Positions 1-54,662 of a DNA stretch of 54,662 nucleotides are shown piece after piece (position 1 is the first letter of the stretch; every line of letters begins with the position of its first letter). The translations under genes were made by a program, and so were the position numbers. The notes under the pieces are model-generated. The model saw only the letters and a list, made by a program, of their open reading frames with translations, ran no database searches and was not told where the DNA came from. This stretch comes from Chloroflexota bacterium (GTDB taxonomy: Bacteria; Chloroflexota; Dehalococcoidia; Dehalococcoidales; UBA2162), in NCBI GenBank assembly GCA_016190895.1, contig JACPPR010000048.1, positions 1-54,662 on the forward strand, given 5' to 3'.

Positions 1-165
1 CGGAAAGCGTCTGAAGCCTGGTTGGGAGCCGAAGTAGCCCCGTAATCAAGCCGGACACGGTCGGAAAAAGGTAGAAAACGCAAAAACAAGAACGGCAGAA
101 CTGATAAACGGAGTATCAACACCAGTTTTTCAGCACCCTGCTAAGATACATGTTTTGCTACAAAT

Positions 166-199
166 ATTACAGAACAAAAAGTATTACAGAACAAAAAGT
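166..199. repeat. 17-bp perfect tandem duplication
   Basis: The 17-mer ATTACAGAACAAAAAGT occurs twice head to tail (166-182 and 183-199). It contains the A-run that forms the T-tract of the terminator for the minus-strand dehydrogenase, so the duplication gives that terminator two T-tracts in series. It is probably a replication-slippage product. Confidence 0.85.
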
Positions 200-223
200 C
201 CCGCCCCGGTGAACCGGGGCGGG
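200..223 (-). terminator. Rho-independent terminator after the alcohol dehydrogenase
   Basis: A perfect 10-bp GC stem (CCCGCCCCGG / CCGGGGCGGG) with a 4-nt loop lies 35 nt past the stop codon of the minus-strand dehydrogenase. On the minus strand it is followed by ACTTTTTGTTC, a T-rich tail, as expected for an intrinsic terminator. Confidence 0.8.
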
Positions 224-258
224 CTTCCAATATTTCTTGACCTTCGATAACAGCCGGA

Positions 259-1284
259 TTACGGCTTGATAAGTACCTTTATTCCCTTACCGGCCAGAAG
301 GCCGTGGAAAGCCTCGTCTATTTGCTCGATGGGCATTATCGAGATTAATGGCTCAAGCTTGAGCACGGGCAGCAGTGCCAGCGCCCTCTCAAAGCTGTAC
401 GGCGAGACGAAGACGCCCCGGATGGTCAGCTCCTTGTCATACATCAGCGATGGCGGAACGCCGACTTCGGCCCCGTTCGGGTACATGGCCGCCCAGACAA
501 TGGTGCCGCATCTATCTGCCAGCGATAGCGCCTGTTTGGCGACGGCAAGCTTGCCGCTCGCATCGAGTACGGTATCGAACCCACGGCCGTCGGTCAGCTT
601 CTTCGCCGCGGCATCGAGGTCTTCATTTATCGGGTCGACCACTATAGTGGCGCCCAGCTCTTTGGCGAGCCGACGGCGGCTTTCCACAGGCTCGGAAACG
701 AGCACCTTCGCCGCTCCGGCAATCTGGGCAACCTCCTGTAGAAGCAATCCGATAGGCCCGGCGCCGAGAATGGCCACGGAGCCGCCCGGTTTGATGTTCG
801 CCAGGTCGATAGCGTGAACCGCCACCGAAACAGGTTCGAGGAGTGCGCCTACTTCCAGGCTGACGTTGTCCGGCAGTGCGTAGACGGCGCTCTTGTGATA
901 CACAGCATATTCTGCGTATGAACCTGTAGCCGGAATCACAGCTTGGCAGTAGTGCTCCATTTTGTTTCGGCAGTAGTAGCACGAGCCGCAATAGCTGCGG
1001 AAGTTCATAGCTACCTTCTGGCCAACTTGAAAGCCCTTGACATCGCTGCCGATTTCCACGATTGTTCCGGATGCCTCGTGACCCCCGACCCTCGGCCGGG
1101 CGCCTGGGGGGCGCTGTGGCATTGGAGCCCGCCGGGCGATGTATTCGGGGTCTATCGAATGCAGCTCACTGCCGCATATCCCGCAATAGGCTATTTTGAC
1201 CTTGATGCGGTCGGGTCCCATCTCTGGTTCGGGTATATCCTGGACTTCTAGCTTTCCTGATTCATTTCTAATCGCTGCTTTCAA
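259..1284 (-). CDS. Zinc-dependent medium-chain alcohol dehydrogenase
   Basis: A 341-aa enzyme of the MDR superfamily (threonine / 2,3-butanediol / sorbitol dehydrogenase group), expected to oxidise a secondary alcohol with NAD(P)+ in the cytoplasm. Seen: catalytic-zinc positions C37 and H69-E70 (GGHEASG), the four structural-zinc cysteines C99, C102, C105 and C113, and a Rossmann nucleotide loop GAGPIG at 174-179. Length is typical. The start is a TTG preceded by AAGGAGGT with 9 nt spacing, and no ATG fits as well. It appears monocistronic, ending in a clear terminator. The real substrate cannot be read from sequence. A decayed solute-binding-protein end just upstream suggests it once belonged to a transport or catabolic cluster like the one at 10-28 kb. 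Confidence 0.88.
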   Translation of the reverse strand: MKAAIRNESGKLEVQDIPEPEMGPDRIKVKIAYCGICGSELHSIDPEYIARRAPMPQRPPGARPRVGGHEASGTIVEIGSDVKGFQVGQKVAMNFRSYCGSCYYCRNKMEHYCQAVIPATGSYAEYAVYHKSAVYALPDNVSLEVGALLEPVSVAVHAIDLANIKPGGSVAILGAGPIGLLLQEVAQIAGAAKVLVSEPVESRRRLAKELGATIVVDPINEDLDAAAKKLTDGRGFDTVLDASGKLAVAKQALSLADRCGTIVWAAMYPNGAEVGVPPSLMYDKELTIRGVFVSPYSFERALALLPVLKLEPLISIMPIEQIDEAFHGLLAGKGIKVLIKP

Positions 1285-1345
1285 GAGTGGTTACCTCCTT
1301 AACTACTTCTGTCTCCTTCCCTTAAGGGGAGAAGATTAAGGATAC

Positions 1346-1366
1346 GGGCGGGTTTCAAACCCGCCC
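1346..1366. repeat. Short GC-rich palindrome
   Basis: GGGCGGG and CCCGCCC form a hairpin through TTTCAAA, giving a near-perfect dyad in the leader region between the dehydrogenase and the solute-binding-protein remnant. It has no T-tract and resembles a dispersed intergenic palindrome rather than a terminator. Confidence 0.5.
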
Positions 1367-1443
1367 CTACGCCTATATCATCCATCCTCTTCCCTCAATA
1401 GAGAAGGGATTGCTATTGTATAGTCATTTTTCCTAACCAAGTT

Positions 1444-1575
1444 CTAGTAACCCATTGATTTCTTCAGGTCCTGATTAATCCAGATACCCTTGTACCAGTC
1501 AACTGTGTTAGCCCAGCCCGTCCAGTTGATGCCGTAGTAGCGGACTATGCCGGGACTAACCCTTCTCTTAGGCAT
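1444..1575 (-). pseudogene. C-terminal remnant of a family-5 solute-binding protein
   Basis: An open stretch of 43 codons ends in WINQDLKKSMGY-stop and contains YYGINWTGW. This matches the C-termini of the two intact solute-binding lipoproteins in this window (WIDQDLKKAMGY and LWIDQELKKSMGH, each preceded by NYYxA and a Trp-rich stretch). Nothing upstream continues the homology and no ribosome-binding site is present, so this is a truncated leftover of a third or fourth copy of the gene, lying just upstream of the alcohol dehydrogenase on the same strand. Confidence 0.8.
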
Positions 1576-1856
1576 TTCTTTTGTCAGTCAAAGTTTACTC
1601 TAGATGGAGTTCAAAAACAATAGGAGAATCCCCTCATTTTGAGGTGTCGAATTGCCCGAATCATGTGTGGGGAAAGTATGAGATATTATAAAGAGGGTCT
1701 CATCCTGATTTATTGTGGACATCCAGGTTGAGACTAGTATATAAAAAACTGCCAGGTAGTCAAGCAAACCCAAATATCAAACCAATTACCCAAATCCAAA
1801 TTCCAACCGAATGGTATAATCAGAAACTCAAGAGGCCAATACCAGGAGTTACGAAT
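1576..1856. other. Intergenic stretch, AT-rich spacer
   Basis: No gene seen. Bases about 1765-1805 carry an AAATATCAAACC / CAAATCCAAATTCC-type AT-rich motif that recurs in other spacers of this window (about 5640-5740 and 7300-7430). A reading frame of the methyltransferase stays open back to a TTG at 1713, but the encoded residues look like translated spacer. Confidence 0.5.
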
Positions 1857-2384
1857 ATGCCCAAGTTTGTAAAATGGGTCCCGACACCATCTCAATATAT
1901 CGAGCCTTTTTTCGAGCTTGCCCCGGTATCTTCGTCTGACATTATTTATGACCTGGGTTCGGGTGATGGCAGGCTGCTCATTGCCGCCCTGGAAAAAGGA
2001 GGCGGGAAGTGTGTAGGAATAGAATTAGACCCTGAGTGTGTGAATGCCTCAAGGGAGACAGCGAAAAACAAAGGCCTGGATGAGAAGCTCACTTTCATCG
2101 AAGGTGATGTGATGGGACAGAACCTATCGGATGCTTCAATAATACTATGTTATATCCTGGGCAGCGCGTCCGCCGCTCTAAGGCCGAAATTTGAGGACGA
2201 ACTTAAATCTGGAACCAGGGTTGTTATGGAATCGTTCCCTGTTCCCGGATGGAAGCCAGCCAAAACTAAAGAAATAAATGGCCGAACGTTCTATCTCTAC
2301 ATCATGCCGCCTGAAAAAACAGAGGACTACGATAGTGACCCCCCGGATACAGCTTACGAGTATGAGTGGTTTTATTGGCCGTAG
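1857..2384 (+). CDS. Class I SAM-dependent methyltransferase
   Basis: A 175-aa protein with SAM-binding motif I, YDLGSGDGR at residues 31-39, the acidic motif II GIELDPE near 54-60, and EGDVM at the expected motif III position. This is the Rossmann methyltransferase core, close to the small Methyltransf_31-like group. The substrate is unknown. The frame is open upstream to a TTG at 1713, but I chose the ATG at 1857: AGGAG sits 8 nt before it and the compact domain begins there (VKWVPTPSQYIEPFF). It stands alone, downstream of an AT-rich spacer and upstream of a palindromic repeat. Confidence 0.8.
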   Translation: MPKFVKWVPTPSQYIEPFFELAPVSSSDIIYDLGSGDGRLLIAALEKGGGKCVGIELDPECVNASRETAKNKGLDEKLTFIEGDVMGQNLSDASIILCYILGSASAALRPKFEDELKSGTRVVMESFPVPGWKPAKTKEINGRTFYLYIMPPEKTEDYDSDPPDTAYEYEWFYWP

Positions 2385-2432
2385 ATGTATCCATGTTCCG
2401 TGAGTCTGAACCCAAGAAACTCGCCACCGCGG

Positions 2433-2572
2433 TGTCATTGCGAGGAGCACATTCCCCTTCACTGCGTTCAGGGTCAGTGTAAACTCCGCGACGTGGCAAT
2501 CTGGGTGGAGGGGTTTCGCCCCGCCCAGATTGCTTCGCCTTCCGACTTCGTCGGAATGGTCTCGCAATGACA
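2433..2572. repeat. MITE-like palindromic repeat with 12-bp terminal inverted repeats
   Basis: The 140-bp element is bounded by TGTCATTGCGAG (2433-2444) and CTCGCAATGACA (2561-2572), a perfect 12-bp inverted pair. A second nested inverted pair, GCAATCTGGG and CCCAGATTGC, lies near 2496-2532. It has no coding capacity. A shorter relative with the same ends is at 28291-28390. This looks like a dispersed non-autonomous intergenic element. Confidence 0.75.
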
Positions 2573-2610
2573 ATGGAAGTGGATGCTTCGTCTCGTTCTT
2601 GAAGTTATGT

Positions 2611-2616
2611 TATAAT
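2611..2616 (+). promoter_or_regulatory. -10 element of the toxin-antitoxin operon
   Basis: A consensus TATAAT lies 41 nt before the preferred antitoxin start. The -35 hexamer at normal spacing is weak, as is common for autoregulated toxin-antitoxin promoters. Confidence 0.45.
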
Positions 2617-2656
2617 CAGGGTGTCTGTAATGCCTGAGATTGAGAGGTTAAACATT

Positions 2657-2863
2657 ATGAGTGCAACAAAAGAAGAACTAAAAAAAATAGTTGGGCAGCT
2701 TTCTGAAGATGAAAGTCACATACTGCTAAAATTTGCGGAATGGCTGAAATCCCAGGAAGAGGTTCTCACGGAAAAAGAACTGGCAATTTTGCGCCGTGGT
2801 GAGCAACAGATTCGCCAGGGAGAGTCCGTCTGGTGGCGCGATGTCAAACGAACGAAAGTTTAG
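2657..2863 (+). CDS. Antitoxin-like protein (RelB-type pair)
   Basis: A small 68-aa helical, charged protein (start MSATKEELKKIVGQL) directly upstream of, and overlapping by 23 nt, a RelE-like toxin gene. The N-terminal half resembles DUF2281/RelB-like antitoxin helices (LSEDESHILLKFAEWL), and the C-terminal half (EKELAILRRGEQQIRQGE) would be the toxin-binding tail. GTG 2621 and ATG 2630 are alternative in-frame starts. ATG 2657 has GAGAGG 7 nt upstream and was preferred. Function is inferred mainly from its partner. Antitoxins of this kind normally repress their own operon. Confidence 0.65.
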   Translation: MSATKEELKKIVGQLSEDESHILLKFAEWLKSQEEVLTEKELAILRRGEQQIRQGESVWWRDVKRTKV

Positions 2864-3113
2864 AATAGCTCTCTCCAGGGAAGCCCTCAAATACTACAAC
2901 AAGGTAAGTGTCACAACTGCCGGAAGGCTTGATAAGTGCTTTAGCAACATGGAATCGAATCCTATTAGTGGAGCCAATATCAAACCTCTACGAGAAATGG
3001 CTGGAAAATACAGATACAGAGTCGGCAGTCTCAGAGTCATCTATGAAGTCGATATGGATAAAGCGCTTGTAAATGTAATGGCAATTTTACCTCGGGGACA
3101 AGCGTACAAGTGA
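2841..3113 (+). CDS. RelE/ParE-family toxin
   Basis: A 90-aa protein with the compact RelE fold signature: N-terminal SREALKYYNK helix, central PLREMAGKYRYRVGSLRVIYEV (basic residues K/R and YRYRVG..R..Y) and a C-terminal strand ending in ILPRGQAYK. RelE relatives cleave mRNA on the ribosome; ParE relatives target gyrase. The sequence alone favours the RelE branch (R.Y..G..R..Y). The ATG at 2841 was chosen over an upstream in-frame ATG at 2796 because the extra residues are out-of-frame antitoxin sequence. The two genes form a normal antitoxin-first operon. Confidence 0.75.
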   Translation: MSNERKFRIALSREALKYYNKVSVTTAGRLDKCFSNMESNPISGANIKPLREMAGKYRYRVGSLRVIYEVDMDKALVNVMAILPRGQAYK

Positions 3114-3270
3114 TAGACTTGAGACATTCTCTGATGATAGAGGCGACCGCTTTCCTTTCACGCTAGTAACCTCGTACTCCCTCATTCCCCGCCCCGCAGA
3201 AGACCCACTGACCATCGGGTGAGACCTTAGAAGGCGTTCAGGTTTTGTAGTATTAATCCCGCTAACCTGT

Positions 3271-3276
3271 TATAAT
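3271..3276 (+). promoter_or_regulatory. -10 element upstream of the moxR-like gene
   Basis: TATAAT occurs 7 nt before the ATG of the AAA+ gene. No good -35 lies at 16-18 bp, and the closeness to the start codon implies a very short or absent leader. Confidence 0.35.
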
Positions 3277-3283
3277 AGGCGAA

Positions 3284-4261
3284 ATGGAAAAGGTGATGGT
3301 TAGCCAGGTCAGGGACTTCGGCAACCGGATAAAAGAGAATGTCGAGCGGGTCATCGTCGGCAAGGGTGAAATTGTCGAGCTAACGATTATCGCTCTGCTA
3401 TGTGAAGGACATGTTCTTATCGAGGACGTGCCGGGCATCGGCAAGACGATGCTGGCCAAATCTATTTCCCGCTCTCTCGGCTGCACTTTCCGGCGTATTC
3501 AGTGTACCCCTGACTTGCTGCCCCCCGATATCACCGGCACTTATATTTTTAACCAGAAAACCTCGGATTTCGAATACCGGCCGGGGCCGATAATGTCCCA
3601 GGTGCTGCTCGTCGATGAGATAAACAGGGCGACGCCCCGGACGCAATCCGCCCTGCTGGAAGCCATGCAGGAGCGCCAGGTAACGGCCGAGGGCGAGACC
3701 AAACCCCTGCCGAGGCCTTTCCTTGTGCTGGCTACTCAGAACCCGATCGAACTGGAGGGGACTTTCCCGTTGCCCGAGGCGCAGCTCGACCGGTTTCTGC
3801 TCAAAATCAGAATGGGCTATCCGACAGCCGAGGACGACCGCCTCATCCTGGCGCGCTTTCGTCAGGCCGACCCGCTCGAAGAGCTGAACCCGGTGGTCAC
3901 TTCCGATGAGTTGCTCAGGATGCAAGCCGTGTGCCGGGAGACGCACGTGTCACCGGACGTGGAAAACTATCTCATCCGCCTGATTCACGCTACCCGCGAA
4001 CATGCCGGACTGCAGCTCGGCGCCAGCCCCCGGGCGATGCTGGCGCTCTACCACGCCTCGCAGGCGCTGGCATTGTTGCGCGGCAGGACATTCGTCATTC
4101 CCGATGATGTTAAGTATCTGGCGCCCATGGTACTGGGGCACCGGGTTATCCCCAAGGCGGAAAGCCACTTGAGAGGTCGCAGTACCGATGAGATTCTGAA
4201 AGAAATCATCGATTCGGTACCGGTGCCTGTGGAGGAGACGGCCAGGGCTGGGGAGGGGTGA
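3284..4261 (+). CDS. MoxR-family AAA+ ATPase
   Basis: A 325-aa AAA+ ATPase with Walker A PGIGKTM (50-56), Walker B LLVDEINR (108-115), a sensor-1 region LATQNPIELEGTFPLPEAQLDRF and the C-terminal lid typical of MoxR (GASPRAMLALYHASQALALLRGR). MoxR proteins act as chaperones with VWA/DUF58 partners in maturation of metalloenzymes or envelope functions. Here the DUF58 partner starts 3 nt after the stop and a DUF4129 membrane protein follows, the classic three-gene arrangement. A second ATG four codons in (3296) could also be the start. Confidence 0.93.
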   Translation: MEKVMVSQVRDFGNRIKENVERVIVGKGEIVELTIIALLCEGHVLIEDVPGIGKTMLAKSISRSLGCTFRRIQCTPDLLPPDITGTYIFNQKTSDFEYRPGPIMSQVLLVDEINRATPRTQSALLEAMQERQVTAEGETKPLPRPFLVLATQNPIELEGTFPLPEAQLDRFLLKIRMGYPTAEDDRLILARFRQADPLEELNPVVTSDELLRMQAVCRETHVSPDVENYLIRLIHATREHAGLQLGASPRAMLALYHASQALALLRGRTFVIPDDVKYLAPMVLGHRVIPKAESHLRGRSTDEILKEIIDSVPVPVEETARAGEG

Positions 4262-4264
4262 GGC

Positions 4265-5500
4265 GTGCTGGGCAGCTACTGGTTGTTCATCTCAGGGCTG
4301 CTTCTCATCATCAGTCTGATTTTGCATCAGACTCCGCTGCTGCTGGTTTCATTCCTGGTTTTCCTGGTCGGGGGCGTTGCCAGATTATGGGACCGCTACT
4401 GTCTCAGCCGGGTTGAGTACCGGCGTAAGCTCAGTTCCAGGCGTGTTTTCTTCGGCGAGGAAGTGCAACTCGAAGTAGAGATAAGCAACCGGAAGCCATT
4501 ACCGCTGCCCTGGCTTCAAATCGATGATGAAATCCCGGAAGGGGTAACTCTCCTCAAAGGCAGGACCACCCCATCGCACATGATAAATCGGGTGCTCCTC
4601 AGTCAATTTCTTTCTCTTGGCTGGTATCACAAGATTAAGCGGCGTTACCCCTTGCAGTGTCAGCAGCGCGGTTTCTTCAGCTTCGGGCCGGCCACGATTC
4701 GCTCGGGCGACCTCTTCGGTCTCTTCAGCCGTGAGGAGGAGGTTGGACCGGTTGACAATCTGATTGTCTACCCCAAGATTGTGCCTCTGGAGCAATTGGG
4801 CATTCCCTCGTCGCAGCCTATCGGCGATATCATAACCAGAAGTCATATCTTTCAGGACCCCCTGCTCACTCAGGGGATAAGGGATTATCATCCCGGCGAC
4901 AGCCTGAGGAGGATTCATTGGAAGACGACCGCCCGTCTCGGCCAACTGCAGACAAAAGTCTTCGAGCCGACGACTACTGTGGATATGGGTATCTTTCTGG
5001 ATGTCCGCACCGTGCCGCCGCCTCTCTGGGGCGTGGTTCCGGAATTGCTCGAACTGGCGATTGTTGTGGTCGCCTCTTTGGCCAAACACGCTCTGGACGA
5101 AGGCTACCGGGTGGGTGTTTACGCTAACCAGAATAGTCTGGCGGCTGAAGGCTGCATCCGGATACCCCCCAGCCAGCATTCCGACCAGTTGCAGCGTATC
5201 CTGGAGACCATGGCTCAGGTCTACTCCACCGAGACGCTGCCGATAGCCAGCCTGGTGGTTAATGAGAGCAGAAACCTGCCCTGGGGCAGTACGATGGTGG
5301 TGGTTACCGCTATGCCGAGCGAGGCTCTTCTAGCGGCCCTGCTTCGGGTGAAGTGGGCGGGGCGGAGAATAGCCCTGGTACTGGTAGGCTCTCCCGATAC
5401 GTCTATAAGCACGGACGGGCTCTCGGTGTTCCAAGTGCGAGATGACATAATGTGGCGCGACCTTGAGACGCTCGATATCAATGTGAAGACGGGGAAATGA
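4265..5500 (+). CDS. DUF58-domain protein, MoxR partner
   Basis: A 411-aa protein with two N-terminal hydrophobic segments (about 5-45) followed by a cytoplasmic or surface domain and the DUF58 signature HPGDSLRRIHWKTTAR near residues 210-230. The C-terminal part has a VWA-like alternation with MGIFLDVR. It starts with GTG 3 nt after the moxR stop, so the two are translationally linked. DUF58 proteins are the usual effector partner of MoxR ATPases; the process served is not known. No frameshift or missing core motif was noticed. Confidence 0.88.
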   Translation: MLGSYWLFISGLLLIISLILHQTPLLLVSFLVFLVGGVARLWDRYCLSRVEYRRKLSSRRVFFGEEVQLEVEISNRKPLPLPWLQIDDEIPEGVTLLKGRTTPSHMINRVLLSQFLSLGWYHKIKRRYPLQCQQRGFFSFGPATIRSGDLFGLFSREEEVGPVDNLIVYPKIVPLEQLGIPSSQPIGDIITRSHIFQDPLLTQGIRDYHPGDSLRRIHWKTTARLGQLQTKVFEPTTTVDMGIFLDVRTVPPPLWGVVPELLELAIVVVASLAKHALDEGYRVGVYANQNSLAAEGCIRIPPSQHSDQLQRILETMAQVYSTETLPIASLVVNESRNLPWGSTMVVVTAMPSEALLAALLRVKWAGRRIALVLVGSPDTSISTDGLSVFQVRDDIMWRDLETLDINVKTGK

Positions 5501-5532
5501 AGTTCGAATATGAAAGCTAAATCCCTCTCTTT

Positions 5533-5604
5533 CTCCCTTTACAAAGGGAGATGCCTATAGACGACCTGCCTCCGTTTCAGGTGTCCCTCTTTGTAAAGAG
5601 GGAC
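5533..5604. repeat. Pair of hairpins, dispersed-repeat type
   Basis: Two adjacent palindromes, CTCCCTTT/AAAGGGAG (5533-5550) and GTCCCTCTTT/AAAGAGGGAC (5583-5604), stand just after the DUF58 stop and before the DUF4129 gene. The second is followed by TTAAGGGG rather than a T-tract. The remaining spacer to 5757 is AT-rich with no gene. Confidence 0.6.
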
Positions 5605-5757
5605 TTAAGGGGTATTTCGGAGATTTCATTTGACATTTTGAGCATTTGAGCTTTGATATTTGGATTTGTGCCGATTTCATACGGCCTCCCGTATGAGGAA
5701 TGAATCGGGATTTAGAGTTTAGATATTAGTATTTTAGAGGTTTGTGAGCTAAGAGCA

Positions 5758-7293
5758 GTGGCCTTGTTGAATAAAATTGTCAATTTGAACCGGATAACCA
5801 AGAACCTTTTGCCGCTAACAGTCGTCCTGATGGAAGTGCTGTGGGCATACCCCTGGCTGATTCTGATGGGGAGGTGGCCGATACTTGTCGAACAGCATCT
5901 CCCTTTGAGCCTGGCGTCACTGGTCTTCTTGCTCGGCGGCTCTTTCCTTCTCACCAGGTTCGGATTTAGCCGGCGATGGTCTCTAGCCAGAAGGCGGCTG
6001 GGCATCATCGGCTGCGGACTGCTCGCCATTCTTATCGTCCTGCGTATCGAGTATCCCGGTGACTCGGGGCTGTTGGACGGGCGCTGGCTTATCGATACCG
6101 CCCGGCTGATGGTGGCGAGTTTCGTTCATCCTCATCCCGTGGCGATATCGCTGTTCGTCGGGCTTTACCTCTGGTGGCGGGGGATAGGGCTGGGGTATTC
6201 TCCTCTCCGTTTTGAAAACATTTACCGTTACTTCACTGTCGGACTTCTTGCCCAGGTGGTATTGATTATTGCCTGGGGGGCTGGTTCTCCCGGTGAATCG
6301 ATGTCCACCATCGGTCTTTATGTAGCCGGTTTCTTTGCCAGCGGGCTATCGGCTCTGACGCTGTCCCGGCTTCAAGGCATGCGGGAACGAGTTCAGGATA
6401 AGGAAGCGAGGGCTGGCTTCAGCGGGCGTTGGTTTGCCATTATCGCTGTCGTCATCGGGGGTATTGTCCTGGTGGGGATAGGCGTTGCCAGCATATTCTC
6501 GCCCGGATTTCTGTCGGTTCTCGGGCGGGGTATCAATCTGGTCTCTGGGCTGTTGTTCAAAGTCATATTTTACATATCGACGGTGGCTGTCACTATCGTC
6601 GGCTTTGTGATAGGCATCACGATTTACATTGTACAGACGCTGATAAACATGCTCCAGGGCGAAATACCCACCGATGTGTCTTCGTCGGGAAATATGACGC
6701 CGCTTCAAGAACTGAAACAGGGCGTTTCCCGGACGATGTCATCGGAAGCTATTCTGGTAATGAAATGGGTGTTTTTCGGCCTGATTGTCGCCGCCGCTAT
6801 CTTCTTAATCGGCCGTGCCATCCTGCGTTACACGTCTGGGCGGAAAGGGGATGATATCGAGGAAATTCACGAATCTCTCTGGAGCTGGAGAGGATTTGTG
6901 AGCGATTTACGTCTTTTTCTCAAGCCGCTGACGCAGCGTTTCAGGGGGATTAAGTTAGCCGGAGCATCTTCCCACGGCCGACGCCGCGCCGGCAGGCTGA
7001 GCATCCGTGAGATATACCAGCTCTTGCTCTGGCAGGCGTCTCAACTGGGCATAGCCCGTCGAAACCACGAGACACCCTATGAATACGGTAAACGGCTGGG
7101 GCAGGCCCTTCGGCTGCGCTCAGGGCAGGCCGTGCCTGAAGGCGGCAGACCGCTGGGCGAGCTTACCGACCTCTATATCAGCGTCCGTTATGGCGACCTG
7201 GCCGCCGGGGAAAAAGAAGTGGATTACGCCAACGGTCTGTGGGCAAAGATAGAACAGCAACTGGGAAGCCTGGAGACGAAGGCGGTGGAATAG
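5758..7293 (+). CDS. Membrane protein with C-terminal DUF4129 domain
   Basis: A 511-aa polytopic membrane protein: about nine hydrophobic segments in residues 15-360 and a cytosolic tail whose last 100 residues match DUF4129 (YQLLLWQASQLGIARRNHETPYEYG, then LTDLYISVRYG). In related clusters the equivalent protein also carries a transglutaminase domain, which is absent here. The GTG start at 5758 has only a weak AAGAG upstream. The DUF4129 domain is interrupted by the peptide LRLRSGQA, encoded by a palindromic repeat (7105-7126) that seems to have inserted in frame. The role, with MoxR and DUF58, is unknown. Confidence 0.8.
   Translation: MALLNKIVNLNRITKNLLPLTVVLMEVLWAYPWLILMGRWPILVEQHLPLSLASLVFLLGGSFLLTRFGFSRRWSLARRRLGIIGCGLLAILIVLRIEYPGDSGLLDGRWLIDTARLMVASFVHPHPVAISLFVGLYLWWRGIGLGYSPLRFENIYRYFTVGLLAQVVLIIAWGAGSPGESMSTIGLYVAGFFASGLSALTLSRLQGMRERVQDKEARAGFSGRWFAIIAVVIGGIVLVGIGVASIFSPGFLSVLGRGINLVSGLLFKVIFYISTVAVTIVGFVIGITIYIVQTLINMLQGEIPTDVSSSGNMTPLQELKQGVSRTMSSEAILVMKWVFFGLIVAAAIFLIGRAILRYTSGRKGDDIEEIHESLWSWRGFVSDLRLFLKPLTQRFRGIKLAGASSHGRRRAGRLSIREIYQLLLWQASQLGIARRNHETPYEYGKRLGQALRLRSGQAVPEGGRPLGELTDLYISVRYGDLAAGEKEVDYANGLWAKIEQQLGSLETKAVE
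7105..7126. repeat. Palindromic repeat inserted in frame in a coding region
   Basis: GCCCT and AGGGC bracket TTCGGCTGCGCTC, giving an imperfect dyad that adds the peptide LRLRSGQA to the DUF4129 domain. The core CTGCG-TCAGGG also occurs inside the intergenic element at 2433-2572 (CTGCGTTCAGGG), which links the two. Confidence 0.6.
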
Positions 7294-7339
7294 GCAAATC
7301 CTAAATCCTAATATCGAAATCCTAAACAAATCCAAATAC

Positions 7340-7420
7340 CAAAGCACTAAGGTTCAAAAAGGTTTCGAGATTTGATATTTAGACTTTGATATTGTTTAGA
7401 ATTTCGGATTTAGTGCTTTG
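7340..7420. repeat. AT-rich spacer with 11-bp inverted repeat
   Basis: CAAAGCACTAA (7340-7350) and TTAGTGCTTTG (7410-7420) are exact inverse complements around an AT-rich centre containing TTTGATATTTAGACTTTGATATTG. It lies between two convergent genes and may help end transcription from both, but the loop is long and this is a guess. Confidence 0.55.
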
Positions 7421-7436
7421 AGCTTTATGTTTATGT

Positions 7437-9560
7437 TTAAAACGGACACGTTCCGGTCAGGCAACCCCCGGCAAACTCAGATTCGGCAACGACATATTGC
7501 GCCGGTTCTTCGGCGGTTTCCGGCTGGTAGCCGGCCAGGGTCAACACCTGCTGTTTCTTGCTGCCGTAGCGGTAGACAGTGATGCCTTTACACTTGAGCT
7601 CGTGAGCCAGGGTGTAAATCCGGCTGATATCCTGGTGAGTCGCCGCCGCTGGCAGATTTACCGTCTTGGAGACAGAATTATCGGTATACTTTTGAAATAC
7701 GGCCTGCATCCTGACGTGCCAATCCGGTTCGATATCCCAGTCCGTGATGAATGTGCGGCGGACGTCTTCGGGAATTCCCTGAATCGTGCCCAGCGTGCCT
7801 TTTTGGGCGATGTCTTCCATCAGTTCCTTCGAGTAGAAGCGGCGCTGGCGAGCCATTTCCTCGAATGCGGGGTTCACTTCCAGCAGTCTGGTCCCCTCCA
7901 TCACGTTCCTGATATATGCCAGGGCGAAGAGCGGCTCGATGCCGCTGGAGCATCCGGCGATGATGCTGATGGTGCCGGTAGGAGCAATAGACAGGACGGT
8001 GGCGTTTCGCAGCCTGGTGCCGCCGGGACGGTCGTAGAGGCTGCCACTGAAGTTAGGGAAGACACCCCGCTTGGTGGCTAAGTTGGTCGAGGCTGCGATG
8101 GCTTTCTCTGAGATAAACTTGATTATCTTTTCGGCGGTTTCGAGAGCTTCTTCAGAGTTGTAGGGAATGCCCAGCATGACCAGGGCATCGGCGAAGCCCA
8201 TCACCCCCAGGCCGATTTTCCGGTTGCCCTTTCTGGTTATCTGCTCGATTTCCGGCAGGGGAAAGATATTGGCTTCGATGACGTTGTCCAGGAAATGCAC
8301 ACCGAGATTGACAGTGCGCTCGAGCTTTTGCCAGTCTATCTGTCTGTCCGCGACCATCCGGGAGAGATTAATCGAACCCAGGTTGCAGCTTTCATAAGGG
8401 AGCAGAGGTAATTCCCCGCAGGGATTGGTTGCCTCGAACCTGCCCAGCTGCGGGGTCGGATTCTTGCGGTTGATTTCGTCCAGAAAAATGAGACCGGGGT
8501 CGCCCGTCCGCCAGGCGTTGCTGACAATCATTTCGAAGAGCGCTCCGGCGTTGATCGACCCTGTTTCTTTGCCGGTTCGAGGATTTATCAATCGCCACTG
8601 TCCGCCTTGCGAGGCGGCTTTTATAAACTCATCCGAGGCGCCTACCGAGATGTTGAAGTTGGATAGGGTGACGCCGTCGCTTTTAGACTCGACGAATTCG
8701 ACTATATCCGGGTGGTCGGCATTAACTATGCCCATATTGGCGCCCCGGCGCTTGCCGCCTTGCTTCATTACTCCGGTGGCGGCGTCATATATCTTCATAA
8801 AAGAAACCGGGCCCGAGGCGACGCCCTTGGTGGAGCGGACCATATCTCCCTTCGGTCTGAGATGAGTGAAGGAGAAGCCCGTGCCGCCTCCGGACTGGTG
8901 AATGATGGCCATATTCTTGAGCGTTTCAAAAATCCCGCTAATCGAGTCCTCGACTGGTAATACGAAGCAGGCGGATAGCTGCCCCAAGGGCGCGCCGGCA
9001 TTCATCAGGGTCGGGGTGTTGGGCATAAACTCAAGATTGCTCATCATCTCGAAGAACGCCTGCTCCAACTCTCTGTAATCAGACAGCGGGTCGAACCTGG
9101 TCTCCGCAGCCGCGATGGCGCGAGCGACACGCCGGAAAAGCTCGGTGGGACTCTCGATTACGTTGCCATCTTCGTCTCTGAGCAGGTAACGGCGCTCCAG
9201 CACCTTGATGGCGTTCACGCTAAGTTTCAGGTCGTCGCGGACGCCGATGATTCCCTTCAACCGGCGCACATCGGAGCGTTGTTGGCGGTAGAGAATATAG
9301 GCTTTAGCCACATTGGGATAGCCCTGGGACATCAGCACTTCTTCCACGATGTCCTGGACCTGTTCCACGGTGGGAATGGCGTGCCCCAGCCTTTCCTCAA
9401 CGATATCGACAACGCGCTGGCATAGCTCGGCTGTCCGGTCTCGGCCGCCGGCGCTGGTAGCCACGAAGGCCTTGTAGATGGCGGCTTCGATTTTACTGGA
9501 GTCGAAGGGGACGACGGAGCCTTCTCTTTTGCGAATCCGGGTCACCTTTTGTCTGGTCAT
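7437..9560 (-). CDS. nrdJ: Adenosylcobalamin-dependent (class II) ribonucleotide reductase
   Basis: A 707-aa enzyme that reduces ribonucleotides to deoxyribonucleotides using adenosylcobalamin as radical source. Domains: ATP-cone-like regulatory N-terminus (about 1-95), then the ten-stranded barrel with C198 (SACFVLP) and C392 (SCNLGS) as the redox pair, and the active-site NPCGE (N379, C381, E383). The C-terminal tail holds the C700-x4-C705 shuttle pair (GGCLTGTCPF). Length and motifs fit NrdJ without a separate small subunit. The ATG is preceded by GGAGGGCC. No other nrd gene is in the window. The upstream region carries two DnaA-box-like sites. Class II enzymes do not need oxygen. Confidence 0.95.
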   Translation of the reverse strand: MTRQKVTRIRKREGSVVPFDSSKIEAAIYKAFVATSAGGRDRTAELCQRVVDIVEERLGHAIPTVEQVQDIVEEVLMSQGYPNVAKAYILYRQQRSDVRRLKGIIGVRDDLKLSVNAIKVLERRYLLRDEDGNVIESPTELFRRVARAIAAAETRFDPLSDYRELEQAFFEMMSNLEFMPNTPTLMNAGAPLGQLSACFVLPVEDSISGIFETLKNMAIIHQSGGGTGFSFTHLRPKGDMVRSTKGVASGPVSFMKIYDAATGVMKQGGKRRGANMGIVNADHPDIVEFVESKSDGVTLSNFNISVGASDEFIKAASQGGQWRLINPRTGKETGSINAGALFEMIVSNAWRTGDPGLIFLDEINRKNPTPQLGRFEATNPCGELPLLPYESCNLGSINLSRMVADRQIDWQKLERTVNLGVHFLDNVIEANIFPLPEIEQITRKGNRKIGLGVMGFADALVMLGIPYNSEEALETAEKIIKFISEKAIAASTNLATKRGVFPNFSGSLYDRPGGTRLRNATVLSIAPTGTISIIAGCSSGIEPLFALAYIRNVMEGTRLLEVNPAFEEMARQRRFYSKELMEDIAQKGTLGTIQGIPEDVRRTFITDWDIEPDWHVRMQAVFQKYTDNSVSKTVNLPAAATHQDISRIYTLAHELKCKGITVYRYGSKKQQVLTLAGYQPETAEEPAQYVVAESEFAGGCLTGTCPF

Positions 9561-9640
9561 GGCCCTCCGATAAAGGTTATATCGTTCTGTCCTGGCTACC
9601 TCAATTTACAATAACCACGAGAGTATTTTAGTAGACAACC

Positions 9641-9672
9641 TGTGGAAAAGTCATAAAATTACAAGTGGAAAA
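9641..9672 (-). promoter_or_regulatory. Two DnaA-box-like sites upstream of nrdJ
   Basis: On the minus strand TTTTCCACT (9664-9672) and TTTTCCACA (9641-9649) form a direct repeat of ACTTTTCCAC. The second differs from the consensus TTATCCACA at one base. They lie 80-110 nt before the nrdJ start. DnaA control of nrd genes is known in Escherichia coli; control here is inference. Confidence 0.4.
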
Positions 9673-10183
9673 GTAACAAAAGTGTGTCAGGGTCGACGCA
9701 AAGATAGCTAAGCAAAGCGGGCAAGAAACAATCGGTCGCTAAGGTCTAAACCATAAACTCTAACAAATTCAAGTAACAAGATCCAAATGCCTTAATGCTA
9801 AAGCACTTGTTTCTATCATTTGGATAGAGACATCTTCGAAATCGGATGAATGGAGATACGCGAGTTGTTTATATGTGTCGGTACGATTACCAAAAATGCG
9901 GTCTTATTGTGCACAAGTTCATAAAGACGAAACTGGGCGGTACTTTTAAGATAGACAGAACCAGTACTTTTGAGTTGGACCTTTAGCTTGTGGCATCCAG
10001 GCAAGTTCGAGCGCCCACAGAAAGGGGTTGCTCTAGTCGCTCTTAATTCTCGTGTAAGCATCCGGAGAGTAAGAGCTATTGTGGGAGAATTGCAACATAA
10101 TAGTTTCAGCAAGCCCAAAGCGAGCCTCTTTTCTTCTGTCGATACCAGTTGGCTTTTTGACGTGATTCATTCTTATCACGGTA
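9673..10183. other. Intergenic stretch, no supported gene
   Basis: About 500 bases between nrdJ and the convergent-side FAD oxidoreductase end. A 100-codon minus-strand frame (9816-10118) and an 81-codon plus-strand frame exist, but neither has a ribosome-binding site or a recognisable domain. The minus frame contains STGSVYLKS, vaguely like the end of an IS481-type integrase core, so this could be old transposon debris. I cannot support more. Confidence 0.35.
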
Positions 10184-11578
10184 TCAACCCACCGAAGTTC
10201 GCTGCGCCGGGCTAACGCTTCTAGATTCTATCGTGACACCTGGTAGCGTGACTCCCTGCTTTAACAGGCTAGCCTGAAGGGACTTCCTGTCTATCTTTCT
10301 CGGGATAGTACCTTGTTTTATCGCTAAAGCTGCGGCGGCGCCGGCGGCTTGCCCGGTAGGTATGCACTGCTGAATCCAGTTGAGCGAGTTATTGGCATTC
10401 ACGTCTGACGAGAAGCAACGGCCGGCGACAAGCAGGTTGTCGATACGGCGCGGCAATAGCGCTCTGTAAGGAATATAGACGTGGGGGAATCCCTTCGAGA
10501 CGGTTTGTCCGAGATGAGGCAGCACAGCAATAGAATCTTCGTGAACAACTCCGGAAAGCACATCTTGCCAGGTGACAACGTGTTCTCCGATGAGGCGCCC
10601 GCTGCCACGGGTGCCAATCTGAGAAGCGGTATCCATTATGAAGCTGTTCTCAAAACCGGGTACGTTCTGCTTCAAGAATTTATGGGATAAGAGCATCGAC
10701 TTCCGGGCATTGACCTCCACCCAGGTAAGGTCTTCGACACTGAGAGCGCTCAGATTCGGTATCCAGTTATTACACCACAGGATATCAGGACGGGAGCTTC
10801 TCCAGTAAGTATTGAAGCCTCCCTGGCTGGTTAGCTCTTTCATCAGTTCGTCATGTCTTGTCTTCTCTTTGTCCCTGAAATCGGCATACTTGTCAGCATC
10901 GACATTGGCTATTCTGAAGACCAGGGCCAGGTTAGAAGACCTGACACTGCGGTCGATAGTGTCGTCGAATTCAGCACCTACAGAGGCAAACATATCGCCA
11001 TCGCCGGTAGTATCGATGGTTATTTGAGATAGTATTGCCTGCCTGCCCGATTTGCTCTCAAAAATCATTCCCTGAACTTTGTCATCTTCGGCAATTGCCC
11101 GGCTGCCCCAGGAATGGAGAAGCAACTTGACTCCGGACTCTTCTACCATGTCATTCAGTACGCATTTCAGCATCTCGGGGTCGACGAGCGCCCCGTACCT
11201 GACTGCCCCTCCAGATATAAAGCCGCCGTGCCCGCGGCGTCTCCAGTAATTCAGTATTTTGGGGTCTGTCGAGCCGACCTCCTCATCTTTAGGGTGAACA
11301 GCTGCACCCATCGCATCCAGTCTGTCTATCATTTCCTGGCATAGTCCGGCTATCTGTCTCGATGTTGTGCCATCGCTTAGAAAAGGAATCAATATTACCA
11401 ATCCCCCGGTAGACATACCTCCGAGATGTCCGTATCTCTCCACAAGGATAGTTTTTGCCCCGCCCCGCGCCGCAGCTACAGCCGCCGCCACGCCTGCGGG
11501 CCCACCCCCCACCACAACCACCTCAGTTTCGCTAAATATTCTTATTTCTCTGGCTGTTTCACGAATCGTTTTCGCCAT
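10184..11578 (-). CDS. FAD-dependent oxidoreductase (FAD_oxidored family)
   Basis: A 464-aa flavoprotein with the N-terminal dinucleotide loop VVGGGPAGVAAA (GGGPAG at 24-29), an ADP-binding acidic end VERYGHLGG, DTTGDGD in the middle, and the C-terminal FAD-contact LLVAGRCFSSDVNANNS. These features match the FAD_oxidored (PF12831-like) family, whose members oxidise or dehydrate varied organic acids. It lies 41 nt after the first molybdopterin oxidoreductase gene on the same strand and is probably the last gene of that operon. The substrate is unknown, and no Tat signal or membrane segment is seen. Confidence 0.82.
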   Translation of the reverse strand: MAKTIRETAREIRIFSETEVVVVGGGPAGVAAAVAAARGGAKTILVERYGHLGGMSTGGLVILIPFLSDGTTSRQIAGLCQEMIDRLDAMGAAVHPKDEEVGSTDPKILNYWRRRGHGGFISGGAVRYGALVDPEMLKCVLNDMVEESGVKLLLHSWGSRAIAEDDKVQGMIFESKSGRQAILSQITIDTTGDGDMFASVGAEFDDTIDRSVRSSNLALVFRIANVDADKYADFRDKEKTRHDELMKELTSQGGFNTYWRSSRPDILWCNNWIPNLSALSVEDLTWVEVNARKSMLLSHKFLKQNVPGFENSFIMDTASQIGTRGSGRLIGEHVVTWQDVLSGVVHEDSIAVLPHLGQTVSKGFPHVYIPYRALLPRRIDNLLVAGRCFSSDVNANNSLNWIQQCIPTGQAAGAAAALAIKQGTIPRKIDRKSLQASLLKQGVTLPGVTIESRSVSPAQRTSVG

Positions 11579-11619
11579 TAAGTTGCCTGCCTTGAACTTT
11601 TCTGGGTTTGCGGATTTTG

Positions 11620-14334
11620 CTAGCCGATTTTTTTCACGCTTACCCTGACTGAGGTTTCGATGGTGCCGCAGACAGGGTCCATATGCTCGAAGTCCATAGC
11701 CAGCAGGTTATCGAAGTTGGTCCCCTTGCCTCTGGCAATGGGCTGGCCCATCGCCCAGTGACCGGCTGTGGCAGCGATACCTACCGCCAGAGGATGATGA
11801 CCCTCAAGCGTCTTGAGGGTGCCTATTGCCTTTCGTCCCAGATAGGACTCTATCTCGATAATATCGCCATCCTTCAGCCCCTTCTTTCGGGCAGTGCTGG
11901 CATTCATAGTAACGTTGTAGGTATAAGGGTTCATCCGGCTGGCTTCATCCAGCCAGGGCTGCTCCATAGTGTGAGAGGCGCTGTGAAGGACGTCCCGGTA
12001 GGAATAGCAGTAGAGGTCATATTCGGGGTCAGTGACTTTGTGGTTGGTGCAAGGGAACCAGGAGATGAGGGGGGTGTATTGCGAGGCATCCATTCCCAAC
12101 CCTGTTGCTTTATTGATTTCTTCGACCTTCTCCTTCATGTGCGCCAGCCATTCCATGTAGATGGGCACCCGGAGGTCGAGGAACCATATCCAGTAAGCCT
12201 CTTCCACCCGCTTCGGCCAGCGAATGAATCCGTTCTTCTTGAACCACTCCCAGTCATGCTCGGGGCCGAACATGCTCTTAACGACGGCATCGCCTATCTC
12301 GGCTACGGGCAGATTTCGATTTAAGTCCTTTGGCAGGTACTCGTCGTTTATCGGCGAAGTTCTAATCAATCTGTCATTGGCATCGTTAATCAGGTCTTTG
12401 GCCCATGCCTTACCCAGTCTTTCCGCAACATCATAAGCGATATCATAAGAGTGTTTTTGCTGCCCTGATGGCTTAACCACCTGCTGGGAGATGTGGTAAC
12501 ACCAGTCATCCAGACCCCAGGCATGGTTGAAGTTCTGGGCCAGGCCTGAGGTCCAGTTATCCTTCTCCAAAAAATGAGTGTCCGGCAGGACGATATCGGC
12601 AAAAGCCTCTGTTGTCTCGGTATTGAAGAGTTCGATTGCGACGATAAACGGCACTTTTTTCAGAGCGTCGGCGATAGCGTCCCGGTTGCCGATGCTTAAG
12701 ACCGGGTTCTTGCTGATGAACTGCATCTCAGGTTCATAGCTGGCTCCCAGCTTCTCCCACACCTCTTCCCGGTCGGAACCGCCAGTGATGTACTTGAAGT
12801 TGCCGATGGGCTGGATGTCCCTGAACCCGTACTGATGTTTTAGTTCAGGCATAGCTATGGGCCACTCCCCGTGATAGGGGTTATTCTTGTTTGCCCTGCC
12901 ACTCGCGGGTCCAAAGCGCTGGTTCTGCAAGAAACCATCCAGTCCCTTAAAGACTGTCCATTTGAGAGCGCCGGGGTCGTCATCTTCCCGTCCGGGATAA
13001 CCCATGGTAACGGCCGGCCAGCTAGTGGTGCCGCCGGGCACCTCGATAGCCCCCACCAGGGCGCTCAGCAGGCTGACGGCGAAACAGGCATGGTATGAGT
13101 TCTCGTGCCCCTGTCCGCCGCGGAAGATGACTGCCGACACCGGCCGGTAGGGTAGGGTATGCCCGTCTATGGTGATGGTGCTGCCTACTCTCGCCTCAGT
13201 GGCAAACTCGGTGGCGATGCGCCGGATGGTATCGGCGGGTATAGAACTTATCTCAGAAGCCATTTCGGGGGTATATTGTTTCAGATGTTCTTTCAGCAGT
13301 TGGAAAGACGGCTGGCACTTGATGCCCCGAAACTCGTAGCAACCTTCGAGGGCATAGTCTTTGATGGTCGGGTCGTCATAGACCTTGGCTTTGCCTTCTC
13401 CCGCATCCCAGACCATTGGTTTGTTGGTCTCATCGTCACCGATATAGGTAACTGCTTCACCAGCCTGGGTGTGCCCTTTGACGCCCCGTGCCGGGCCCTT
13501 TTCCCGGACGTATTTCATATCAGGACCCACCAGGTAGGGGGCATTAGTCTTTAGCTTGAGGAAAGGCTTATCGATTATGCCCAGTTCATTGACTATGACG
13601 TTGCACATCGCCAGCACTACGACGAGGTCTGTCCCCGGAATAATCGGCACCCACTCGTTAGCTTTGCCGGCGGCGAAGTTGCACATCGGGTCGAAGACGA
13701 CCAGTTTCATTCCTCTGAGTTTAGCATCGGCGACCTGTCTGGCGGCTATCATTGCCGAGTGCCCCGAGCCGTGGCCCTTACTTGAGCCGAAGTAGATGGC
13801 GTAGTTGCAGTACCTGAAGTCAGGCACAATCGACCAGGAGCCGTGAATCAGCCCGCCCACCGGATGGGCGGCATCACCGCAATGAAGGCCGACACCACCC
13901 ACGAAACTACCCCCTCCTTGCCCGCCCACATAAGCCGGAGCGCCACTTCCCCACCCCGGATGCGGACCCGCCGCAAAACCTCCGACTATCTTCCTGGGGT
14001 CTTCCTCGATGATTTTCTTCATTCGCGGGACAATTTCGGCGTAAGCTTCCTCCCAGGTTATCTCTTTCCATTTCGGGTCGACGCCGATACCCTTCTCCGG
14101 GTTGGTTCTTCTCAGAGGGGTTGTCAGGCGGTTGGGGTCATAAAGCTGCTGTAGCGAAGACATGCCTTTGGGACAAAGCCCGCCAGCGGACCCCAAAGTA
14201 CTCCCCGGTTCCCCCTGTATCTCCACGGCGACGCCGTTGACCCGGTGGACTCGGATGGCGCAGACACCGTAGCACCTCATACACTGGGTAGATACCCAGA
14301 GATCCTCTTTGATTTGTTTTTCCGTGTTTTTCAT
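11620..14334 (-). CDS. Molybdopterin oxidoreductase, paralog 1 (DMSO reductase superfamily)
   Basis: A 904-aa catalytic subunit. An N-terminal [4Fe-4S] site is formed by C18, C21, C25 and C54 (CMRCYGVC ... GGLCPKG), followed by the Mo/W-bisPGD core. C152, in GLHCGDAAHP, is the likely metal ligand because it is the conserved cysteine of the region where this superfamily places Ser/Cys/Sec/Asp. The C-terminal domain is MopB_CT-like (GLKDGDIIEIESYLGR). There is no Tat signal, so it should act on the cytoplasmic side. It is similar throughout to the paralogs at 16.8-19.6 and 23.1-25.8 kb. The reaction is unknown; candidates include hydroxyl transfer, reductive or hydratase chemistry. This copy has no ferredoxin gene next to it and is followed by the FAD oxidoreductase. 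Confidence 0.9.
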   Translation of the reverse strand: MKNTEKQIKEDLWVSTQCMRCYGVCAIRVHRVNGVAVEIQGEPGSTLGSAGGLCPKGMSSLQQLYDPNRLTTPLRRTNPEKGIGVDPKWKEITWEEAYAEIVPRMKKIIEEDPRKIVGGFAAGPHPGWGSGAPAYVGGQGGGSFVGGVGLHCGDAAHPVGGLIHGSWSIVPDFRYCNYAIYFGSSKGHGSGHSAMIAARQVADAKLRGMKLVVFDPMCNFAAGKANEWVPIIPGTDLVVVLAMCNVIVNELGIIDKPFLKLKTNAPYLVGPDMKYVREKGPARGVKGHTQAGEAVTYIGDDETNKPMVWDAGEGKAKVYDDPTIKDYALEGCYEFRGIKCQPSFQLLKEHLKQYTPEMASEISSIPADTIRRIATEFATEARVGSTITIDGHTLPYRPVSAVIFRGGQGHENSYHACFAVSLLSALVGAIEVPGGTTSWPAVTMGYPGREDDDPGALKWTVFKGLDGFLQNQRFGPASGRANKNNPYHGEWPIAMPELKHQYGFRDIQPIGNFKYITGGSDREEVWEKLGASYEPEMQFISKNPVLSIGNRDAIADALKKVPFIVAIELFNTETTEAFADIVLPDTHFLEKDNWTSGLAQNFNHAWGLDDWCYHISQQVVKPSGQQKHSYDIAYDVAERLGKAWAKDLINDANDRLIRTSPINDEYLPKDLNRNLPVAEIGDAVVKSMFGPEHDWEWFKKNGFIRWPKRVEEAYWIWFLDLRVPIYMEWLAHMKEKVEEINKATGLGMDASQYTPLISWFPCTNHKVTDPEYDLYCYSYRDVLHSASHTMEQPWLDEASRMNPYTYNVTMNASTARKKGLKDGDIIEIESYLGRKAIGTLKTLEGHHPLAVGIAATAGHWAMGQPIARGKGTNFDNLLAMDFEHMDPVCGTIETSVRVSVKKIG

Positions 14335-14380
14335 CTTTGCTCCTTAGCTGGCTTATTACTATTGTCCGAATGCTGTTAGT

Positions 14381-15091
14381 TTATATGCCCAGTTCCTCAC
14401 CTACCAGCACCACGTTTATGCGGTCCTTCCTGCGTCCCAGGCTGCCATCGATAATCACTGTATAACGGCAAATTCTGGAGTCGTTGTTACAATCAACGCA
14501 GATACCGGTCCTGGCGCAAGGCAAATTACCGAACGCCTCCATATGGTGCTTGATGCCGTGCCGTCTGGCGTTCATCGGCGCAGCTATCCGGTGAATTCTT
14601 TCTATTGCTTCACTTACGTCTTTGACAATCTTGTTGGCGCCGGCGACCACAATGACTTTATCCGGGCCGAATATCATCGGAGCGACTCTGTTGCCCAAAG
14701 CATCCGTATTAACCAGTTTGCCATCGAGAGTGACCGCGTTGGCGCCTGCTAAGAATACCTCGGAAGAGAAGGCGGCCCTTTGCATTCTTAGCCTTTCTGC
14801 TCCGGCTACGACCAGCGAACCATCGGCAGCTCTTTCCATAGGGTCGAGGACGATATTCTTATTACGCTTTCTGAGTTCGGCAACAATCCCCACCTGCTCG
14901 AGGGTAACCGAGTCTCCACAGACGACTGTCACCCCCTCGGGAATCATCGCCATAACAACGGACAGCGCCTCTTGCCGGTTAGTGACGTATCGAGCGTTAG
15001 TATTTCTTTTTTGCAGACTAGCTACCGCCAGTGTGGCACGTTCCTGGTAGAGCCACTGTCTCTCTTCGCCGATATCCCGTTCGTCTGGCAT
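14381..15091 (-). CDS. LUD-domain protein (LutC/DUF162-like)
   Basis: A protein of about 236 aa with the LUD fold: NRQEALSVVMAMIPEGVTVVCGDSVTLEQVGI near the N-terminus, and a C-terminal CARTGICVDCNNDSRICR cysteine cluster seen in the lactate-utilisation LUD subgroup. LutC-type proteins accompany iron-sulfur and flavin dehydrogenases in lactate oxidation, but stand-alone forms have no known activity. It lies between the NrfD subunit (33 nt away) and oxidoreductase paralog 1, all in one direction. The start could be ATG 15091 (AGGAGG only 3 nt upstream) or GTG 15106. Confidence 0.75.
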   Translation of the reverse strand: MPDERDIGEERQWLYQERATLAVASLQKRNTNARYVTNRQEALSVVMAMIPEGVTVVCGDSVTLEQVGIVAELRKRNKNIVLDPMERAADGSLVVAGAERLRMQRAAFSSEVFLAGANAVTLDGKLVNTDALGNRVAPMIFGPDKVIVVAGANKIVKDVSEAIERIHRIAAPMNARRHGIKHHMEAFGNLPCARTGICVDCNNDSRICRYTVIIDGSLGRRKDRINVVLVGEELGI

Positions 15092-15124
15092 TGCCCTCCT
15101 TTTCACCGGCCTGGTAAATGCAGG

Positions 15125-16036
15125 TTAGAACGCCGAACTGGGGGAATAGGCGGAAGACGGTATCAGCGGGCTGTACAGCCCGCCTTTAAGTATCAGGTAG
15201 CGCAAAGTAAGGTCGCCAAGCAGTTCACAAAAGATGGAAAGGTAAAGAGCTCCGGCCGGCATATTCTCGATGCCTGTATTGAAGCTGATGACGACTATAG
15301 TCATCGGGAGGGCCAGTCCGAGAAGTACGACCACCAGCCACATCAGCGCTTTAAATCTCCCGAAAATAATGCTCTGGACGGATAACCGGCCGGTAGGATT
15401 GGTATACCTTACGCTGACCAGGTAGACTGCCAGCAGGAAAGCGTAGGCGACAAGCAATAAGCGTATCCACTCTTCCAGCGATGGGCCCAGTGTCGAGACC
15501 TCTCCGGAGGCAAGGGCGATGCCCAGGGCCAGCCCGGCGCCGCCCCATATGCCGCTCACTCCGTAAATAATCGGCAGCAATGCCGTATTCCACAGTGCGA
15601 TGCCGTTGACGAAGTTCATGGCAAAGCCACCGTAGACGATGGTCAGGAAAGCAAAGAGGTCAGCCAGTACCATTACAACAGGAGATGCGCCACCCGCCTG
15701 AACCATTATCATCTGTATCAACCCGAAAATAAGGAAAAGACTGACGAAGATTAGACCCCGTGAAATCCAGGAACTACCCGGCCTGCTGACCATCCGCCAA
15801 AAGCGGAAGGGATGGCCCAGGTAGAGGATGTGGATACCACCGCCGATGACACCGCAAACGAGCCAGCCGACGAGCATCGCTTCGATACTCTTGAAAATGG
15901 TACCGACAAAGAATGCGCCGGCTCCCAGTTCGATGAAGAAGAAGGCCAGCCAGAGAAGAATGCCCCTTCTTTCTATCCATTCCTTTTGCGGAGTCGGCTT
16001 GACCATCCATTCAAAGGGTTTCATATTTGCCTGCAT
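15125..16036 (-). CDS. NrfD/PsrC-type membrane anchor subunit
   Basis: A 303-aa protein with about eight transmembrane helices, matching the polysulfide-reductase NrfD family: quinone-interacting membrane partner of an iron-sulfur protein and molybdopterin subunit. Features include GAGAFFVGTIFKS in an early helix, LGHPFRFWRM after the second helices and FAMNFVNGIALWNTALLP. The ATG at 16036 was chosen over 16060 because AAGGAG precedes it with 6 nt spacing. It follows the ferredoxin gene after a palindromic spacer. With paralog 2 and the ferredoxin it makes a complete A-B-C respiratory module; it is the only NrfD gene here and may serve all three catalytic paralogs. Confidence 0.87.
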   Translation of the reverse strand: MQANMKPFEWMVKPTPQKEWIERRGILLWLAFFFIELGAGAFFVGTIFKSIEAMLVGWLVCGVIGGGIHILYLGHPFRFWRMVSRPGSSWISRGLIFVSLFLIFGLIQMIMVQAGGASPVVMVLADLFAFLTIVYGGFAMNFVNGIALWNTALLPIIYGVSGIWGGAGLALGIALASGEVSTLGPSLEEWIRLLLVAYAFLLAVYLVSVRYTNPTGRLSVQSIIFGRFKALMWLVVVLLGLALPMTIVVISFNTGIENMPAGALYLSIFCELLGDLTLRYLILKGGLYSPLIPSSAYSPSSAF

Positions 16037-16132
16037 GCTTCGCTCCTTCCTCGCTAACAAATTCGCTCTCCCTACTTGTGTGAGAGATGTAAGTGAGAGG
16101 AAAACCTGCTCTCACCCTCACCCCCACCCCAG

Positions 16133-16155
16133 CCCTCTCCCGTCGAGGGAGAGGG
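16133..16155. repeat. Hairpin repeat between ferredoxin and nrfD-like genes
   Basis: CCCTCTCCC and GGGAGAGGG form a 9-bp perfect stem with a 5-nt loop, next to a C-rich tract (CTCACCCTCACCCCCACCCC). This type of sequence is a widely dispersed intergenic repeat. As a hairpin inside the operon it could lower readthrough or protect the upstream mRNA end; no T-tract follows. Confidence 0.6.
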
Positions 16156-16166
16156 GGACATAAAGA

Positions 16167-16817
16167 CTAATCAAGATAGTAGACTGACGGCTCTGTACCG
16201 AGTTCGCTGTGAAGCGGATAACCCTTGCGCTCTTTAATTAACTTGGAGACGTTGCTGTTTGGGTCGTCCAGGTCGCCGAATGTCCTGGCCTTGACCGGGC
16301 AGGCATTGACGCAAGTCGGAGTAGCTTCCCGGTCGATGCCGATTTTCAATCCTTTACGTAGCCCTTCATCCAACTTTTCCATACAGAAGTTACACTTAAT
16401 CACTGTGTTTGGCTCCAGTGGATATAGTATTTCTCGTCCCACCCGTTCCAATTCAGTCAGACCCTGGCCCGGCCAGTATTCCTTGTTCCCATCCGAGTTA
16501 TAGGTGCGCATCTGGTAGGGGCAGGCGACGATGCAGTACCGGCAGCCAACGCACTCCTCAGAGTTAACGTAGACGATGCCGTCCTCCCTTTTTTGCGTTG
16601 CCCCGGTAGGGCACACTTTGACGCAGGCCGCTTCCTTACAATGATTGCAGAGTACAGGCAGGATTTGCTTGGTAACCGTCGGGTAAGTGCCGGTTTCAGA
16701 AACCAGTACCCTGCCGAAGAAGACGTCCGGCGGCAGAGCGTGTGCTGCCTTGCAAGAAATCTGGCAACTGTAGCAGCCGATACATCTCTTCCTGTCGATA
16801 ACCATACCCAACCTCAT
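16167..16817 (-). CDS. Four-cluster ferredoxin subunit (DmsB/PsrB/NrfC-like)
   Basis: A 216-aa electron-transfer subunit with sixteen cysteines set for four [4Fe-4S] clusters: C12, C15, C18, C22; C57, C60, C65, C69; C89, C92, C95, C99; and C142, C145, C169, C173. It passes electrons between the NrfD quinone site and the molybdopterin subunit. Its ATG overlaps the stop codon of paralog 2 by 4 nt (ATGA), so the two are translationally coupled. It has no signal peptide, again placing the complex on the cytoplasmic side. Truncated copies of this gene's first codons lie at 22979-23041 and 26047-26101. Confidence 0.93.
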   Translation of the reverse strand: MRLGMVIDRKRCIGCYSCQISCKAAHALPPDVFFGRVLVSETGTYPTVTKQILPVLCNHCKEAACVKVCPTGATQKREDGIVYVNSEECVGCRYCIVACPYQMRTYNSDGNKEYWPGQGLTELERVGREILYPLEPNTVIKCNFCMEKLDEGLRKGLKIGIDREATPTCVNACPVKARTFGDLDDPNSNVSKLIKERKGYPLHSELGTEPSVYYLD

Positions 16818-19579
16818 TTTGCCCCCTCCTTATTCTCGTCGATTTTCCTTACTGTTACCCTGACACAGGTTTCAAGATTGCCGGCGACCGGGTCGGTATG
16901 TTCGAAAGTCATCGGCAAGAGAGTGTTGAAGTTAGAACCTTTGCCGAATGCTATCGGTTGCCCCTTGGCGAAGTGACCGGCGGTACTCGAAATACCTACC
17001 GTCAGCGGATGATGACCCGCCATGAGCTTGACCGTGCCCTTTTCTTTCCGCCCCAGGTAGGTCTCCACTTCGATGAGGTCACCGTCCTTGAGCCCCTTCT
17101 TTCTGCCTGTTTCAGCATTCATCGTAATATTGTAAGTCCACGGATTCATCTGGCTGGCTTCATCGAGCCAGGGCTGCTCCATAGTCTGGGAGCTGGAGTG
17201 CAAGATATCCCGGTAAGAATAGCAGTAGAGGTCGTATTCAGGGTCTTCCACCTTATGAATGGTGCACGGGAACCAGGAAATGAGCGGGGTATACTGCACC
17301 GGGTCCATAAACACGCCGGTCTTCTGGTTTATGTCTTCGACTATCGGCTTCATATGCGCCAGCCACTCCAGATAGATGACAGGTATCCTCATGGGGAGGA
17401 ACTGCAGCCAGTAAGCCTCCTCGACTCTCTTTGGCCAACGCATGAAACCGTGCTTCTTGAACCAGTCCCAACCGTGCTCGGGACCGAAAGTGCTCTTGGT
17501 GAAGGCATCCCCCAACTCGGCGGCTGTCAGATAGCGGTCCAGGTCATTCGGCCAGTACTCCTTGCTTATCGGAGCAGTTCTAAGGAATCTTTCGTTGGCT
17601 TCCCTGACCAGGTTCCGCCCCAACTCCTTGCCCAGTCTCACCGCCAAATCATAGGTGACTTCATCAGCGCTCTTACGCTGATGAGTCGGCTTAGCTATAG
17701 TCTGGGTAATATGGTAGCTCCAGTCATCCATGCCCCAGGCGTGGTTGAAATTCTGCATCAGGCCGACATGCCAGCTATCCTTTTCCAGATAGCAGCCATC
17801 CGGCAAGACGATATCGGCGAAACCCTCCGATGTCTCGGTGTTGAAAAGTTCCGAAACAACGACAAATTTTATACTTTTGAGAGCATTGGCCAAGGCATCC
17901 CTATCACCGATGGACATAAGCGGATTTCTGCTTATAAACATCATTTCGACCGGATAAGTAGCCCCGAGCTTTTTCCAGACCTCATCACGGTCTGACCCGC
18001 CGACAATATATTTGAATCTACCTGCTGGCTGGATATCGATGAGACCGGGCTGATGCTTCCATTCCGGGTATGGAATGGGCCACTCCCCGTGATAGGGCAC
18101 ATCTTTGTTAGACCTGCCGCTGCCCGGGCCGAAGCGCTGATTCTGCAAGAAGCCATCGAGTCCCTTGAATACCGACCACTTGAAGCCGCCGGGGTCCTGC
18201 TCTTCTCTCCCCGGAAAACCCAGCGTCCTGGCCGGCCAACCGGTGGTGCCTCCGGGAGTCTCGACTGCCCCCACCAGTGCCGAAATCAGGCTGACCGCAA
18301 AACAGGTGTGGTAAGCGTTACCGTGCCCTTCCCCGCCGCGGAAGATGATTGCCGCCACCGGCCGGTAGGGCAAAATATGACCGTTGATATTGATGGTACT
18401 ACCTACTCTGGCCTCATGGGCAAAATCGGTGGCGATGCGCCGGATAGTCTCCGGCGGTATCGAGCTAACCTTAGAAGCCATCTCAGTGGTATACTCCTTG
18501 AGATGCTCTTTGAGCAATTGGAAGGACGGTTGGCATTTGATACCCCGATATTCAAAGTTGCCTTCGAGAGCGTAGTCTTTAATCGTCGGGTCGTCATATA
18601 CTTTGGCTTTGCCTTCCCCCACATCCCAGACCATCGGCTTGTTGGTCTCATCATCGCCGATGTAGGTTATTTCCTCACTTCTATTCTCACCCTGCTGTCC
18701 CAGTGCCCGGTGTCCTTTAACCCCCCGCGCCGGCCCGTTTTCGCGGACATACTTCATATCGGGGCCAACCAGGTAGGGAGCATTAGTCTTCATTTTAAGG
18801 AAGGGTTTATCGATTATGCCCAACTCGTTGACAATGATATTGCACATTGCCAGAATCACGGCGCCATCGGTGCCGGGGACGATGGGTACCCACTCAAATG
18901 CTTTACTGGCAGCCACCCTGCACATCGGGTCGAAGACAATCATTTTCATACCCCTGGCCCGAGCCTCGGCAGCCATTCTGGCGGTTATCATTGCCGAGTG
19001 GCCGGCGGCGTGCCCTTTGCTGGCCCCGAAATAGAGGACATAGTTGGAGTATTTGAAATCCGGCACTACCGACCAGGAGCCGTGGGTAATGCCGCCTATT
19101 GGATGAGAAGCGCCGCCGCACTGGAGACCACCGCCCCAGACAAAGCCGCTATATGGGCCCATACTGCTCAGATATGATGGAGTGCCGGTCGACCAGGAAG
19201 GGCTGGAACCCCCACCCCACTGGCCGAATGACACTTTCCGAGGGTCTTCTTCCAGGAGTTTCTTGAGTCTGGGCACAATCTCATCATAGGCTTCTTCCCA
19301 GGTAATCTTTTTCCACTTAGGGTCGACACCGATGCCCTTTTCAGGGTTAGTCCTTCTTAAGGGAGTATTCAAACGATTAGGGTCATAGAGCACCTGAAGC
19401 CCGGCAAGGCCTTTACTGCACAAGCCTCCCATCGCCCCGTGCGTGCTATCAGGCACTCCCTGTATCTCGACAGCTACGCCGTTGACCCGGTGAACCTGGA
19501 TACCGCAGTCGTTGTAGCACCTGGAGCACTGGGTATGAAGCCAGACGTCTTCCCAAATTTCCCGTTTTGCGTTCTGCAT
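16814..19579 (-). CDS. Molybdopterin oxidoreductase, paralog 2, with intact B and C subunits
   Basis: A 921-aa catalytic subunit closely related to paralogs 1 and 3. The [4Fe-4S] cysteines are C18, C21, C25 and C54 (CSRCYNDC ... GGLCSKG), and the predicted Mo/W ligand is C154 in GLQCGGASHP. The bisPGD domains follow (HAAGHSAMITARMAAEARARGMK-type core) with the MopB_CT domain at the end (GLKDGDLIEVETYLGR). The gene is preceded by a purine-rich GGAGGAGGAGGAGG leader that can act as ribosome-binding site. It is the only one of the three paralogs still joined to an intact ferredoxin gene and NrfD. Function is unknown beyond redox or hydroxyl-transfer chemistry of this superfamily. Confidence 0.92.
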   Translation of the reverse strand: MQNAKREIWEDVWLHTQCSRCYNDCGIQVHRVNGVAVEIQGVPDSTHGAMGGLCSKGLAGLQVLYDPNRLNTPLRRTNPEKGIGVDPKWKKITWEEAYDEIVPRLKKLLEEDPRKVSFGQWGGGSSPSWSTGTPSYLSSMGPYSGFVWGGGLQCGGASHPIGGITHGSWSVVPDFKYSNYVLYFGASKGHAAGHSAMITARMAAEARARGMKMIVFDPMCRVAASKAFEWVPIVPGTDGAVILAMCNIIVNELGIIDKPFLKMKTNAPYLVGPDMKYVRENGPARGVKGHRALGQQGENRSEEITYIGDDETNKPMVWDVGEGKAKVYDDPTIKDYALEGNFEYRGIKCQPSFQLLKEHLKEYTTEMASKVSSIPPETIRRIATDFAHEARVGSTININGHILPYRPVAAIIFRGGEGHGNAYHTCFAVSLISALVGAVETPGGTTGWPARTLGFPGREEQDPGGFKWSVFKGLDGFLQNQRFGPGSGRSNKDVPYHGEWPIPYPEWKHQPGLIDIQPAGRFKYIVGGSDRDEVWKKLGATYPVEMMFISRNPLMSIGDRDALANALKSIKFVVVSELFNTETSEGFADIVLPDGCYLEKDSWHVGLMQNFNHAWGMDDWSYHITQTIAKPTHQRKSADEVTYDLAVRLGKELGRNLVREANERFLRTAPISKEYWPNDLDRYLTAAELGDAFTKSTFGPEHGWDWFKKHGFMRWPKRVEEAYWLQFLPMRIPVIYLEWLAHMKPIVEDINQKTGVFMDPVQYTPLISWFPCTIHKVEDPEYDLYCYSYRDILHSSSQTMEQPWLDEASQMNPWTYNITMNAETGRKKGLKDGDLIEVETYLGRKEKGTVKLMAGHHPLTVGISSTAGHFAKGQPIAFGKGSNFNTLLPMTFEHTDPVAGNLETCVRVTVRKIDENKEGAK

Positions 19580-19677
19580 CCTCCTCCTCCTCCTCCTTTG
19601 TTAACTTAATTTGCTCTCATCATACGTCGGTCATATAATAATTATCGCCCTTTCTTATGACCTCCGCAAATTTCAGC

Positions 19678-21021
19678 CTAGAGGCGATATTTCGTTACTG
19701 AGCCTATCATTACTTTAAGATTTTCCGGTCTGGCATCTTGCACGGCGTCTGTGGCGCCTCTCAGGATGAAACCCCCGCCCTTGCCGCAAATCTGGATAAG
19801 CCTTTTACAGTACTCTTCCACTTCTGAAGGTGAGCCTGTTTGCAGCAGGGCTACAGGAACATTACCCATAAGGCAGAAACGGTTGCCGAGAACCTCTTTT
19901 GCCCTGAACATGTCTGTTGCGTCAAGACGCATTATCAAGCTGCCCCTTGGGAACTCGAGGAAGTATTCTAAGCGGGTATCACAAGAACCCTCGGCAAATA
20001 TCAAGGGTATATAACCCAGGTCGATTGATGCCTGCAGGGACTTTTTCCAGGTCGGCCAGTAGAAGGTCTCCCACTGTTTCCTGGACAGAAAACGGTCTGA
20101 GCCTCGATGAATAGCGCCGCCTCCCCCTATCTGAGGCCCCTTCTTCTTAGGGTCGGCCGGTGTTGCTCTGGCTATTTGACCTCGGTTGATTTTTTCCAAG
20201 GCGGCGATGAGCTTTTCCGGCCGTCTGAACATATCGGTCACGATGCCTTTCCACCCCCGGTAACTGTTTGCCATGACGTCAAAGGCCGGCCCTCCTGCAC
20301 CTCCGCCGCCTTCCGATAAAGATGCGAAACCCAGCGATACCAAATCGGCATTAATATCACCCATCGCCTGGCGATATGCCTTTTGTGCCTGCCCGGCTTT
20401 TTTCAGGGCCTGAGCTGCCTCAAGGAATTCCGGCGTATCGAAGAGAGAGACAATAGCAGTGAGACCGGCTCCCCTGCCACTCAGGTCGGGCAGCCTGGCC
20501 AGAGGCGCCATAGCGCCATACACGCGGGGGATATAGCGGCGAATGAAGAAATCGGTGGTATCCTCGAGAAAGAGGTCATACTCGTCTTCACGCAGCCACT
20601 CCTCGTCCACAGCCTGCTGAGTAACGTCTGAGGGGAGTGTCCCACCCGGCCATAATATGTTCTTCGCCTCCAGGATGTCTAACACAGCGCCTGAACTTGT
20701 TGTGATATGTCGGCAGCTATCCGGCTCGAAATCGACCATCATTCTGGTGAAAGCCGCCTTCCATGTAACAGGCTCATAGTATTGAGCAGAATAGGGCAGG
20801 CCGCCATATTTGGCAGCGAAATCAGGCCAGCCAAAGATAACCGGAACGCGGTCAGGCTCCTTTAACTGAATAGCTTCCCGGAGCCGCTTCTGCCTCTCCT
20901 GGAAAAGGTCTTCTACGCTTCTATTATTCTTTTTTTCAACTTCATCCGTGAGCTGTTTCAGGTGCTCTCTATACTCTTCTTCAGTACTCACCCGGACTTT
21001 CGGCGTGACTGTGATTGCCAC
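19678..21021 (-). CDS. UroD-family (corrinoid methyltransferase-like) protein
   Basis: A 447-aa member of the uroporphyrinogen decarboxylase fold, longer than HemE (about 350 aa). It contains the family's N-terminal ERQKRLREAIQLKEPDRVPVIFG and the C-terminal FCLMGNVPVALLQTGSPSEVEEYCKRLI. Members of this branch (MtaA/MtbA/CmuA-like) move methyl groups between corrinoid proteins and cofactors; true HemE motifs are absent. No corrinoid-binding partner gene is visible in the window. GTG start, GGAGAG upstream. It sits between a solute-binding lipoprotein and oxidoreductase paralog 2 on the same strand, which suggests a joint catabolic task, perhaps on a methylated or aromatic compound (inference). 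Confidence 0.8.
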   Translation of the reverse strand: MAITVTPKVRVSTEEEYREHLKQLTDEVEKKNNRSVEDLFQERQKRLREAIQLKEPDRVPVIFGWPDFAAKYGGLPYSAQYYEPVTWKAAFTRMMVDFEPDSCRHITTSSGAVLDILEAKNILWPGGTLPSDVTQQAVDEEWLREDEYDLFLEDTTDFFIRRYIPRVYGAMAPLARLPDLSGRGAGLTAIVSLFDTPEFLEAAQALKKAGQAQKAYRQAMGDINADLVSLGFASLSEGGGGAGGPAFDVMANSYRGWKGIVTDMFRRPEKLIAALEKINRGQIARATPADPKKKGPQIGGGGAIHRGSDRFLSRKQWETFYWPTWKKSLQASIDLGYIPLIFAEGSCDTRLEYFLEFPRGSLIMRLDATDMFRAKEVLGNRFCLMGNVPVALLQTGSPSEVEEYCKRLIQICGKGGGFILRGATDAVQDARPENLKVMIGSVTKYRL

Positions 21022-21096
21022 TTTACATCTCTCCTACTCAAAACTGCCCCTGCATATTGAAGTAAGCGAATACCTCCACCCCAATCTGGTTTCCCG

Positions 21097-22947
21097 CTAG
21101 TATCCCATCGCCTTCTTCAGGTCCTGGTCAATCCAGACATACTTCATATACTGGGGCCAGGATGTCCAGCCCAAACTTCTGGCGCCGTAGTAGTTTTTCA
21201 GCCACGGCCACCAGATGTTAAACGTCCTGGCCGCTGGCGTAGGCACAACATAGGCCTTGGAAAGAATATACTCGGCGATTTCATCCCGGTATACCCGGTC
21301 AAGCTCCTCTTCTTTGCCGGCGAAAAAGAGTGATTCCAACTGTGCCTTCTTTTCGACCAGGTACGGGTCGTCAACCATCATCGAATTGCCGTAGTTATCG
21401 CCGACGAAAGTGCCCATGCGGATATAGCCCGGATAGCCGCCGGAATAAATCGCCTGTTCGGCCAGCCGGTTGTTCAATACGTTAGTCCAGGCGCCGCTTT
21501 CGAGCACTTTTATCTCCATCTCCACGCCGACTTTCTGCCAGTAATCCTTGATTATCGCCAGGTAATCCACGTTTACCTGTTCGGCGACTACCTGAATTTT
21601 GAAACCATTGGGATAGCCGGCCTCTTTCAGCAGCTGTTTAGCCTTGTCAGGCTTATAAGCGAATAGCTCCTGAATGTCCGCCGACCGTTCCGACAATGGT
21701 TTGCTGATGGCGTCGATATTGGACCCGCCACCGACCGGCCAGGAATACCTCATATCGGCCTGACCGCTGAAGTAGGTCTTGATGAGTGTATCGAAGTCAA
21801 CTGCCATATTGAGAGCTCGGCGAACCCTTACGTCATACTGAGGTAGGTTCGGCTTATCAATCCTGAAGTTAATTCTATTCCCTCCCGTCCCCTTCACTGT
21901 GACAGACTCTAGCTGGGGGGTGGTTTTCTTGAAAAGCGCAGCGTCCTCCGCTCTCAGTCCGCCCAATTCATCGATCTTCCCCGTCCGCAGCGCTGCCTGC
22001 CGGGTGGAAGCATCCGGTATGATTAGCTCTCTGACGGTGTCGACATAAGGGAGCCTTTGCCCCTTTCCCGGCCCCACAGGGTCGACCTGCCAGAAGTTGG
22101 TGTTTCTGGCAAGGGTCACCTGGCTGCCGGGGATATAGTCAGTCAGAATGAAGGGCCCCGTGCCGACGACGTTCTGCCATTTGTTCATATCGCCGTATTT
22201 TGAGATAACCTCGGAAGGATAATCACCGACAGCCCACACCATCAGGAAATAAATGGCATTATAGAAATCCGTCGGGTCCACCTTGAGTTCGAGGGTATAT
22301 TTATCGGGAGTAGTGAATACTGCGCTCTTGGCCATAACCGGAGCGGCGCGGGCGACATACGAGTTTGTAGTCTTAAGATTGCGGTTGAGGGTAAAAGCCA
22401 CGTCCTCGGCGGTCAGTTCCCGGCCGTTCACCAGGCGGCTGGCTTCACTCTTGGGGTTTAAGCCGAAGCGCATCCCCGGCCGTATTTTCCAGCGGATATG
22501 TCCGGGCTGGACAAGCTCGTAACTTTCGATGAGGGTTGGCATCTTATCGCTGAAAATGCTGGTGCCGGAAGTCCACTCAAACTCGCCGGTGCCGGCTGGC
22601 CCCCTTATCCAGTCACCGGTCAAAAGCATCTGGTGGGTAAGCTGGTTAGAATAAATCCAGAAATGGAGGGTAATGACCTCGTCCCAACCCCGCGGGTCGC
22701 TGGTCATGGCGACTGTATGGGTGCCGCCGTATTTAGGCACGTCCGCGGCAGGTTTCACCGCCTCTTGCTGCGGTCTTTCAGCCGCTGGAGCAGTTGGGGT
22801 TGTCGGAGCAGTCGGAGTTACTGGTGTTGAGGGTGCCACAGGAGTTTGTGGTGCCGTCGGTGCAGTAGCCGCCGGACCGCAAGCAGCCAGCACCAGAGAT
22901 AACGCCATCAAGGCGCTCACCGCCAGCCATAAGATTTTCTTGCCCAT
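21097..22947 (-). CDS. ABC-type solute-binding lipoprotein, family 5 (copy 1)
   Basis: A 616-aa extracytoplasmic binding protein of the peptide/nickel/opine family (SBP_bac_5). Lipobox LVLAAC with the lipid cysteine C23, then a Pro/Thr/Ala-rich linker, then the two-lobed domain (YGGTHTVAMTSDPRGWDEV ... VNGRELTAEDVAFTLNR ... LLKEAGYPNGFKIQVV). No ABC permease or ATPase genes lie within the window, so it either uses a distant transporter or supplies substrate or ligand sensing for the neighbouring oxidoreductases. GGGGAG lies before the ATG. It directly follows a ferredoxin-gene stub, and a close paralog is at 26.2-28.1 kb. Confidence 0.9.
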   Translation of the reverse strand: MGKKILWLAVSALMALSLVLAACGPAATAPTAPQTPVAPSTPVTPTAPTTPTAPAAERPQQEAVKPAADVPKYGGTHTVAMTSDPRGWDEVITLHFWIYSNQLTHQMLLTGDWIRGPAGTGEFEWTSGTSIFSDKMPTLIESYELVQPGHIRWKIRPGMRFGLNPKSEASRLVNGRELTAEDVAFTLNRNLKTTNSYVARAAPVMAKSAVFTTPDKYTLELKVDPTDFYNAIYFLMVWAVGDYPSEVISKYGDMNKWQNVVGTGPFILTDYIPGSQVTLARNTNFWQVDPVGPGKGQRLPYVDTVRELIIPDASTRQAALRTGKIDELGGLRAEDAALFKKTTPQLESVTVKGTGGNRINFRIDKPNLPQYDVRVRRALNMAVDFDTLIKTYFSGQADMRYSWPVGGGSNIDAISKPLSERSADIQELFAYKPDKAKQLLKEAGYPNGFKIQVVAEQVNVDYLAIIKDYWQKVGVEMEIKVLESGAWTNVLNNRLAEQAIYSGGYPGYIRMGTFVGDNYGNSMMVDDPYLVEKKAQLESLFFAGKEEELDRVYRDEIAEYILSKAYVVPTPAARTFNIWWPWLKNYYGARSLGWTSWPQYMKYVWIDQDLKKAMGY

Positions 22948-22978
22948 TTCGTTCTCCCCTTCAGTTTGCTAGTCCCAT

Positions 22979-23041
22979 TTACCGGATACAACTGTAGCAG
23001 CCGATACATCTTTTGCGGTCAATAACCATACCCAATCTCAT
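22979..23041 (-). pseudogene. Ferredoxin-subunit gene stub (first 18 codons)
   Basis: Twenty codons starting MRLGMVIDRKRCIGCYSC, identical in residues 1-18 to the intact ferredoxin at 16167-16817, then IR and a stop. The remaining 190 codons are gone and the next gene is a solute-binding protein. It occupies the same place after oxidoreductase paralog 3 that the intact gene occupies after paralog 2, so paralog 3 has lost its B subunit. The breakpoint sequence GTATCCGGTAAATGGG is nearly identical at 26047-26060. Confidence 0.88.
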
Positions 23042-23053
23042 AATAAACCCCCT

Positions 23054-25813
23054 TTAATCTTCAATCTTTCGGACTGTTACCCTGACACAGCACTCGAGAT
23101 TGCCATCCACCGGGTCGGTATGTTCAAACGTCATCGGCAATAGAGTATTAAAGTTAGCGCCCTTGCCTTTGGCCGTAGGCTGCCCTTTCGCCCAATGACC
23201 GGCAGTGGCACAGATGGCTACCGATAGAGGATGGTGGCCCTGCACCAGCTTAACCCGACCCGTTTCCCTCCGCCCCAGGTAAGACTCCACTTCAATGAGG
23301 TCGCCATCTTCGAGACCCTTTTCCCTGCCAGTTTCTGCATTCATAGTAATGTTATAAGTCCAGGGGTTCATCTGGCTGGCCTCGTCTAGCCAGGGTTGCT
23401 CCATCGTCTGCGAGCTACTGTGCAAACTGTCGCGGTACGAATAGCAGAAGAGGTCATATTTCGGGTCAGTAACCTTGTGAATGGTAGTTGGGAACCAGGA
23501 GATAAGCGGAGTATATTGCGCCGGGTCCATAAAGAGGCCAGTCTTCTGGTTGATATCCTCGACTACCGGCTTCATATGCGCCAGCCATTCGAGGTAAACG
23601 ACCGGTATTCTGATATCAAGGAACCATGTCCAGTAAGCTTCATCCACCTTTTTCGGCCAGCGGACAAAGCCGTGTTCCTTGAACCACTCCCAACCGCGCT
23701 CCGAACCGAAGGTGCTCTTCATAAACGCATCACCTATATCGGCCGCCGTCAGCTTCTGATTCACGTCCTCCGGCCAGTATTCCTTACTGATGGGCGCGCT
23801 TCTCAGAGTTCTCTCGTTGGCTTCCTTAATCAGGTTTCGCCCCCACTCTTTGCCCAATCTCTGCGCTATCTCATAGGTGACGTCATCCCCGCTCTTTCGC
23901 TGACCCATAGGCTCTACCACTTTCTGGGAGATGTGGTAAACCCAGTCATCCGTGCCCCAGGCGTGGTTGTAGTTTTGGGACAGACCGGAACTCCAGCTAT
24001 CCTTCTCGAGGTAGCAAGTATCAGGCAGGACAATATCGGCAAAACCCTCGGTGGTCTCGGTATTGAAGAGTTCTGAAACGACAAGGAAGGGGATGCTCTT
24101 GAGGGCGGCGGCTATAGCATCTCTATCACCGATGGACAAGAGAGGGTTCTTGGCTAGGAACAGCATTTCGGTTCTGTAATCTCCCGTTGCCCCGAGCTTC
24201 TCCCAGACCTCATCGCGGTCAGAGCCGCCAATAATGTACTTGAATGTGCCTGCCGGTTGGATATCGAGCAGCCCAAACCGGTGCTTCAGCTCGGGCATGG
24301 TGATGGGCCACGGACCATGGTAGGGCATATTCTTATTCGATTTGCCACTGCCCGGCCCAAAGCGCTGGCATTGCAAGAAGCCGTCCAGTCCCTTGAACAC
24401 CGACCATTTGAAAGCCCCCTGGTCCTCGTCTTCCCGGCCGGTATAACCGAGCGTCCTGGCGGGCCAACCTAAAGTGCCCCCCGGCACATCGCACGCCCCG
24501 ACCAGGGCCGAAAGCAGGCCGACCGCAAGACAGGTGTGATAGGCATTTCCGTGACCCTCGCCACCTTTGAATATGATCGCCGATACCGGCCGGTAAGGTA
24601 AGGTTTGGCCGTCAATGTTGATAGTGCTGCCTACCCTGGCTTCAGTGGCAAACTCGGTAGCGATGCGGTGGATGGTCTCCGCCGGAATTGAGCTTACCTT
24701 GGAAGCCATCTCCGGCGTGTATTGCTTGAGATGTTCCTTGAGCAACTGAAATGACGGCTGGCACTTGATACCACGGTACTCATAAGTTCCTTCAAGAGCA
24801 TAGTCCTTAATCGTCGGGTCATCGTAGACCTTGGCTTTGCCTTCCCCGGCATCCCAGACCATCGGCTTGTTCGTCTCGTCGTCGCCAATATAGGTTCCTG
24901 CAGCTTGCTCGCCCAGACCACCGTCAGGCGCCAGACCCCTCCCGTGCGCTTTTACTCCCCGCGCCGGCCCGTTTTCCCGGATATACTTCATATCAGGCCC
25001 AACCAGGTAGGGGGCGTTCGTCTTCAGTTTGAGGAAGGGCTTATCGATTATCCCCAGCTCGTTGACAATGATATTACACATTGCGAGAATTACGGCGCCA
25101 TCTGTTCCGGGTATGATCGGCACCCATTCGGTAGCCTTGCCGGCAGCCGTGTTGCACATCGGGTCGAAGACAACCATCTTCATGCCCTTGGCTCTAGCCT
25201 CGCCAGCCATCCTGGCGGCTATCAGTGCCGAGTGACCGGCGCCGTGACCCTTGGTCGCTCCGAAATACAGTGCATAGTTGCAGTATTTGAAGTCGGGTAC
25301 AATCGACCAGGCGCCGTGGGTAATGCCGCCTACGGGATGGGAGGCGCCGCCACACTGGAGACCACCGCCCCAGACCATTCCACCGCCAGTTCCCAGTCCT
25401 GCCGTGTATGAAGGGGCGCCGGTTCCCCACGCTGGACTGGAACCTCCCGTGCCGGGACTGCCAGCTACTTTTTTCGGGTCCTCCTCCAGGAGTTTCTTCA
25501 TCCTGGGGACGATTTCAGCGTAGGCTTCCTCCCAGGTAATCTCCTTCCATTTGGGGTCAATGCCAATCCCCTTCTCCGGATTGGTCCTCCTTAAGGGTAC
25601 ATTCAACCGGTTCGGGTCGTAGAGCACCTGAAGTCCGGACAAGCCCTTGCTACACAAGCCACCCTCTGACCCCTGGGTACTGCCAGGGACCCCTCGTATT
25701 TCGACAGCTACCCCGTTGACCCGGCGCACTTCGATGGCGCAGATACAATAGCACCTGGCACACGTAGTGGGTACCCAAACGTCCTCCCAGATACCCTGCT
25801 TCGCGTTTCCCAT
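23054..25813 (-). CDS. Molybdopterin oxidoreductase, paralog 3, without its B subunit
   Basis: A 919-aa protein colinear with paralog 2. The cluster cysteines are C18, C21, C25 and C54 (CARCYCIC ... GGLCSKG), with an extra cysteine C23 between them, and the likely Mo/W ligand is C154 (GLQCGGASHP). The MopB_CT domain is present (GLEDGDLIEVESYLGR). The ATG at 25813 was chosen: GGGAGG precedes it and the resulting N-terminus aligns with the paralogs (MGNAK/MQNAK), whereas the longer frame to 25852 adds 13 unrelated residues. The gene is open throughout and looks functional, but it is followed by a ferredoxin stub; it must borrow the ferredoxin and NrfD of paralog 2 or work without them. Confidence 0.9.
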   Translation of the reverse strand: MGNAKQGIWEDVWVPTTCARCYCICAIEVRRVNGVAVEIRGVPGSTQGSEGGLCSKGLSGLQVLYDPNRLNVPLRRTNPEKGIGIDPKWKEITWEEAYAEIVPRMKKLLEEDPKKVAGSPGTGGSSPAWGTGAPSYTAGLGTGGGMVWGGGLQCGGASHPVGGITHGAWSIVPDFKYCNYALYFGATKGHGAGHSALIAARMAGEARAKGMKMVVFDPMCNTAAGKATEWVPIIPGTDGAVILAMCNIIVNELGIIDKPFLKLKTNAPYLVGPDMKYIRENGPARGVKAHGRGLAPDGGLGEQAAGTYIGDDETNKPMVWDAGEGKAKVYDDPTIKDYALEGTYEYRGIKCQPSFQLLKEHLKQYTPEMASKVSSIPAETIHRIATEFATEARVGSTINIDGQTLPYRPVSAIIFKGGEGHGNAYHTCLAVGLLSALVGACDVPGGTLGWPARTLGYTGREDEDQGAFKWSVFKGLDGFLQCQRFGPGSGKSNKNMPYHGPWPITMPELKHRFGLLDIQPAGTFKYIIGGSDRDEVWEKLGATGDYRTEMLFLAKNPLLSIGDRDAIAAALKSIPFLVVSELFNTETTEGFADIVLPDTCYLEKDSWSSGLSQNYNHAWGTDDWVYHISQKVVEPMGQRKSGDDVTYEIAQRLGKEWGRNLIKEANERTLRSAPISKEYWPEDVNQKLTAADIGDAFMKSTFGSERGWEWFKEHGFVRWPKKVDEAYWTWFLDIRIPVVYLEWLAHMKPVVEDINQKTGLFMDPAQYTPLISWFPTTIHKVTDPKYDLFCYSYRDSLHSSSQTMEQPWLDEASQMNPWTYNITMNAETGREKGLEDGDLIEVESYLGRRETGRVKLVQGHHPLSVAICATAGHWAKGQPTAKGKGANFNTLLPMTFEHTDPVDGNLECCVRVTVRKIED

Positions 25814-25909
25814 GATTCCCTCCCTTATTCCTGTCTTAACCTTCCTCACCAAATATCCGCCGGACGCTTCATCTCTTAGGTTTCTTAAATGGCATGCATG
25901 GCCTTTCGT

Positions 25910-26101
25910 CTAGTAGCCCATTTTTTTCTTCAGCTCTTGGTCATACCAGATATACCTTATGAATCCAGGAGGGTCGAAATAGCCTACCGAGCCCTCGCCG
26001 TGGTAATTCATCACCCATGGCTGTCATACATTGAAGCTGTAGGGCACCCATTTACTGGATACAGCTGTAGAAGCCGATACACCCACCATACCCAGCCTCA
26101 T
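25910..26101 (-). pseudogene. Fused remnants: ferredoxin 5' end joined to solute-binding protein 3' end
   Basis: Reading the minus strand from 26101: MRLGMV matches the ferredoxin start, about 17 bp are then missing, the sequence coding CIGCYSC follows in another frame, and the copy breaks at GTATCCAGTAAATGGG. After that (about 26046 to the stop at 25910) comes the end of a family-5 solute-binding protein (PYSFNV-stop-QPWVMNYHGEG ... YDQELKKKMGY), with an internal TGA. It is dead sequence from an ancestral module in which a ferredoxin stub preceded a binding-protein gene, as at 22979. Confidence 0.82.
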
Positions 26102-26185
26102 AACAATGCGCCCTTTATTTCTTGTATTTCCCTGTGTCAACACCAAAATAAACTAAACCCGCTTCTGGCGTTAAGGATGAGCGGC

Positions 26186-28078
26186 CTAGTGCCCCATTGA
26201 TTTCTTGAGCTCCTGGTCTATCCAGAGGTACTGGTGCGGGAAACCCTGGAATCCTCCGGCGTTGGCGGCGTAGTAGTTCTTTATCCAGGGCCACCAGAAG
26301 GAGTAGGTGACGGCGGTGGGGCGGCCGATTGCCCAACTCTCATTATAGACGCGCGCCATCAAATCCTTTGAGATGCGCATTCGCTCCTTCTCATCCCCTC
26401 TCAGCCAGGCTGCGTTATATTTTTCAATTGCTTCCTTAATATATGACTCGTTGATATAGCTGAGATTGAACTGGACACCGGCATAGAGATTGCCAAATCC
26501 GCGAGGCCAGAGTTGGGCAGTGCCGCCAATGCCAGCGTATATCATGTCCGTATGGGACCTGGCGTTGGCTATGGTAGTGTAGACACCGCTATCTTTCACT
26601 TGAAAGACCAGTTCAACGCCAACTTTTGCCCACATATCCTTAAATATGGCCAGTTCATCTACCATGCCGCCGGAGCTGTTAGCCACTATTTCGGCCTTAA
26701 AGCCGTTAGGATAGCCGGCTTCTTTCAGGAGCTGCTTTGCCTTCTCAGGATTGTAGGTGAAAAGCTCTTTTACTTCCTTGGGAGCCTCCTCAAGAGTCAG
26801 GAAGTAATCCTTCAACGGTTCTGTGTAGGCGAGCGGATAGCCTGGCACGACTCCCAGACTGTCATAGAGCGCCTGATTGATAGCCTTGAAGTCGGTAGCC
26901 AGCGTTAGCGCCTGGCGCACTCTGATGTCTTTATAGGGTAGCTCCGGTTTGTCAGTCCTCATAAATATTGCGTTGACACCCCCGTAGCTGAACTTGTTCT
27001 CGAGTTGTGGGGAGGTTTTACGCAGGGACTTGGCATCCTGCAATTCTACTGAAGATAACTCGTCAATTTTTCCGGTCCGCAATGCCGCTAGCCGAGTAGA
27101 CGCGTCAGGCACAATCAGTATTTTCATGCCATCTACGTAAGGTATCTGATTACCTGTTACCGGGTCTTTCAGGAAGTAGCTCGGGTTCTTGATATAGGAT
27201 ATCGAGCTGGCTGGAACGTAATCGGTCAGCATGAATGGTCCCGTGCCGACGACATTTCTCCAGTCCTTCATACTTCCGTATTTCTGAATCACCTCTTTAG
27301 GTGTATCGGCAAAGGCAAAGGTACCGAAGAAATAATGAGTGGTCTGGGATTGTTCCGGATAAATATCGATTTCAAGGGTATATTTGTCAAGAGCTTTTAT
27401 CTTGACGTCCCTCGATGCTTCCGGGGCGGCATTATACTGATAAGACCCGGGTGTCTTTGCCAGGCGGTTAAGGGCATACTCGGCATCAAAGGCGGTAAAC
27501 TCCCTGCCATTGACCAGCCGGCTGGCTTCCCACACCGGATTTAAGCCGTACTTAACGCCCGGGCGGACGTGGTAGACGCCTCGTCCGGTTTCAAAAAGCT
27601 CCCACTTCTCGAACACGAGGCCTTCTTTCACAAGGAAGCTGCCACCCGATATATCGTCGAACTCGCCGGTGCCAGCCGGCCCTCTTTCCCAGGCGCCCCT
27701 CCACAAGGCCGACATCATTGGATTTTGAGCCGTTGCCTGGTGCAGGAATGTGGTGAGGTCATCGAACCCCCTCGGTTCAGCGGAAAAGACCCTCGTTAAT
27801 ACCCCGCCGTATCGGGGCTTCTCCAACGTTTTTCCCACCTTCGTGCCGTCTAATTTCGTTAACGTCACGGTCACTATGTCCGCTTTGCCCGCCACCGGCT
27901 CTTTCTCAACCGGGCTAATTGGGGCAACTGGAGCAGTCGGCGTGGTTGGAGTCGTTGGAGCAGCCGGGGTAGTCGGAGTAGATGGGGTAATCGGAGCAGC
28001 CGCCGGCCCGCAGGCAGCCATCACCAGAGATAACGCCACCAAGGTGCTCACCGCCAGCCATAAGACTTTCTTGCCCAT
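26186..28078 (-). CDS. ABC-type solute-binding lipoprotein, family 5 (copy 2)
   Basis: A 630-aa paralog of the protein at 21097-22947. Lipobox LVMAAC (C23), a long Pro/Thr-rich linker, then the SBP_bac_5 domain (YGGVLTRVFSAEPRGFDDL ... VNGREFTAFDAEYALNRL ... LLKEAGYPNGFKAEIV) and the family C-terminus WIDQELKKSMGH. It acts outside the membrane, anchored by lipid, binding peptides or another small solute. It is the first gene after the strong promoter at 28177-28207, so it is likely the head of the long minus-strand transcription unit. No permease genes are near. A good GGGAACGAG leader precedes the ATG. Confidence 0.9.
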   Translation of the reverse strand: MGKKVLWLAVSTLVALSLVMAACGPAAAPITPSTPTTPAAPTTPTTPTAPVAPISPVEKEPVAGKADIVTVTLTKLDGTKVGKTLEKPRYGGVLTRVFSAEPRGFDDLTTFLHQATAQNPMMSALWRGAWERGPAGTGEFDDISGGSFLVKEGLVFEKWELFETGRGVYHVRPGVKYGLNPVWEASRLVNGREFTAFDAEYALNRLAKTPGSYQYNAAPEASRDVKIKALDKYTLEIDIYPEQSQTTHYFFGTFAFADTPKEVIQKYGSMKDWRNVVGTGPFMLTDYVPASSISYIKNPSYFLKDPVTGNQIPYVDGMKILIVPDASTRLAALRTGKIDELSSVELQDAKSLRKTSPQLENKFSYGGVNAIFMRTDKPELPYKDIRVRQALTLATDFKAINQALYDSLGVVPGYPLAYTEPLKDYFLTLEEAPKEVKELFTYNPEKAKQLLKEAGYPNGFKAEIVANSSGGMVDELAIFKDMWAKVGVELVFQVKDSGVYTTIANARSHTDMIYAGIGGTAQLWPRGFGNLYAGVQFNLSYINESYIKEAIEKYNAAWLRGDEKERMRISKDLMARVYNESWAIGRPTAVTYSFWWPWIKNYYAANAGGFQGFPHQYLWIDQELKKSMGH

Positions 28079-28155
28079 CTCGTTCCCTCCTCAGTTTAAC
28101 TAATCCGTTTCAGACATAGACAAATTGAGAAGCCGTGAATGTGCGGGTAAGATAT

Positions 28156-28165
28156 TCGTATACGA
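28156..28165 (-). promoter_or_regulatory. Palindromic operator candidate
   Basis: TCGTATACGA is a perfect 10-bp palindrome inside the longer imperfect dyad TATTCGTATACGAGAATA. It lies at about +5 to +14 of the predicted transcript, a typical place for a repressor to block initiation. The divergent MarR gene at 28569 is the nearest regulator, but no evidence ties the two. Confidence 0.5.
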
Positions 28166-28176
28166 GAATAACTGGG

Positions 28177-28207
28177 ATTATAGCACAACGCCATTGTATG
28201 TTGTCAA
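28177..28207 (-). promoter_or_regulatory. Strong extended -10 promoter for the minus-strand island
   Basis: On the minus strand: TTGACA (28207-28202), a 19-bp spacer, then TGCTATAAT, i.e. TATAAT (28182-28177) with the extended -10 TG. Transcription would start near 28170 and run into the solute-binding-protein gene at 28078. The spacer is long for a standard sigma-70 promoter, and the extended -10 may compensate. Confidence 0.7.
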
Positions 28208-28290
28208 GTGAAGTAAGCGGGAATTTTTTGTCATAGCCACAATATCAAACAGACTCCCGTAATCCGTGGATTCTCAGAACCAGTCAGCCC

Positions 28291-28390
28291 TGTCGTTGCG
28301 AAACGTGAAGACACCAAGTAGAGACACGGCATGCCGTGTCTCTACCGGCTCCCCACCCAGATTGCCACGGGCTTCTCCCTCGCAATGACA
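28291..28390. repeat. MITE-like repeat with 28-bp perfect palindrome
   Basis: The element starts TGTCGTTGCGA and ends CTCGCAATGACA, like the ends of the element at 2433-2572. Inside, 28318-28345 is a perfect 28-bp palindrome (arm GTAGAGACACGGCA), and CCCAGATTGCCACGG matches the internal arm of the other element. It sits between the divergent solute-binding-protein promoter and the marR-like gene. Confidence 0.75.
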
Positions 28391-28568
28391 CCTCTGTGGT
28401 GAGCTTCCTGGATTCAGACTCACGGACTAAAGGGCGCTGCGCTCTGTAGAAATTCTTTGGCTGGTATGATAAGCTAAAAATTACCACGATTTTATGTTGT
28501 GTCTAGCAGATAACTAGGGTATTATTGAGATACCGTGTGTTAGCTTGGCAGAGTGATTTTGGGGAAAA

Positions 28569-29078
28569 ATGAAACGACCTGTAGATTCTTCTTTTAAGCT
28601 GTGGGAACTCTTCAACCATTCTTTTAGGGCTACTGCTAAAGTACGCCAAAAAGAGCTTGACCGGTATGGCGTTACGCTAACTCAGTCAGCGGTTTTACGG
28701 GTTGCTTTAAGGTTAGGCAAGAAGGCAACACCGACAGAGATATCCAGACAATTATTTCTGGAAACCAACAGTGTTTCAGAACAACTCAGAAGGATGGAAA
28801 CATACGGACTAATCAGAAAAGTGAAGGACTTAGATAGGAAGAACCTGGTGCGAATCGAAGTTACCCAGCAGGGATACGAGCTATACCGAAAGAGCCGCCA
28901 GCGTAAGTATATCGACTCGGTGATGTCGGTATTAACCGAAGAAGAGAAAACCGAACTGTGGGCAATGCTGGTAAAACTGCGGGCGCAAGCAGTAAAAAAA
29001 CTGGGTATGAGTGGTCTGAACTTGTATCCCCCATCGGACTATACCGACCTCTTTCCTGCCGATGAGCAGGACTCCTGA
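28569..29078 (+). CDS. MarR-family transcriptional regulator
   Basis: A 169-aa winged-helix protein. N-terminal dimerisation helix (LWELFNHSFRATAKVRQKEL), HTH (TPTEISRQLFLETNSVSEQLRRMETYGLIRKV), wing with DRKNLVRIEVTQQG, and C-terminal helix LTEEEKTELWAMLVKLR. MarR proteins usually sense aromatic or other small ligands and repress adjacent genes. It is divergent from the solute-binding/oxidoreductase island (490 bp away) and convergent with the thiamine-diphosphate enzyme gene, so it is the natural candidate to control either. A short dyad GGTAT-N7-ATACC lies 40 nt before its start and may be its operator. ATG start, weak ribosome-binding site. Confidence 0.88.
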   Translation: MKRPVDSSFKLWELFNHSFRATAKVRQKELDRYGVTLTQSAVLRVALRLGKKATPTEISRQLFLETNSVSEQLRRMETYGLIRKVKDLDRKNLVRIEVTQQGYELYRKSRQRKYIDSVMSVLTEEEKTELWAMLVKLRAQAVKKLGMSGLNLYPPSDYTDLFPADEQDS

Positions 29079-29279
29079 CACGCAATACTTGTGGTTTTTA
29101 TCCTTGCCAGTTTACGGGTGCGAAGCTGTTAACTGTATTTTGTCGTTGTAGCTGGCGAATTCAAGAAGAACAGCAACCGCAAAGGTAACGGCAATGGCTT
29201 CAATGCCGCCGCCGTCTTGCCTGTTTGACCGGCTGGTTCTGCATCTAGCTTCGGTTAAGCGTTAAAGAATGATGGCTTC

Positions 29280-31109
29280 CTACTCTTTGACGGTGACAAA
29301 ATCCAGCACGGCAGCCTGTCCGCCATTGACTGCTGCCAGCGCTCTCTGCAAAGCCGGTTCCACCTGCTCAGCCCGGGTGACCTTTTCGCCGTAGGCGCCG
29401 ACAGCTCTGGCGATGCCGGCGAAATCCGGCGACGGGTTGATGGCCGACCCGTTGTAGCCACTCATGGCAGAATAGCCTTCGGCTCCATACCTCATCAGGC
29501 CACCCTGTACCGCGTTGTGGCGGTTGTTGTTGCTGACGCAGTAAAGTATCGGCGCGTTGTACTGACGCGCCAACTGCAGACATGCTATCGGCTCCGAGTA
29601 AAGTGCGCAGCCATCGCCACCACTGGCGATCACGGTCTTATCAGGCGCGGCTAGTTTGATGCCGATGCCTCTGGCCCATGACGTACCGAGATTTGCCCCC
29701 CAAAGCTGGAAGACATGTCCGGGCTGTGTCCTGTCACTCTGACTCCCTATGCCCCCGATGTCCCACAGTAGAACGGTGTTCTCATCAGCCACCTGCCTGA
29801 TGCATTCGGAGACCCAGGCTCGGTTCAGGGGAAACTCGGTCTTACCCTTCTCGATATTGGACTTCATGGCTTCGTCAGCAGCCTTTTTGGCGGCCTCGAG
29901 ACCCTTTCTCCGCTCCGCAAAGGCAGTACGACGCTCGGCGGTAATGAACTCGTCACACATCTGGTTGAGGACCGGCAAGGCTTTAGCCGAATTGCAGGTG
30001 ATAGGAATGTGTATCGGGGTGCCATTCATCGGACACCTTGACTGGAGAGGGTCAGCGTCCATGCTGATAATCCTGGATGTTCTGGGAGGATCGGTCGTTG
30101 TCCAGGGAACATCGTTGTCAATGAGGAGGATAACATCGCGCGTGTTGAGCGGGGGACTGGAGTTCGCCCAATGTGTTCTGGGGAAGTTCATGTACTTGTC
30201 ATTGGACGCTACAGGCAGGGCCAGCTTTTCAGCCAGCGCCACCAGGTGCCGCACTGCTTCGGGGTGGCGTCCCATACCCTTGACGAGTACCACCGGATTT
30301 CTGGCCTGTACCAACAGCCTGGCCGCTTCACGAAGCGCAGCGCTGTCACCCTCGCCGGCCGTAGCCGTGGCGAAGTCCGCTGCATCATATACCAGTCCTC
30401 CGTTTAACGGCGCCAGTGCCACTTCCATAGGATAAGTGAGATAGCTTACTCCACACGGTTCGGAAGCAGCCATCTGGAATGCCCTGTTCATGATGAGAGC
30501 GGCGTTCTCAATGCGCTCAATTTTGTAAGACCACTTGGCATAAGAACCCAGCACTGTTTCTTGATGGTAGATTTCCTGTGTGAACTGAATACCGTTCCGC
30601 GTAGCATATCCCAGCTCGTTTTTGGTCGTTTGTCCCGGGGTGCCAGCCAGAACTACTACGCCGGCCCTCGTCTTCCACGCTTCTTCCCAGGCGCCGCCCG
30701 GCTGCATGCTACCGAGGGCGACATGTACCACAAGGAGCTGAGGTTTACGAGTCCACTGGAAGTAGCCCATGGCGGCGCAGAGTCCTGTATGCTCATGTGT
30801 GGTCATGACCAGGTCTGGTGTGGGCCGACCGAGGGACTTGAACTTCGCCACGTGTTCCATGAAATGGAAGTTATCGGTGCCGCCGTTGAAGAATATCTTC
30901 TCAACGCCGTTGGCGGCAGAGGCAGCAAGCAACACCTCGGTGCCTTCGACAGCCTCAATCATACGGGCAAAACCGGGAACGACAGGGGCCGAAGAAGCAT
31001 CCGGCGGGTTTGCTGCAGCGACCCGTCTCATACTCGGCAAGGGGGCACCGCAGTTGCCACAGAATTTATTCGCGTCGGGATTAGATTGAGAGCATCGAGG
31101 ACACAGCAT
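29280..31109 (-). CDS. Zinc-ribbon/thiamine-diphosphate enzyme fusion
   Basis: A 609-aa protein. Residues 1-22 are a zinc ribbon (C3, C6, C17, C20; MLCPRC ... KFCGNCG), joined by a short linker to an acetolactate-synthase/benzoylformate-decarboxylase-like enzyme. In the Pyr domain the catalytic glutamate is probably E106 (THEHTGLCAAMGY). The TPP-binding motif GDG ... NN spans about 498-529 (GDGCALYSEP ... CVSNNN). It should decarboxylate or ligate a 2-oxo acid; the substrate is unknown. The ATG at 31109 has GGGGG 5 nt upstream, and this start keeps the ribbon. It is alone on its strand. Full-length ThDP enzymes normally lack a zinc ribbon. Confidence 0.85.
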   Translation of the reverse strand: MLCPRCSQSNPDANKFCGNCGAPLPSMRRVAAANPPDASSAPVVPGFARMIEAVEGTEVLLAASAANGVEKIFFNGGTDNFHFMEHVAKFKSLGRPTPDLVMTTHEHTGLCAAMGYFQWTRKPQLLVVHVALGSMQPGGAWEEAWKTRAGVVVLAGTPGQTTKNELGYATRNGIQFTQEIYHQETVLGSYAKWSYKIERIENAALIMNRAFQMAASEPCGVSYLTYPMEVALAPLNGGLVYDAADFATATAGEGDSAALREAARLLVQARNPVVLVKGMGRHPEAVRHLVALAEKLALPVASNDKYMNFPRTHWANSSPPLNTRDVILLIDNDVPWTTTDPPRTSRIISMDADPLQSRCPMNGTPIHIPITCNSAKALPVLNQMCDEFITAERRTAFAERRKGLEAAKKAADEAMKSNIEKGKTEFPLNRAWVSECIRQVADENTVLLWDIGGIGSQSDRTQPGHVFQLWGANLGTSWARGIGIKLAAPDKTVIASGGDGCALYSEPIACLQLARQYNAPILYCVSNNNRHNAVQGGLMRYGAEGYSAMSGYNGSAINPSPDFAGIARAVGAYGEKVTRAEQVEPALQRALAAVNGGQAAVLDFVTVKE

Positions 31110-31565
31110 TTCTTCCCCCTTTCTTTCGCACAAGATACCGAAGGCGATACGTGCGCTAGGCTGTCTCGGTAACTAATCTTTTTTAGGTTCAAGTCGTACC
31201 AAGCATACCAGTCTCCAGTCCGGAAGGCAAGCCTGTATAGCACCTGCTCCTCTGATAGGAGGCCAACTCTCGACCTGGAAACAAGAAGGCTTACTATCTC
31301 ACTAATGGCCCCTGCCAGGACGAGCTTCCGTTATCTGTGGTTACATTCGGTCTTTTCAGATACGGTTGTTTACTGATAATGAGAATGTAGAACAGTCCGG
31401 CAAAGAAAACAATAGTCAAAAAGGTGATTCTTGGGTCAGAAAATACCTGAATGACGGCTAGGCAAAAGTGTGAGGCGGGCGTCACTCTAAGAAGTAAGTT
31501 GTCATGCGACCGTTCTGCGCGGTGAGTTTGGCCGCTATTCCTCCCGAGGTGACTTTGGCGTTAAC
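31110..31565. other. Intergenic stretch, possible small membrane peptide
   Basis: About 450 bases with no convincing gene. A minus-strand frame (31294-31485, GTG start) encodes 63 residues with one hydrophobic stretch (ITFLTIVFFAGLFYILII), but it has no ribosome-binding site and no recognisable family. The hairpin-like purine-rich leader of the ThDP enzyme lies at the left end. Confidence 0.3.
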
Positions 31566-32396
31566 TCAGGGTGAATAAACCTCTATCTCGACTGTTCCGG
31601 TATTGCCACCGGAGCTTTGCTCGACCTCGAACCTGAGACGTTGAGCCTTTGCCTGAATGTCAAAATAGTACATCGTTAAGGCATCCGGCAGTTCAAAAGG
31701 CCCAAATGTCTGGCCACCATCGGTAATAACTTTGAAGCTGGAAATCTGAGCGCTGTTGCCCATCGTGCGAGTCCAGAACCCGATAGCATTTATTTCATAC
31801 CGCTGGCTTAATTCGATTTCAATCCAGGCGTCATTTCCGTCGCCATTGGATGACCAAGCGGTGTGCGAGCCGCCATCGATTGCCTTGTTGCCACCGAAAG
31901 AGCTGGCCAGGTCCCCGCCACCCCAATTGCTGCTGACACCGGATATCCTGGCGCCGCTGACAGCTGCCGCGACATTGCGGCCGGTCGGTTTCGCCTTCTC
32001 GACCGTCTCAGACGTCCTGAAGGTCAGGTCATCGGACTGATATATATTTCCGGCATGGTCGGTCACCTTAGCCCTGTAATGATACGTAGCATTCGGTTCA
32101 AGGCCGGTCAGAAGCAATTCGTGTTGAGTTACAGCGCCAGCCATAGGGATGACCGCCAGCTTGCCGTAATTCTTATCGTTTCCGTAAGCCACATTGCAGA
32201 CCACGGGTACGCCACTAGTGAAGACTATTGTTGCCGAATTCGCACTAGCCTCCTGAACGTGAGGGCCGTCAACGCCCCCGGGAATGTTCTTCAGAGGCTG
32301 AACCGAGGCTTTGTTGTCCGTAGTACAAGCCGACAGTAGCAGCGACACAACCACCAAACCTGATATCAAAAGACCCCAGGGTGTTCTGTTCTTCAT
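31566..32396 (-). CDS. Lipoprotein with Fn3-like and discoidin-like domains
   Basis: A 276-aa exported lipoprotein: lipobox LLLSAC with C24, then a fibronectin-type-III or purple-acid-phosphatase N-domain (VQEASANSATIVFTS ... LLTGLEPNATYHYRAKVTD ... DLTFRTSE), then a beta-sandwich typical of F5/8 type C or NPCBM carbohydrate-binding domains (AIDGGSHTAWSSNGDG ... AWIEIELSQRYEINAIGFWTR). It probably binds an extracellular glycan or surface ligand; no catalytic domain is present. M6 of the longest frame (32396) was taken as start because GAGGGA precedes it. The glutaredoxin gene upstream may be in the same transcript. Confidence 0.75.
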   Translation of the reverse strand: MKNRTPWGLLISGLVVVSLLLSACTTDNKASVQPLKNIPGGVDGPHVQEASANSATIVFTSGVPVVCNVAYGNDKNYGKLAVIPMAGAVTQHELLLTGLEPNATYHYRAKVTDHAGNIYQSDDLTFRTSETVEKAKPTGRNVAAAVSGARISGVSSNWGGGDLASSFGGNKAIDGGSHTAWSSNGDGNDAWIEIELSQRYEINAIGFWTRTMGNSAQISSFKVITDGGQTFGPFELPDALTMYYFDIQAKAQRLRFEVEQSSGGNTGTVEIEVYSP

Positions 32397-32415
32397 CCAT
32401 CCCTCATCCATATCG

Positions 32416-32676
32416 TTAACACTGAGAACTCAGACCAAGCGCTGCCAACTTCTTTTCCAGTTCGGCATTGCCAGGCTCGACCAGGACAGAGCCGTCGGGA
32501 AATACTATCGTGGGCACGCTCCGAAAACCGCCGTTTATCTTTTCAACGTAGGCAACAGCATCCTTGTCGTTCGTGATGCCGTGCCACTCAAAAGGAATCC
32601 CATGCTTATTGAGAACATTCTTGGCGCGTGCGCAATCCCCGCACCACGTTGTGCCGTACATTTTGATTTGTTCCAT
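32416..32676 (-). CDS. Glutaredoxin-like thiol oxidoreductase (CGDC)
   Basis: An 86-aa thioredoxin-fold protein. Active-site pair C12-GD-C15 (TTWCGDCARAK), the cis-proline segment RSVPTIVF near residues 52-59, and the C-terminal DGSVLVEPGNAELEKKL. This fits the mycoredoxin/NrdH-like glutaredoxin group, which reduces disulfides or mixed thiols in the cytoplasm. It starts 14 nt after the Crp/Fnr gene stop with GGAGGTAACCTGGAG upstream, so it forms an operon with the thioredoxin-like and Crp/Fnr genes. An ordinary cysteine form; a selenocysteine form of a glutaredoxin lies 1.5 kb away on the other strand. Confidence 0.88.
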   Translation of the reverse strand: MEQIKMYGTTWCGDCARAKNVLNKHGIPFEWHGITNDKDAVAYVEKINGGFRSVPTIVFPDGSVLVEPGNAELEKKLAALGLSSQC

Positions 32677-32690
32677 CTCCAGGTTACCTC

Positions 32691-33398
32691 CTATGTCTCT
32701 GCAGTTTTCTCAAGCCCTCTTTGGTCAATAATGACGATTTTCTTTTTGCCCAGCTCGACGATGCCGTGTGCTCGCAAGCGGTTAAGCACATTTGTGACTG
32801 TCTCGCGGTAGAGTCCCGTTGAATCGGCCAGCTCCTGGTGGGTCATCTCCAATTCGGACTTACCACCCAATAGCCTCAGTAGCACCCGGCATACCCTGGC
32901 GGAAGCATTCTGGAAAGTCGCCTCCTCCAGTTTCGTGCGCGTTTCCTCCAACCGCCGGCCGAGCGCGTCGACGAGTCTGAGTGCCACTTGTGGTTTCTCA
33001 AGGAGAAGACGTTCCAAATCGCCACGGCTGAGCACACAAATGGTAGAGTCCTCCGTGGCTTCGGCAAAAGACTGGTGCATACTCTGAGCCGTAAGCGGCA
33101 TCTCGCCGAAGAATGTGCCCGGCCCGATAGTGTCTATTATTAACCGCTTACCATCAGGAGTAAGTGAATAGACTTGTACCTTGCCTTTCTTAAGGAGGAA
33201 GAGGACTTCGGACCGTTCTTCAGGACGGTAAAATACGTGTCCTTTCTTGCAGGTGGTCATGCTTATCATGCCACCAATTTCTTTCATTTCCTCCTCGGAT
33301 AGGTCACGGAAGATATCGACCTGAGAAAGTAATTCCAGCTTGAGCGAAGGAGCGCTTTTTACGTCTGATTCAGACACTAATGGGCGAGCATCATTCAT
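32691..33398 (-). CDS. Crp/Fnr-family transcriptional regulator
   Basis: A 235-aa regulator with an N-terminal cyclic-nucleotide-binding-like beta-roll (about 25-140; FRDLSEEEMKEIGGMI ... GPGTFFGEMPLTAQ) and a C-terminal HTH (ELEMTHQELADSTGLYRETVTNVLNRLRAHGIVEL). It lacks the N-terminal cysteine cluster of FNR, so a direct iron-sulfur oxygen sensor is unlikely. The start overlaps the end of the thioredoxin-like gene by 8 nt. A palindrome GTA-N8-TAC between this operon and the divergent thiol/selenoprotein run (33732-33747) has the shape of a Crp/Fnr-family site, which suggests it controls both sides. Confidence 0.88.
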   Translation of the reverse strand: MNDARPLVSESDVKSAPSLKLELLSQVDIFRDLSEEEMKEIGGMISMTTCKKGHVFYRPEERSEVLFLLKKGKVQVYSLTPDGKRLIIDTIGPGTFFGEMPLTAQSMHQSFAEATEDSTICVLSRGDLERLLLEKPQVALRLVDALGRRLEETRTKLEEATFQNASARVCRVLLRLLGGKSELEMTHQELADSTGLYRETVTNVLNRLRAHGIVELGKKKIVIIDQRGLEKTAET

Positions 33399-33669
33399 TA
33401 TCGTCTCCTTTTGTCTTGGCCGATTGGACTGACCTGACCTTCTTCACGAGTTCGGCTAGACGTGGGTTTCCCAGGAAAAGCAGTTTGCCATTCAGAATAT
33501 AAGATGGCGTGGCGATAACATGCGGAGCTTCGCTTCGTGAAATTTCATCGAAAATCGTGACTTTTACCTCGATGTCAGGCAACTGCCGTCCCACCTCGGC
33601 GGCTATCCTCAAAGCCTCGGCAGTGCCGAAACAGTGCTTCGCTACATATATGTCCAGTACCGATATCAA
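33391..33669 (-). CDS. Thioredoxin-like small protein
   Basis: A 92-aa thioredoxin-fold protein with a single active-site-position cysteine, C13 (AKHCFGTAEAL), and the cis-proline segment ATPSYILNGKLLFLGNP at 53-69. Relatives in this group often have CxxC; here the second position is threonine, so it may act on glutathionylated or metallated thiols, or only bind. First gene of the minus-strand operon with the Crp/Fnr regulator (8-nt overlap) and the glutaredoxin. GATAAT upstream could be its -10. Confidence 0.75.
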   Translation of the reverse strand: MISVLDIYVAKHCFGTAEALRIAAEVGRQLPDIEVKVTIFDEISRSEAPHVIATPSYILNGKLLFLGNPRLAELVKKVRSVQSAKTKGDDNE

Positions 33670-33731
33670 GATTATCCCTCAAGTTTTGGCAGTTTTTCAT
33701 ACTCATATTATCGCATAAAGTGGGCGTTGTT

Positions 33732-33747
33732 TGTAATTCGGATTACA
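33732..33747. promoter_or_regulatory. Crp/Fnr-type palindrome in the divergent promoter region
   Basis: TGTAATTCGGATTACA is a perfect dyad (TGTAAT-N4-ATTACA) and fits the GTA-N8-TAC pattern used by some Crp/Fnr family members. It lies between the minus-strand operon containing a Crp/Fnr gene and the plus-strand thiol and metal gene run, and overlaps a possible -35 for the minus strand (TTACAA, 18 bp, GATAAT). Confidence 0.6.
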
Positions 33748-33834
33748 GAAAAGCCGGATTGTGAATTGGTACACTGTCATTATCTCAGGGTGCATCGTTC
33801 CTGGGAGAGAACATAATGAAGGGAGGCTGGAACC

Positions 33835-33960
33835 ATGTCAGAAAAATGCCCGGTGTGTAAAGTTAAAAAACCCGGACTGTGCATCCATGAAAAGATGATG
33901 TTGGGGATGGTGGCGGTAGCGGTAATAGTAGCGGCCGTGGTCTTGATTAGAGTTTTCTGA
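33835..33960 (+). CDS. 41-residue CxxC membrane miniprotein
   Basis: A short gene: GGGAGG lies 9 nt before the ATG, the N-terminus MSEKCPVCKVKKPGLCIHEK holds C5, C8 and C16 plus a histidine, and residues 22-41 form one hydrophobic helix (MVAVAVIVAAVVLI). It would be a membrane-anchored metal or redox peptide with the thiol end on one side. I know no family for it. It opens the plus-strand run of small thiol and metal proteins. Confidence 0.65.
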   Translation: MSEKCPVCKVKKPGLCIHEKMMLGMVAVAVIVAAVVLIRVF

Positions 33961-34027
33961 TTCGCGAACATGCCAGCGAAAGTAAATAATTGAAAGAAGG
34001 TACTGTATGTGAGAGATTATTTCATTG

Positions 34028-34117
34028 ATGAAATGGATTTTCATCAAGCTGGGCTTGGTCAAAAAGACCAATAGCGGAGTCGAATGTAACGTGAAAACCA
34101 ACCGGACAAAGATTTAG
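34028..34117 (+). other. 29-codon frame related to the 58-aa ORF at 36922
   Basis: ATG-started frame coding MKWIFIKLGLVKKTNS and onward to a TAG. Thirty bases (34031-34060) match 36946-36975 at 27 positions, giving the shared KWxxxKLGLV. There is no ribosome-binding site at a good distance, so this may be a decayed or partial copy rather than a gene. Confidence 0.4.
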
Positions 34118-34152
34118 ATTTACGTTCTTATTTCAAGCAAGGAGGCGAAAGA

Positions 34153-34389
34153 ATGAGCGATAAAAAAGTGGTCGTCTATACTTCCCCGGGCTGACCGTGG
34201 TGCCACAGAGCGAAAGAGTATCTTTCGAAGAAAGGGATTCCCTATGCTGAATATGACGTGGCTGCGGACAGGGATAGGGCGAAAGAGATGATACGGAAGT
34301 CAGGGCAAATGGGTGTGCCCGTAATCACTATCGATAATGAAATTGTGGTGGGCTTCGACCTCGGTCGATTAGACAAACTACTACCATAG
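34153..34389 (+). CDS. Selenocysteine-containing glutaredoxin (UPWC), TGA read as Sec
   Basis: A 78-aa glutaredoxin if the in-frame TGA at 34192-34194 is read as selenocysteine 14. Residues before it (KKVVVYTSPG) and after it (PWCHRAKEYLSKKG ... MGVPVITIDNEIVVGF) are continuous glutaredoxin/NrdH-like sequence, with U14-P-W-C17 in place of CPWC and the cis-proline GVPVIT at 53-58. GGAGG lies 7 nt before the ATG. A SECIS-like hairpin follows the TGA (34211-34227). Without readthrough only 13 residues would be made, leaving 64 well-conserved codons unexplained. It probably reduces thiols or seleno-metal adducts in the cytoplasm, beside other thiol genes. Confidence 0.85.
34211..34227 (+). promoter_or_regulatory. 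SECIS-like hairpin of the glutaredoxin gene
   Basis: CGAAAG and CTTTCG form a perfect 6-bp stem with the loop AGTAT. The loop begins 23 nt after the TGA and has G as its second base, matching the usual bacterial SECIS layout (loop 16-37 nt after UGA with an exposed G near its start). Confidence 0.7.
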
Positions 34390-34421
34390 AAGTTTCGTCA
34401 GCAGGTAAGGATAACGTGACC

Positions 34422-34610
34422 ATGTGGAAGCTTAAGAGTTGTCCTCGATGTGGCGGGGACATGTTCCTTGAAAAGGGGGACAAGTGGTATGAGCATTGCC
34501 TTCAGTGCGGCTATGCTCGTGAGCTAAAGAGATTAGCCGGGTCTCATAATCGCGAAGGCTCTTGGTTCATAATGGAGGTGAAGGATGTGAAACCGGGAAT
34601 AGAGAGATAA
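34422..34610 (+). CDS. Small zinc-ribbon protein
   Basis: A 62-aa protein with two CxxC knuckles, C7/C10 (SCPRCGGDM) and C26/C29 (HCLQCGYAREL), the standard zinc-ribbon spacing. The tail WFIMEVKDVKPGIER is charged. AAGGATAAC lies upstream; a GTG at 34416 is the alternative start. It probably binds zinc or another metal and may assist transcription or metal handling. It lies between the seleno-glutaredoxin and an exported lipoprotein, all on the plus strand. Confidence 0.7.
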   Translation: MWKLKSCPRCGGDMFLEKGDKWYEHCLQCGYARELKRLAGSHNREGSWFIMEVKDVKPGIER

Positions 34611-34662
34611 ATGTGTAGGGGATGGAATAATAAATAATAGGATGAAGAGGAGGAAAACTAAG

Positions 34663-35262
34663 ATGAAGCTAAAAAGGATATTTGCAAAGAAGGGGACAAT
34701 ACTACTGTCAACCGGTCTGATAGTCGGCGCTCTCGTTTTGTCCGCTTGCGGAGTTAGCAAGGAAGAAGTGGCAAGTAAAGACCAGGAAATTGCCAACCTG
34801 CGTGCCCAGCAAACTGTCTCTCAACAAGAAGTCGCCAGCCTGAGCGCTCAATTGACGGGACTTCAGCAGGACGCCAAATACTGGACCCAGCTTTCCAACA
34901 TATTTATGCCGGTAGAATTGAAGTCGATGACAGACCATAAGGTGTTTATGACATCCGGCGGGCTGATAGTGGCTTTGCACTTTGACAATATGGACCTGAG
35001 CAAAGCGCAGAACCTGAACTGGATGGCCGTCGGCATTCCCGGGAAATACACCAAGCAAGACCAGGCAAGAATTGAGAATCTGTATGGCAAGGGCTTTACC
35101 CACTTCCATGATTTGATGGCTGATACTCACGGTGGCAAGCCGGGCGCTGAGGGTGTCTGGTTTATGCATGTCGCCGTACGGGATTTCAGCGCACCATGGG
35201 GAGCGGTGAAGCCCGGTGTGGACGCTGCCTTCATGCCGACAGCGGCGCCCGATGTCCCGTAA
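34663..35262 (+). CDS. Exported lipoprotein with coiled coil, function unknown
   Basis: A 199-aa protein: signal peptide with lipobox ALVLSAC (C29), a coiled-coil stretch around 35-75 rich in Glu/Gln/Leu (SKDQEIANLRAQQTV), then a compact C-terminal domain containing FTHFHDLMADTHGGKPGAEGVWFMHVAVRDF. The clustered histidines (HFH, H in DTHGG, H in MHV) could bind a metal. The ATG at 34663 was chosen because AGAGGAGGA precedes it by 9 nt; the frame is open back to 34642. I recognise no named function. Its place in a metal and thiol cluster fits an envelope metal role, but that is inference. Confidence 0.7.
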   Translation: MKLKRIFAKKGTILLSTGLIVGALVLSACGVSKEEVASKDQEIANLRAQQTVSQQEVASLSAQLTGLQQDAKYWTQLSNIFMPVELKSMTDHKVFMTSGGLIVALHFDNMDLSKAQNLNWMAVGIPGKYTKQDQARIENLYGKGFTHFHDLMADTHGGKPGAEGVWFMHVAVRDFSAPWGAVKPGVDAAFMPTAAPDVP

Positions 35263-35370
35263 GCCATTACTGAGGTATTAGTATTACGTCTTCTACAACC
35301 GTCCGCCCTCCAGGAAGAAACCAGCTTGGGCATAAATAAAGAGAACAAAAACCGGTGGGGGGGAGGTCAC

Positions 35371-36639
35371 TTGGAAAAGAGAGGGTTTGCAATGATAGTC
35401 TTGGCGGTAGGTACGCTTGTTCTGGCAGGCTGCCGGTCTGCTCCTCCGGCTACATCTTCGACTCCCCCCGAGCCGGCCCCTCAATCGGCGCCCGCGCCGG
35501 CGAGCGAACCAGCTATTCAGCTGACCACAAGTTCGCCGCCGGCGGGCGAACCGTCTTCTCAACCAATCCCTGCTCCAGCACCAGTGTTGACCGAAGACGA
35601 GCCTCTCTTTTCTACGTTTGGCTGGAAAACTGATTTCAGTAAACACAGCGTGTCTTACTCAGAAATTATCTCGGGAGGTGTGGGGAAAGATGGCATTCCT
35701 CCGATTTACCAGCCTAAATTTGAGACTGTGCTTCAGGCAGATTCCTGGCTGACTGGTAAAGACCCGGTGGCGTTTTTTCAGATTGGAGAGCAAACACGCG
35801 CTTATCCTCTCCGGATTCTTATCTGGCATGAGATAGTAAATGACAAGGTCGCTGACATTCCGGTAGTGGTTACCTTTTGTCCACTTTGTAACACGGCAGT
35901 CGTTTTCGATGCCCGCTTGCAGGACAGGGTCCATACTTTTGGGGTTTCAGGTCTGCTGCGTAACAGTGACCTTATTATGTGGGACCACGAAACAGAGTCG
36001 CTGTGGCAGCAAGCCGCCGGTGAAGCTATTGTGGGTGAGCTTACCGGCCAGGCTCTCACCTTTTTGCCCTCTTCTATTGTCTCCTGGCAGGATTTTAAGG
36101 CATCGTTCCCCGAAGGTAAGGTACTTTCGCAGGACACAGGATTTTCCCGGGAATATGGCATAAATCCCTATTTCGGCTATGACACTTCACCATTTCCTTT
36201 TCTTTTCAGAGGCAAGCTTGACCCGCGTCTGCCAGCCCTGGAACGCGTCATCGGGATTACTATTGATGGCAAGTCGGTGGCTTATCCTTTCTCGGTCCTG
36301 GCTGAGCGGCGTGTGATTAACGATGAAGTTGGAGGAAAGAAAATAGCCATCTTTTATTCTCCGGGAACGGTATCGCCTCTAGATGAGCCGGTTATCGAGA
36401 AATCCAGAGAGATTGGCTCAGCAGCCGTCTTTGACACAACTCTTGCAACTAAAACGCTGACCTTCGAATGGAGTGGGAGCCGGATAGTAGATAGAGAGAC
36501 ATCAAGCACGTGGAATATCTTTGGCAAGGCGACTGAAGGTTCCCTGAAGGGCCGGAAACTTGAGCCGATAGTACATGGGACACACTTCTGGTTTGCCTGG
36601 GACGCTTTCAACTCTGATACTACCATTTACCAACCCTAG
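35371..36639 (+). CDS. DUF3179 lipoprotein
   Basis: A 422-aa exported protein with lipobox LVLAGC (C21), a 55-residue Pro/Ser/Ala-rich linker, and a full DUF3179 domain (DGIPPIYQPKFE ... ILIWHEIVNDKVADIPVVVTFCPLCNTAVVFD ... GVSGLLRNSDLIMWDHETESLW). The conserved CPLC pair is C170/C173. DUF3179 proteins are envelope proteins of unknown activity, often near thiol-redox and metal genes. The start is a TTG with GGGGAGG 5 nt upstream; a longer frame to 35326 would put extra hydrophilic residues before the signal peptide. Confidence 0.82.
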   Translation: MEKRGFAMIVLAVGTLVLAGCRSAPPATSSTPPEPAPQSAPAPASEPAIQLTTSSPPAGEPSSQPIPAPAPVLTEDEPLFSTFGWKTDFSKHSVSYSEIISGGVGKDGIPPIYQPKFETVLQADSWLTGKDPVAFFQIGEQTRAYPLRILIWHEIVNDKVADIPVVVTFCPLCNTAVVFDARLQDRVHTFGVSGLLRNSDLIMWDHETESLWQQAAGEAIVGELTGQALTFLPSSIVSWQDFKASFPEGKVLSQDTGFSREYGINPYFGYDTSPFPFLFRGKLDPRLPALERVIGITIDGKSVAYPFSVLAERRVINDEVGGKKIAIFYSPGTVSPLDEPVIEKSREIGSAAVFDTTLATKTLTFEWSGSRIVDRETSSTWNIFGKATEGSLKGRKLEPIVHGTHFWFAWDAFNSDTTIYQP

Positions 36640-36725
36640 GAACAGAAGCGAAAATATTGGATAGCAGATTTTTCAACGTACTCGCGATATAAGCTCGCAA
36701 TTTGAATGGAAGGAGGTGAATGCTA

Positions 36726-36839
36726 ATGGCGACATGCCCTCTGTGTATGCCGTATTTAAAGGCTACGCCGAAACCGAATGACCCGTGCCCCTGCGGCAGC
36801 GGTAAGCCCTACAAGGACTGCTGCGGAAAAGGAAAGTAA
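36726..36839 (+). CDS. SEC-C motif miniprotein
   Basis: A 37-aa protein, MATCPLCM ... [20 protein letters not shown]: an N-terminal CxxC followed by the complete SEC-C zinc motif ([13 protein letters not shown]). SEC-C normally ends SecA and other proteins and binds zinc with C, C, C and H/C. Here it stands alone as almost the entire gene. AAGGAGGTG lies 8 nt before the ATG, a strong ribosome-binding site, so it is likely expressed. It fits the local theme of tiny metal-binding proteins. Confidence 0.75.
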
Positions 36840-36847
36840 AGAGGCGC

Positions 36848-36885
36848 CCGGGTGATACTCTCCCATCCTGGAGAGTATCACCCGG
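36848..36885. terminator. 16-bp perfect hairpin after the SEC-C gene
   Basis: CCGGGTGATACTCTCC (36848-36863) and GGAGAGTATCACCCGG (36870-36885) pair perfectly around the loop CATCCT, 9 nt after the SEC-C stop. No T-tract follows, so it may be an mRNA-end stabiliser, a Rho-assisted terminator or a protein-binding dyad. Confidence 0.55.
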
Positions 36886-36921
36886 AACCGCTACGAAGAC
36901 CGATGTCGAGGAGGAATTACG

Positions 36922-37098
36922 ATGTGTATCATTAAGTCACTTGGTAAATGGCTTCTCAGCAAGCTGGGCTTGGTCGGCAACCTAGCTACCTCTTTTGGTC
37001 GCTGGCCGGCAAGTGAGCCAAACACCCATTTCTACGCAGCGCCTGAGGACATAGACAAATCGTTTTCCCATTCCTGTTTCTATCCTTGGTCAATATGA
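36922..37098 (+). CDS. 58-residue protein, unknown
   Basis: GAGGAGG lies 7 nt before the ATG. The product MCIIKSLGKWLLSKLGLVGN ... FYPWSI has an amphipathic N-terminal helix and two cysteines (C2 and C52). The segment KWLLSKLGLV is shared with a short frame at 34028. I know no family. It stands between the 16-bp hairpin and the ArsR-regulated operon. The strong ribosome-binding site is the main reason to call it a gene. Confidence 0.5.
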   Translation: MCIIKSLGKWLLSKLGLVGNLATSFGRWPASEPNTHFYAAPEDIDKSFSHSCFYPWSI

Positions 37099-37162
37099 AG
37101 TTAAGGTCAAAGCGAAGGAGTTTCTTTCGCAGGCTTACCGCATCACCAGCACGTCATATTTG

Positions 37163-37191
37163 TTGACAATCACTGAGAGAAGGTTTATTAT
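37163..37191 (+). promoter_or_regulatory. Sigma-70 promoter of the arsR-seleno-merA operon
   Basis: TTGACA (37163-37168), 17-bp spacer, TATTAT (37186-37191). Spacing is ideal and the -35 is consensus. The dyad described at 37190-37213 overlaps its -10 and the start point. Confidence 0.7.
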
Positions 37192-37213
37192 ATTCTCATA
37201 AACGAATATGAGG
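37190..37213 (+). promoter_or_regulatory. ArsR-type operator dyad
   Basis: ATATTC-N8-GAATAT, overlapping CTCATA-N6-TATGAG, lies just downstream of the -10 and before the regulator's ATG. ArsR/SmtB repressors bind such 12-2-12-like AT-rich dyads over the start point. Autoregulation by the CmtR-like protein is the simplest reading. Confidence 0.6.
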
Positions 37214-37221
37214 TTGACAAT

Positions 37222-37575
37222 ATGACGATTTCTACAACCGAAGAGAAGGATACGGAGAGACTGGTCCTGGCGACAAAATTCTTTCGTGCCCTGGGCGACC
37301 TGAGCCGGCTCAAGATTCTTAACAGTCTTCTCGATGGTGAGAAGAACGTGGGGGACCTGGTTGAACTGGTGGGTTCAAGTCAGGGCAGGGTATCCAATCA
37401 TCTGGCCTGTCTGAAACAGTGTGGCTTCGTGGATACCAGGCGGGACGGCAAGTATATCTACTACCGGATTGCCGATGGGCAGGTGCGCCAATTGCTGGAA
37501 ATCTCGCAGCTAATGATAGCCAAGAACGCTGAGCGAATCTGGGCCTGCACGAGAGTAGATGCCAGCAATGATTAG
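37222..37575 (+). CDS. ArsR/SmtB-family metal sensor, CmtR-like
   Basis: A 117-aa winged-helix repressor (FFRALGDLSRLKILNSLLDG ... SSQGRVSNHLACLKQCGFVDTRRDGKYIYYRI). C63 and C67 in the recognition helix (LACLKQC) have the C-x3-C spacing of the Cd(II)/Pb(II) sensor CmtR, and C109 near the C-terminus can supply the third ligand as in CmtR. The CxC of the ArsR/CadC alpha-3 site is absent. It therefore should sense a soft divalent metal (Cd, Pb or Hg) and release the promoter over which it sits. It is the first gene of the operon; the Sec-HMA lipoprotein begins 19 nt after its stop. Confidence 0.87.
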   Translation: MTISTTEEKDTERLVLATKFFRALGDLSRLKILNSLLDGEKNVGDLVELVGSSQGRVSNHLACLKQCGFVDTRRDGKYIYYRIADGQVRQLLEISQLMIAKNAERIWACTRVDASND

Positions 37576-37594
37576 ACAGCACGGGGAAGATAGA

Positions 37595-37954
37595 ATGAAG
37601 TGGCTGAAAATTACACTAGCTACTTTGCTGCTTCTTGTCGTGACGGCCTGCGCCACATCTGCCGGCGGCAGTGCCGGTCCGGCTAGTATAGAGAAAGGAG
37701 GTAGTGTTATGAAACCAATCGCTAACGCCACCCTGAAAGAGGTGATGCTGGAAGTGTCTACCATAAGCTGAACGGGTTGTCAGTCTCGGGTCGAGACTAG
37801 TGCCAGAAGCGTCCCCGGGGTGGTAGACGTGAAGTTTGACAAAGAAAAAATCCAGAGAGTGACTATCTCGTATGACACAACGAGTACCAACCCGGCTGAT
37901 ATCATTAAGACTATCGAAAAGAATGGTGATAAAGTTATCAAGTCAAATCGGTAA
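37595..37954 (+). CDS. Selenocysteine HMA-domain lipoprotein (UxxC), MerP-like
   Basis: 119 aa if TGA 37769-37771 is read as selenocysteine 59. Residues 1-19 are a lipoprotein signal (LLLLVVTAC, lipid C19). From residue about 46 the sequence follows the heavy-metal-associated fold: EVSTIS-U-TG-C-QSRVETSARSVPGVVDVKFDK, VTISYDTTSTNPADIIKTIEKNG. U59-T-G-C62 replaces the usual CxxC metal site. A SECIS-like hairpin follows the TGA. The reading frame stays open for 61 codons after it. A second strong start (AAAGGAGG, then ATG 37709) would give an 81-aa cytoplasmic form without the signal. It lies between the metal-sensing repressor and the CopZ-like selenoprotein, and upstream of merA. Confidence 0.85.
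37782..37798 (+). promoter_or_regulatory. SECIS-like hairpin of the HMA gene
   Basis: AGTCTC and GAGACT form a perfect 6-bp stem with the loop GGGTC. The loop begins 17 nt after the TGA and its first bases are G, as expected for a bacterial SECIS. Confidence 0.72.
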
Positions 37955-37974
37955 TATTTTCTTGGAGGTAAAAA

Positions 37975-38469
37975 ATGACTGATGAAAAAATGGTTGAACT
38001 CGAACATAACTGCTGAGATGACTCTACAAGCAAAGGAGTTTCCTTTTGCAGAGAATGCGGCAACGAAGGGAAAGCTGTCAATGCGGTTACCCTGAAAAGT
38101 CTCGTTAAGAAGCCGAGGCTAAAATCCATCAAGATTCTTGACAGCTTCTATTTTTGCGAGACGCCTGAGTGTGAGGTTGTCTATTTCAACAATGAGCAAG
38201 CTGTCTACCTGGATAAGGCTGATGTCTCGGTCAGAGTCGGCATCAAAGAAACGGATGACCCCATCCCCGTCTGCTATTGCTTCGGATGGACGCAGAAGAA
38301 AATCCTTGACCAACTCAAACAACAGGGTTTTAGCACTGCCGTTCAAGACATCAGCGCCAAGGTGAAGACTGTTGGATGTGCCTGCGATGTTAATAATCCC
38401 TCGGGGAGATGTTGCCTTGCTGGGGTGGGCCAAATCGTGAAAAAGCTGCAAAGCGTGGCACGAAAGTAG
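37975..38469 (+). CDS. Selenocysteine CopZ N-domain-like metallochaperone
   Basis: 164 aa if TGA 38014-38016 is selenocysteine 14. The sequence matches the (2Fe-2S)/zinc domain of Archaeoglobus-type CopZ: HNC13-U14 where a CC pair is usual, then FCRECGNEGKAVNAVTLKSL (C25, C28), FCETPECEVVYF (C61, C66), VCYCFGWT (C100, C102) and GCACDVNNPSGRCC (C135, C137, C146, C147). In Archaeoglobus fulgidus this domain is fused to an HMA domain and delivers copper. Here the HMA domain is the separate gene just upstream. GGAGG lies 6 nt before the ATG. A SECIS-like hairpin follows the TGA. It probably passes a soft metal ion in the cytoplasm. Confidence 0.87.
38032..38046 (+). promoter_or_regulatory. SECIS-like hairpin of the CopZ-like gene
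   Basis: AAAGGA and TCCTTT pair perfectly with the loop GTT, extended by GC / GC across a bulged T (38030-38049). The loop begins 22 nt after the TGA and starts with G. Confidence 0.72.
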
Positions 38470-38545
38470 CGTACGTAAATTACGAGATTAGAACCAAAGT
38501 CGTTCTCTTAGTGTGAACATACGAGCACGATGAAGGGGTGAGCGT

Positions 38546-39319
38546 TTGATACAGATTGGTATCGACCCGGTTATCATTCGGCTTGGTGCGTTATCTTTGA
38601 CCTGGCACAGCCTGTTTTCCCTGATGGGTATTGTGGTTGGGGTATGGCTTCCCGCTCGGCTGGCGGCTAAGGCAGGGCTGTCCCCGGATACTGTCTATTC
38701 AATGGCTATATGGGCTGTTCCCGGGGGAATTGTCGGCGCTCGTCTAGTCCACGTCATCGACTACTGGAGCTATTACGCGGCCAATCCCGGAGCTATCCTG
38801 GCCATATGGACAGGCGGTATCGCTATCTGGGGAGCTATATTTGGAGGCAGCGTTGGGGCACTCGTTTATGCGCGGGTAAATGGCATTCGATTGGCTCCCT
38901 ATGCCGACCTGATTGCCCCCGCCCTAATTCTTGGCCAGGCGATAGGCCGGATTGGCGATATTATCAATGGCGAGCATTTTAGCAAACTTACGGACTTACC
39001 CTGGGGCGTTGTCTATACCCATCCCGATAGCCCTGCCTACGGTCTGCCGGCGTCCCACCCGGAGGTAGCCTACGAGCTTATTATGAACCTGCTAATCTTT
39101 GCGATGTTGTGGGCATTGCGCAAGCGGATTCGCAGAGAAGGCAATCTCTTTCTTATCTATCTTGTTTCATATTCTGCAGGCCGTTTCTTACTTTCTTTCC
39201 TGCGGTTGGATAGCAACACGGTCTTCCTGTCGCTCAATCAAGCCCAGTGGATTTCTTTGCTCGTCCTGGTGGTATCGTTGCTGCCTCTGCTCCTTCTCAG
39301 GCGTGTTCACTTAGTTTAG
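38546..39319 (+). CDS. lgt: Prolipoprotein diacylglyceryl transferase
   Basis: A 257-aa polytopic membrane enzyme that adds the diacylglyceryl group to the lipobox cysteine of prolipoproteins. Seven hydrophobic segments; the Lgt signature appears as GGIAIWGAIFGG and LGQAIGRIGDIINGEHFSKLTDLPWGV, including the conserved Arg and Glu. The TTG start has AAGGGGTGAGCG upstream. It is embedded between the Sec-CopZ gene and merA, so the lipoprotein-making enzyme sits in an operon whose first structural gene codes a lipoprotein. Whether it is the only lgt of the genome cannot be seen. Confidence 0.92.
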   Translation: MIQIGIDPVIIRLGALSLTWHSLFSLMGIVVGVWLPARLAAKAGLSPDTVYSMAIWAVPGGIVGARLVHVIDYWSYYAANPGAILAIWTGGIAIWGAIFGGSVGALVYARVNGIRLAPYADLIAPALILGQAIGRIGDIINGEHFSKLTDLPWGVVYTHPDSPAYGLPASHPEVAYELIMNLLIFAMLWALRKRIRREGNLFLIYLVSYSAGRFLLSFLRLDSNTVFLSLNQAQWISLLVLVVSLLPLLLLRRVHLV

Positions 39320-39352
39320 TATTAAAGTTTAGTATTAAAAAGGAGGCAGACC

Positions 39353-40753
39353 ATGAACAAATATGACCTTATCATTATCGGCGGTGGCTCGGCGGCATTT
39401 GCGGCGGCCACGAAAGCCTCAGACATGGGGAGAACGGCGCTGATGATTAACGGCGGGCTGCCCATCGGCGGCACCTGTATGAATGTCGGCTGCATGCCGA
39501 GCAAACACCTGCTGACAGTGGGTGATGAATTCTTTTACTCTCAAAGGCCGAGGTTCAAGGCTTTGCGCACCCAATCTGAAGTGTCTTTTGGAACTGCCAT
39601 GCAGGAAGTGAACGATATGATAGCCCGCGTGCGTCAGCAGAACTACGTGGACGTGCTGAAAGGGCTGGAAGATGTTACCCTGGTAGAAGGGATGGCCCGG
39701 TTTACCGGCCGAAACAATGTTGAAGTGGCCGGCGAGACCTATGAGGCTGATAAGATTCTTGTCGCCACAGGGTCTTCTACCAGAGTCCTGCCGATACCAG
39801 GATTGAACAAGGTGCGCTGGTTGAACAATGTAACCGCTTTGACGCTCCGGGAACTGCCGAAGTCTATGATTGTTATCGGCGGAGGCCCTTTAGGGCTGGA
39901 GTTTGCCCAGATGTTCGCTCACTTCGGTAGTAAAGTTACTTTACTGGAAGCTGCCGACCACATTCTTCCCAGACAAGAACCCGATATCGCTGCCGAGTTA
40001 CGGCGGTGTCTGGAGGAGGAAGGCATTATTATCCTCACCGGGGTCGTCATCGAAAAGATTACCGAGCGAGATTACAGAAAAATGGTGACCCTCAGGATGG
40101 GAGACGGCCTTGAAGAGATAGCCGCGGACGAGCTTCTACTGGCTGCCGGCATCCAGCCGAATACGGCTGACCTCAACCTGGACGTGGCCGGGATAAAGAT
40201 GAACAAAAACGGATTTATTCTGGTTAACCAGTATTATCAGACGGACAACCCCGGTGTCTTTGCCGCAGGTGATTGCATCGGCAAGATGGCCCTGGAACCG
40301 GTAGCGGCGAAAGAGGGCGCGCTGGCCACCGAAAATGCTTTCACAGCGCCGGTTCGAACCATTAACTATGACCATATACCGTCCGCTGTCTTCACTAACC
40401 CGCAGGTGGCTTCCGTGGGCTTAACTGAAGAAGAAGAAATGCGCCGCTTCAATACCTGCTTGTGCCGAACGATAGGTATGAACATGGTGCCACGGGCCTC
40501 GGCTGTGAACGAAACCAGAGGCGTTTTTAAGATGGCCGTTCATCCCCGGAACCAGAAGATACTGGGTGTGCATATCGTGGCCCCGGATGCGGCGGATTTA
40601 ATTCACGAGGCGACTCTCGCGGTAAAGCACGGCCTGACTATCGACGATATCATCGACACGGTCCACGTGTTTCCTACATTCAGCGAGGGCATCAAGCGCG
40701 TTGCTCAGTCCTTCACCAGGGATATCAGTAAGATGAGCTGCTGTGTGGAATGA
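39353..40753 (+). CDS. merA: Mercuric reductase-like flavoprotein
   Basis: A 466-aa pyridine nucleotide-disulfide oxidoreductase. FAD loop [12 protein letters not shown] (GGGSAA 10-15), redox pair C42/C47 ([13 protein letters not shown]), NAD(P)H loop [11 protein letters not shown], and FAD site [10 protein letters not shown]. The C-terminus ends SCCVE, with C463-C464 at the vicinal cysteine position that hands Hg(II) to the active site in MerA; lipoamide and glutathione reductases lack it. The N-terminal HMA domain of many MerA proteins is absent, though a separate HMA gene lies upstream. NAD(P)H reduction of Hg(II) to Hg(0) in the cytoplasm is expected. AAGGAGG precedes the ATG. Confidence 0.9.
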
Positions 40754-40813
40754 GTTTACCTCATAGCTACGCAGCGGTGGGTTTTAAGTGTGGAACAACA
40801 AGAGGGGTTCAGA

Positions 40814-42544
40814 ATGACTACAGCGGCTGAAATAAAGGCTACCCAATTGCCCGTTGCGTATTTTTCTATGGAGATAGCCCTTGACCCGGCGATACCGACC
40901 TACAGCGGTGGGCTCGGGATACTTGCCGGCGACATGTTACGCGCCGCCGCCGACCTTGGAGTTCCTATGGTCGCGGTTACGCTGCTACATCGCAAGGGAT
41001 ATTTCCGGCAACATCTGGACTCTCACGGAAACCAGTCAGAAACTCCCTATATGTGGGACCCGAACCAGTTTCTGGAGGCTCTATCACCAACGGTGACGGT
41101 GGTTATCGAAGGTCGCCAGGTACAGGTGAAAGCCTGGCGCTACTTACTGCATGGCGCATCTGCTTATGATGTGCCCGTCTATTTTCTGGATACTTCTGCG
41201 CCAGAAAACAACTCCTGGGACCGAGGACTTACCGATTATCTCTACGGAGGCGACGAGAGGTACCGTCTGGCACAAGAAGCTATACTGGGTTTAGGCGGCG
41301 TGGCTATGCTACGCGCTCTTGGCTATAAAGACCTATTAGCCTATCACATGAATGAAGGACATTCAGCCCTCCTCAGTCTTGCCCTTTTCGAAGAGCGGAT
41401 GGCCGGGCTAGGAGCCGATAAAGCGGGAGGAGCGGCAGAGGCGGTTCGCCAGCAGTGCGTGTTCACCACGCATACACCGGTGCCGGCGGGACAAGACCAG
41501 TTTCCCTTGGACCTGGTGCGCAGGGTACTGGGTGAGAAGCGGACCCGCACCCTGGAGATGGAGCAATGCTGCTTTGTCGGTACTCTTAATATGAGCCATC
41601 TAGCCCTGTTCTTTTCCCACCATATCAACGGGGTGGCTATGCGCCATGCGGAGATATCCAGGAGTATGTTCCCCAGCTATCCTATCGATTCTATTACCAA
41701 CGGGGTGCATGCGACAACCTGGACATCGCTTCCCTTTGCCCGGCTCTATGACCGTTATATCCCGGAGTGGCGCCGGGACAATCTCTATTTACGCTACGCC
41801 ATAAGCATTCCTCTTGAGGAAATACGCCAGGCTCACACCCATGCGAAGGCAATGCTACTGGGAGAGATAGCGGGCCGAACCGGTATACGTCTGGACCCGG
41901 ACGTGATGACCATCGGTTTTGCCCGGCGCGCCGCTACCTATAAGAGGGCCGACCTTCTGTTCTCAGACCTGGACAGGTTGCGCAGAATCGCGAAAGAAGT
42001 CGGTCCTCTTCAGGTGGTCTATAGCGGGAAGGCTCATCCCCGCGATGAAGGTGGAAAACGCCTCATCCGGAATATCTTTCAGGCTGCGGCCGCGCTCAAA
42101 GACGATGTGCGGGTTGTCTATCTTGAAGAATATGATATGTCCCTGGGGAAGCAGATTTGCGCTGGAGTCGACCTCTGGCTTAATAGTCCCCAGAAGCCTC
42201 AGGAGGCATCCGGGACGAGCGGCATGAAGGCGGCGCTCAACGGCATTCCCAGCTTAAGCGTTCCGGACGGCTGGTGGGTCGAAGGTCTTGTAGAAGGAGT
42301 CACGGGCTGGGCAATCGGCGAATGTTACCAGTGCGAAAGCGACACCGCTCAAGAAACTGCATCCCTTTATGACAAACTCGAAAAGGTCATCATGCCCATG
42401 TTTTACAAGGAACCCGAAGCATATGGTGAGGTAATGCGCTATGCCATAGCGCTGAACGCTTCCTACTTTAATGCGCAGCGTATGCTTTTACAGTACCTGG
42501 ATGCCTACCTGCGCCCTCAGCAGCCAAGCTCCGTATTGACATAA
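40814..42544 (+). CDS. glgP: Alpha-glucan phosphorylase, short form (GT35)
   Basis: A 576-aa glycogen/maltodextrin phosphorylase that releases glucose 1-phosphate using pyridoxal phosphate. Seen: VAYFSMEIALDPAIPTYSGGLGILAGD at the N-terminus (the short-form GT35 start), YHMNEGHSA, ITNGVHATTW, GFARRAATYKRADLL, YSGKAHPRD and the PLP region EASGTSGMKAALNGIPSLSVPDGWW with the Lys. The length is that of the AGP_alpha-type short family. ATG 40814 was preferred, with AGAGGGG upstream; GTG 40790 is in frame. It follows merA by 60 nt but is functionally unrelated. Confidence 0.92.
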   Translation: MTTAAEIKATQLPVAYFSMEIALDPAIPTYSGGLGILAGDMLRAAADLGVPMVAVTLLHRKGYFRQHLDSHGNQSETPYMWDPNQFLEALSPTVTVVIEGRQVQVKAWRYLLHGASAYDVPVYFLDTSAPENNSWDRGLTDYLYGGDERYRLAQEAILGLGGVAMLRALGYKDLLAYHMNEGHSALLSLALFEERMAGLGADKAGGAAEAVRQQCVFTTHTPVPAGQDQFPLDLVRRVLGEKRTRTLEMEQCCFVGTLNMSHLALFFSHHINGVAMRHAEISRSMFPSYPIDSITNGVHATTWTSLPFARLYDRYIPEWRRDNLYLRYAISIPLEEIRQAHTHAKAMLLGEIAGRTGIRLDPDVMTIGFARRAATYKRADLLFSDLDRLRRIAKEVGPLQVVYSGKAHPRDEGGKRLIRNIFQAAAALKDDVRVVYLEEYDMSLGKQICAGVDLWLNSPQKPQEASGTSGMKAALNGIPSLSVPDGWWVEGLVEGVTGWAIGECYQCESDTAQETASLYDKLEKVIMPMFYKEPEAYGEVMRYAIALNASYFNAQRMLLQYLDAYLRPQQPSSVLT

Positions 42545-42646
42545 CTATGCTAGCGCCGTTTCTCCAAAATCCGAAAAGAGGTGCGAAAATACACTTACTC
42601 GTTTCGCGGAAGCTCCGTGGAATAGCGTAATCAGCTGCATTCTGAG

Positions 42647-42652
42647 TATAAT
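42647..42652 (+). promoter_or_regulatory. -10 box immediately before the tlpA-like start
   Basis: TATAAT ends 5 nt before the ATG of the thioredoxin gene and there is no ribosome-binding site between them. Transcription from it would begin at or next to the ATG, i.e. a leaderless mRNA. Confidence 0.45.
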
Positions 42653-42657
42653 AAAAT

Positions 42658-43197
42658 ATGATGAATTATCGCCGAGTCTTAGTTTTTAGTCTCGTCATCC
42701 TTGCTATTGTGGGGCTTGCGGCCCTCTTATTGGGCGGATTAGCCAGAAGAGAGCCGCTCACCGGCGCCAGCGGCGCTGCCCGAGTGAACCGTCCGGCTGA
42801 GGACTTTACCCTGCCGCTGTTCAGCGGAGGCGATATCACCCTTTCCGACCTGAAAGGAAAGCCGGTGGTGATTAACTTCTGGGCATCATGGTGCATTCCC
42901 TGCCGGGAAGAAGCGCCTATCCTGGAGGAGGTGTGGCGGCGTTACAAAGATAAGGGCGTGACCTTTATAGGAGTAGACATTCAGGATACTGAAGCGGACG
43001 CCCGGGCTTACATCAAGGAATTTGGCATAACTTATCCTAACGGCCCGGACATTCGTGGCAGAATAACCATCGACTATGGGGTAGGAGGCATTCCGGTCAC
43101 CTTTTTCGTTAACCGGGAAGGACTGATTGTCAGTCGCTGGGTGGGAGCCATAAACGAAAGAATTCTGGTGTCCAGGATAGAGGACTTGCTGCGATGA
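42658..43197 (+). CDS. TlpA/ResA-type membrane-anchored thioredoxin
   Basis: A 179-aa protein: one N-terminal transmembrane anchor (VLVFSLVILAIVGLAALLLG) and a periplasm-facing AhpC/TSA-Redoxin fold with WASWCIPCREE (C79, C82) and the cis-proline GGIPVTFF near 143-150. ResA-type proteins keep apocytochrome c heme-binding cysteines reduced. The stop overlaps the start of ccdA by 4 nt (ATGA), which supports the ResA-CcdA partnership in cytochrome c maturation. Confidence 0.9.
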   Translation: MMNYRRVLVFSLVILAIVGLAALLLGGLARREPLTGASGAARVNRPAEDFTLPLFSGGDITLSDLKGKPVVINFWASWCIPCREEAPILEEVWRRYKDKGVTFIGVDIQDTEADARAYIKEFGITYPNGPDIRGRITIDYGVGGIPVTFFVNREGLIVSRWVGAINERILVSRIEDLLR

Positions 43198-43928
43198 CAG
43201 ACCTGGTGCCGATGGTAGGGTTTGGTTTTGCCTTTCTGGCCGGGCTTATCTCGTTCTTGTCACCGTGTGTTGTGCCGCTTATCCCGGGATATCTTTCTTA
43301 TGTATCCGGAGTATCGGTTGACAACTTAGGAAGACCGAGTGCATCTCAGCTTGGCCGCATCCTGCTTTCATCGGCGCTATTTGTATTAGGCTTTACGGTG
43401 GTATTTGTGAGTCTGGGGACTTCTTTCTCTTTGCTCGGGTCGCTGGCCGAGGCTTACCGTCGCGAGTTGACCCTGGTGTCTGGTGGCGTGATGGTGCTTA
43501 TGGGCATTCTGATAATGGACATTATACCCGTAAATCTGCTGGCGCGAGAGCTACGTTTTCACCCCGAGACCCGAGGGATGGGCATTCTGGGCGGTATTCC
43601 GTTAGGTATGGCATTCGGTTTGGGCTGGCTCCCCTGTGTCGGTCCCGTCTTGGCATCTATCTTGTTTTTTGCCAGTACGTCAGAGACGGTGTTGCGGGGT
43701 ACTATGTTACTGCTGGTATATTCGATGGGACTGGGCCTGGCCTTTATACTTACAGGCGCTTTTTTCGGTCGTGCTCTCGGGGCCTTGCGCTGGGTGCAGC
43801 GCCATCGCCGGGTATTTAACTTTATTGGCGGTGGAGTGTTGGTTATTATGGGACTTCTGTTCATCAGTAACAGATTTTTCTTTCTCAGCCTGTGGGCACA
43901 AAAGATGTACTATAAGCTCTTTTATTAA
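43194..43928 (+). CDS. ccdA: CcdA thiol-electron transporter
   Basis: A 244-aa membrane protein with six helices. C25 (ISFLSPCVVPLIPGYLSY) and C148 (FGLGWLPCVGPVLASIL) are the two redox cysteines that define CcdA/DsbD-beta. It moves electrons from cytoplasmic thioredoxin to ResA outside. It is translationally coupled to the ResA-type gene and followed by ccmH. Length and topology are typical. Confidence 0.93.
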   Translation: MTDLVPMVGFGFAFLAGLISFLSPCVVPLIPGYLSYVSGVSVDNLGRPSASQLGRILLSSALFVLGFTVVFVSLGTSFSLLGSLAEAYRRELTLVSGGVMVLMGILIMDIIPVNLLARELRFHPETRGMGILGGIPLGMAFGLGWLPCVGPVLASILFFASTSETVLRGTMLLLVYSMGLGLAFILTGAFFGRALGALRWVQRHRRVFNFIGGGVLVIMGLLFISNRFFFLSLWAQKMYYKLFY

Positions 43929-43999
43929 GTTGAATCGAGGGGCAAACATCTGACTCTAAGATTCCACCTGGCAGTATCCGGCCAGCGCAATGGAGGATA

Positions 44000-44506
44000 A
44001 TGAAAAGGCTAGGGTTCTTGTTATTAAGTCTTCTGGTGGGGTTATTCCTGCTGGTGATGCTTGGTGGCTGTTCTGCGCCAGAGCGAACACAATCGCTGGA
44101 CGAGCAAGCCCGTGAGATATATCGCAGTCTGATGTGCCCGATATGTCAGGGGCAAACTATCGAGCAATCGCAGAGCGAGGTGTCCGCCCAGATGCGAGCG
44201 ATTGTTCGGGAGAAACTGGAACAAGGAGAGACTAAAGAGGAGATTCTTCAGTTCTTTGTAGAACGATACGGGGAGGGAGTGTTGGCAGCTCCGGTTAAAT
44301 CAGGTTTTAGCTTGATTGCCTGGCTTGCGCCCATTACCGGGATAGTCATCGGCGGGATAATACTCTGGTTCACAATAAGGAAATGGCCAGGAAGAGGGAA
44401 TGAATCCTCGCCCGTTACCCAGACATCTGACATTACCGGTGACGAGAAATACCGTAAGCGACTCGAAAAAGAGCTGAAAGATTTCGGTGAGGGAGGCTTT
44501 AGATAA
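44000..44506 (+). CDS. ccmH: CcmH/NrfF-type cytochrome c maturation lipoprotein
   Basis: A 168-aa protein with signal and lipobox MLGGC (C24), the diagnostic LMCPICQGQTIEQSQSE (C46, C49), a helical region REKLEQGETKEEILQFFVERYG, and a C-terminal transmembrane helix (IAWLAPITGIVIGGIILWF). CcmH holds apocytochrome c thiols during heme attachment. It completes a thiol-redox set with ResA and CcdA. Other Ccm/System II genes must lie elsewhere. GGAGG lies before the ATG. Confidence 0.92.
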   Translation: MKRLGFLLLSLLVGLFLLVMLGGCSAPERTQSLDEQAREIYRSLMCPICQGQTIEQSQSEVSAQMRAIVREKLEQGETKEEILQFFVERYGEGVLAAPVKSGFSLIAWLAPITGIVIGGIILWFTIRKWPGRGNESSPVTQTSDITGDEKYRKRLEKELKDFGEGGFR

Positions 44507-44533
44507 CTAGCGCTACACTAGGGGGGGTGTTTA

Positions 44534-45487
44534 ATGGCTCCACGAAGACGAGCATCCAGAAAGACCCGTTCAGCGGCGGGACATCGGAAGGGCGCAACTC
44601 ACGGCCGCAGGTTTAGCAAACTTTTATTGGGAATTACGCTTCTTCTGATTGGCGGCATTGTCGTAGTCACCTTGGTGTTCCAAGGTAGGGAAGGTACGGG
44701 CGGACCGAGGCCTCTTGCGGTACTGCGCACAGCCGACTATCACTCTTTAGCGTTCAGCCCGGAGAACCCGCTGGTGGTCTTCTTCGGACATCATGACGGT
44801 ATCATGCGAAGCGATGATGGTGGAAAGACATGGCGGCGTCTTATCGAACAGCGGAACTTCGATGCGATGGCCGTGGTCGTCGACCACCGGGATAGCCGCC
44901 TTGTCTATCTGGCAGGACACGATGTCTTTGAGGTAAGTCAGGATGGAGGGTTAACCTGGCGGCCTGTGCAGCACGACTTGCCTGGCACTGATATTCATGG
45001 CCTTGCCGTTAGTCCCGAAGACCGTCTCTTTGCCTTTGTGGTGGGCTACGGTTTGTTCAGCAGCAGTGATGCGGGACTCACCTGGGTGAGGCTCAGCGCT
45101 CAGCTTCCGAGGGATGTGATGGCCGTTGCTGCTGGTAGAGGAAGCCCCGAGACACTTTATGTTGCCAGTATAGGGCAGGGTGTGCTTAAAAGCGGTGACG
45201 GAGGGCAGACCTGGGTGCAAGCGGGCGGGGGTCTAGGCTCCGGCGCCGTAAGGGCAATGGCTCTTGACCCCGGGGCGCCAAATACGGTTTATGCTGGCGG
45301 TACGAGCGGCCTCTACAAGAGCGCCGATAGTGGGGATTTCTGGACCAAATTGGCTTTTCCGGGTAATAACATCGTCTCGCTGGCAATCAGCCCGGCGCAG
45401 CCCGGACTGCTTCTCGCCATTAATATCGTCAAGGGAGAAGGGCAAGTTTACCGAAGCGAAGATGGAGGCCTGACATGGGGAAGGTGA
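44534..45487 (+). CDS. Membrane-anchored Asp-box (BNR) beta-propeller protein
   Basis: A 317-aa protein: basic N-terminus, one transmembrane helix (LLLGITLLLIGGIVVVTLVF), then six Asp-box repeats (SDDGGKTW, SQDGGLTW, SSDAGLTW, SGDGGQTW, SADSGDFW, SEDGGLTW) forming a propeller outside the membrane. This matches the F510_1955/VPS10-like glycosylhydrolase-fold family without visible catalytic residues. Its role is unknown; similar proteins are often found next to copper and cytochrome genes. A G-run GGGGGGG lies 5' of the ATG. Confidence 0.82.
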   Translation: MAPRRRASRKTRSAAGHRKGATHGRRFSKLLLGITLLLIGGIVVVTLVFQGREGTGGPRPLAVLRTADYHSLAFSPENPLVVFFGHHDGIMRSDDGGKTWRRLIEQRNFDAMAVVVDHRDSRLVYLAGHDVFEVSQDGGLTWRPVQHDLPGTDIHGLAVSPEDRLFAFVVGYGLFSSSDAGLTWVRLSAQLPRDVMAVAAGRGSPETLYVASIGQGVLKSGDGGQTWVQAGGGLGSGAVRAMALDPGAPNTVYAGGTSGLYKSADSGDFWTKLAFPGNNIVSLAISPAQPGLLLAINIVKGEGQVYRSEDGGLTWGR

Positions 45488-45532
45488 GCTTACGGCTCGA
45501 GAGACATGAGAACTTTGTGACGGAGGTTTCAG

Positions 45533-46063
45533 ATGAATGATTCTGTGGTTGGGAAGGTAACAAGCACGGATTCCGGGGTTACGCAGTGGAAGTCTGTTTT
45601 CCGGCTTTTCGGCGTGCGGGGCTGGGTGGTAGCCGCTCTCGGCGGCGCTGCTACTCTAGCCCTCATTGGAATGACTACCGCCATCATTGACAACCCTTTC
45701 TTTACCCGCTCGACACTGGTCAGCCCGCAGGACTACACAATTTGGTTACTGACTGGGCTTCTGGCAGGCCTTATCGCCGGCACATTTACCCTGACAGCGA
45801 AAGCTCACGCGGGTGGCCGGGCCGTATCCGGTGGATTTCTTTCCTTCCTGGCAGTGAGTTGCCCGGTGTGCAATAAACTGGTGCTGGCGCTGCTGGGAAC
45901 CTCCGGCGCGCTGGCCTTCTTCGCGCCGCTCCAGATTTACATCGGCATTGCCTCACTGGCTTTGCTGGCCTGGTCGCTGCACCTGCGGGTGCGGGCTATC
46001 AACCGTAATTGCTGTAGTGTTCCTCGAGAGATGGAAGCGCGGGAAACCGGCATAAGCAAATAA
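45533..46063 (+). CDS. CPVCNK-motif membrane protein
   Basis: A 176-aa protein with four hydrophobic segments. The third begins SFLAVSCPVCNKLVLALLGTSGAL with C110 and C113 at the membrane face, and a CC pair (C160-C161) is in the cytosolic tail. Related sequences occur beside thiol-redox and metal-resistance genes and have no assigned function. The paired cysteines in membrane and tail recall MerT/MerC/MerF-type mercury carriers, but the sequence is not clearly one of these. ACGGAGG precedes the ATG. Confidence 0.65.
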   Translation: MNDSVVGKVTSTDSGVTQWKSVFRLFGVRGWVVAALGGAATLALIGMTTAIIDNPFFTRSTLVSPQDYTIWLLTGLLAGLIAGTFTLTAKAHAGGRAVSGGFLSFLAVSCPVCNKLVLALLGTSGALAFFAPLQIYIGIASLALLAWSLHLRVRAINRNCCSVPREMEARETGISK

Positions 46064-46155
46064 CGTCTCAAAAAGCGCCGGGGCAGACTGGAAGACTGGG
46101 CCTTCTATCTCACTATGTCGCCTTTTAGCGGGTCATATCTTTATTGCGTCCTATT

Positions 46156-46186
46156 TTGCCTTCCAGTCGACTGGAAGATTTATAAT
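46156..46186 (+). promoter_or_regulatory. MerR-type promoter of the merR-like gene
   Basis: TTGCCT (46156-46161), 19-bp spacer, TATAAT (46181-46186). The spacer holds the perfect 18-bp palindrome CTTCCAGTCGACTGGAAG (46160-46177). The elongated spacer with centred dyad is the hallmark of promoters activated by MerR-family proteins. A half-site GACTGGAAG also lies at 46086-46094. Confidence 0.85.
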
Positions 46187-46206
46187 AGCAATATAGGGAG
46201 AAATCT

Positions 46207-46686
46207 ATGAAAAACCTTAAAATAGGCGAGGTTGCCAGTGCAACCGGTGTGACCACCAAGACCATCAGGTACTACGAACTGCTCGGACTCCTACGCAAAC
46301 CGACACGAACATACTCAGGCTATCGAATATATCACGAAAATGACCTGCAGCGATTAAGGTTCATCAAAAAGGCGAAGGGACTGGGCCTTTCGCTCATCGA
46401 GATTAAAGATATCCTTGCCCTCTACGAACGGAAACAACCGCCGTGTGCACATGTTCTGGCTCTCATGGATAAGAAGCTTGAAGAGATAGACATGGTGTTC
46501 AAGGACCTTCAGTCATTCCGAGCTGACCTGGCACAGCTCCGCGAAGAATCGACAAAGCGCTTGAAAAGCCTGTCTGAACCTGAGGGTATTTGTGGCATCA
46601 TTGAACAGGGAGTCCATCTTAGAGGGGAGCAAGCGCTCGCGTGGCTCGAAAGTCATCGTAAGCAAACACATCGTGATAGCCCTTGA
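46207..46686 (+). CDS. MerR-family metal-responsive regulator
   Basis: A 159-aa protein: N-terminal HTH (KIGEVASATGVTTKTIRYYELLGLL), coiled-coil dimer helix (about 80-118) and metal-binding positions C80 (KQPPCAHVL) and C129 (PEGICGII). The first cysteine aligns with the conserved Cys at the start of the dimer helix of MerR, ZntR, CueR and CadR. The extra ZntR cysteine pair near 114-115 is absent, so the metal could be Cu(I), Hg, Cd or Pb. Its own promoter and that of the next operon share one operator sequence. Confidence 0.88.
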   Translation: MKNLKIGEVASATGVTTKTIRYYELLGLLRKPTRTYSGYRIYHENDLQRLRFIKKAKGLGLSLIEIKDILALYERKQPPCAHVLALMDKKLEEIDMVFKDLQSFRADLAQLREESTKRLKSLSEPEGICGIIEQGVHLRGEQALAWLESHRKQTHRDSP

Positions 46687-46714
46687 CTTTAACCTCGACT
46701 GGAAGGTCTAAAGT
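46683..46714 (+). promoter_or_regulatory. MerR-type promoter of the DUF7482/P1B-ATPase operon
   Basis: TTGACT (46683-46688), 20-bp spacer, TAAAGT (46709-46714). The spacer contains ACCTCGACTGGAAGGT, carrying the same CGACTGGAAG half-site as the upstream palindrome. It sits at the 3' end of the regulator gene and 46 nt before the next start. Confidence 0.85.
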
Positions 46715-46760
46715 AACAAATAGAGGGTTGGTGACTTGTAGCGAAGTGAGGTGAAGGAAT

Positions 46761-47303
46761 ATGAACGGAAAGGGAATTGCCGTGTCAGCTATGCTTGCCG
46801 CGGTTCTATTGTTCATTATCAGTGCCTATGCTCCTGCTATGCCTGAGGACATGCAACCGGCACCCGTACGCTCGGACGATCTTGTCCCACCGGTGCAGGG
46901 TTTCTACAAGGGAGAGGCAATTTATTTCATCCACACCGAAGCCTCAGACGCTCAGGTCGCCGATATGCTGACTAAGATGATGGGGGCCAAAGTGCTGTTC
47001 GTTCCCAGGTTGGCTCAGGTTCCTGAGTCAGTTCTGGCCGACGTTTATGTCTTTACCAATGGCTTAAGGGGTAACGGCCCGTTTGGCTTCCAAGCGGACA
47101 TCTTCGACTCGGCGCCCGGCGATGAAGGATATAGCCCTTTGCGTTCTGTCAGAGTCACGAGTTGGAAAGAAGGGGCACCGACTAGGGAGTTGCGCTCGGT
47201 GGAGGAGATAAAAGAGTCCGAGTCCAAGGGGGAACTGATACTACAACCCCGTGGGGCGGTAGTAAACATGCCGATGCTGACCTGGCCCGAAGAACAGAGG
47301 TAA
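46761..47303 (+). CDS. Exported DUF7482-type protein
   Basis: A 180-aa protein with an N-terminal signal or anchor (GIAVSAMLAAVLLFIISAYA) and a single domain: GEAIYFIHTEASDAQVADMLTKMMGAKVLFVPRL ... VYVFTNGLRGNGPFGFQADIFDS. I recognise the pattern as the DUF7482 family of unknown function, found in envelope proteins. It is the first gene behind the MerR-type promoter and directly precedes the metal ATPase, so a metal-related periplasmic role is inferred. It has no cysteine in the mature part; histidine and methionines could bind metal. Confidence 0.72.
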   Translation: MNGKGIAVSAMLAAVLLFIISAYAPAMPEDMQPAPVRSDDLVPPVQGFYKGEAIYFIHTEASDAQVADMLTKMMGAKVLFVPRLAQVPESVLADVYVFTNGLRGNGPFGFQADIFDSAPGDEGYSPLRSVRVTSWKEGAPTRELRSVEEIKESESKGELILQPRGAVVNMPMLTWPEEQR

Positions 47304-47329
47304 AGGACGTGTGACAGGGGGTACGAAAT

Positions 47330-49777
47330 ATGAACACTGGTACGTCTTCTGGCAACCTAAAAAAGCTGCAGGTCAAAATCGGGGGGATGCAATGTTCGTT
47401 CTGCGTTGAGACGCTGCGCAGGGCTTTTCTACGCCTGGAGGGGGTGCAAGAAGCCAGCATCAGCCTGGCCCACGAGGAAGCTTTGGTCATGTATGACCCA
47501 GCGCGGGTCACCCCGCAACAGTTCAAGAATGTCCTGGCGGACATGGGCTACACCTGGCGCGACCCGGAAAAGGTGATGTCTTTCGAGGAAGAAGAGGCTG
47601 AGCTTGGCGTGGCCCGGAAGAAATTCCTGTTTGGCGCCGGCGCCGCCGGCATCGTGGTGATTTTCATGGTCCTGATGTGGCTCGGCACGATGCAGCCCTG
47701 GTTTCTCTGGCCGATGCTGGCGCTGGCGCTAGCAACCATGTTCGGACCGGCCTGGCACATCAAGAAAATGGCATGGGCTTCTTTACGGCGCGGTATCCTA
47801 AACCAGCACGTCCTGCTCGAATTCGCCGCTTTCGCCGGCCTCGCCGGCGGATTCATCGGGTTCTTCCAGAAGGAGTTCCCCATCCCCGATTTCTTCGGCG
47901 TGGCCACCTTTGTCACCGCCTACCACCTCTTCTCAGGCTATATCTCGCTCTTGGCCCGCACCCGCAGTTCCCAGGCAATCAAGCGGCTCATGGCGCTACA
48001 GCCGGAGACGGCTCGCATCATCCGTGATGGCCGGGAAGAGGAGGTCGCTACCAGCGAGGTCAGGCAGGGAGACTTGGTGCGTGTGCGTCCGGGCGAGTCC
48101 ATCCCCGTGGATGGCGTCATAGAGGAGGGTTATGCCGGCATCGACCAGAGGCTGGTGACCGGCGAGCCGATGCCAGTCGAGAAGACGAAGGGCGATGATG
48201 TCATCGGCGGCTCAATCAATCAAACAGGTGCGCTAGTCATCAGGGTAACCCGCGTGGGCGCTGAGAGCTTCCTGCAGAAGGTGGCTCAGAGTATCCAGGA
48301 AGCCCGCGCCCTCAAGCCCGGTATCCTCATCCTTGTCGACCGGGTACTGAAATATTTTGTGCCCGGCGTCCTTATCGCCGCCGGCATTGCTTTCCTAATC
48401 TGGACGCTCGGGGCATGGGCCGTTACGGGCAGCCCTGATTTCAGCCGGGCTGTATTTGCGGCGCTGGCCGCCCTGGTGATGGGCTACCCCTGTGCCCTCG
48501 GCATGGCTTCGCCCCTGGCGATGATACGGGGCGGCGGCATCGCCGCTGAAAAGGGAATCCTGATGCGCTCTGGCGAGGCTTTTCAGGTCTTCAAAGACGT
48601 GCGCCGGATAGTCCTGGACAAGACCGGGACAATTACCCGCGGTGAGCCTTCGGTATCCGATATTGGAGTGGCAGATGGTATTGACCGGAATAAGTTCCTG
48701 AGGTTGGTCAGCTCTGTAGAGTCCCTCTCGGAGCATGCACTGGCGCGCGCCATTGTAGACCACATCACCGGTATGGACATCACTCCGGGAAAAGCATCCG
48801 ACTTCCAGACCTATGCCGGTAAAGGCGTGTCCGCCAGTGTTGACGGGACAAGAGTGGTCGTCGGCACTGCCCGCTTCCTGGCGGAGCAGGGCATTGACGT
48901 TTTAGCACTGGATAGAGATAAGACCAGGCTTGAGGAAGAAGGTAAGACCGTGGTGCTGGCAGCAATCAATGGCAAGCCGGCGGGAGTCATTGCCATCAGC
49001 GATACCATCAAGGAGGATGCGCTGGAGGCGGTGGAGAGCATGAGAAAAGCCGGGCTTGAGCCTGTTATGATTACTGGCGATAACTGGCGGACAGCCAGAA
49101 CGGTAGCCGGGCAGGTAGGCATAGAAAAGGTACTCGCGGAGGTATTACCTGGCGATAAGGCTGAAGAGGTGCGCAAGCTCCAGCATCAGGGCTACCGCGT
49201 GGCAATGGTGGGAGATGGCATCAATGATGCCCCGGCTCTGATGCAGGCAGACGTCGGCATTGCCGTCGGCACCGGCACTGATATCGCCATCGAATCAGCG
49301 GACATCATCCTGATAGGGGAGCGTCTGACGGATGTTATGGAGGCCTACCGCATCGGTAAGAACAGCTATACCAAGACGGTGCAGAATGTCTCCCTGGCGT
49401 TCACATTCAATGGTATCGGCGTTCCGGCGGCGGTTACGGGCCTTGTCCACCCGGTGTGGGCGATGATTGCCATGGCCGCTAGCGTAACTACGGTCCTGCT
49501 GAACTCTTTTGGTGGCCGGATTATCCGCCTCCCCCATTTCCAAAGGGCGCGAGAGGAGCGTGTGCTCACCCTTGAAGTCCCCAGCATCCATTGCGAAGGT
49601 TGCGGAGAGACGATAGAGAAAGCTCTGAAAAAGCTGACCGGCGTGCAAGACGTGAAAGTGGATATTGCCGAGAAACTTGTAGACGTAACCCTCCGTGATG
49701 GGGCTACGGTAGAGCAGGATATCCAGAACGCCATAGTCCGGGCCGGGCATACCGTAGCGGGGCACGGTCACAGTTAA
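47330..49777 (+). CDS. Heavy-metal P1B-type ATPase with HMA domains at both ends
   Basis: An 815-aa metal-exporting ATPase. N-terminal HMA (GGMQCSFC, C22/C25), phosphatase motif TGEP (278-281), transmembrane metal motif YPC (Y386-P387-C388 in GYPCALG), phosphorylation site DKTGT (D430), and hinge GDGINDAP. A second HMA follows at the C-terminus (SIHCEGCGETIEKAL, C755/C758), then GHGHS. The family norm is CPC, CPH or SPC; tyrosine at the first position is unusual. TM7/TM8 read AFTFNGIG and AMAASVTTVLLNS rather than the CopA YN and MSxSS. Cu(I) or a related soft metal is likely but uncertain. The MerR-type promoter upstream implies metal induction. Confidence 0.92.
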   Translation: MNTGTSSGNLKKLQVKIGGMQCSFCVETLRRAFLRLEGVQEASISLAHEEALVMYDPARVTPQQFKNVLADMGYTWRDPEKVMSFEEEEAELGVARKKFLFGAGAAGIVVIFMVLMWLGTMQPWFLWPMLALALATMFGPAWHIKKMAWASLRRGILNQHVLLEFAAFAGLAGGFIGFFQKEFPIPDFFGVATFVTAYHLFSGYISLLARTRSSQAIKRLMALQPETARIIRDGREEEVATSEVRQGDLVRVRPGESIPVDGVIEEGYAGIDQRLVTGEPMPVEKTKGDDVIGGSINQTGALVIRVTRVGAESFLQKVAQSIQEARALKPGILILVDRVLKYFVPGVLIAAGIAFLIWTLGAWAVTGSPDFSRAVFAALAALVMGYPCALGMASPLAMIRGGGIAAEKGILMRSGEAFQVFKDVRRIVLDKTGTITRGEPSVSDIGVADGIDRNKFLRLVSSVESLSEHALARAIVDHITGMDITPGKASDFQTYAGKGVSASVDGTRVVVGTARFLAEQGIDVLALDRDKTRLEEEGKTVVLAAINGKPAGVIAISDTIKEDALEAVESMRKAGLEPVMITGDNWRTARTVAGQVGIEKVLAEVLPGDKAEEVRKLQHQGYRVAMVGDGINDAPALMQADVGIAVGTGTDIAIESADIILIGERLTDVMEAYRIGKNSYTKTVQNVSLAFTFNGIGVPAAVTGLVHPVWAMIAMAASVTTVLLNSFGGRIIRLPHFQRAREERVLTLEVPSIHCEGCGETIEKALKKLTGVQDVKVDIAEKLVDVTLRDGATVEQDIQNAIVRAGHTVAGHGHS

Positions 49778-49871
49778 GATTCGCTATTCCGCAACAAACG
49801 GGCGCTCAACTACGGGAGACAGTTCAAGCTGAAACGGCTGCAACTCAGGAATAGGTGCTGGCAGCGTCCGT

Positions 49872-51107
49872 TCAACGACGCTGAGGCATACTGCTGCCCA
49901 TGCGGTTTCTGACCTCGGCCATGATGTCGGGAGTAATCACCGAGTAGCCTCGGTCCCGGGCGTAAGTCTCGATAGCTATCTTCACCCGTTTCCGGACAAA
50001 TGACGGCACATGCGCCAGTCTGGACTCAGCTTCAGAAGTCCAGGAAACCTCCGGGGAAGAAGCAGGTAGAATGGCGCTCGGCTCGTAGAGGCACCAGGGG
50101 TCCTCCCCCAGACAATCGCCTGTCAGGCTAAAAGCGCGGGCGCGGCAGCCGGCGCATGTCTCTCGATAGTTGCAAATCCCACACCGTCCCTTAAGGCTGG
50201 GACTTCGCAGCTGCCGAAAAACGCTGGCTTTCTCCCAAATATCCTTGAGAGGCGCCTCGCGGACGTTTCCCGCTACAAGGGGCAGATAAGGACAGGGCGT
50301 AACCTGACCCTCCGGGTCTATCCTCAAATAGCTGACGCCCGCCGGACACCCGCCGCCGGACGCGGGCAATCCCCGCTCGTGGGCAATGCGCGCTATCTGA
50401 GGAGCGCACTTGGCCCGCACCATGATAGACGGATGCAGGCTTTGGGCCTCCGCCAACGAGTCCAGGCTCTCCTCGTATTGTTGAGGAGTGAGGTCTACCA
50501 GAGTCTCACCACGACCGGTGCATACCAGGTAATACAGGTTGAAGACGCTGGCCCCCTCGTCTTGAGCAAAGTCAATCATGGCGGGGATTTCCTGAAGGTT
50601 CCACGGAGTCACGGTGGTCTGGACAATAACCGGCAGACTTTGTCTGATGCAGGCGCGCATTCCTGCCACTGTCTTTTGCCAGCAACCCTTTACTCTGCGA
50701 AAGGCGTCGTGCTTCTCCATATCGAGAGAGTCAAGACTAATGCCAACGCCCTGCAAACCAGCCTTTTTGAGGGTGAGGGCGGCGTTATCATCGATGAGAG
50801 TGCCGTTCGTGCCCATCACCGCCATGATGCCACGCTCACTGATGCGGCGGATAATGTCAATCAGGTCTTTTCTGAGAAGAGGTTCGCCTCCGGTAAGGAT
50901 AACCATCCCCGTACTCAGTTCTGCCATCTGGTCGATGACTCGATATGACTCTTCGGTGCTCAACTCGCCCTCTGCGGAAATGCCCGCATCCAGATAGCAG
51001 TGGGCGCAGCGGAGGTTACAACGTTTGGTGATATTCCAGGATACTATTTCGGGGTGGGAGGGCATATTAGTTTCAGATTCGCAGCCGTTTTCATGATGAA
51101 AAGTCAT
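49872..51107 (-). CDS. Radical SAM/SPASM protein with C-terminal PCP_red domain
   Basis: A 411-aa radical SAM enzyme. The cluster is C30-x3-C34-x2-C37 (TKRCNLRCAHCYLDAG), GGEPLLRK follows at the SAM site, and the SPASM-like tail has CGICNYRETCAGCRARAF and CLGEDPWC. This resembles AhbC/AhbD/NirJ, which modify siroheme-derived tetrapyrroles. The final 55 residues (VSWTSEAESRLAHVPSFVRKR) are a PCP_red-like domain, as in chlorophyllide or nitrogenase-like enzymes. The start overlaps the previous gene by 4 nt. A heme-related task would suit the nearby cytochrome genes, but the substrate is not known. Confidence 0.85.
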   Translation of the reverse strand: MTFHHENGCESETNMPSHPEIVSWNITKRCNLRCAHCYLDAGISAEGELSTEESYRVIDQMAELSTGMVILTGGEPLLRKDLIDIIRRISERGIMAVMGTNGTLIDDNAALTLKKAGLQGVGISLDSLDMEKHDAFRRVKGCWQKTVAGMRACIRQSLPVIVQTTVTPWNLQEIPAMIDFAQDEGASVFNLYYLVCTGRGETLVDLTPQQYEESLDSLAEAQSLHPSIMVRAKCAPQIARIAHERGLPASGGGCPAGVSYLRIDPEGQVTPCPYLPLVAGNVREAPLKDIWEKASVFRQLRSPSLKGRCGICNYRETCAGCRARAFSLTGDCLGEDPWCLYEPSAILPASSPEVSWTSEAESRLAHVPSFVRKRVKIAIETYARDRGYSVITPDIMAEVRNRMGSSMPQRR

Positions 51108-51496
51108 GGCTCGTGGAACCTTTCTGTCTCTGCCCAGAAGCGCTTGGCCTCGTCGACTATCTCAGAACTGACCACTCGAAGACCCTGCTTTGTGACGTAG
51201 GCTTCGATGGCTTTGACCACCATCCCCCGAACAAACGAAGGAATCCGCTCGATCCGTTCCTGTGCCTCAGTGGTCCAGGTCATTGTGTTGTCAGCTTCGG
51301 CCGAACCTTTTATTAACCACTGCCGGTACTTTTGTTCGACCAGGTCCAGAGTCACGAGAGTCTGACCTGATTGGCGCGCCAGTCCCTCTACTCGCTGGCG
51401 AGTTAGCTCACGCATGATGCCCTCCGGCACCTGCATCAGGCGGGCTTCTGCCTCCGGTGTCCAGGTCGGTGAGTTTTCTGCGGGCTTTGACATCAC
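51104..51496 (-). CDS. Protein of two tandem PCP_red-like domains
   Basis: A 130-aa protein made almost wholly of two repeats: TWTPEAEARLMQVPEGIMREL (about 11-60) and TWTTEAQERIERIPSFVRGMV (about 72-125). Both match the Trp-x2-EA-x-R-(L/I)-x2-(V/I)-P pattern seen at the ends of the adjacent UspA and radical SAM proteins. It overlaps both neighbours by 4 nt, so the three genes are translationally coupled. Two more such domains lie in those neighbours. No cysteine-based site is present. A shared docking or ligand-binding function for this domain is a reasonable guess. Confidence 0.72.
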   Translation of the reverse strand: MMSKPAENSPTWTPEAEARLMQVPEGIMRELTRQRVEGLARQSGQTLVTLDLVEQKYRQWLIKGSAEADNTMTWTTEAQERIERIPSFVRGMVVKAIEAYVTKQGLRVVSSEIVDEAKRFWAETERFHEP

Positions 51497-52680
51497 ATCC
51501 CCATTTTCCCGCGAGCTTCAGTCATAACTTCAGGTGTAACTGCCGGATAGCCGTGACGAAGGGCATAATCCTCGATAGCGCGGCGGGCCATCGCTCTGGC
51601 GAAAGCGGGGACATTCTCCAATCTGGCTTCAGCTTCCTGAGTCCAGGAGACCTCGATTGCCTCTTTCAAGTGTGACGGAGTTTCAGGAAGTGACTCCTCT
51701 CCATTTGAGATGAGGATATTGCAGGCGGAAAGGCGCAGAAGATTTTCTGCTGTGCTACCGATATCCAGACTATCGGTGCGATGAATGCCGAATCGTCCCA
51801 CGGCTAAGAGGGAGGGCTTTCGCTCTTGTAAATACCTTAGAATCTGCTGGAAAGGCTTTCCGGCTAGGAGCGTGGTCTTGAGTTCAATCCCCTCTGTCCG
51901 AGCGAAGGTTGCGGCGGCATCCAGATGCCCTTGATATATTTTCTCCAGGCCGTTGTGTATCACTTCCTCGTGCAGCCGCTCCTGCTCCTGGAAGCGGAAG
52001 ATTTTACTGGCCTCCTCGGAGAGAACGCCCGCCAAACTACGAAAGGCGGCGATATGAAAATTCGGGTCGAAGACAGAGACCGCTTCCACCTCCGCATCAA
52101 AGGCTTTGGCTATGTTTAGAGCCGCTTTCAGCCCAGCCCTGGACTGGGCGCTACCATCTACGGCCACTATGACACCACGGTCGAGAGGCAGCCTGTTCTT
52201 TGTCACAAGAACATCGCACCTCACCTGCCTCGTCACTCGCTCGCAGACGCTGCCAATGAGGCTGCCCTCCACCGCGCCGAGCCCCCGGTCTCCCATAACC
52301 ACCAGGTCATACTCGCCGGCTTCAGCCTCTTTGACTAACCCGGCATAGTTAGTTCCCTCAATCACACGACGCTCGCAAGAAACGCCAGATTGTTGACACC
52401 TCGTTGTGAACACATCCAGATAGGACTCGGAGATAGTCTGAAGTCCAGTAGTGATGAGGGAATCATGGATTTGACGTTGACGCCGGAGTTCGTTTTTCTC
52501 CTGGTAACGGTCGGGCAGGCCGGCCTCCATCTGTCGAAAGCGGGCGTCATGGAGGCGGGCGGCATAGACGTGGCATCCCACCAGCTTGGAATTAAACTTT
52601 TCTGCCAACGCAATAGCCATCTCCGCGGAATGCTCGGAGTGAGAAGAATTATCTATGGGAACCAGAATACGCTCGAACAT
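51493..52680 (-). CDS. Tandem universal stress protein with PCP_red tail
   Basis: A 395-aa protein. Two UspA folds: the first begins MFERILVPIDNSSHSEHSAEMA with VMGDRGLGAVEGSLIGSVCERVTRQ; the second begins GVIVAVDGSAQSRAGLKAAL with LLAVGRFGIHRTDSLDIGSTAENLLR. The ATP-loop G-x2-G-x9-G(S/T) is present in both. A PCP_red-like tail follows (VSWTQEAEARLENVPAFARAM). Start 52680 (ATG, GGAG 6 nt upstream) is preferred over TTG 52692. UspA proteins bind nucleotides and respond to stress; the fused tail is unusual. It lies 8 nt after the cytochrome c gene. Confidence 0.85.
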   Translation of the reverse strand: MFERILVPIDNSSHSEHSAEMAIALAEKFNSKLVGCHVYAARLHDARFRQMEAGLPDRYQEKNELRRQRQIHDSLITTGLQTISESYLDVFTTRCQQSGVSCERRVIEGTNYAGLVKEAEAGEYDLVVMGDRGLGAVEGSLIGSVCERVTRQVRCDVLVTKNRLPLDRGVIVAVDGSAQSRAGLKAALNIAKAFDAEVEAVSVFDPNFHIAAFRSLAGVLSEEASKIFRFQEQERLHEEVIHNGLEKIYQGHLDAAATFARTEGIELKTTLLAGKPFQQILRYLQERKPSLLAVGRFGIHRTDSLDIGSTAENLLRLSACNILISNGEESLPETPSHLKEAIEVSWTQEAEARLENVPAFARAMARRAIEDYALRHGYPAVTPEVMTEARGKMGM

Positions 52681-52699
52681 CCTGAACTCCAAAATTAAT

Positions 52700-53290
52700 C
52701 TACTTCAGAGAACTGAGATAGGCTATCAGGTCATTTAATTGCTCAGCGGAAAGTCTCTGAGCAACTGGCGGCATTATGTTATCGTAACTCGGAACCACAT
52801 ACGCGCCCGGTTGAAGGAGAGACTCTTTTAGATAGTCTCCTGTGGACATTCCCGACCGCCTCTCGCCGGCTACAGAAGCGATATGGGAAAGGTCTGGTCC
52901 TCTTGTCCCACCAGTCTTGTCGATAACATGACATAGAAAACATCCGTTATTGGGGTCTTCATACACAATCTTGCCCCTCTCTGCCGGTGTTACCGTCGCT
53001 GTGGCTTTGCTCTCAAACGCAAATTGTGGTGAGATGGCTGCGAGAAGAACCATAAGCCCCACCGAGGCCGCAAAGACAAGCACTACCGCTCCCAGGGCCG
53101 TTTTCGTAGACTTGAACGGAGACATGGCAGGGCTGCGCAGCAGATAAAACAGGAAGCCAGTGAAAAGCGTAAAGAGAGTGAAAAACACTCTATAGGGTAG
53201 ACCGAGCCTCAGGCCGGACTCGTCTGACAGAAAAAGGGGTGAGAGCCATATGAGGGCTATGACCAAAACTACGCTTATGATAATTCGCAA
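52700..53290 (-). CDS. Membrane-bound c-type cytochrome
   Basis: A 196-aa protein with three hydrophobic helices (RIIISVVLVIALIWL, VFFTLFTLFTGFLFYLL, AVVLVFAASVGLMVLLAA) and a C-terminal monoheme domain: GCFLCHVIDKTGGTRGPDLSHI (CxxCH) and the distal methionine in NIMPPVAQRLS. The start is TTG with AGAGGAGG upstream; a longer frame to 53356 overlaps the oxidase gene and adds an unlikely N-terminus. It directly follows the cytochrome bd-like gene and probably donates electrons to it. Heme attachment needs the ResA/CcdA/CcmH set at 42.7-44.5 kb. Confidence 0.87.
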   Translation of the reverse strand: MRIIISVVLVIALIWLSPLFLSDESGLRLGLPYRVFFTLFTLFTGFLFYLLRSPAMSPFKSTKTALGAVVLVFAASVGLMVLLAAISPQFAFESKATATVTPAERGKIVYEDPNNGCFLCHVIDKTGGTRGPDLSHIASVAGERRSGMSTGDYLKESLLQPGAYVVPSYDNIMPPVAQRLSAEQLNDLIAYLSSLK

Positions 53291-53303
53291 GCTCTTGCCT
53301 CCT

Positions 53304-54662
53304 CTAAGGCGCTTCCTCCTGATGGCCGACCCTGAAGGCGAGCCAGAAAATGGCAAACATCAACCCGAAGAATATGATGGTGACTACTCCGGACACGGCG
53401 GCGGCGTAACCCAGCGGGGTAATGAAAGAGTAAGGAGTCTTATCCGGCATAAACTGAAAGATGTGCCATTCTCCCCGAGCCATCTCCCTGACAGAGCCCA
53501 TAAGAGCCATCGTGAAGACAGACAGGCCGGGCAGAAAGCCCAGTACCAGCTGAGCTTTGGCATCTATTTGCCCCCAGACCATCCTGCCGGTAGCAATAGC
53601 CTGCCGGTACAAGAAGTATACAAAGGCGGTCACCACTACCATGGCGCTTACCGCCAGACCTTTGGCTGGCATTAGCCCCACGAAAATCATTTTCTCCGGA
53701 ATAGTCACCTCCGTTATTGGACCAACAGGCTTGGTTGTAAGGGAGGGTAGGAAACTCTGCGGTATCAGCCAGACGATGAAACCTATCAGGGCTATCCAGA
53801 ATGCCCCCCGGAAGTAGGTCTGGAAACGGATACCACCCTCGATGCGGCGAATACTCAGCCACATGTAATATATGGCTCCCAAAAGAAGCAACCCCACCAA
53901 AACACCCTGAATAACAAAAAACCAGGCTAGTTTATCCGCCATAAGCAGGGTACTGATTTGAGCATTGTAGGCAAAAATCTCTCTGGTATAAATGTACCCG
54001 GCCACCGGGAGAGCGAGAAGGCCAGCCACGCCGATAAAGTTACCGATGTAGCCCATCCAATCATAAAACGCCCTATCTTTCTCAGCTTTGCTGAGAAAGA
54101 ACATGAGTGCGGCGAATAAAGCTACCATGAAACCGCCAAAAGATATGTTGGCGATAAACCGGTGCAGGTTTAGCCCTGTCCAGGTAGCGTTGTTAATCAA
54201 TTGCCATAATGTGGCTGTCTCCACCGATTCGGGCGGAGTTAGCATAAAACTGCCCACGCCGTTCATCAATGCCATAACCACTATTCCAACCACATTAAGG
54301 CTAACGCCGATGCCAATATGCAGAGCCTTCCGTCGCGCCAGAGCGTCCCAGGTATACCAGTAGACGTACATCAGGCTGCTCTCAACCAGTAGAAGGATTG
54401 CATACAGACCAAAGACCGGATAAAAGCGCTGAAAAAGGAAATTCGAAAGCTCTTGATACCTGCCCACCAGGACGAAGGTCATCGCCCCGCCAAAGAGGGC
54501 CGTAACGCTGTAGCTGATAGCCACAATCTTCATAGTCTCTCGGGCAAGCCGTTCGTATCTGGCGTCTCCACTTCGTAATCCCAGGTATTCGCAAACAACA
54601 ATGAAGATGGGCGCCCCCAGGACAAAGGCCGCGAAAAGCAGGTGTAGCTCGGCCACCACCCA
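53304..54662 (-). CDS. Cytochrome bd-like oxidase subunit I (partial, 5' end beyond window)
   Basis: At least 451 residues are visible, open to the window edge, so the true start is outside. About nine or more transmembrane helices. ELHLLFAAFVLGAPIFIVVCEY carries the CydA-type first-helix His, and LNLHRFIANISFGGFMVALFAAL the second heme-ligand His. The GRQPW motif and Q-loop of canonical quinol-oxidising CydA were not found. With a c-type cytochrome gene next door, it may belong to the non-quinol (OR-C/OR-N-like) branch of bd-type oxidases, taking electrons from cytochrome c. It is the first visible gene of the minus-strand set. Confidence 0.82.
   Translation of the reverse strand, partial: WVVAELHLLFAAFVLGAPIFIVVCEYLGLRSGDARYERLARETMKIVAISYSVTALFGGAMTFVLVGRYQELSNFLFQRFYPVFGLYAILLLVESSLMYVYWYTWDALARRKALHIGIGVSLNVVGIVVMALMNGVGSFMLTPPESVETATLWQLINNATWTGLNLHRFIANISFGGFMVALFAALMFFLSKAEKDRAFYDWMGYIGNFIGVAGLLALPVAGYIYTREIFAYNAQISTLLMADKLAWFFVIQGVLVGLLLLGAIYYMWLSIRRIEGGIRFQTYFRGAFWIALIGFIVWLIPQSFLPSLTTKPVGPITEVTIPEKMIFVGLMPAKGLAVSAMVVVTAFVYFLYRQAIATGRMVWGQIDAKAQLVLGFLPGLSVFTMALMGSVREMARGEWHIFQFMPDKTPYSFITPLGYAAAVSGVVTIIFFGLMFAIFWLAFRVGHQEEAP

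Follow-up and report, generated by a model that had tools for sequence, protein, structure and literature searches.

On the forward strand of the window (i.e. the whole stretch of 54,662 nucleotides of DNA that was analysed), a putative operon at 37222-40753 comprises five genes in the order ArsR - MerP-like lipoprotein - CopZ-like protein - Lgt - MerA. The first gene (37222..37575) encodes an ArsR/SmtB-type metalloregulator (PF01022, 4.6e-15; NF033788, 90.1 bits against a cut-off of 55) that shares 70% identity with the ArsR of a related mer island in genome G056. The last gene (39353..40753) encodes a mercuric reductase MerA (TIGR02053, 535.9 bits against a cut-off of 454.45) that carries a C-terminal vicinal SCC motif and has the mercuric reductase 5x1y as its best solved match (2e-104). 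Between these lie the genes for the MerP-like lipoprotein (37595..37954), for a CopZ-N-terminal-type metallochaperone of 164 aa (37975..38469) and for a copy of prolipoprotein diacylglyceryl transferase, Lgt (38546..39319; TIGR00544, 160.5 bits against a cut-off of 118.9). Neither the MerP-like gene, with its own in-frame TGA, nor the mer operon was part of the initial annotation of this DNA, which dealt with the CopZ-like frame.

With respect to the features by which mer operons are recognised, a mercuric reductase is present, the regulator is of the ArsR and not of the MerR type, and the scan of the five operon proteins revealed no MerT. A MerR-type regulator and MerT typify the classical proteobacterial mer operon and do not occur in every mer operon. 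In related islands MerA and MerP also occur together, in some cases with an ArsR gene (L141 and L145) or an Lgt gene (L141, 2605-3375; L142, 9576-10403; L145, 4090-4878), and MerT-like proteins scoring below the Pfam cut-off are encoded in L143 and L145. An lgt gene is a repeated companion of lipoprotein-type MerP genes in mer islands. As the genome has a second lgt elsewhere (contig C77), the one in the operon may be a dedicated enzyme for lipidation of the MerP lipoprotein.

The CopZ-like frame and its Cys-Sec pair

The CopZ-like frame starts at ATG 37975, which is preceded by a strong Shine-Dalgarno sequence (TTGGAGGT), and its product reads MTDEKMVELEHNCU-DDSTSKGVSFCRECG... up to the next stop, which ends at 38469. 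The initial annotation had placed a Cys codon directly before the single in-frame TGA (38014..38016, residue 14), and both the sequence and the coordinates proved correct. Past the TGA, the first in-frame ATG, GTG or TTG is found at residue 130, so that no downstream start can make the conserved domain; given the start site as well, that domain is hardly makeable without readthrough of the TGA. The protein combines a zf_CopZ domain (PF18423, E 3.2e-18) with a BFD-like [2Fe-2S] domain, and its homology to other proteins extends past the TGA, to residue 150 and beyond.

In an alignment of 46 sequences, in which the alignment program writes Sec as Cys, the columns of residues 13 and 14 are invariant. 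The in-frame UGA thereby falls on a conserved Cys column, as is required of a bacterial selenoprotein gene, and the earlier expectation that relatives have a CC pair at this place was borne out by every homologue that is readable there. Among the 80 best loci on GTDB contigs, all relatives with a readable N-terminus are of the CC type and none has a TGA at this codon; the only two relatives on viral contigs are CC proteins as well. The closest relatives are from Methanoperedens-type archaea (60-64% identity, all CC), and in the tree the CopZ-like protein groups with these and with L034 among the CC proteins, with a branch support of 90/90, which is not strong.

The model NF047645 (CopZ_Nterm_CC, putative iron-sulfur cluster-binding metallochaperone) recognises the protein with 128.7 bits against a cut-off of 100. 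It shares with this family the N-terminal pair and the cysteines of the CxxC, C....C, CYC and CAC...CC motifs, and it differs in having Sec at position 14, where the members that were fetched and are readable there have Cys. The model NF045877 (CopZ_Nterm_CU, the Csac_0668 family of 2Fe-2S cluster-binding (seleno)proteins) describes the same architecture, including a Cys-Sec pair, and aligns with residues 9-157 over positions 6-158 of 161. The score of 76.4 nevertheless stays below the cut-off of 190, so that the CopZ-like protein is to be regarded, on profile scores and not on a tree, as a Sec form of a CC-type family different from the Csac_0668 family; the mer operon context is a further difference.

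No other Sec form of the CC family was found among the 80 best GTDB-contig loci, in 393 genomes of the class or in 400 of the phylum. More generally, the loci retrieved and the genomes searched yielded no TGA-containing homologue, though a CU sister family is already catalogued. The CopZ-type CU pair is thus seen in a single genome, a draft MAG of 79% completeness. Partial TGA matches in L027, L028, L029 and L030 were rejected as Sec forms of the CC family, as they belong to a separate, stand-alone BFD 'RUC' kind. The small BFD-like proteins of these four loci, all from the same class, have their in-frame TGA within an R-U-C or T-U-C motif and resemble the published CopZ-family form 1 (GxUC).

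The machinery for Sec insertion is encoded in the same genome: profile searches recovered a tRNA-Sec (75.3 bits), SelA (560 bits), SelB (about 345-347 bits) and SelD (383 bits). The tRNA-Sec matches that end contigs C76 and C84 score equally and probably represent one gene at an assembly break. On homology, alignment and machinery taken together, the CopZ-like frame is judged to be a real selenoprotein gene. The SelD gene (L113, 7723-8919, minus strand) itself appears to encode a selenoprotein, with an in-frame TGA in the motif CAG-U-AS and a hairpin after the UGA that agrees with the bSECIS rules.

The MerP-like gene and the hairpins behind the two UGAs

The MerP-like protein has a lipobox (LLVVTAC) and an HMA domain (PF00403, 4.6e-12), in which the single in-frame TGA (37769..37771, STIS-U-TGC) takes the place of the first Cys of the metal-binding CxxC and so produces a UxxC motif. 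Its scores remain under the cut-offs of TIGR02052 MerP (30.4 against 92.55) and of NF041115 (26 against 95). Candidate starts lie at 37595, at 37559 and at an internal ATG at 37709; this last is preceded by a strong Shine-Dalgarno sequence (AAAGGAGGTAGTGTT), and a shorter, cytoplasmic form of the protein is therefore possible.

A TGA is present at the same codon in G056 (57% identity) and G035 (48%), and a TGC or TGT in G070 and G029; these homologues, of both the Sec and the Cys form, share 48-58% identity with the MerP-like protein and all stem from the same class. The MerP-like gene hence has TGA-containing homologues in other organisms, a supporting, though not strictly defining, mark of a selenoprotein gene. 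More remote HMA proteins with UxxC are found in G018, G509, G523 and L094, and searches for further Sec-MerP genes around G056 and G035 yielded no new genomes. At L138, on contig C19 of G056, another protein with an HMA domain has a TGA in frame (EGMLGFUCAG); it is possibly a selenoprotein, or the TGA a chance stop.

Behind the MerP-like UGA, a putative bSECIS element (AGTCTCG-GGT-CGAGACT, 37782..37798, MFE -11.9) has its loop starting 17 nt past the UGA. All seven pairs are kept in both G056 and G035, with compensatory changes from A-U to G-C and from U-A to C-G, and in the Cys homologues five of the seven pairs remain in G070 and two in G029. In the remote Sec homologues G018, G509 and G523 the hairpin is absent in that register and the bSECIS test is failed; L094 passes the general bSECIS test, but not in the register of the MerP-like hairpin. 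Even so, this covariation constitutes the best evidence of UGA decoding in this type of operon.

The CopZ-like UGA is followed by a putative bSECIS element GCAAAGGA-GTT-TCCTTTTGC (38030..38049, with a bulged T; MFE -9.7), flanked by further CTCT/AGAG pairing (38022-38025 with 38050-38053). The spacing to the loop is 21 nt and the G that opens the loop is the 22nd base past the UGA, precisely as described before. The published criteria (a loop of 3-9 nt, a stem of 4-16 bp, a G in the first two loop bases, a spacing of 16-37 nt and an MFE of -7.5 or lower; PMC13188914) recognise a bSECIS behind both UGAs, but likewise behind 256 (14.5%) of the TGA triplets of the window, which number 1766 over its two strands. 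Because of this background and of a fold z-score of only -1.2, the CopZ-like hairpin by itself is weak evidence; our own 8-bp hairpin rule has a background of 4%, and with either background the hairpin was rejected as sole proof of Sec decoding. The hairpin is not seen in the nearest Cys homologues, and those from Methanoperedens fold less well at this site (-5.4 to -6.1).

Considering the two genes jointly, we regard it as probable that the operon is a mer operon making two Sec-decoded proteins. The view that both TGAs are loss-of-function mutations in a decaying operon draws on the facts that a single MAG is involved, that no second genome shows the CopZ TGA and that the MerA match at L033, a Methanoperedens-type locus, is split in two and lacks a large part. 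Against it, the two TGAs belong to neighbouring genes and each coincides precisely with a metal-binding or invariant Cys, in frames that are otherwise open and amid intact operon genes; the Sec machinery is present, and the MerP TGA is conserved in other genomes with covarying hairpins, so that we consider decay very improbable. Less probable still is that CopZ-like translation starts past the TGA, which has just 13 codons ahead of it, or that the TGA specifies another amino acid: a start downstream, named at the outset as grounds for dropping the Cys-Sec reading, would have neither an in-frame ATG, GTG or TTG before codon 130 nor the strong Shine-Dalgarno sequence at 37975, and reassignment of TGA was rejected because merA, next door, ends in TGA as an ordinary stop.

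Position and possible role of the Cys-Sec pair

The AlphaFold model of the CopZ-like protein has an overall pLDDT of 91, with 91-98 in the core and about 54 for residues 1-20. Foldseek matched the model to 2HU9, the N-terminal domain of Archaeoglobus fulgidus CopZ, with E 9e-11 and a TM score of 0.85 (by target), which upholds the notion that a protein with the CopZ N-terminal fold has here exchanged the second Cys of its CC pair for Sec. In sequence, the match to 2HU9 covers residues 25-147 (E 3e-23), the part over which the folds are alike, and begins with residue 25 on residue 4 of the chain. The solved domain has no residues that correspond to the arm with the pair, and, as opposed to A. 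fulgidus CopZ, the CopZ-like protein lacks a C-terminal HMA domain. Cys13 and Sec14 thus lie ahead of the entire solved domain and, according to the model, on a flexible N-terminal arm outside the Zn/[2Fe-2S] part, and for that reason the pair is probably not a cluster ligand. The original suggestion of a ligand pair for the cluster or zinc site is thus not borne out; neither the 2HU9 alignment nor the AlphaFold model supports the pair as a Zn or Fe-S ligand.

The genomic context of the CC-type relatives offers indications of function. In seven loci (L031, L033, L071, L079, L083, L084 and L085) such a relative adjoins a true MerA with a C-terminal SCC (SRC in L085), and L031 and L033 are near relatives of the CopZ-like protein. 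Others adjoin merR on a Peribacillus plasmid and merB on a Deinococcus plasmid.

Selenium binds mercury far tighter than sulfur does, and the antagonism between the two elements is known mostly as toxicity. In the working that we propose, SelB and tRNA-Sec would decode UGA 38014-38016 as Sec, resulting in a CopZ-like product with the Cys13-Sec14 arm in front of a Zn/[2Fe-2S]-type folded core, and would likewise decode UGA 37769-37771, resulting in a membrane-anchored, extracytoplasmic MerP-like lipoprotein with Sec-x-x-Cys. Outside the cell, the MerP-like protein would capture Hg(II) through its UxxC motif; once Hg(II) has reached the cytoplasm, the CU arm of the CopZ-like protein would take it by thiol/selenolate exchange and pass it to the C-terminal CC of MerA for reduction to Hg(0). 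The selenolates would raise both the affinity for mercury and the rate of exchange, and the core would perhaps serve as a redox or structural platform and not as the mercury site. From the operon context and the general chemistry of mercury and thiols, capture of Hg(II) and its hand-over to MerA appears the likeliest role of the CU pair. The complete relay, from selenolate to selenolate, i.e. from a Sec-MerP lipoprotein via a Cys-Sec CopZ-like carrier to MerA within one operon that has its own Lgt, is put forward tentatively, at somewhat less than even chances. If it holds, this would be a case of mercury resistance that relies on selenocysteine for metal binding and not for catalysis.

The foremost alternative is a real selenoprotein with another task, in which the metal is Cu, Ag, Cd or another soft metal, or in which a redox-active CU pair (selenenylsulfide) reduces or repairs the Fe-S core. 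In its favour, the solved relative 2HU9 is a domain from a copper chaperone, and the ArsR regulator can be called metal-sensing in a generic way only. CC-type relatives have also been found next to a multicopper oxidase gene and, in one case, next to a heavy-metal P-type ATPase, which means that the metal need not be Hg. Opposed to this are MerA directly downstream in the same operon, the MerP-like neighbour and the location of the near relatives L031 and L033 by MerA; the stretch examined has no gene for a copper ATPase. We accordingly judge this alternative unlikely, though clearly less so than decay or a downstream start.

Relation to known selenoprotein systems

The initial annotation had called a Cys-Sec pair in such a chaperone unusual, which has to be tempered for the motif itself, since PMC13188914 already has an entry for it among the CopZ-family Sec proteins, 'form 2 (Csac_0668), motif CU'. 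A Sec-containing MerP was likewise listed in 2008, in the Global Ocean Sampling selenoproteome (PMC2398784); it is of the MerP/HMA type, as is the MerP-like protein of the window, and the UxxU metal-binding (seleno)proteins of NF041115 are also HMA-like. The MerP-like protein differs from both in being a lipoprotein with UxxC whose operon also encodes MerA, Lgt and a further selenoprotein. The Sec-assisted organometallic (SAO) system, named in PMC13188914, resembles the present operon in its several selenoproteins per operon and in the proposed role of Sec towards a metal; the Sao models, however, match none of the five operon proteins, and the enzyme here is MerA. In the literature searched, of which the coverage is partial, we found neither a description of two selenoproteins in a MerA operon nor a joint mention of Lgt and a mer operon. 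The CU motif, then, is not new, and what looks new is its pairing with a Sec-containing mercury-binding partner beside a mercuric reductase.

With two apparent Sec proteins for mercury handling beside a mercuric reductase, a role of Sec as metal ligand, and not as redox catalyst, becomes directly testable, and mercury resistance in such an organism would depend on the supply of selenium. Under standard annotation, both frames of this operon would be closed at their UGA codons, so that the CopZ-like protein would go missing and the MerP-like one would be truncated.

Published Sec forms exist for DUF3179 proteins. Upstream of the operon (35326-36639) lies a DUF3179 gene of the Cys form, of which a 60% identical copy is located beside the mer island of G070 (L142).
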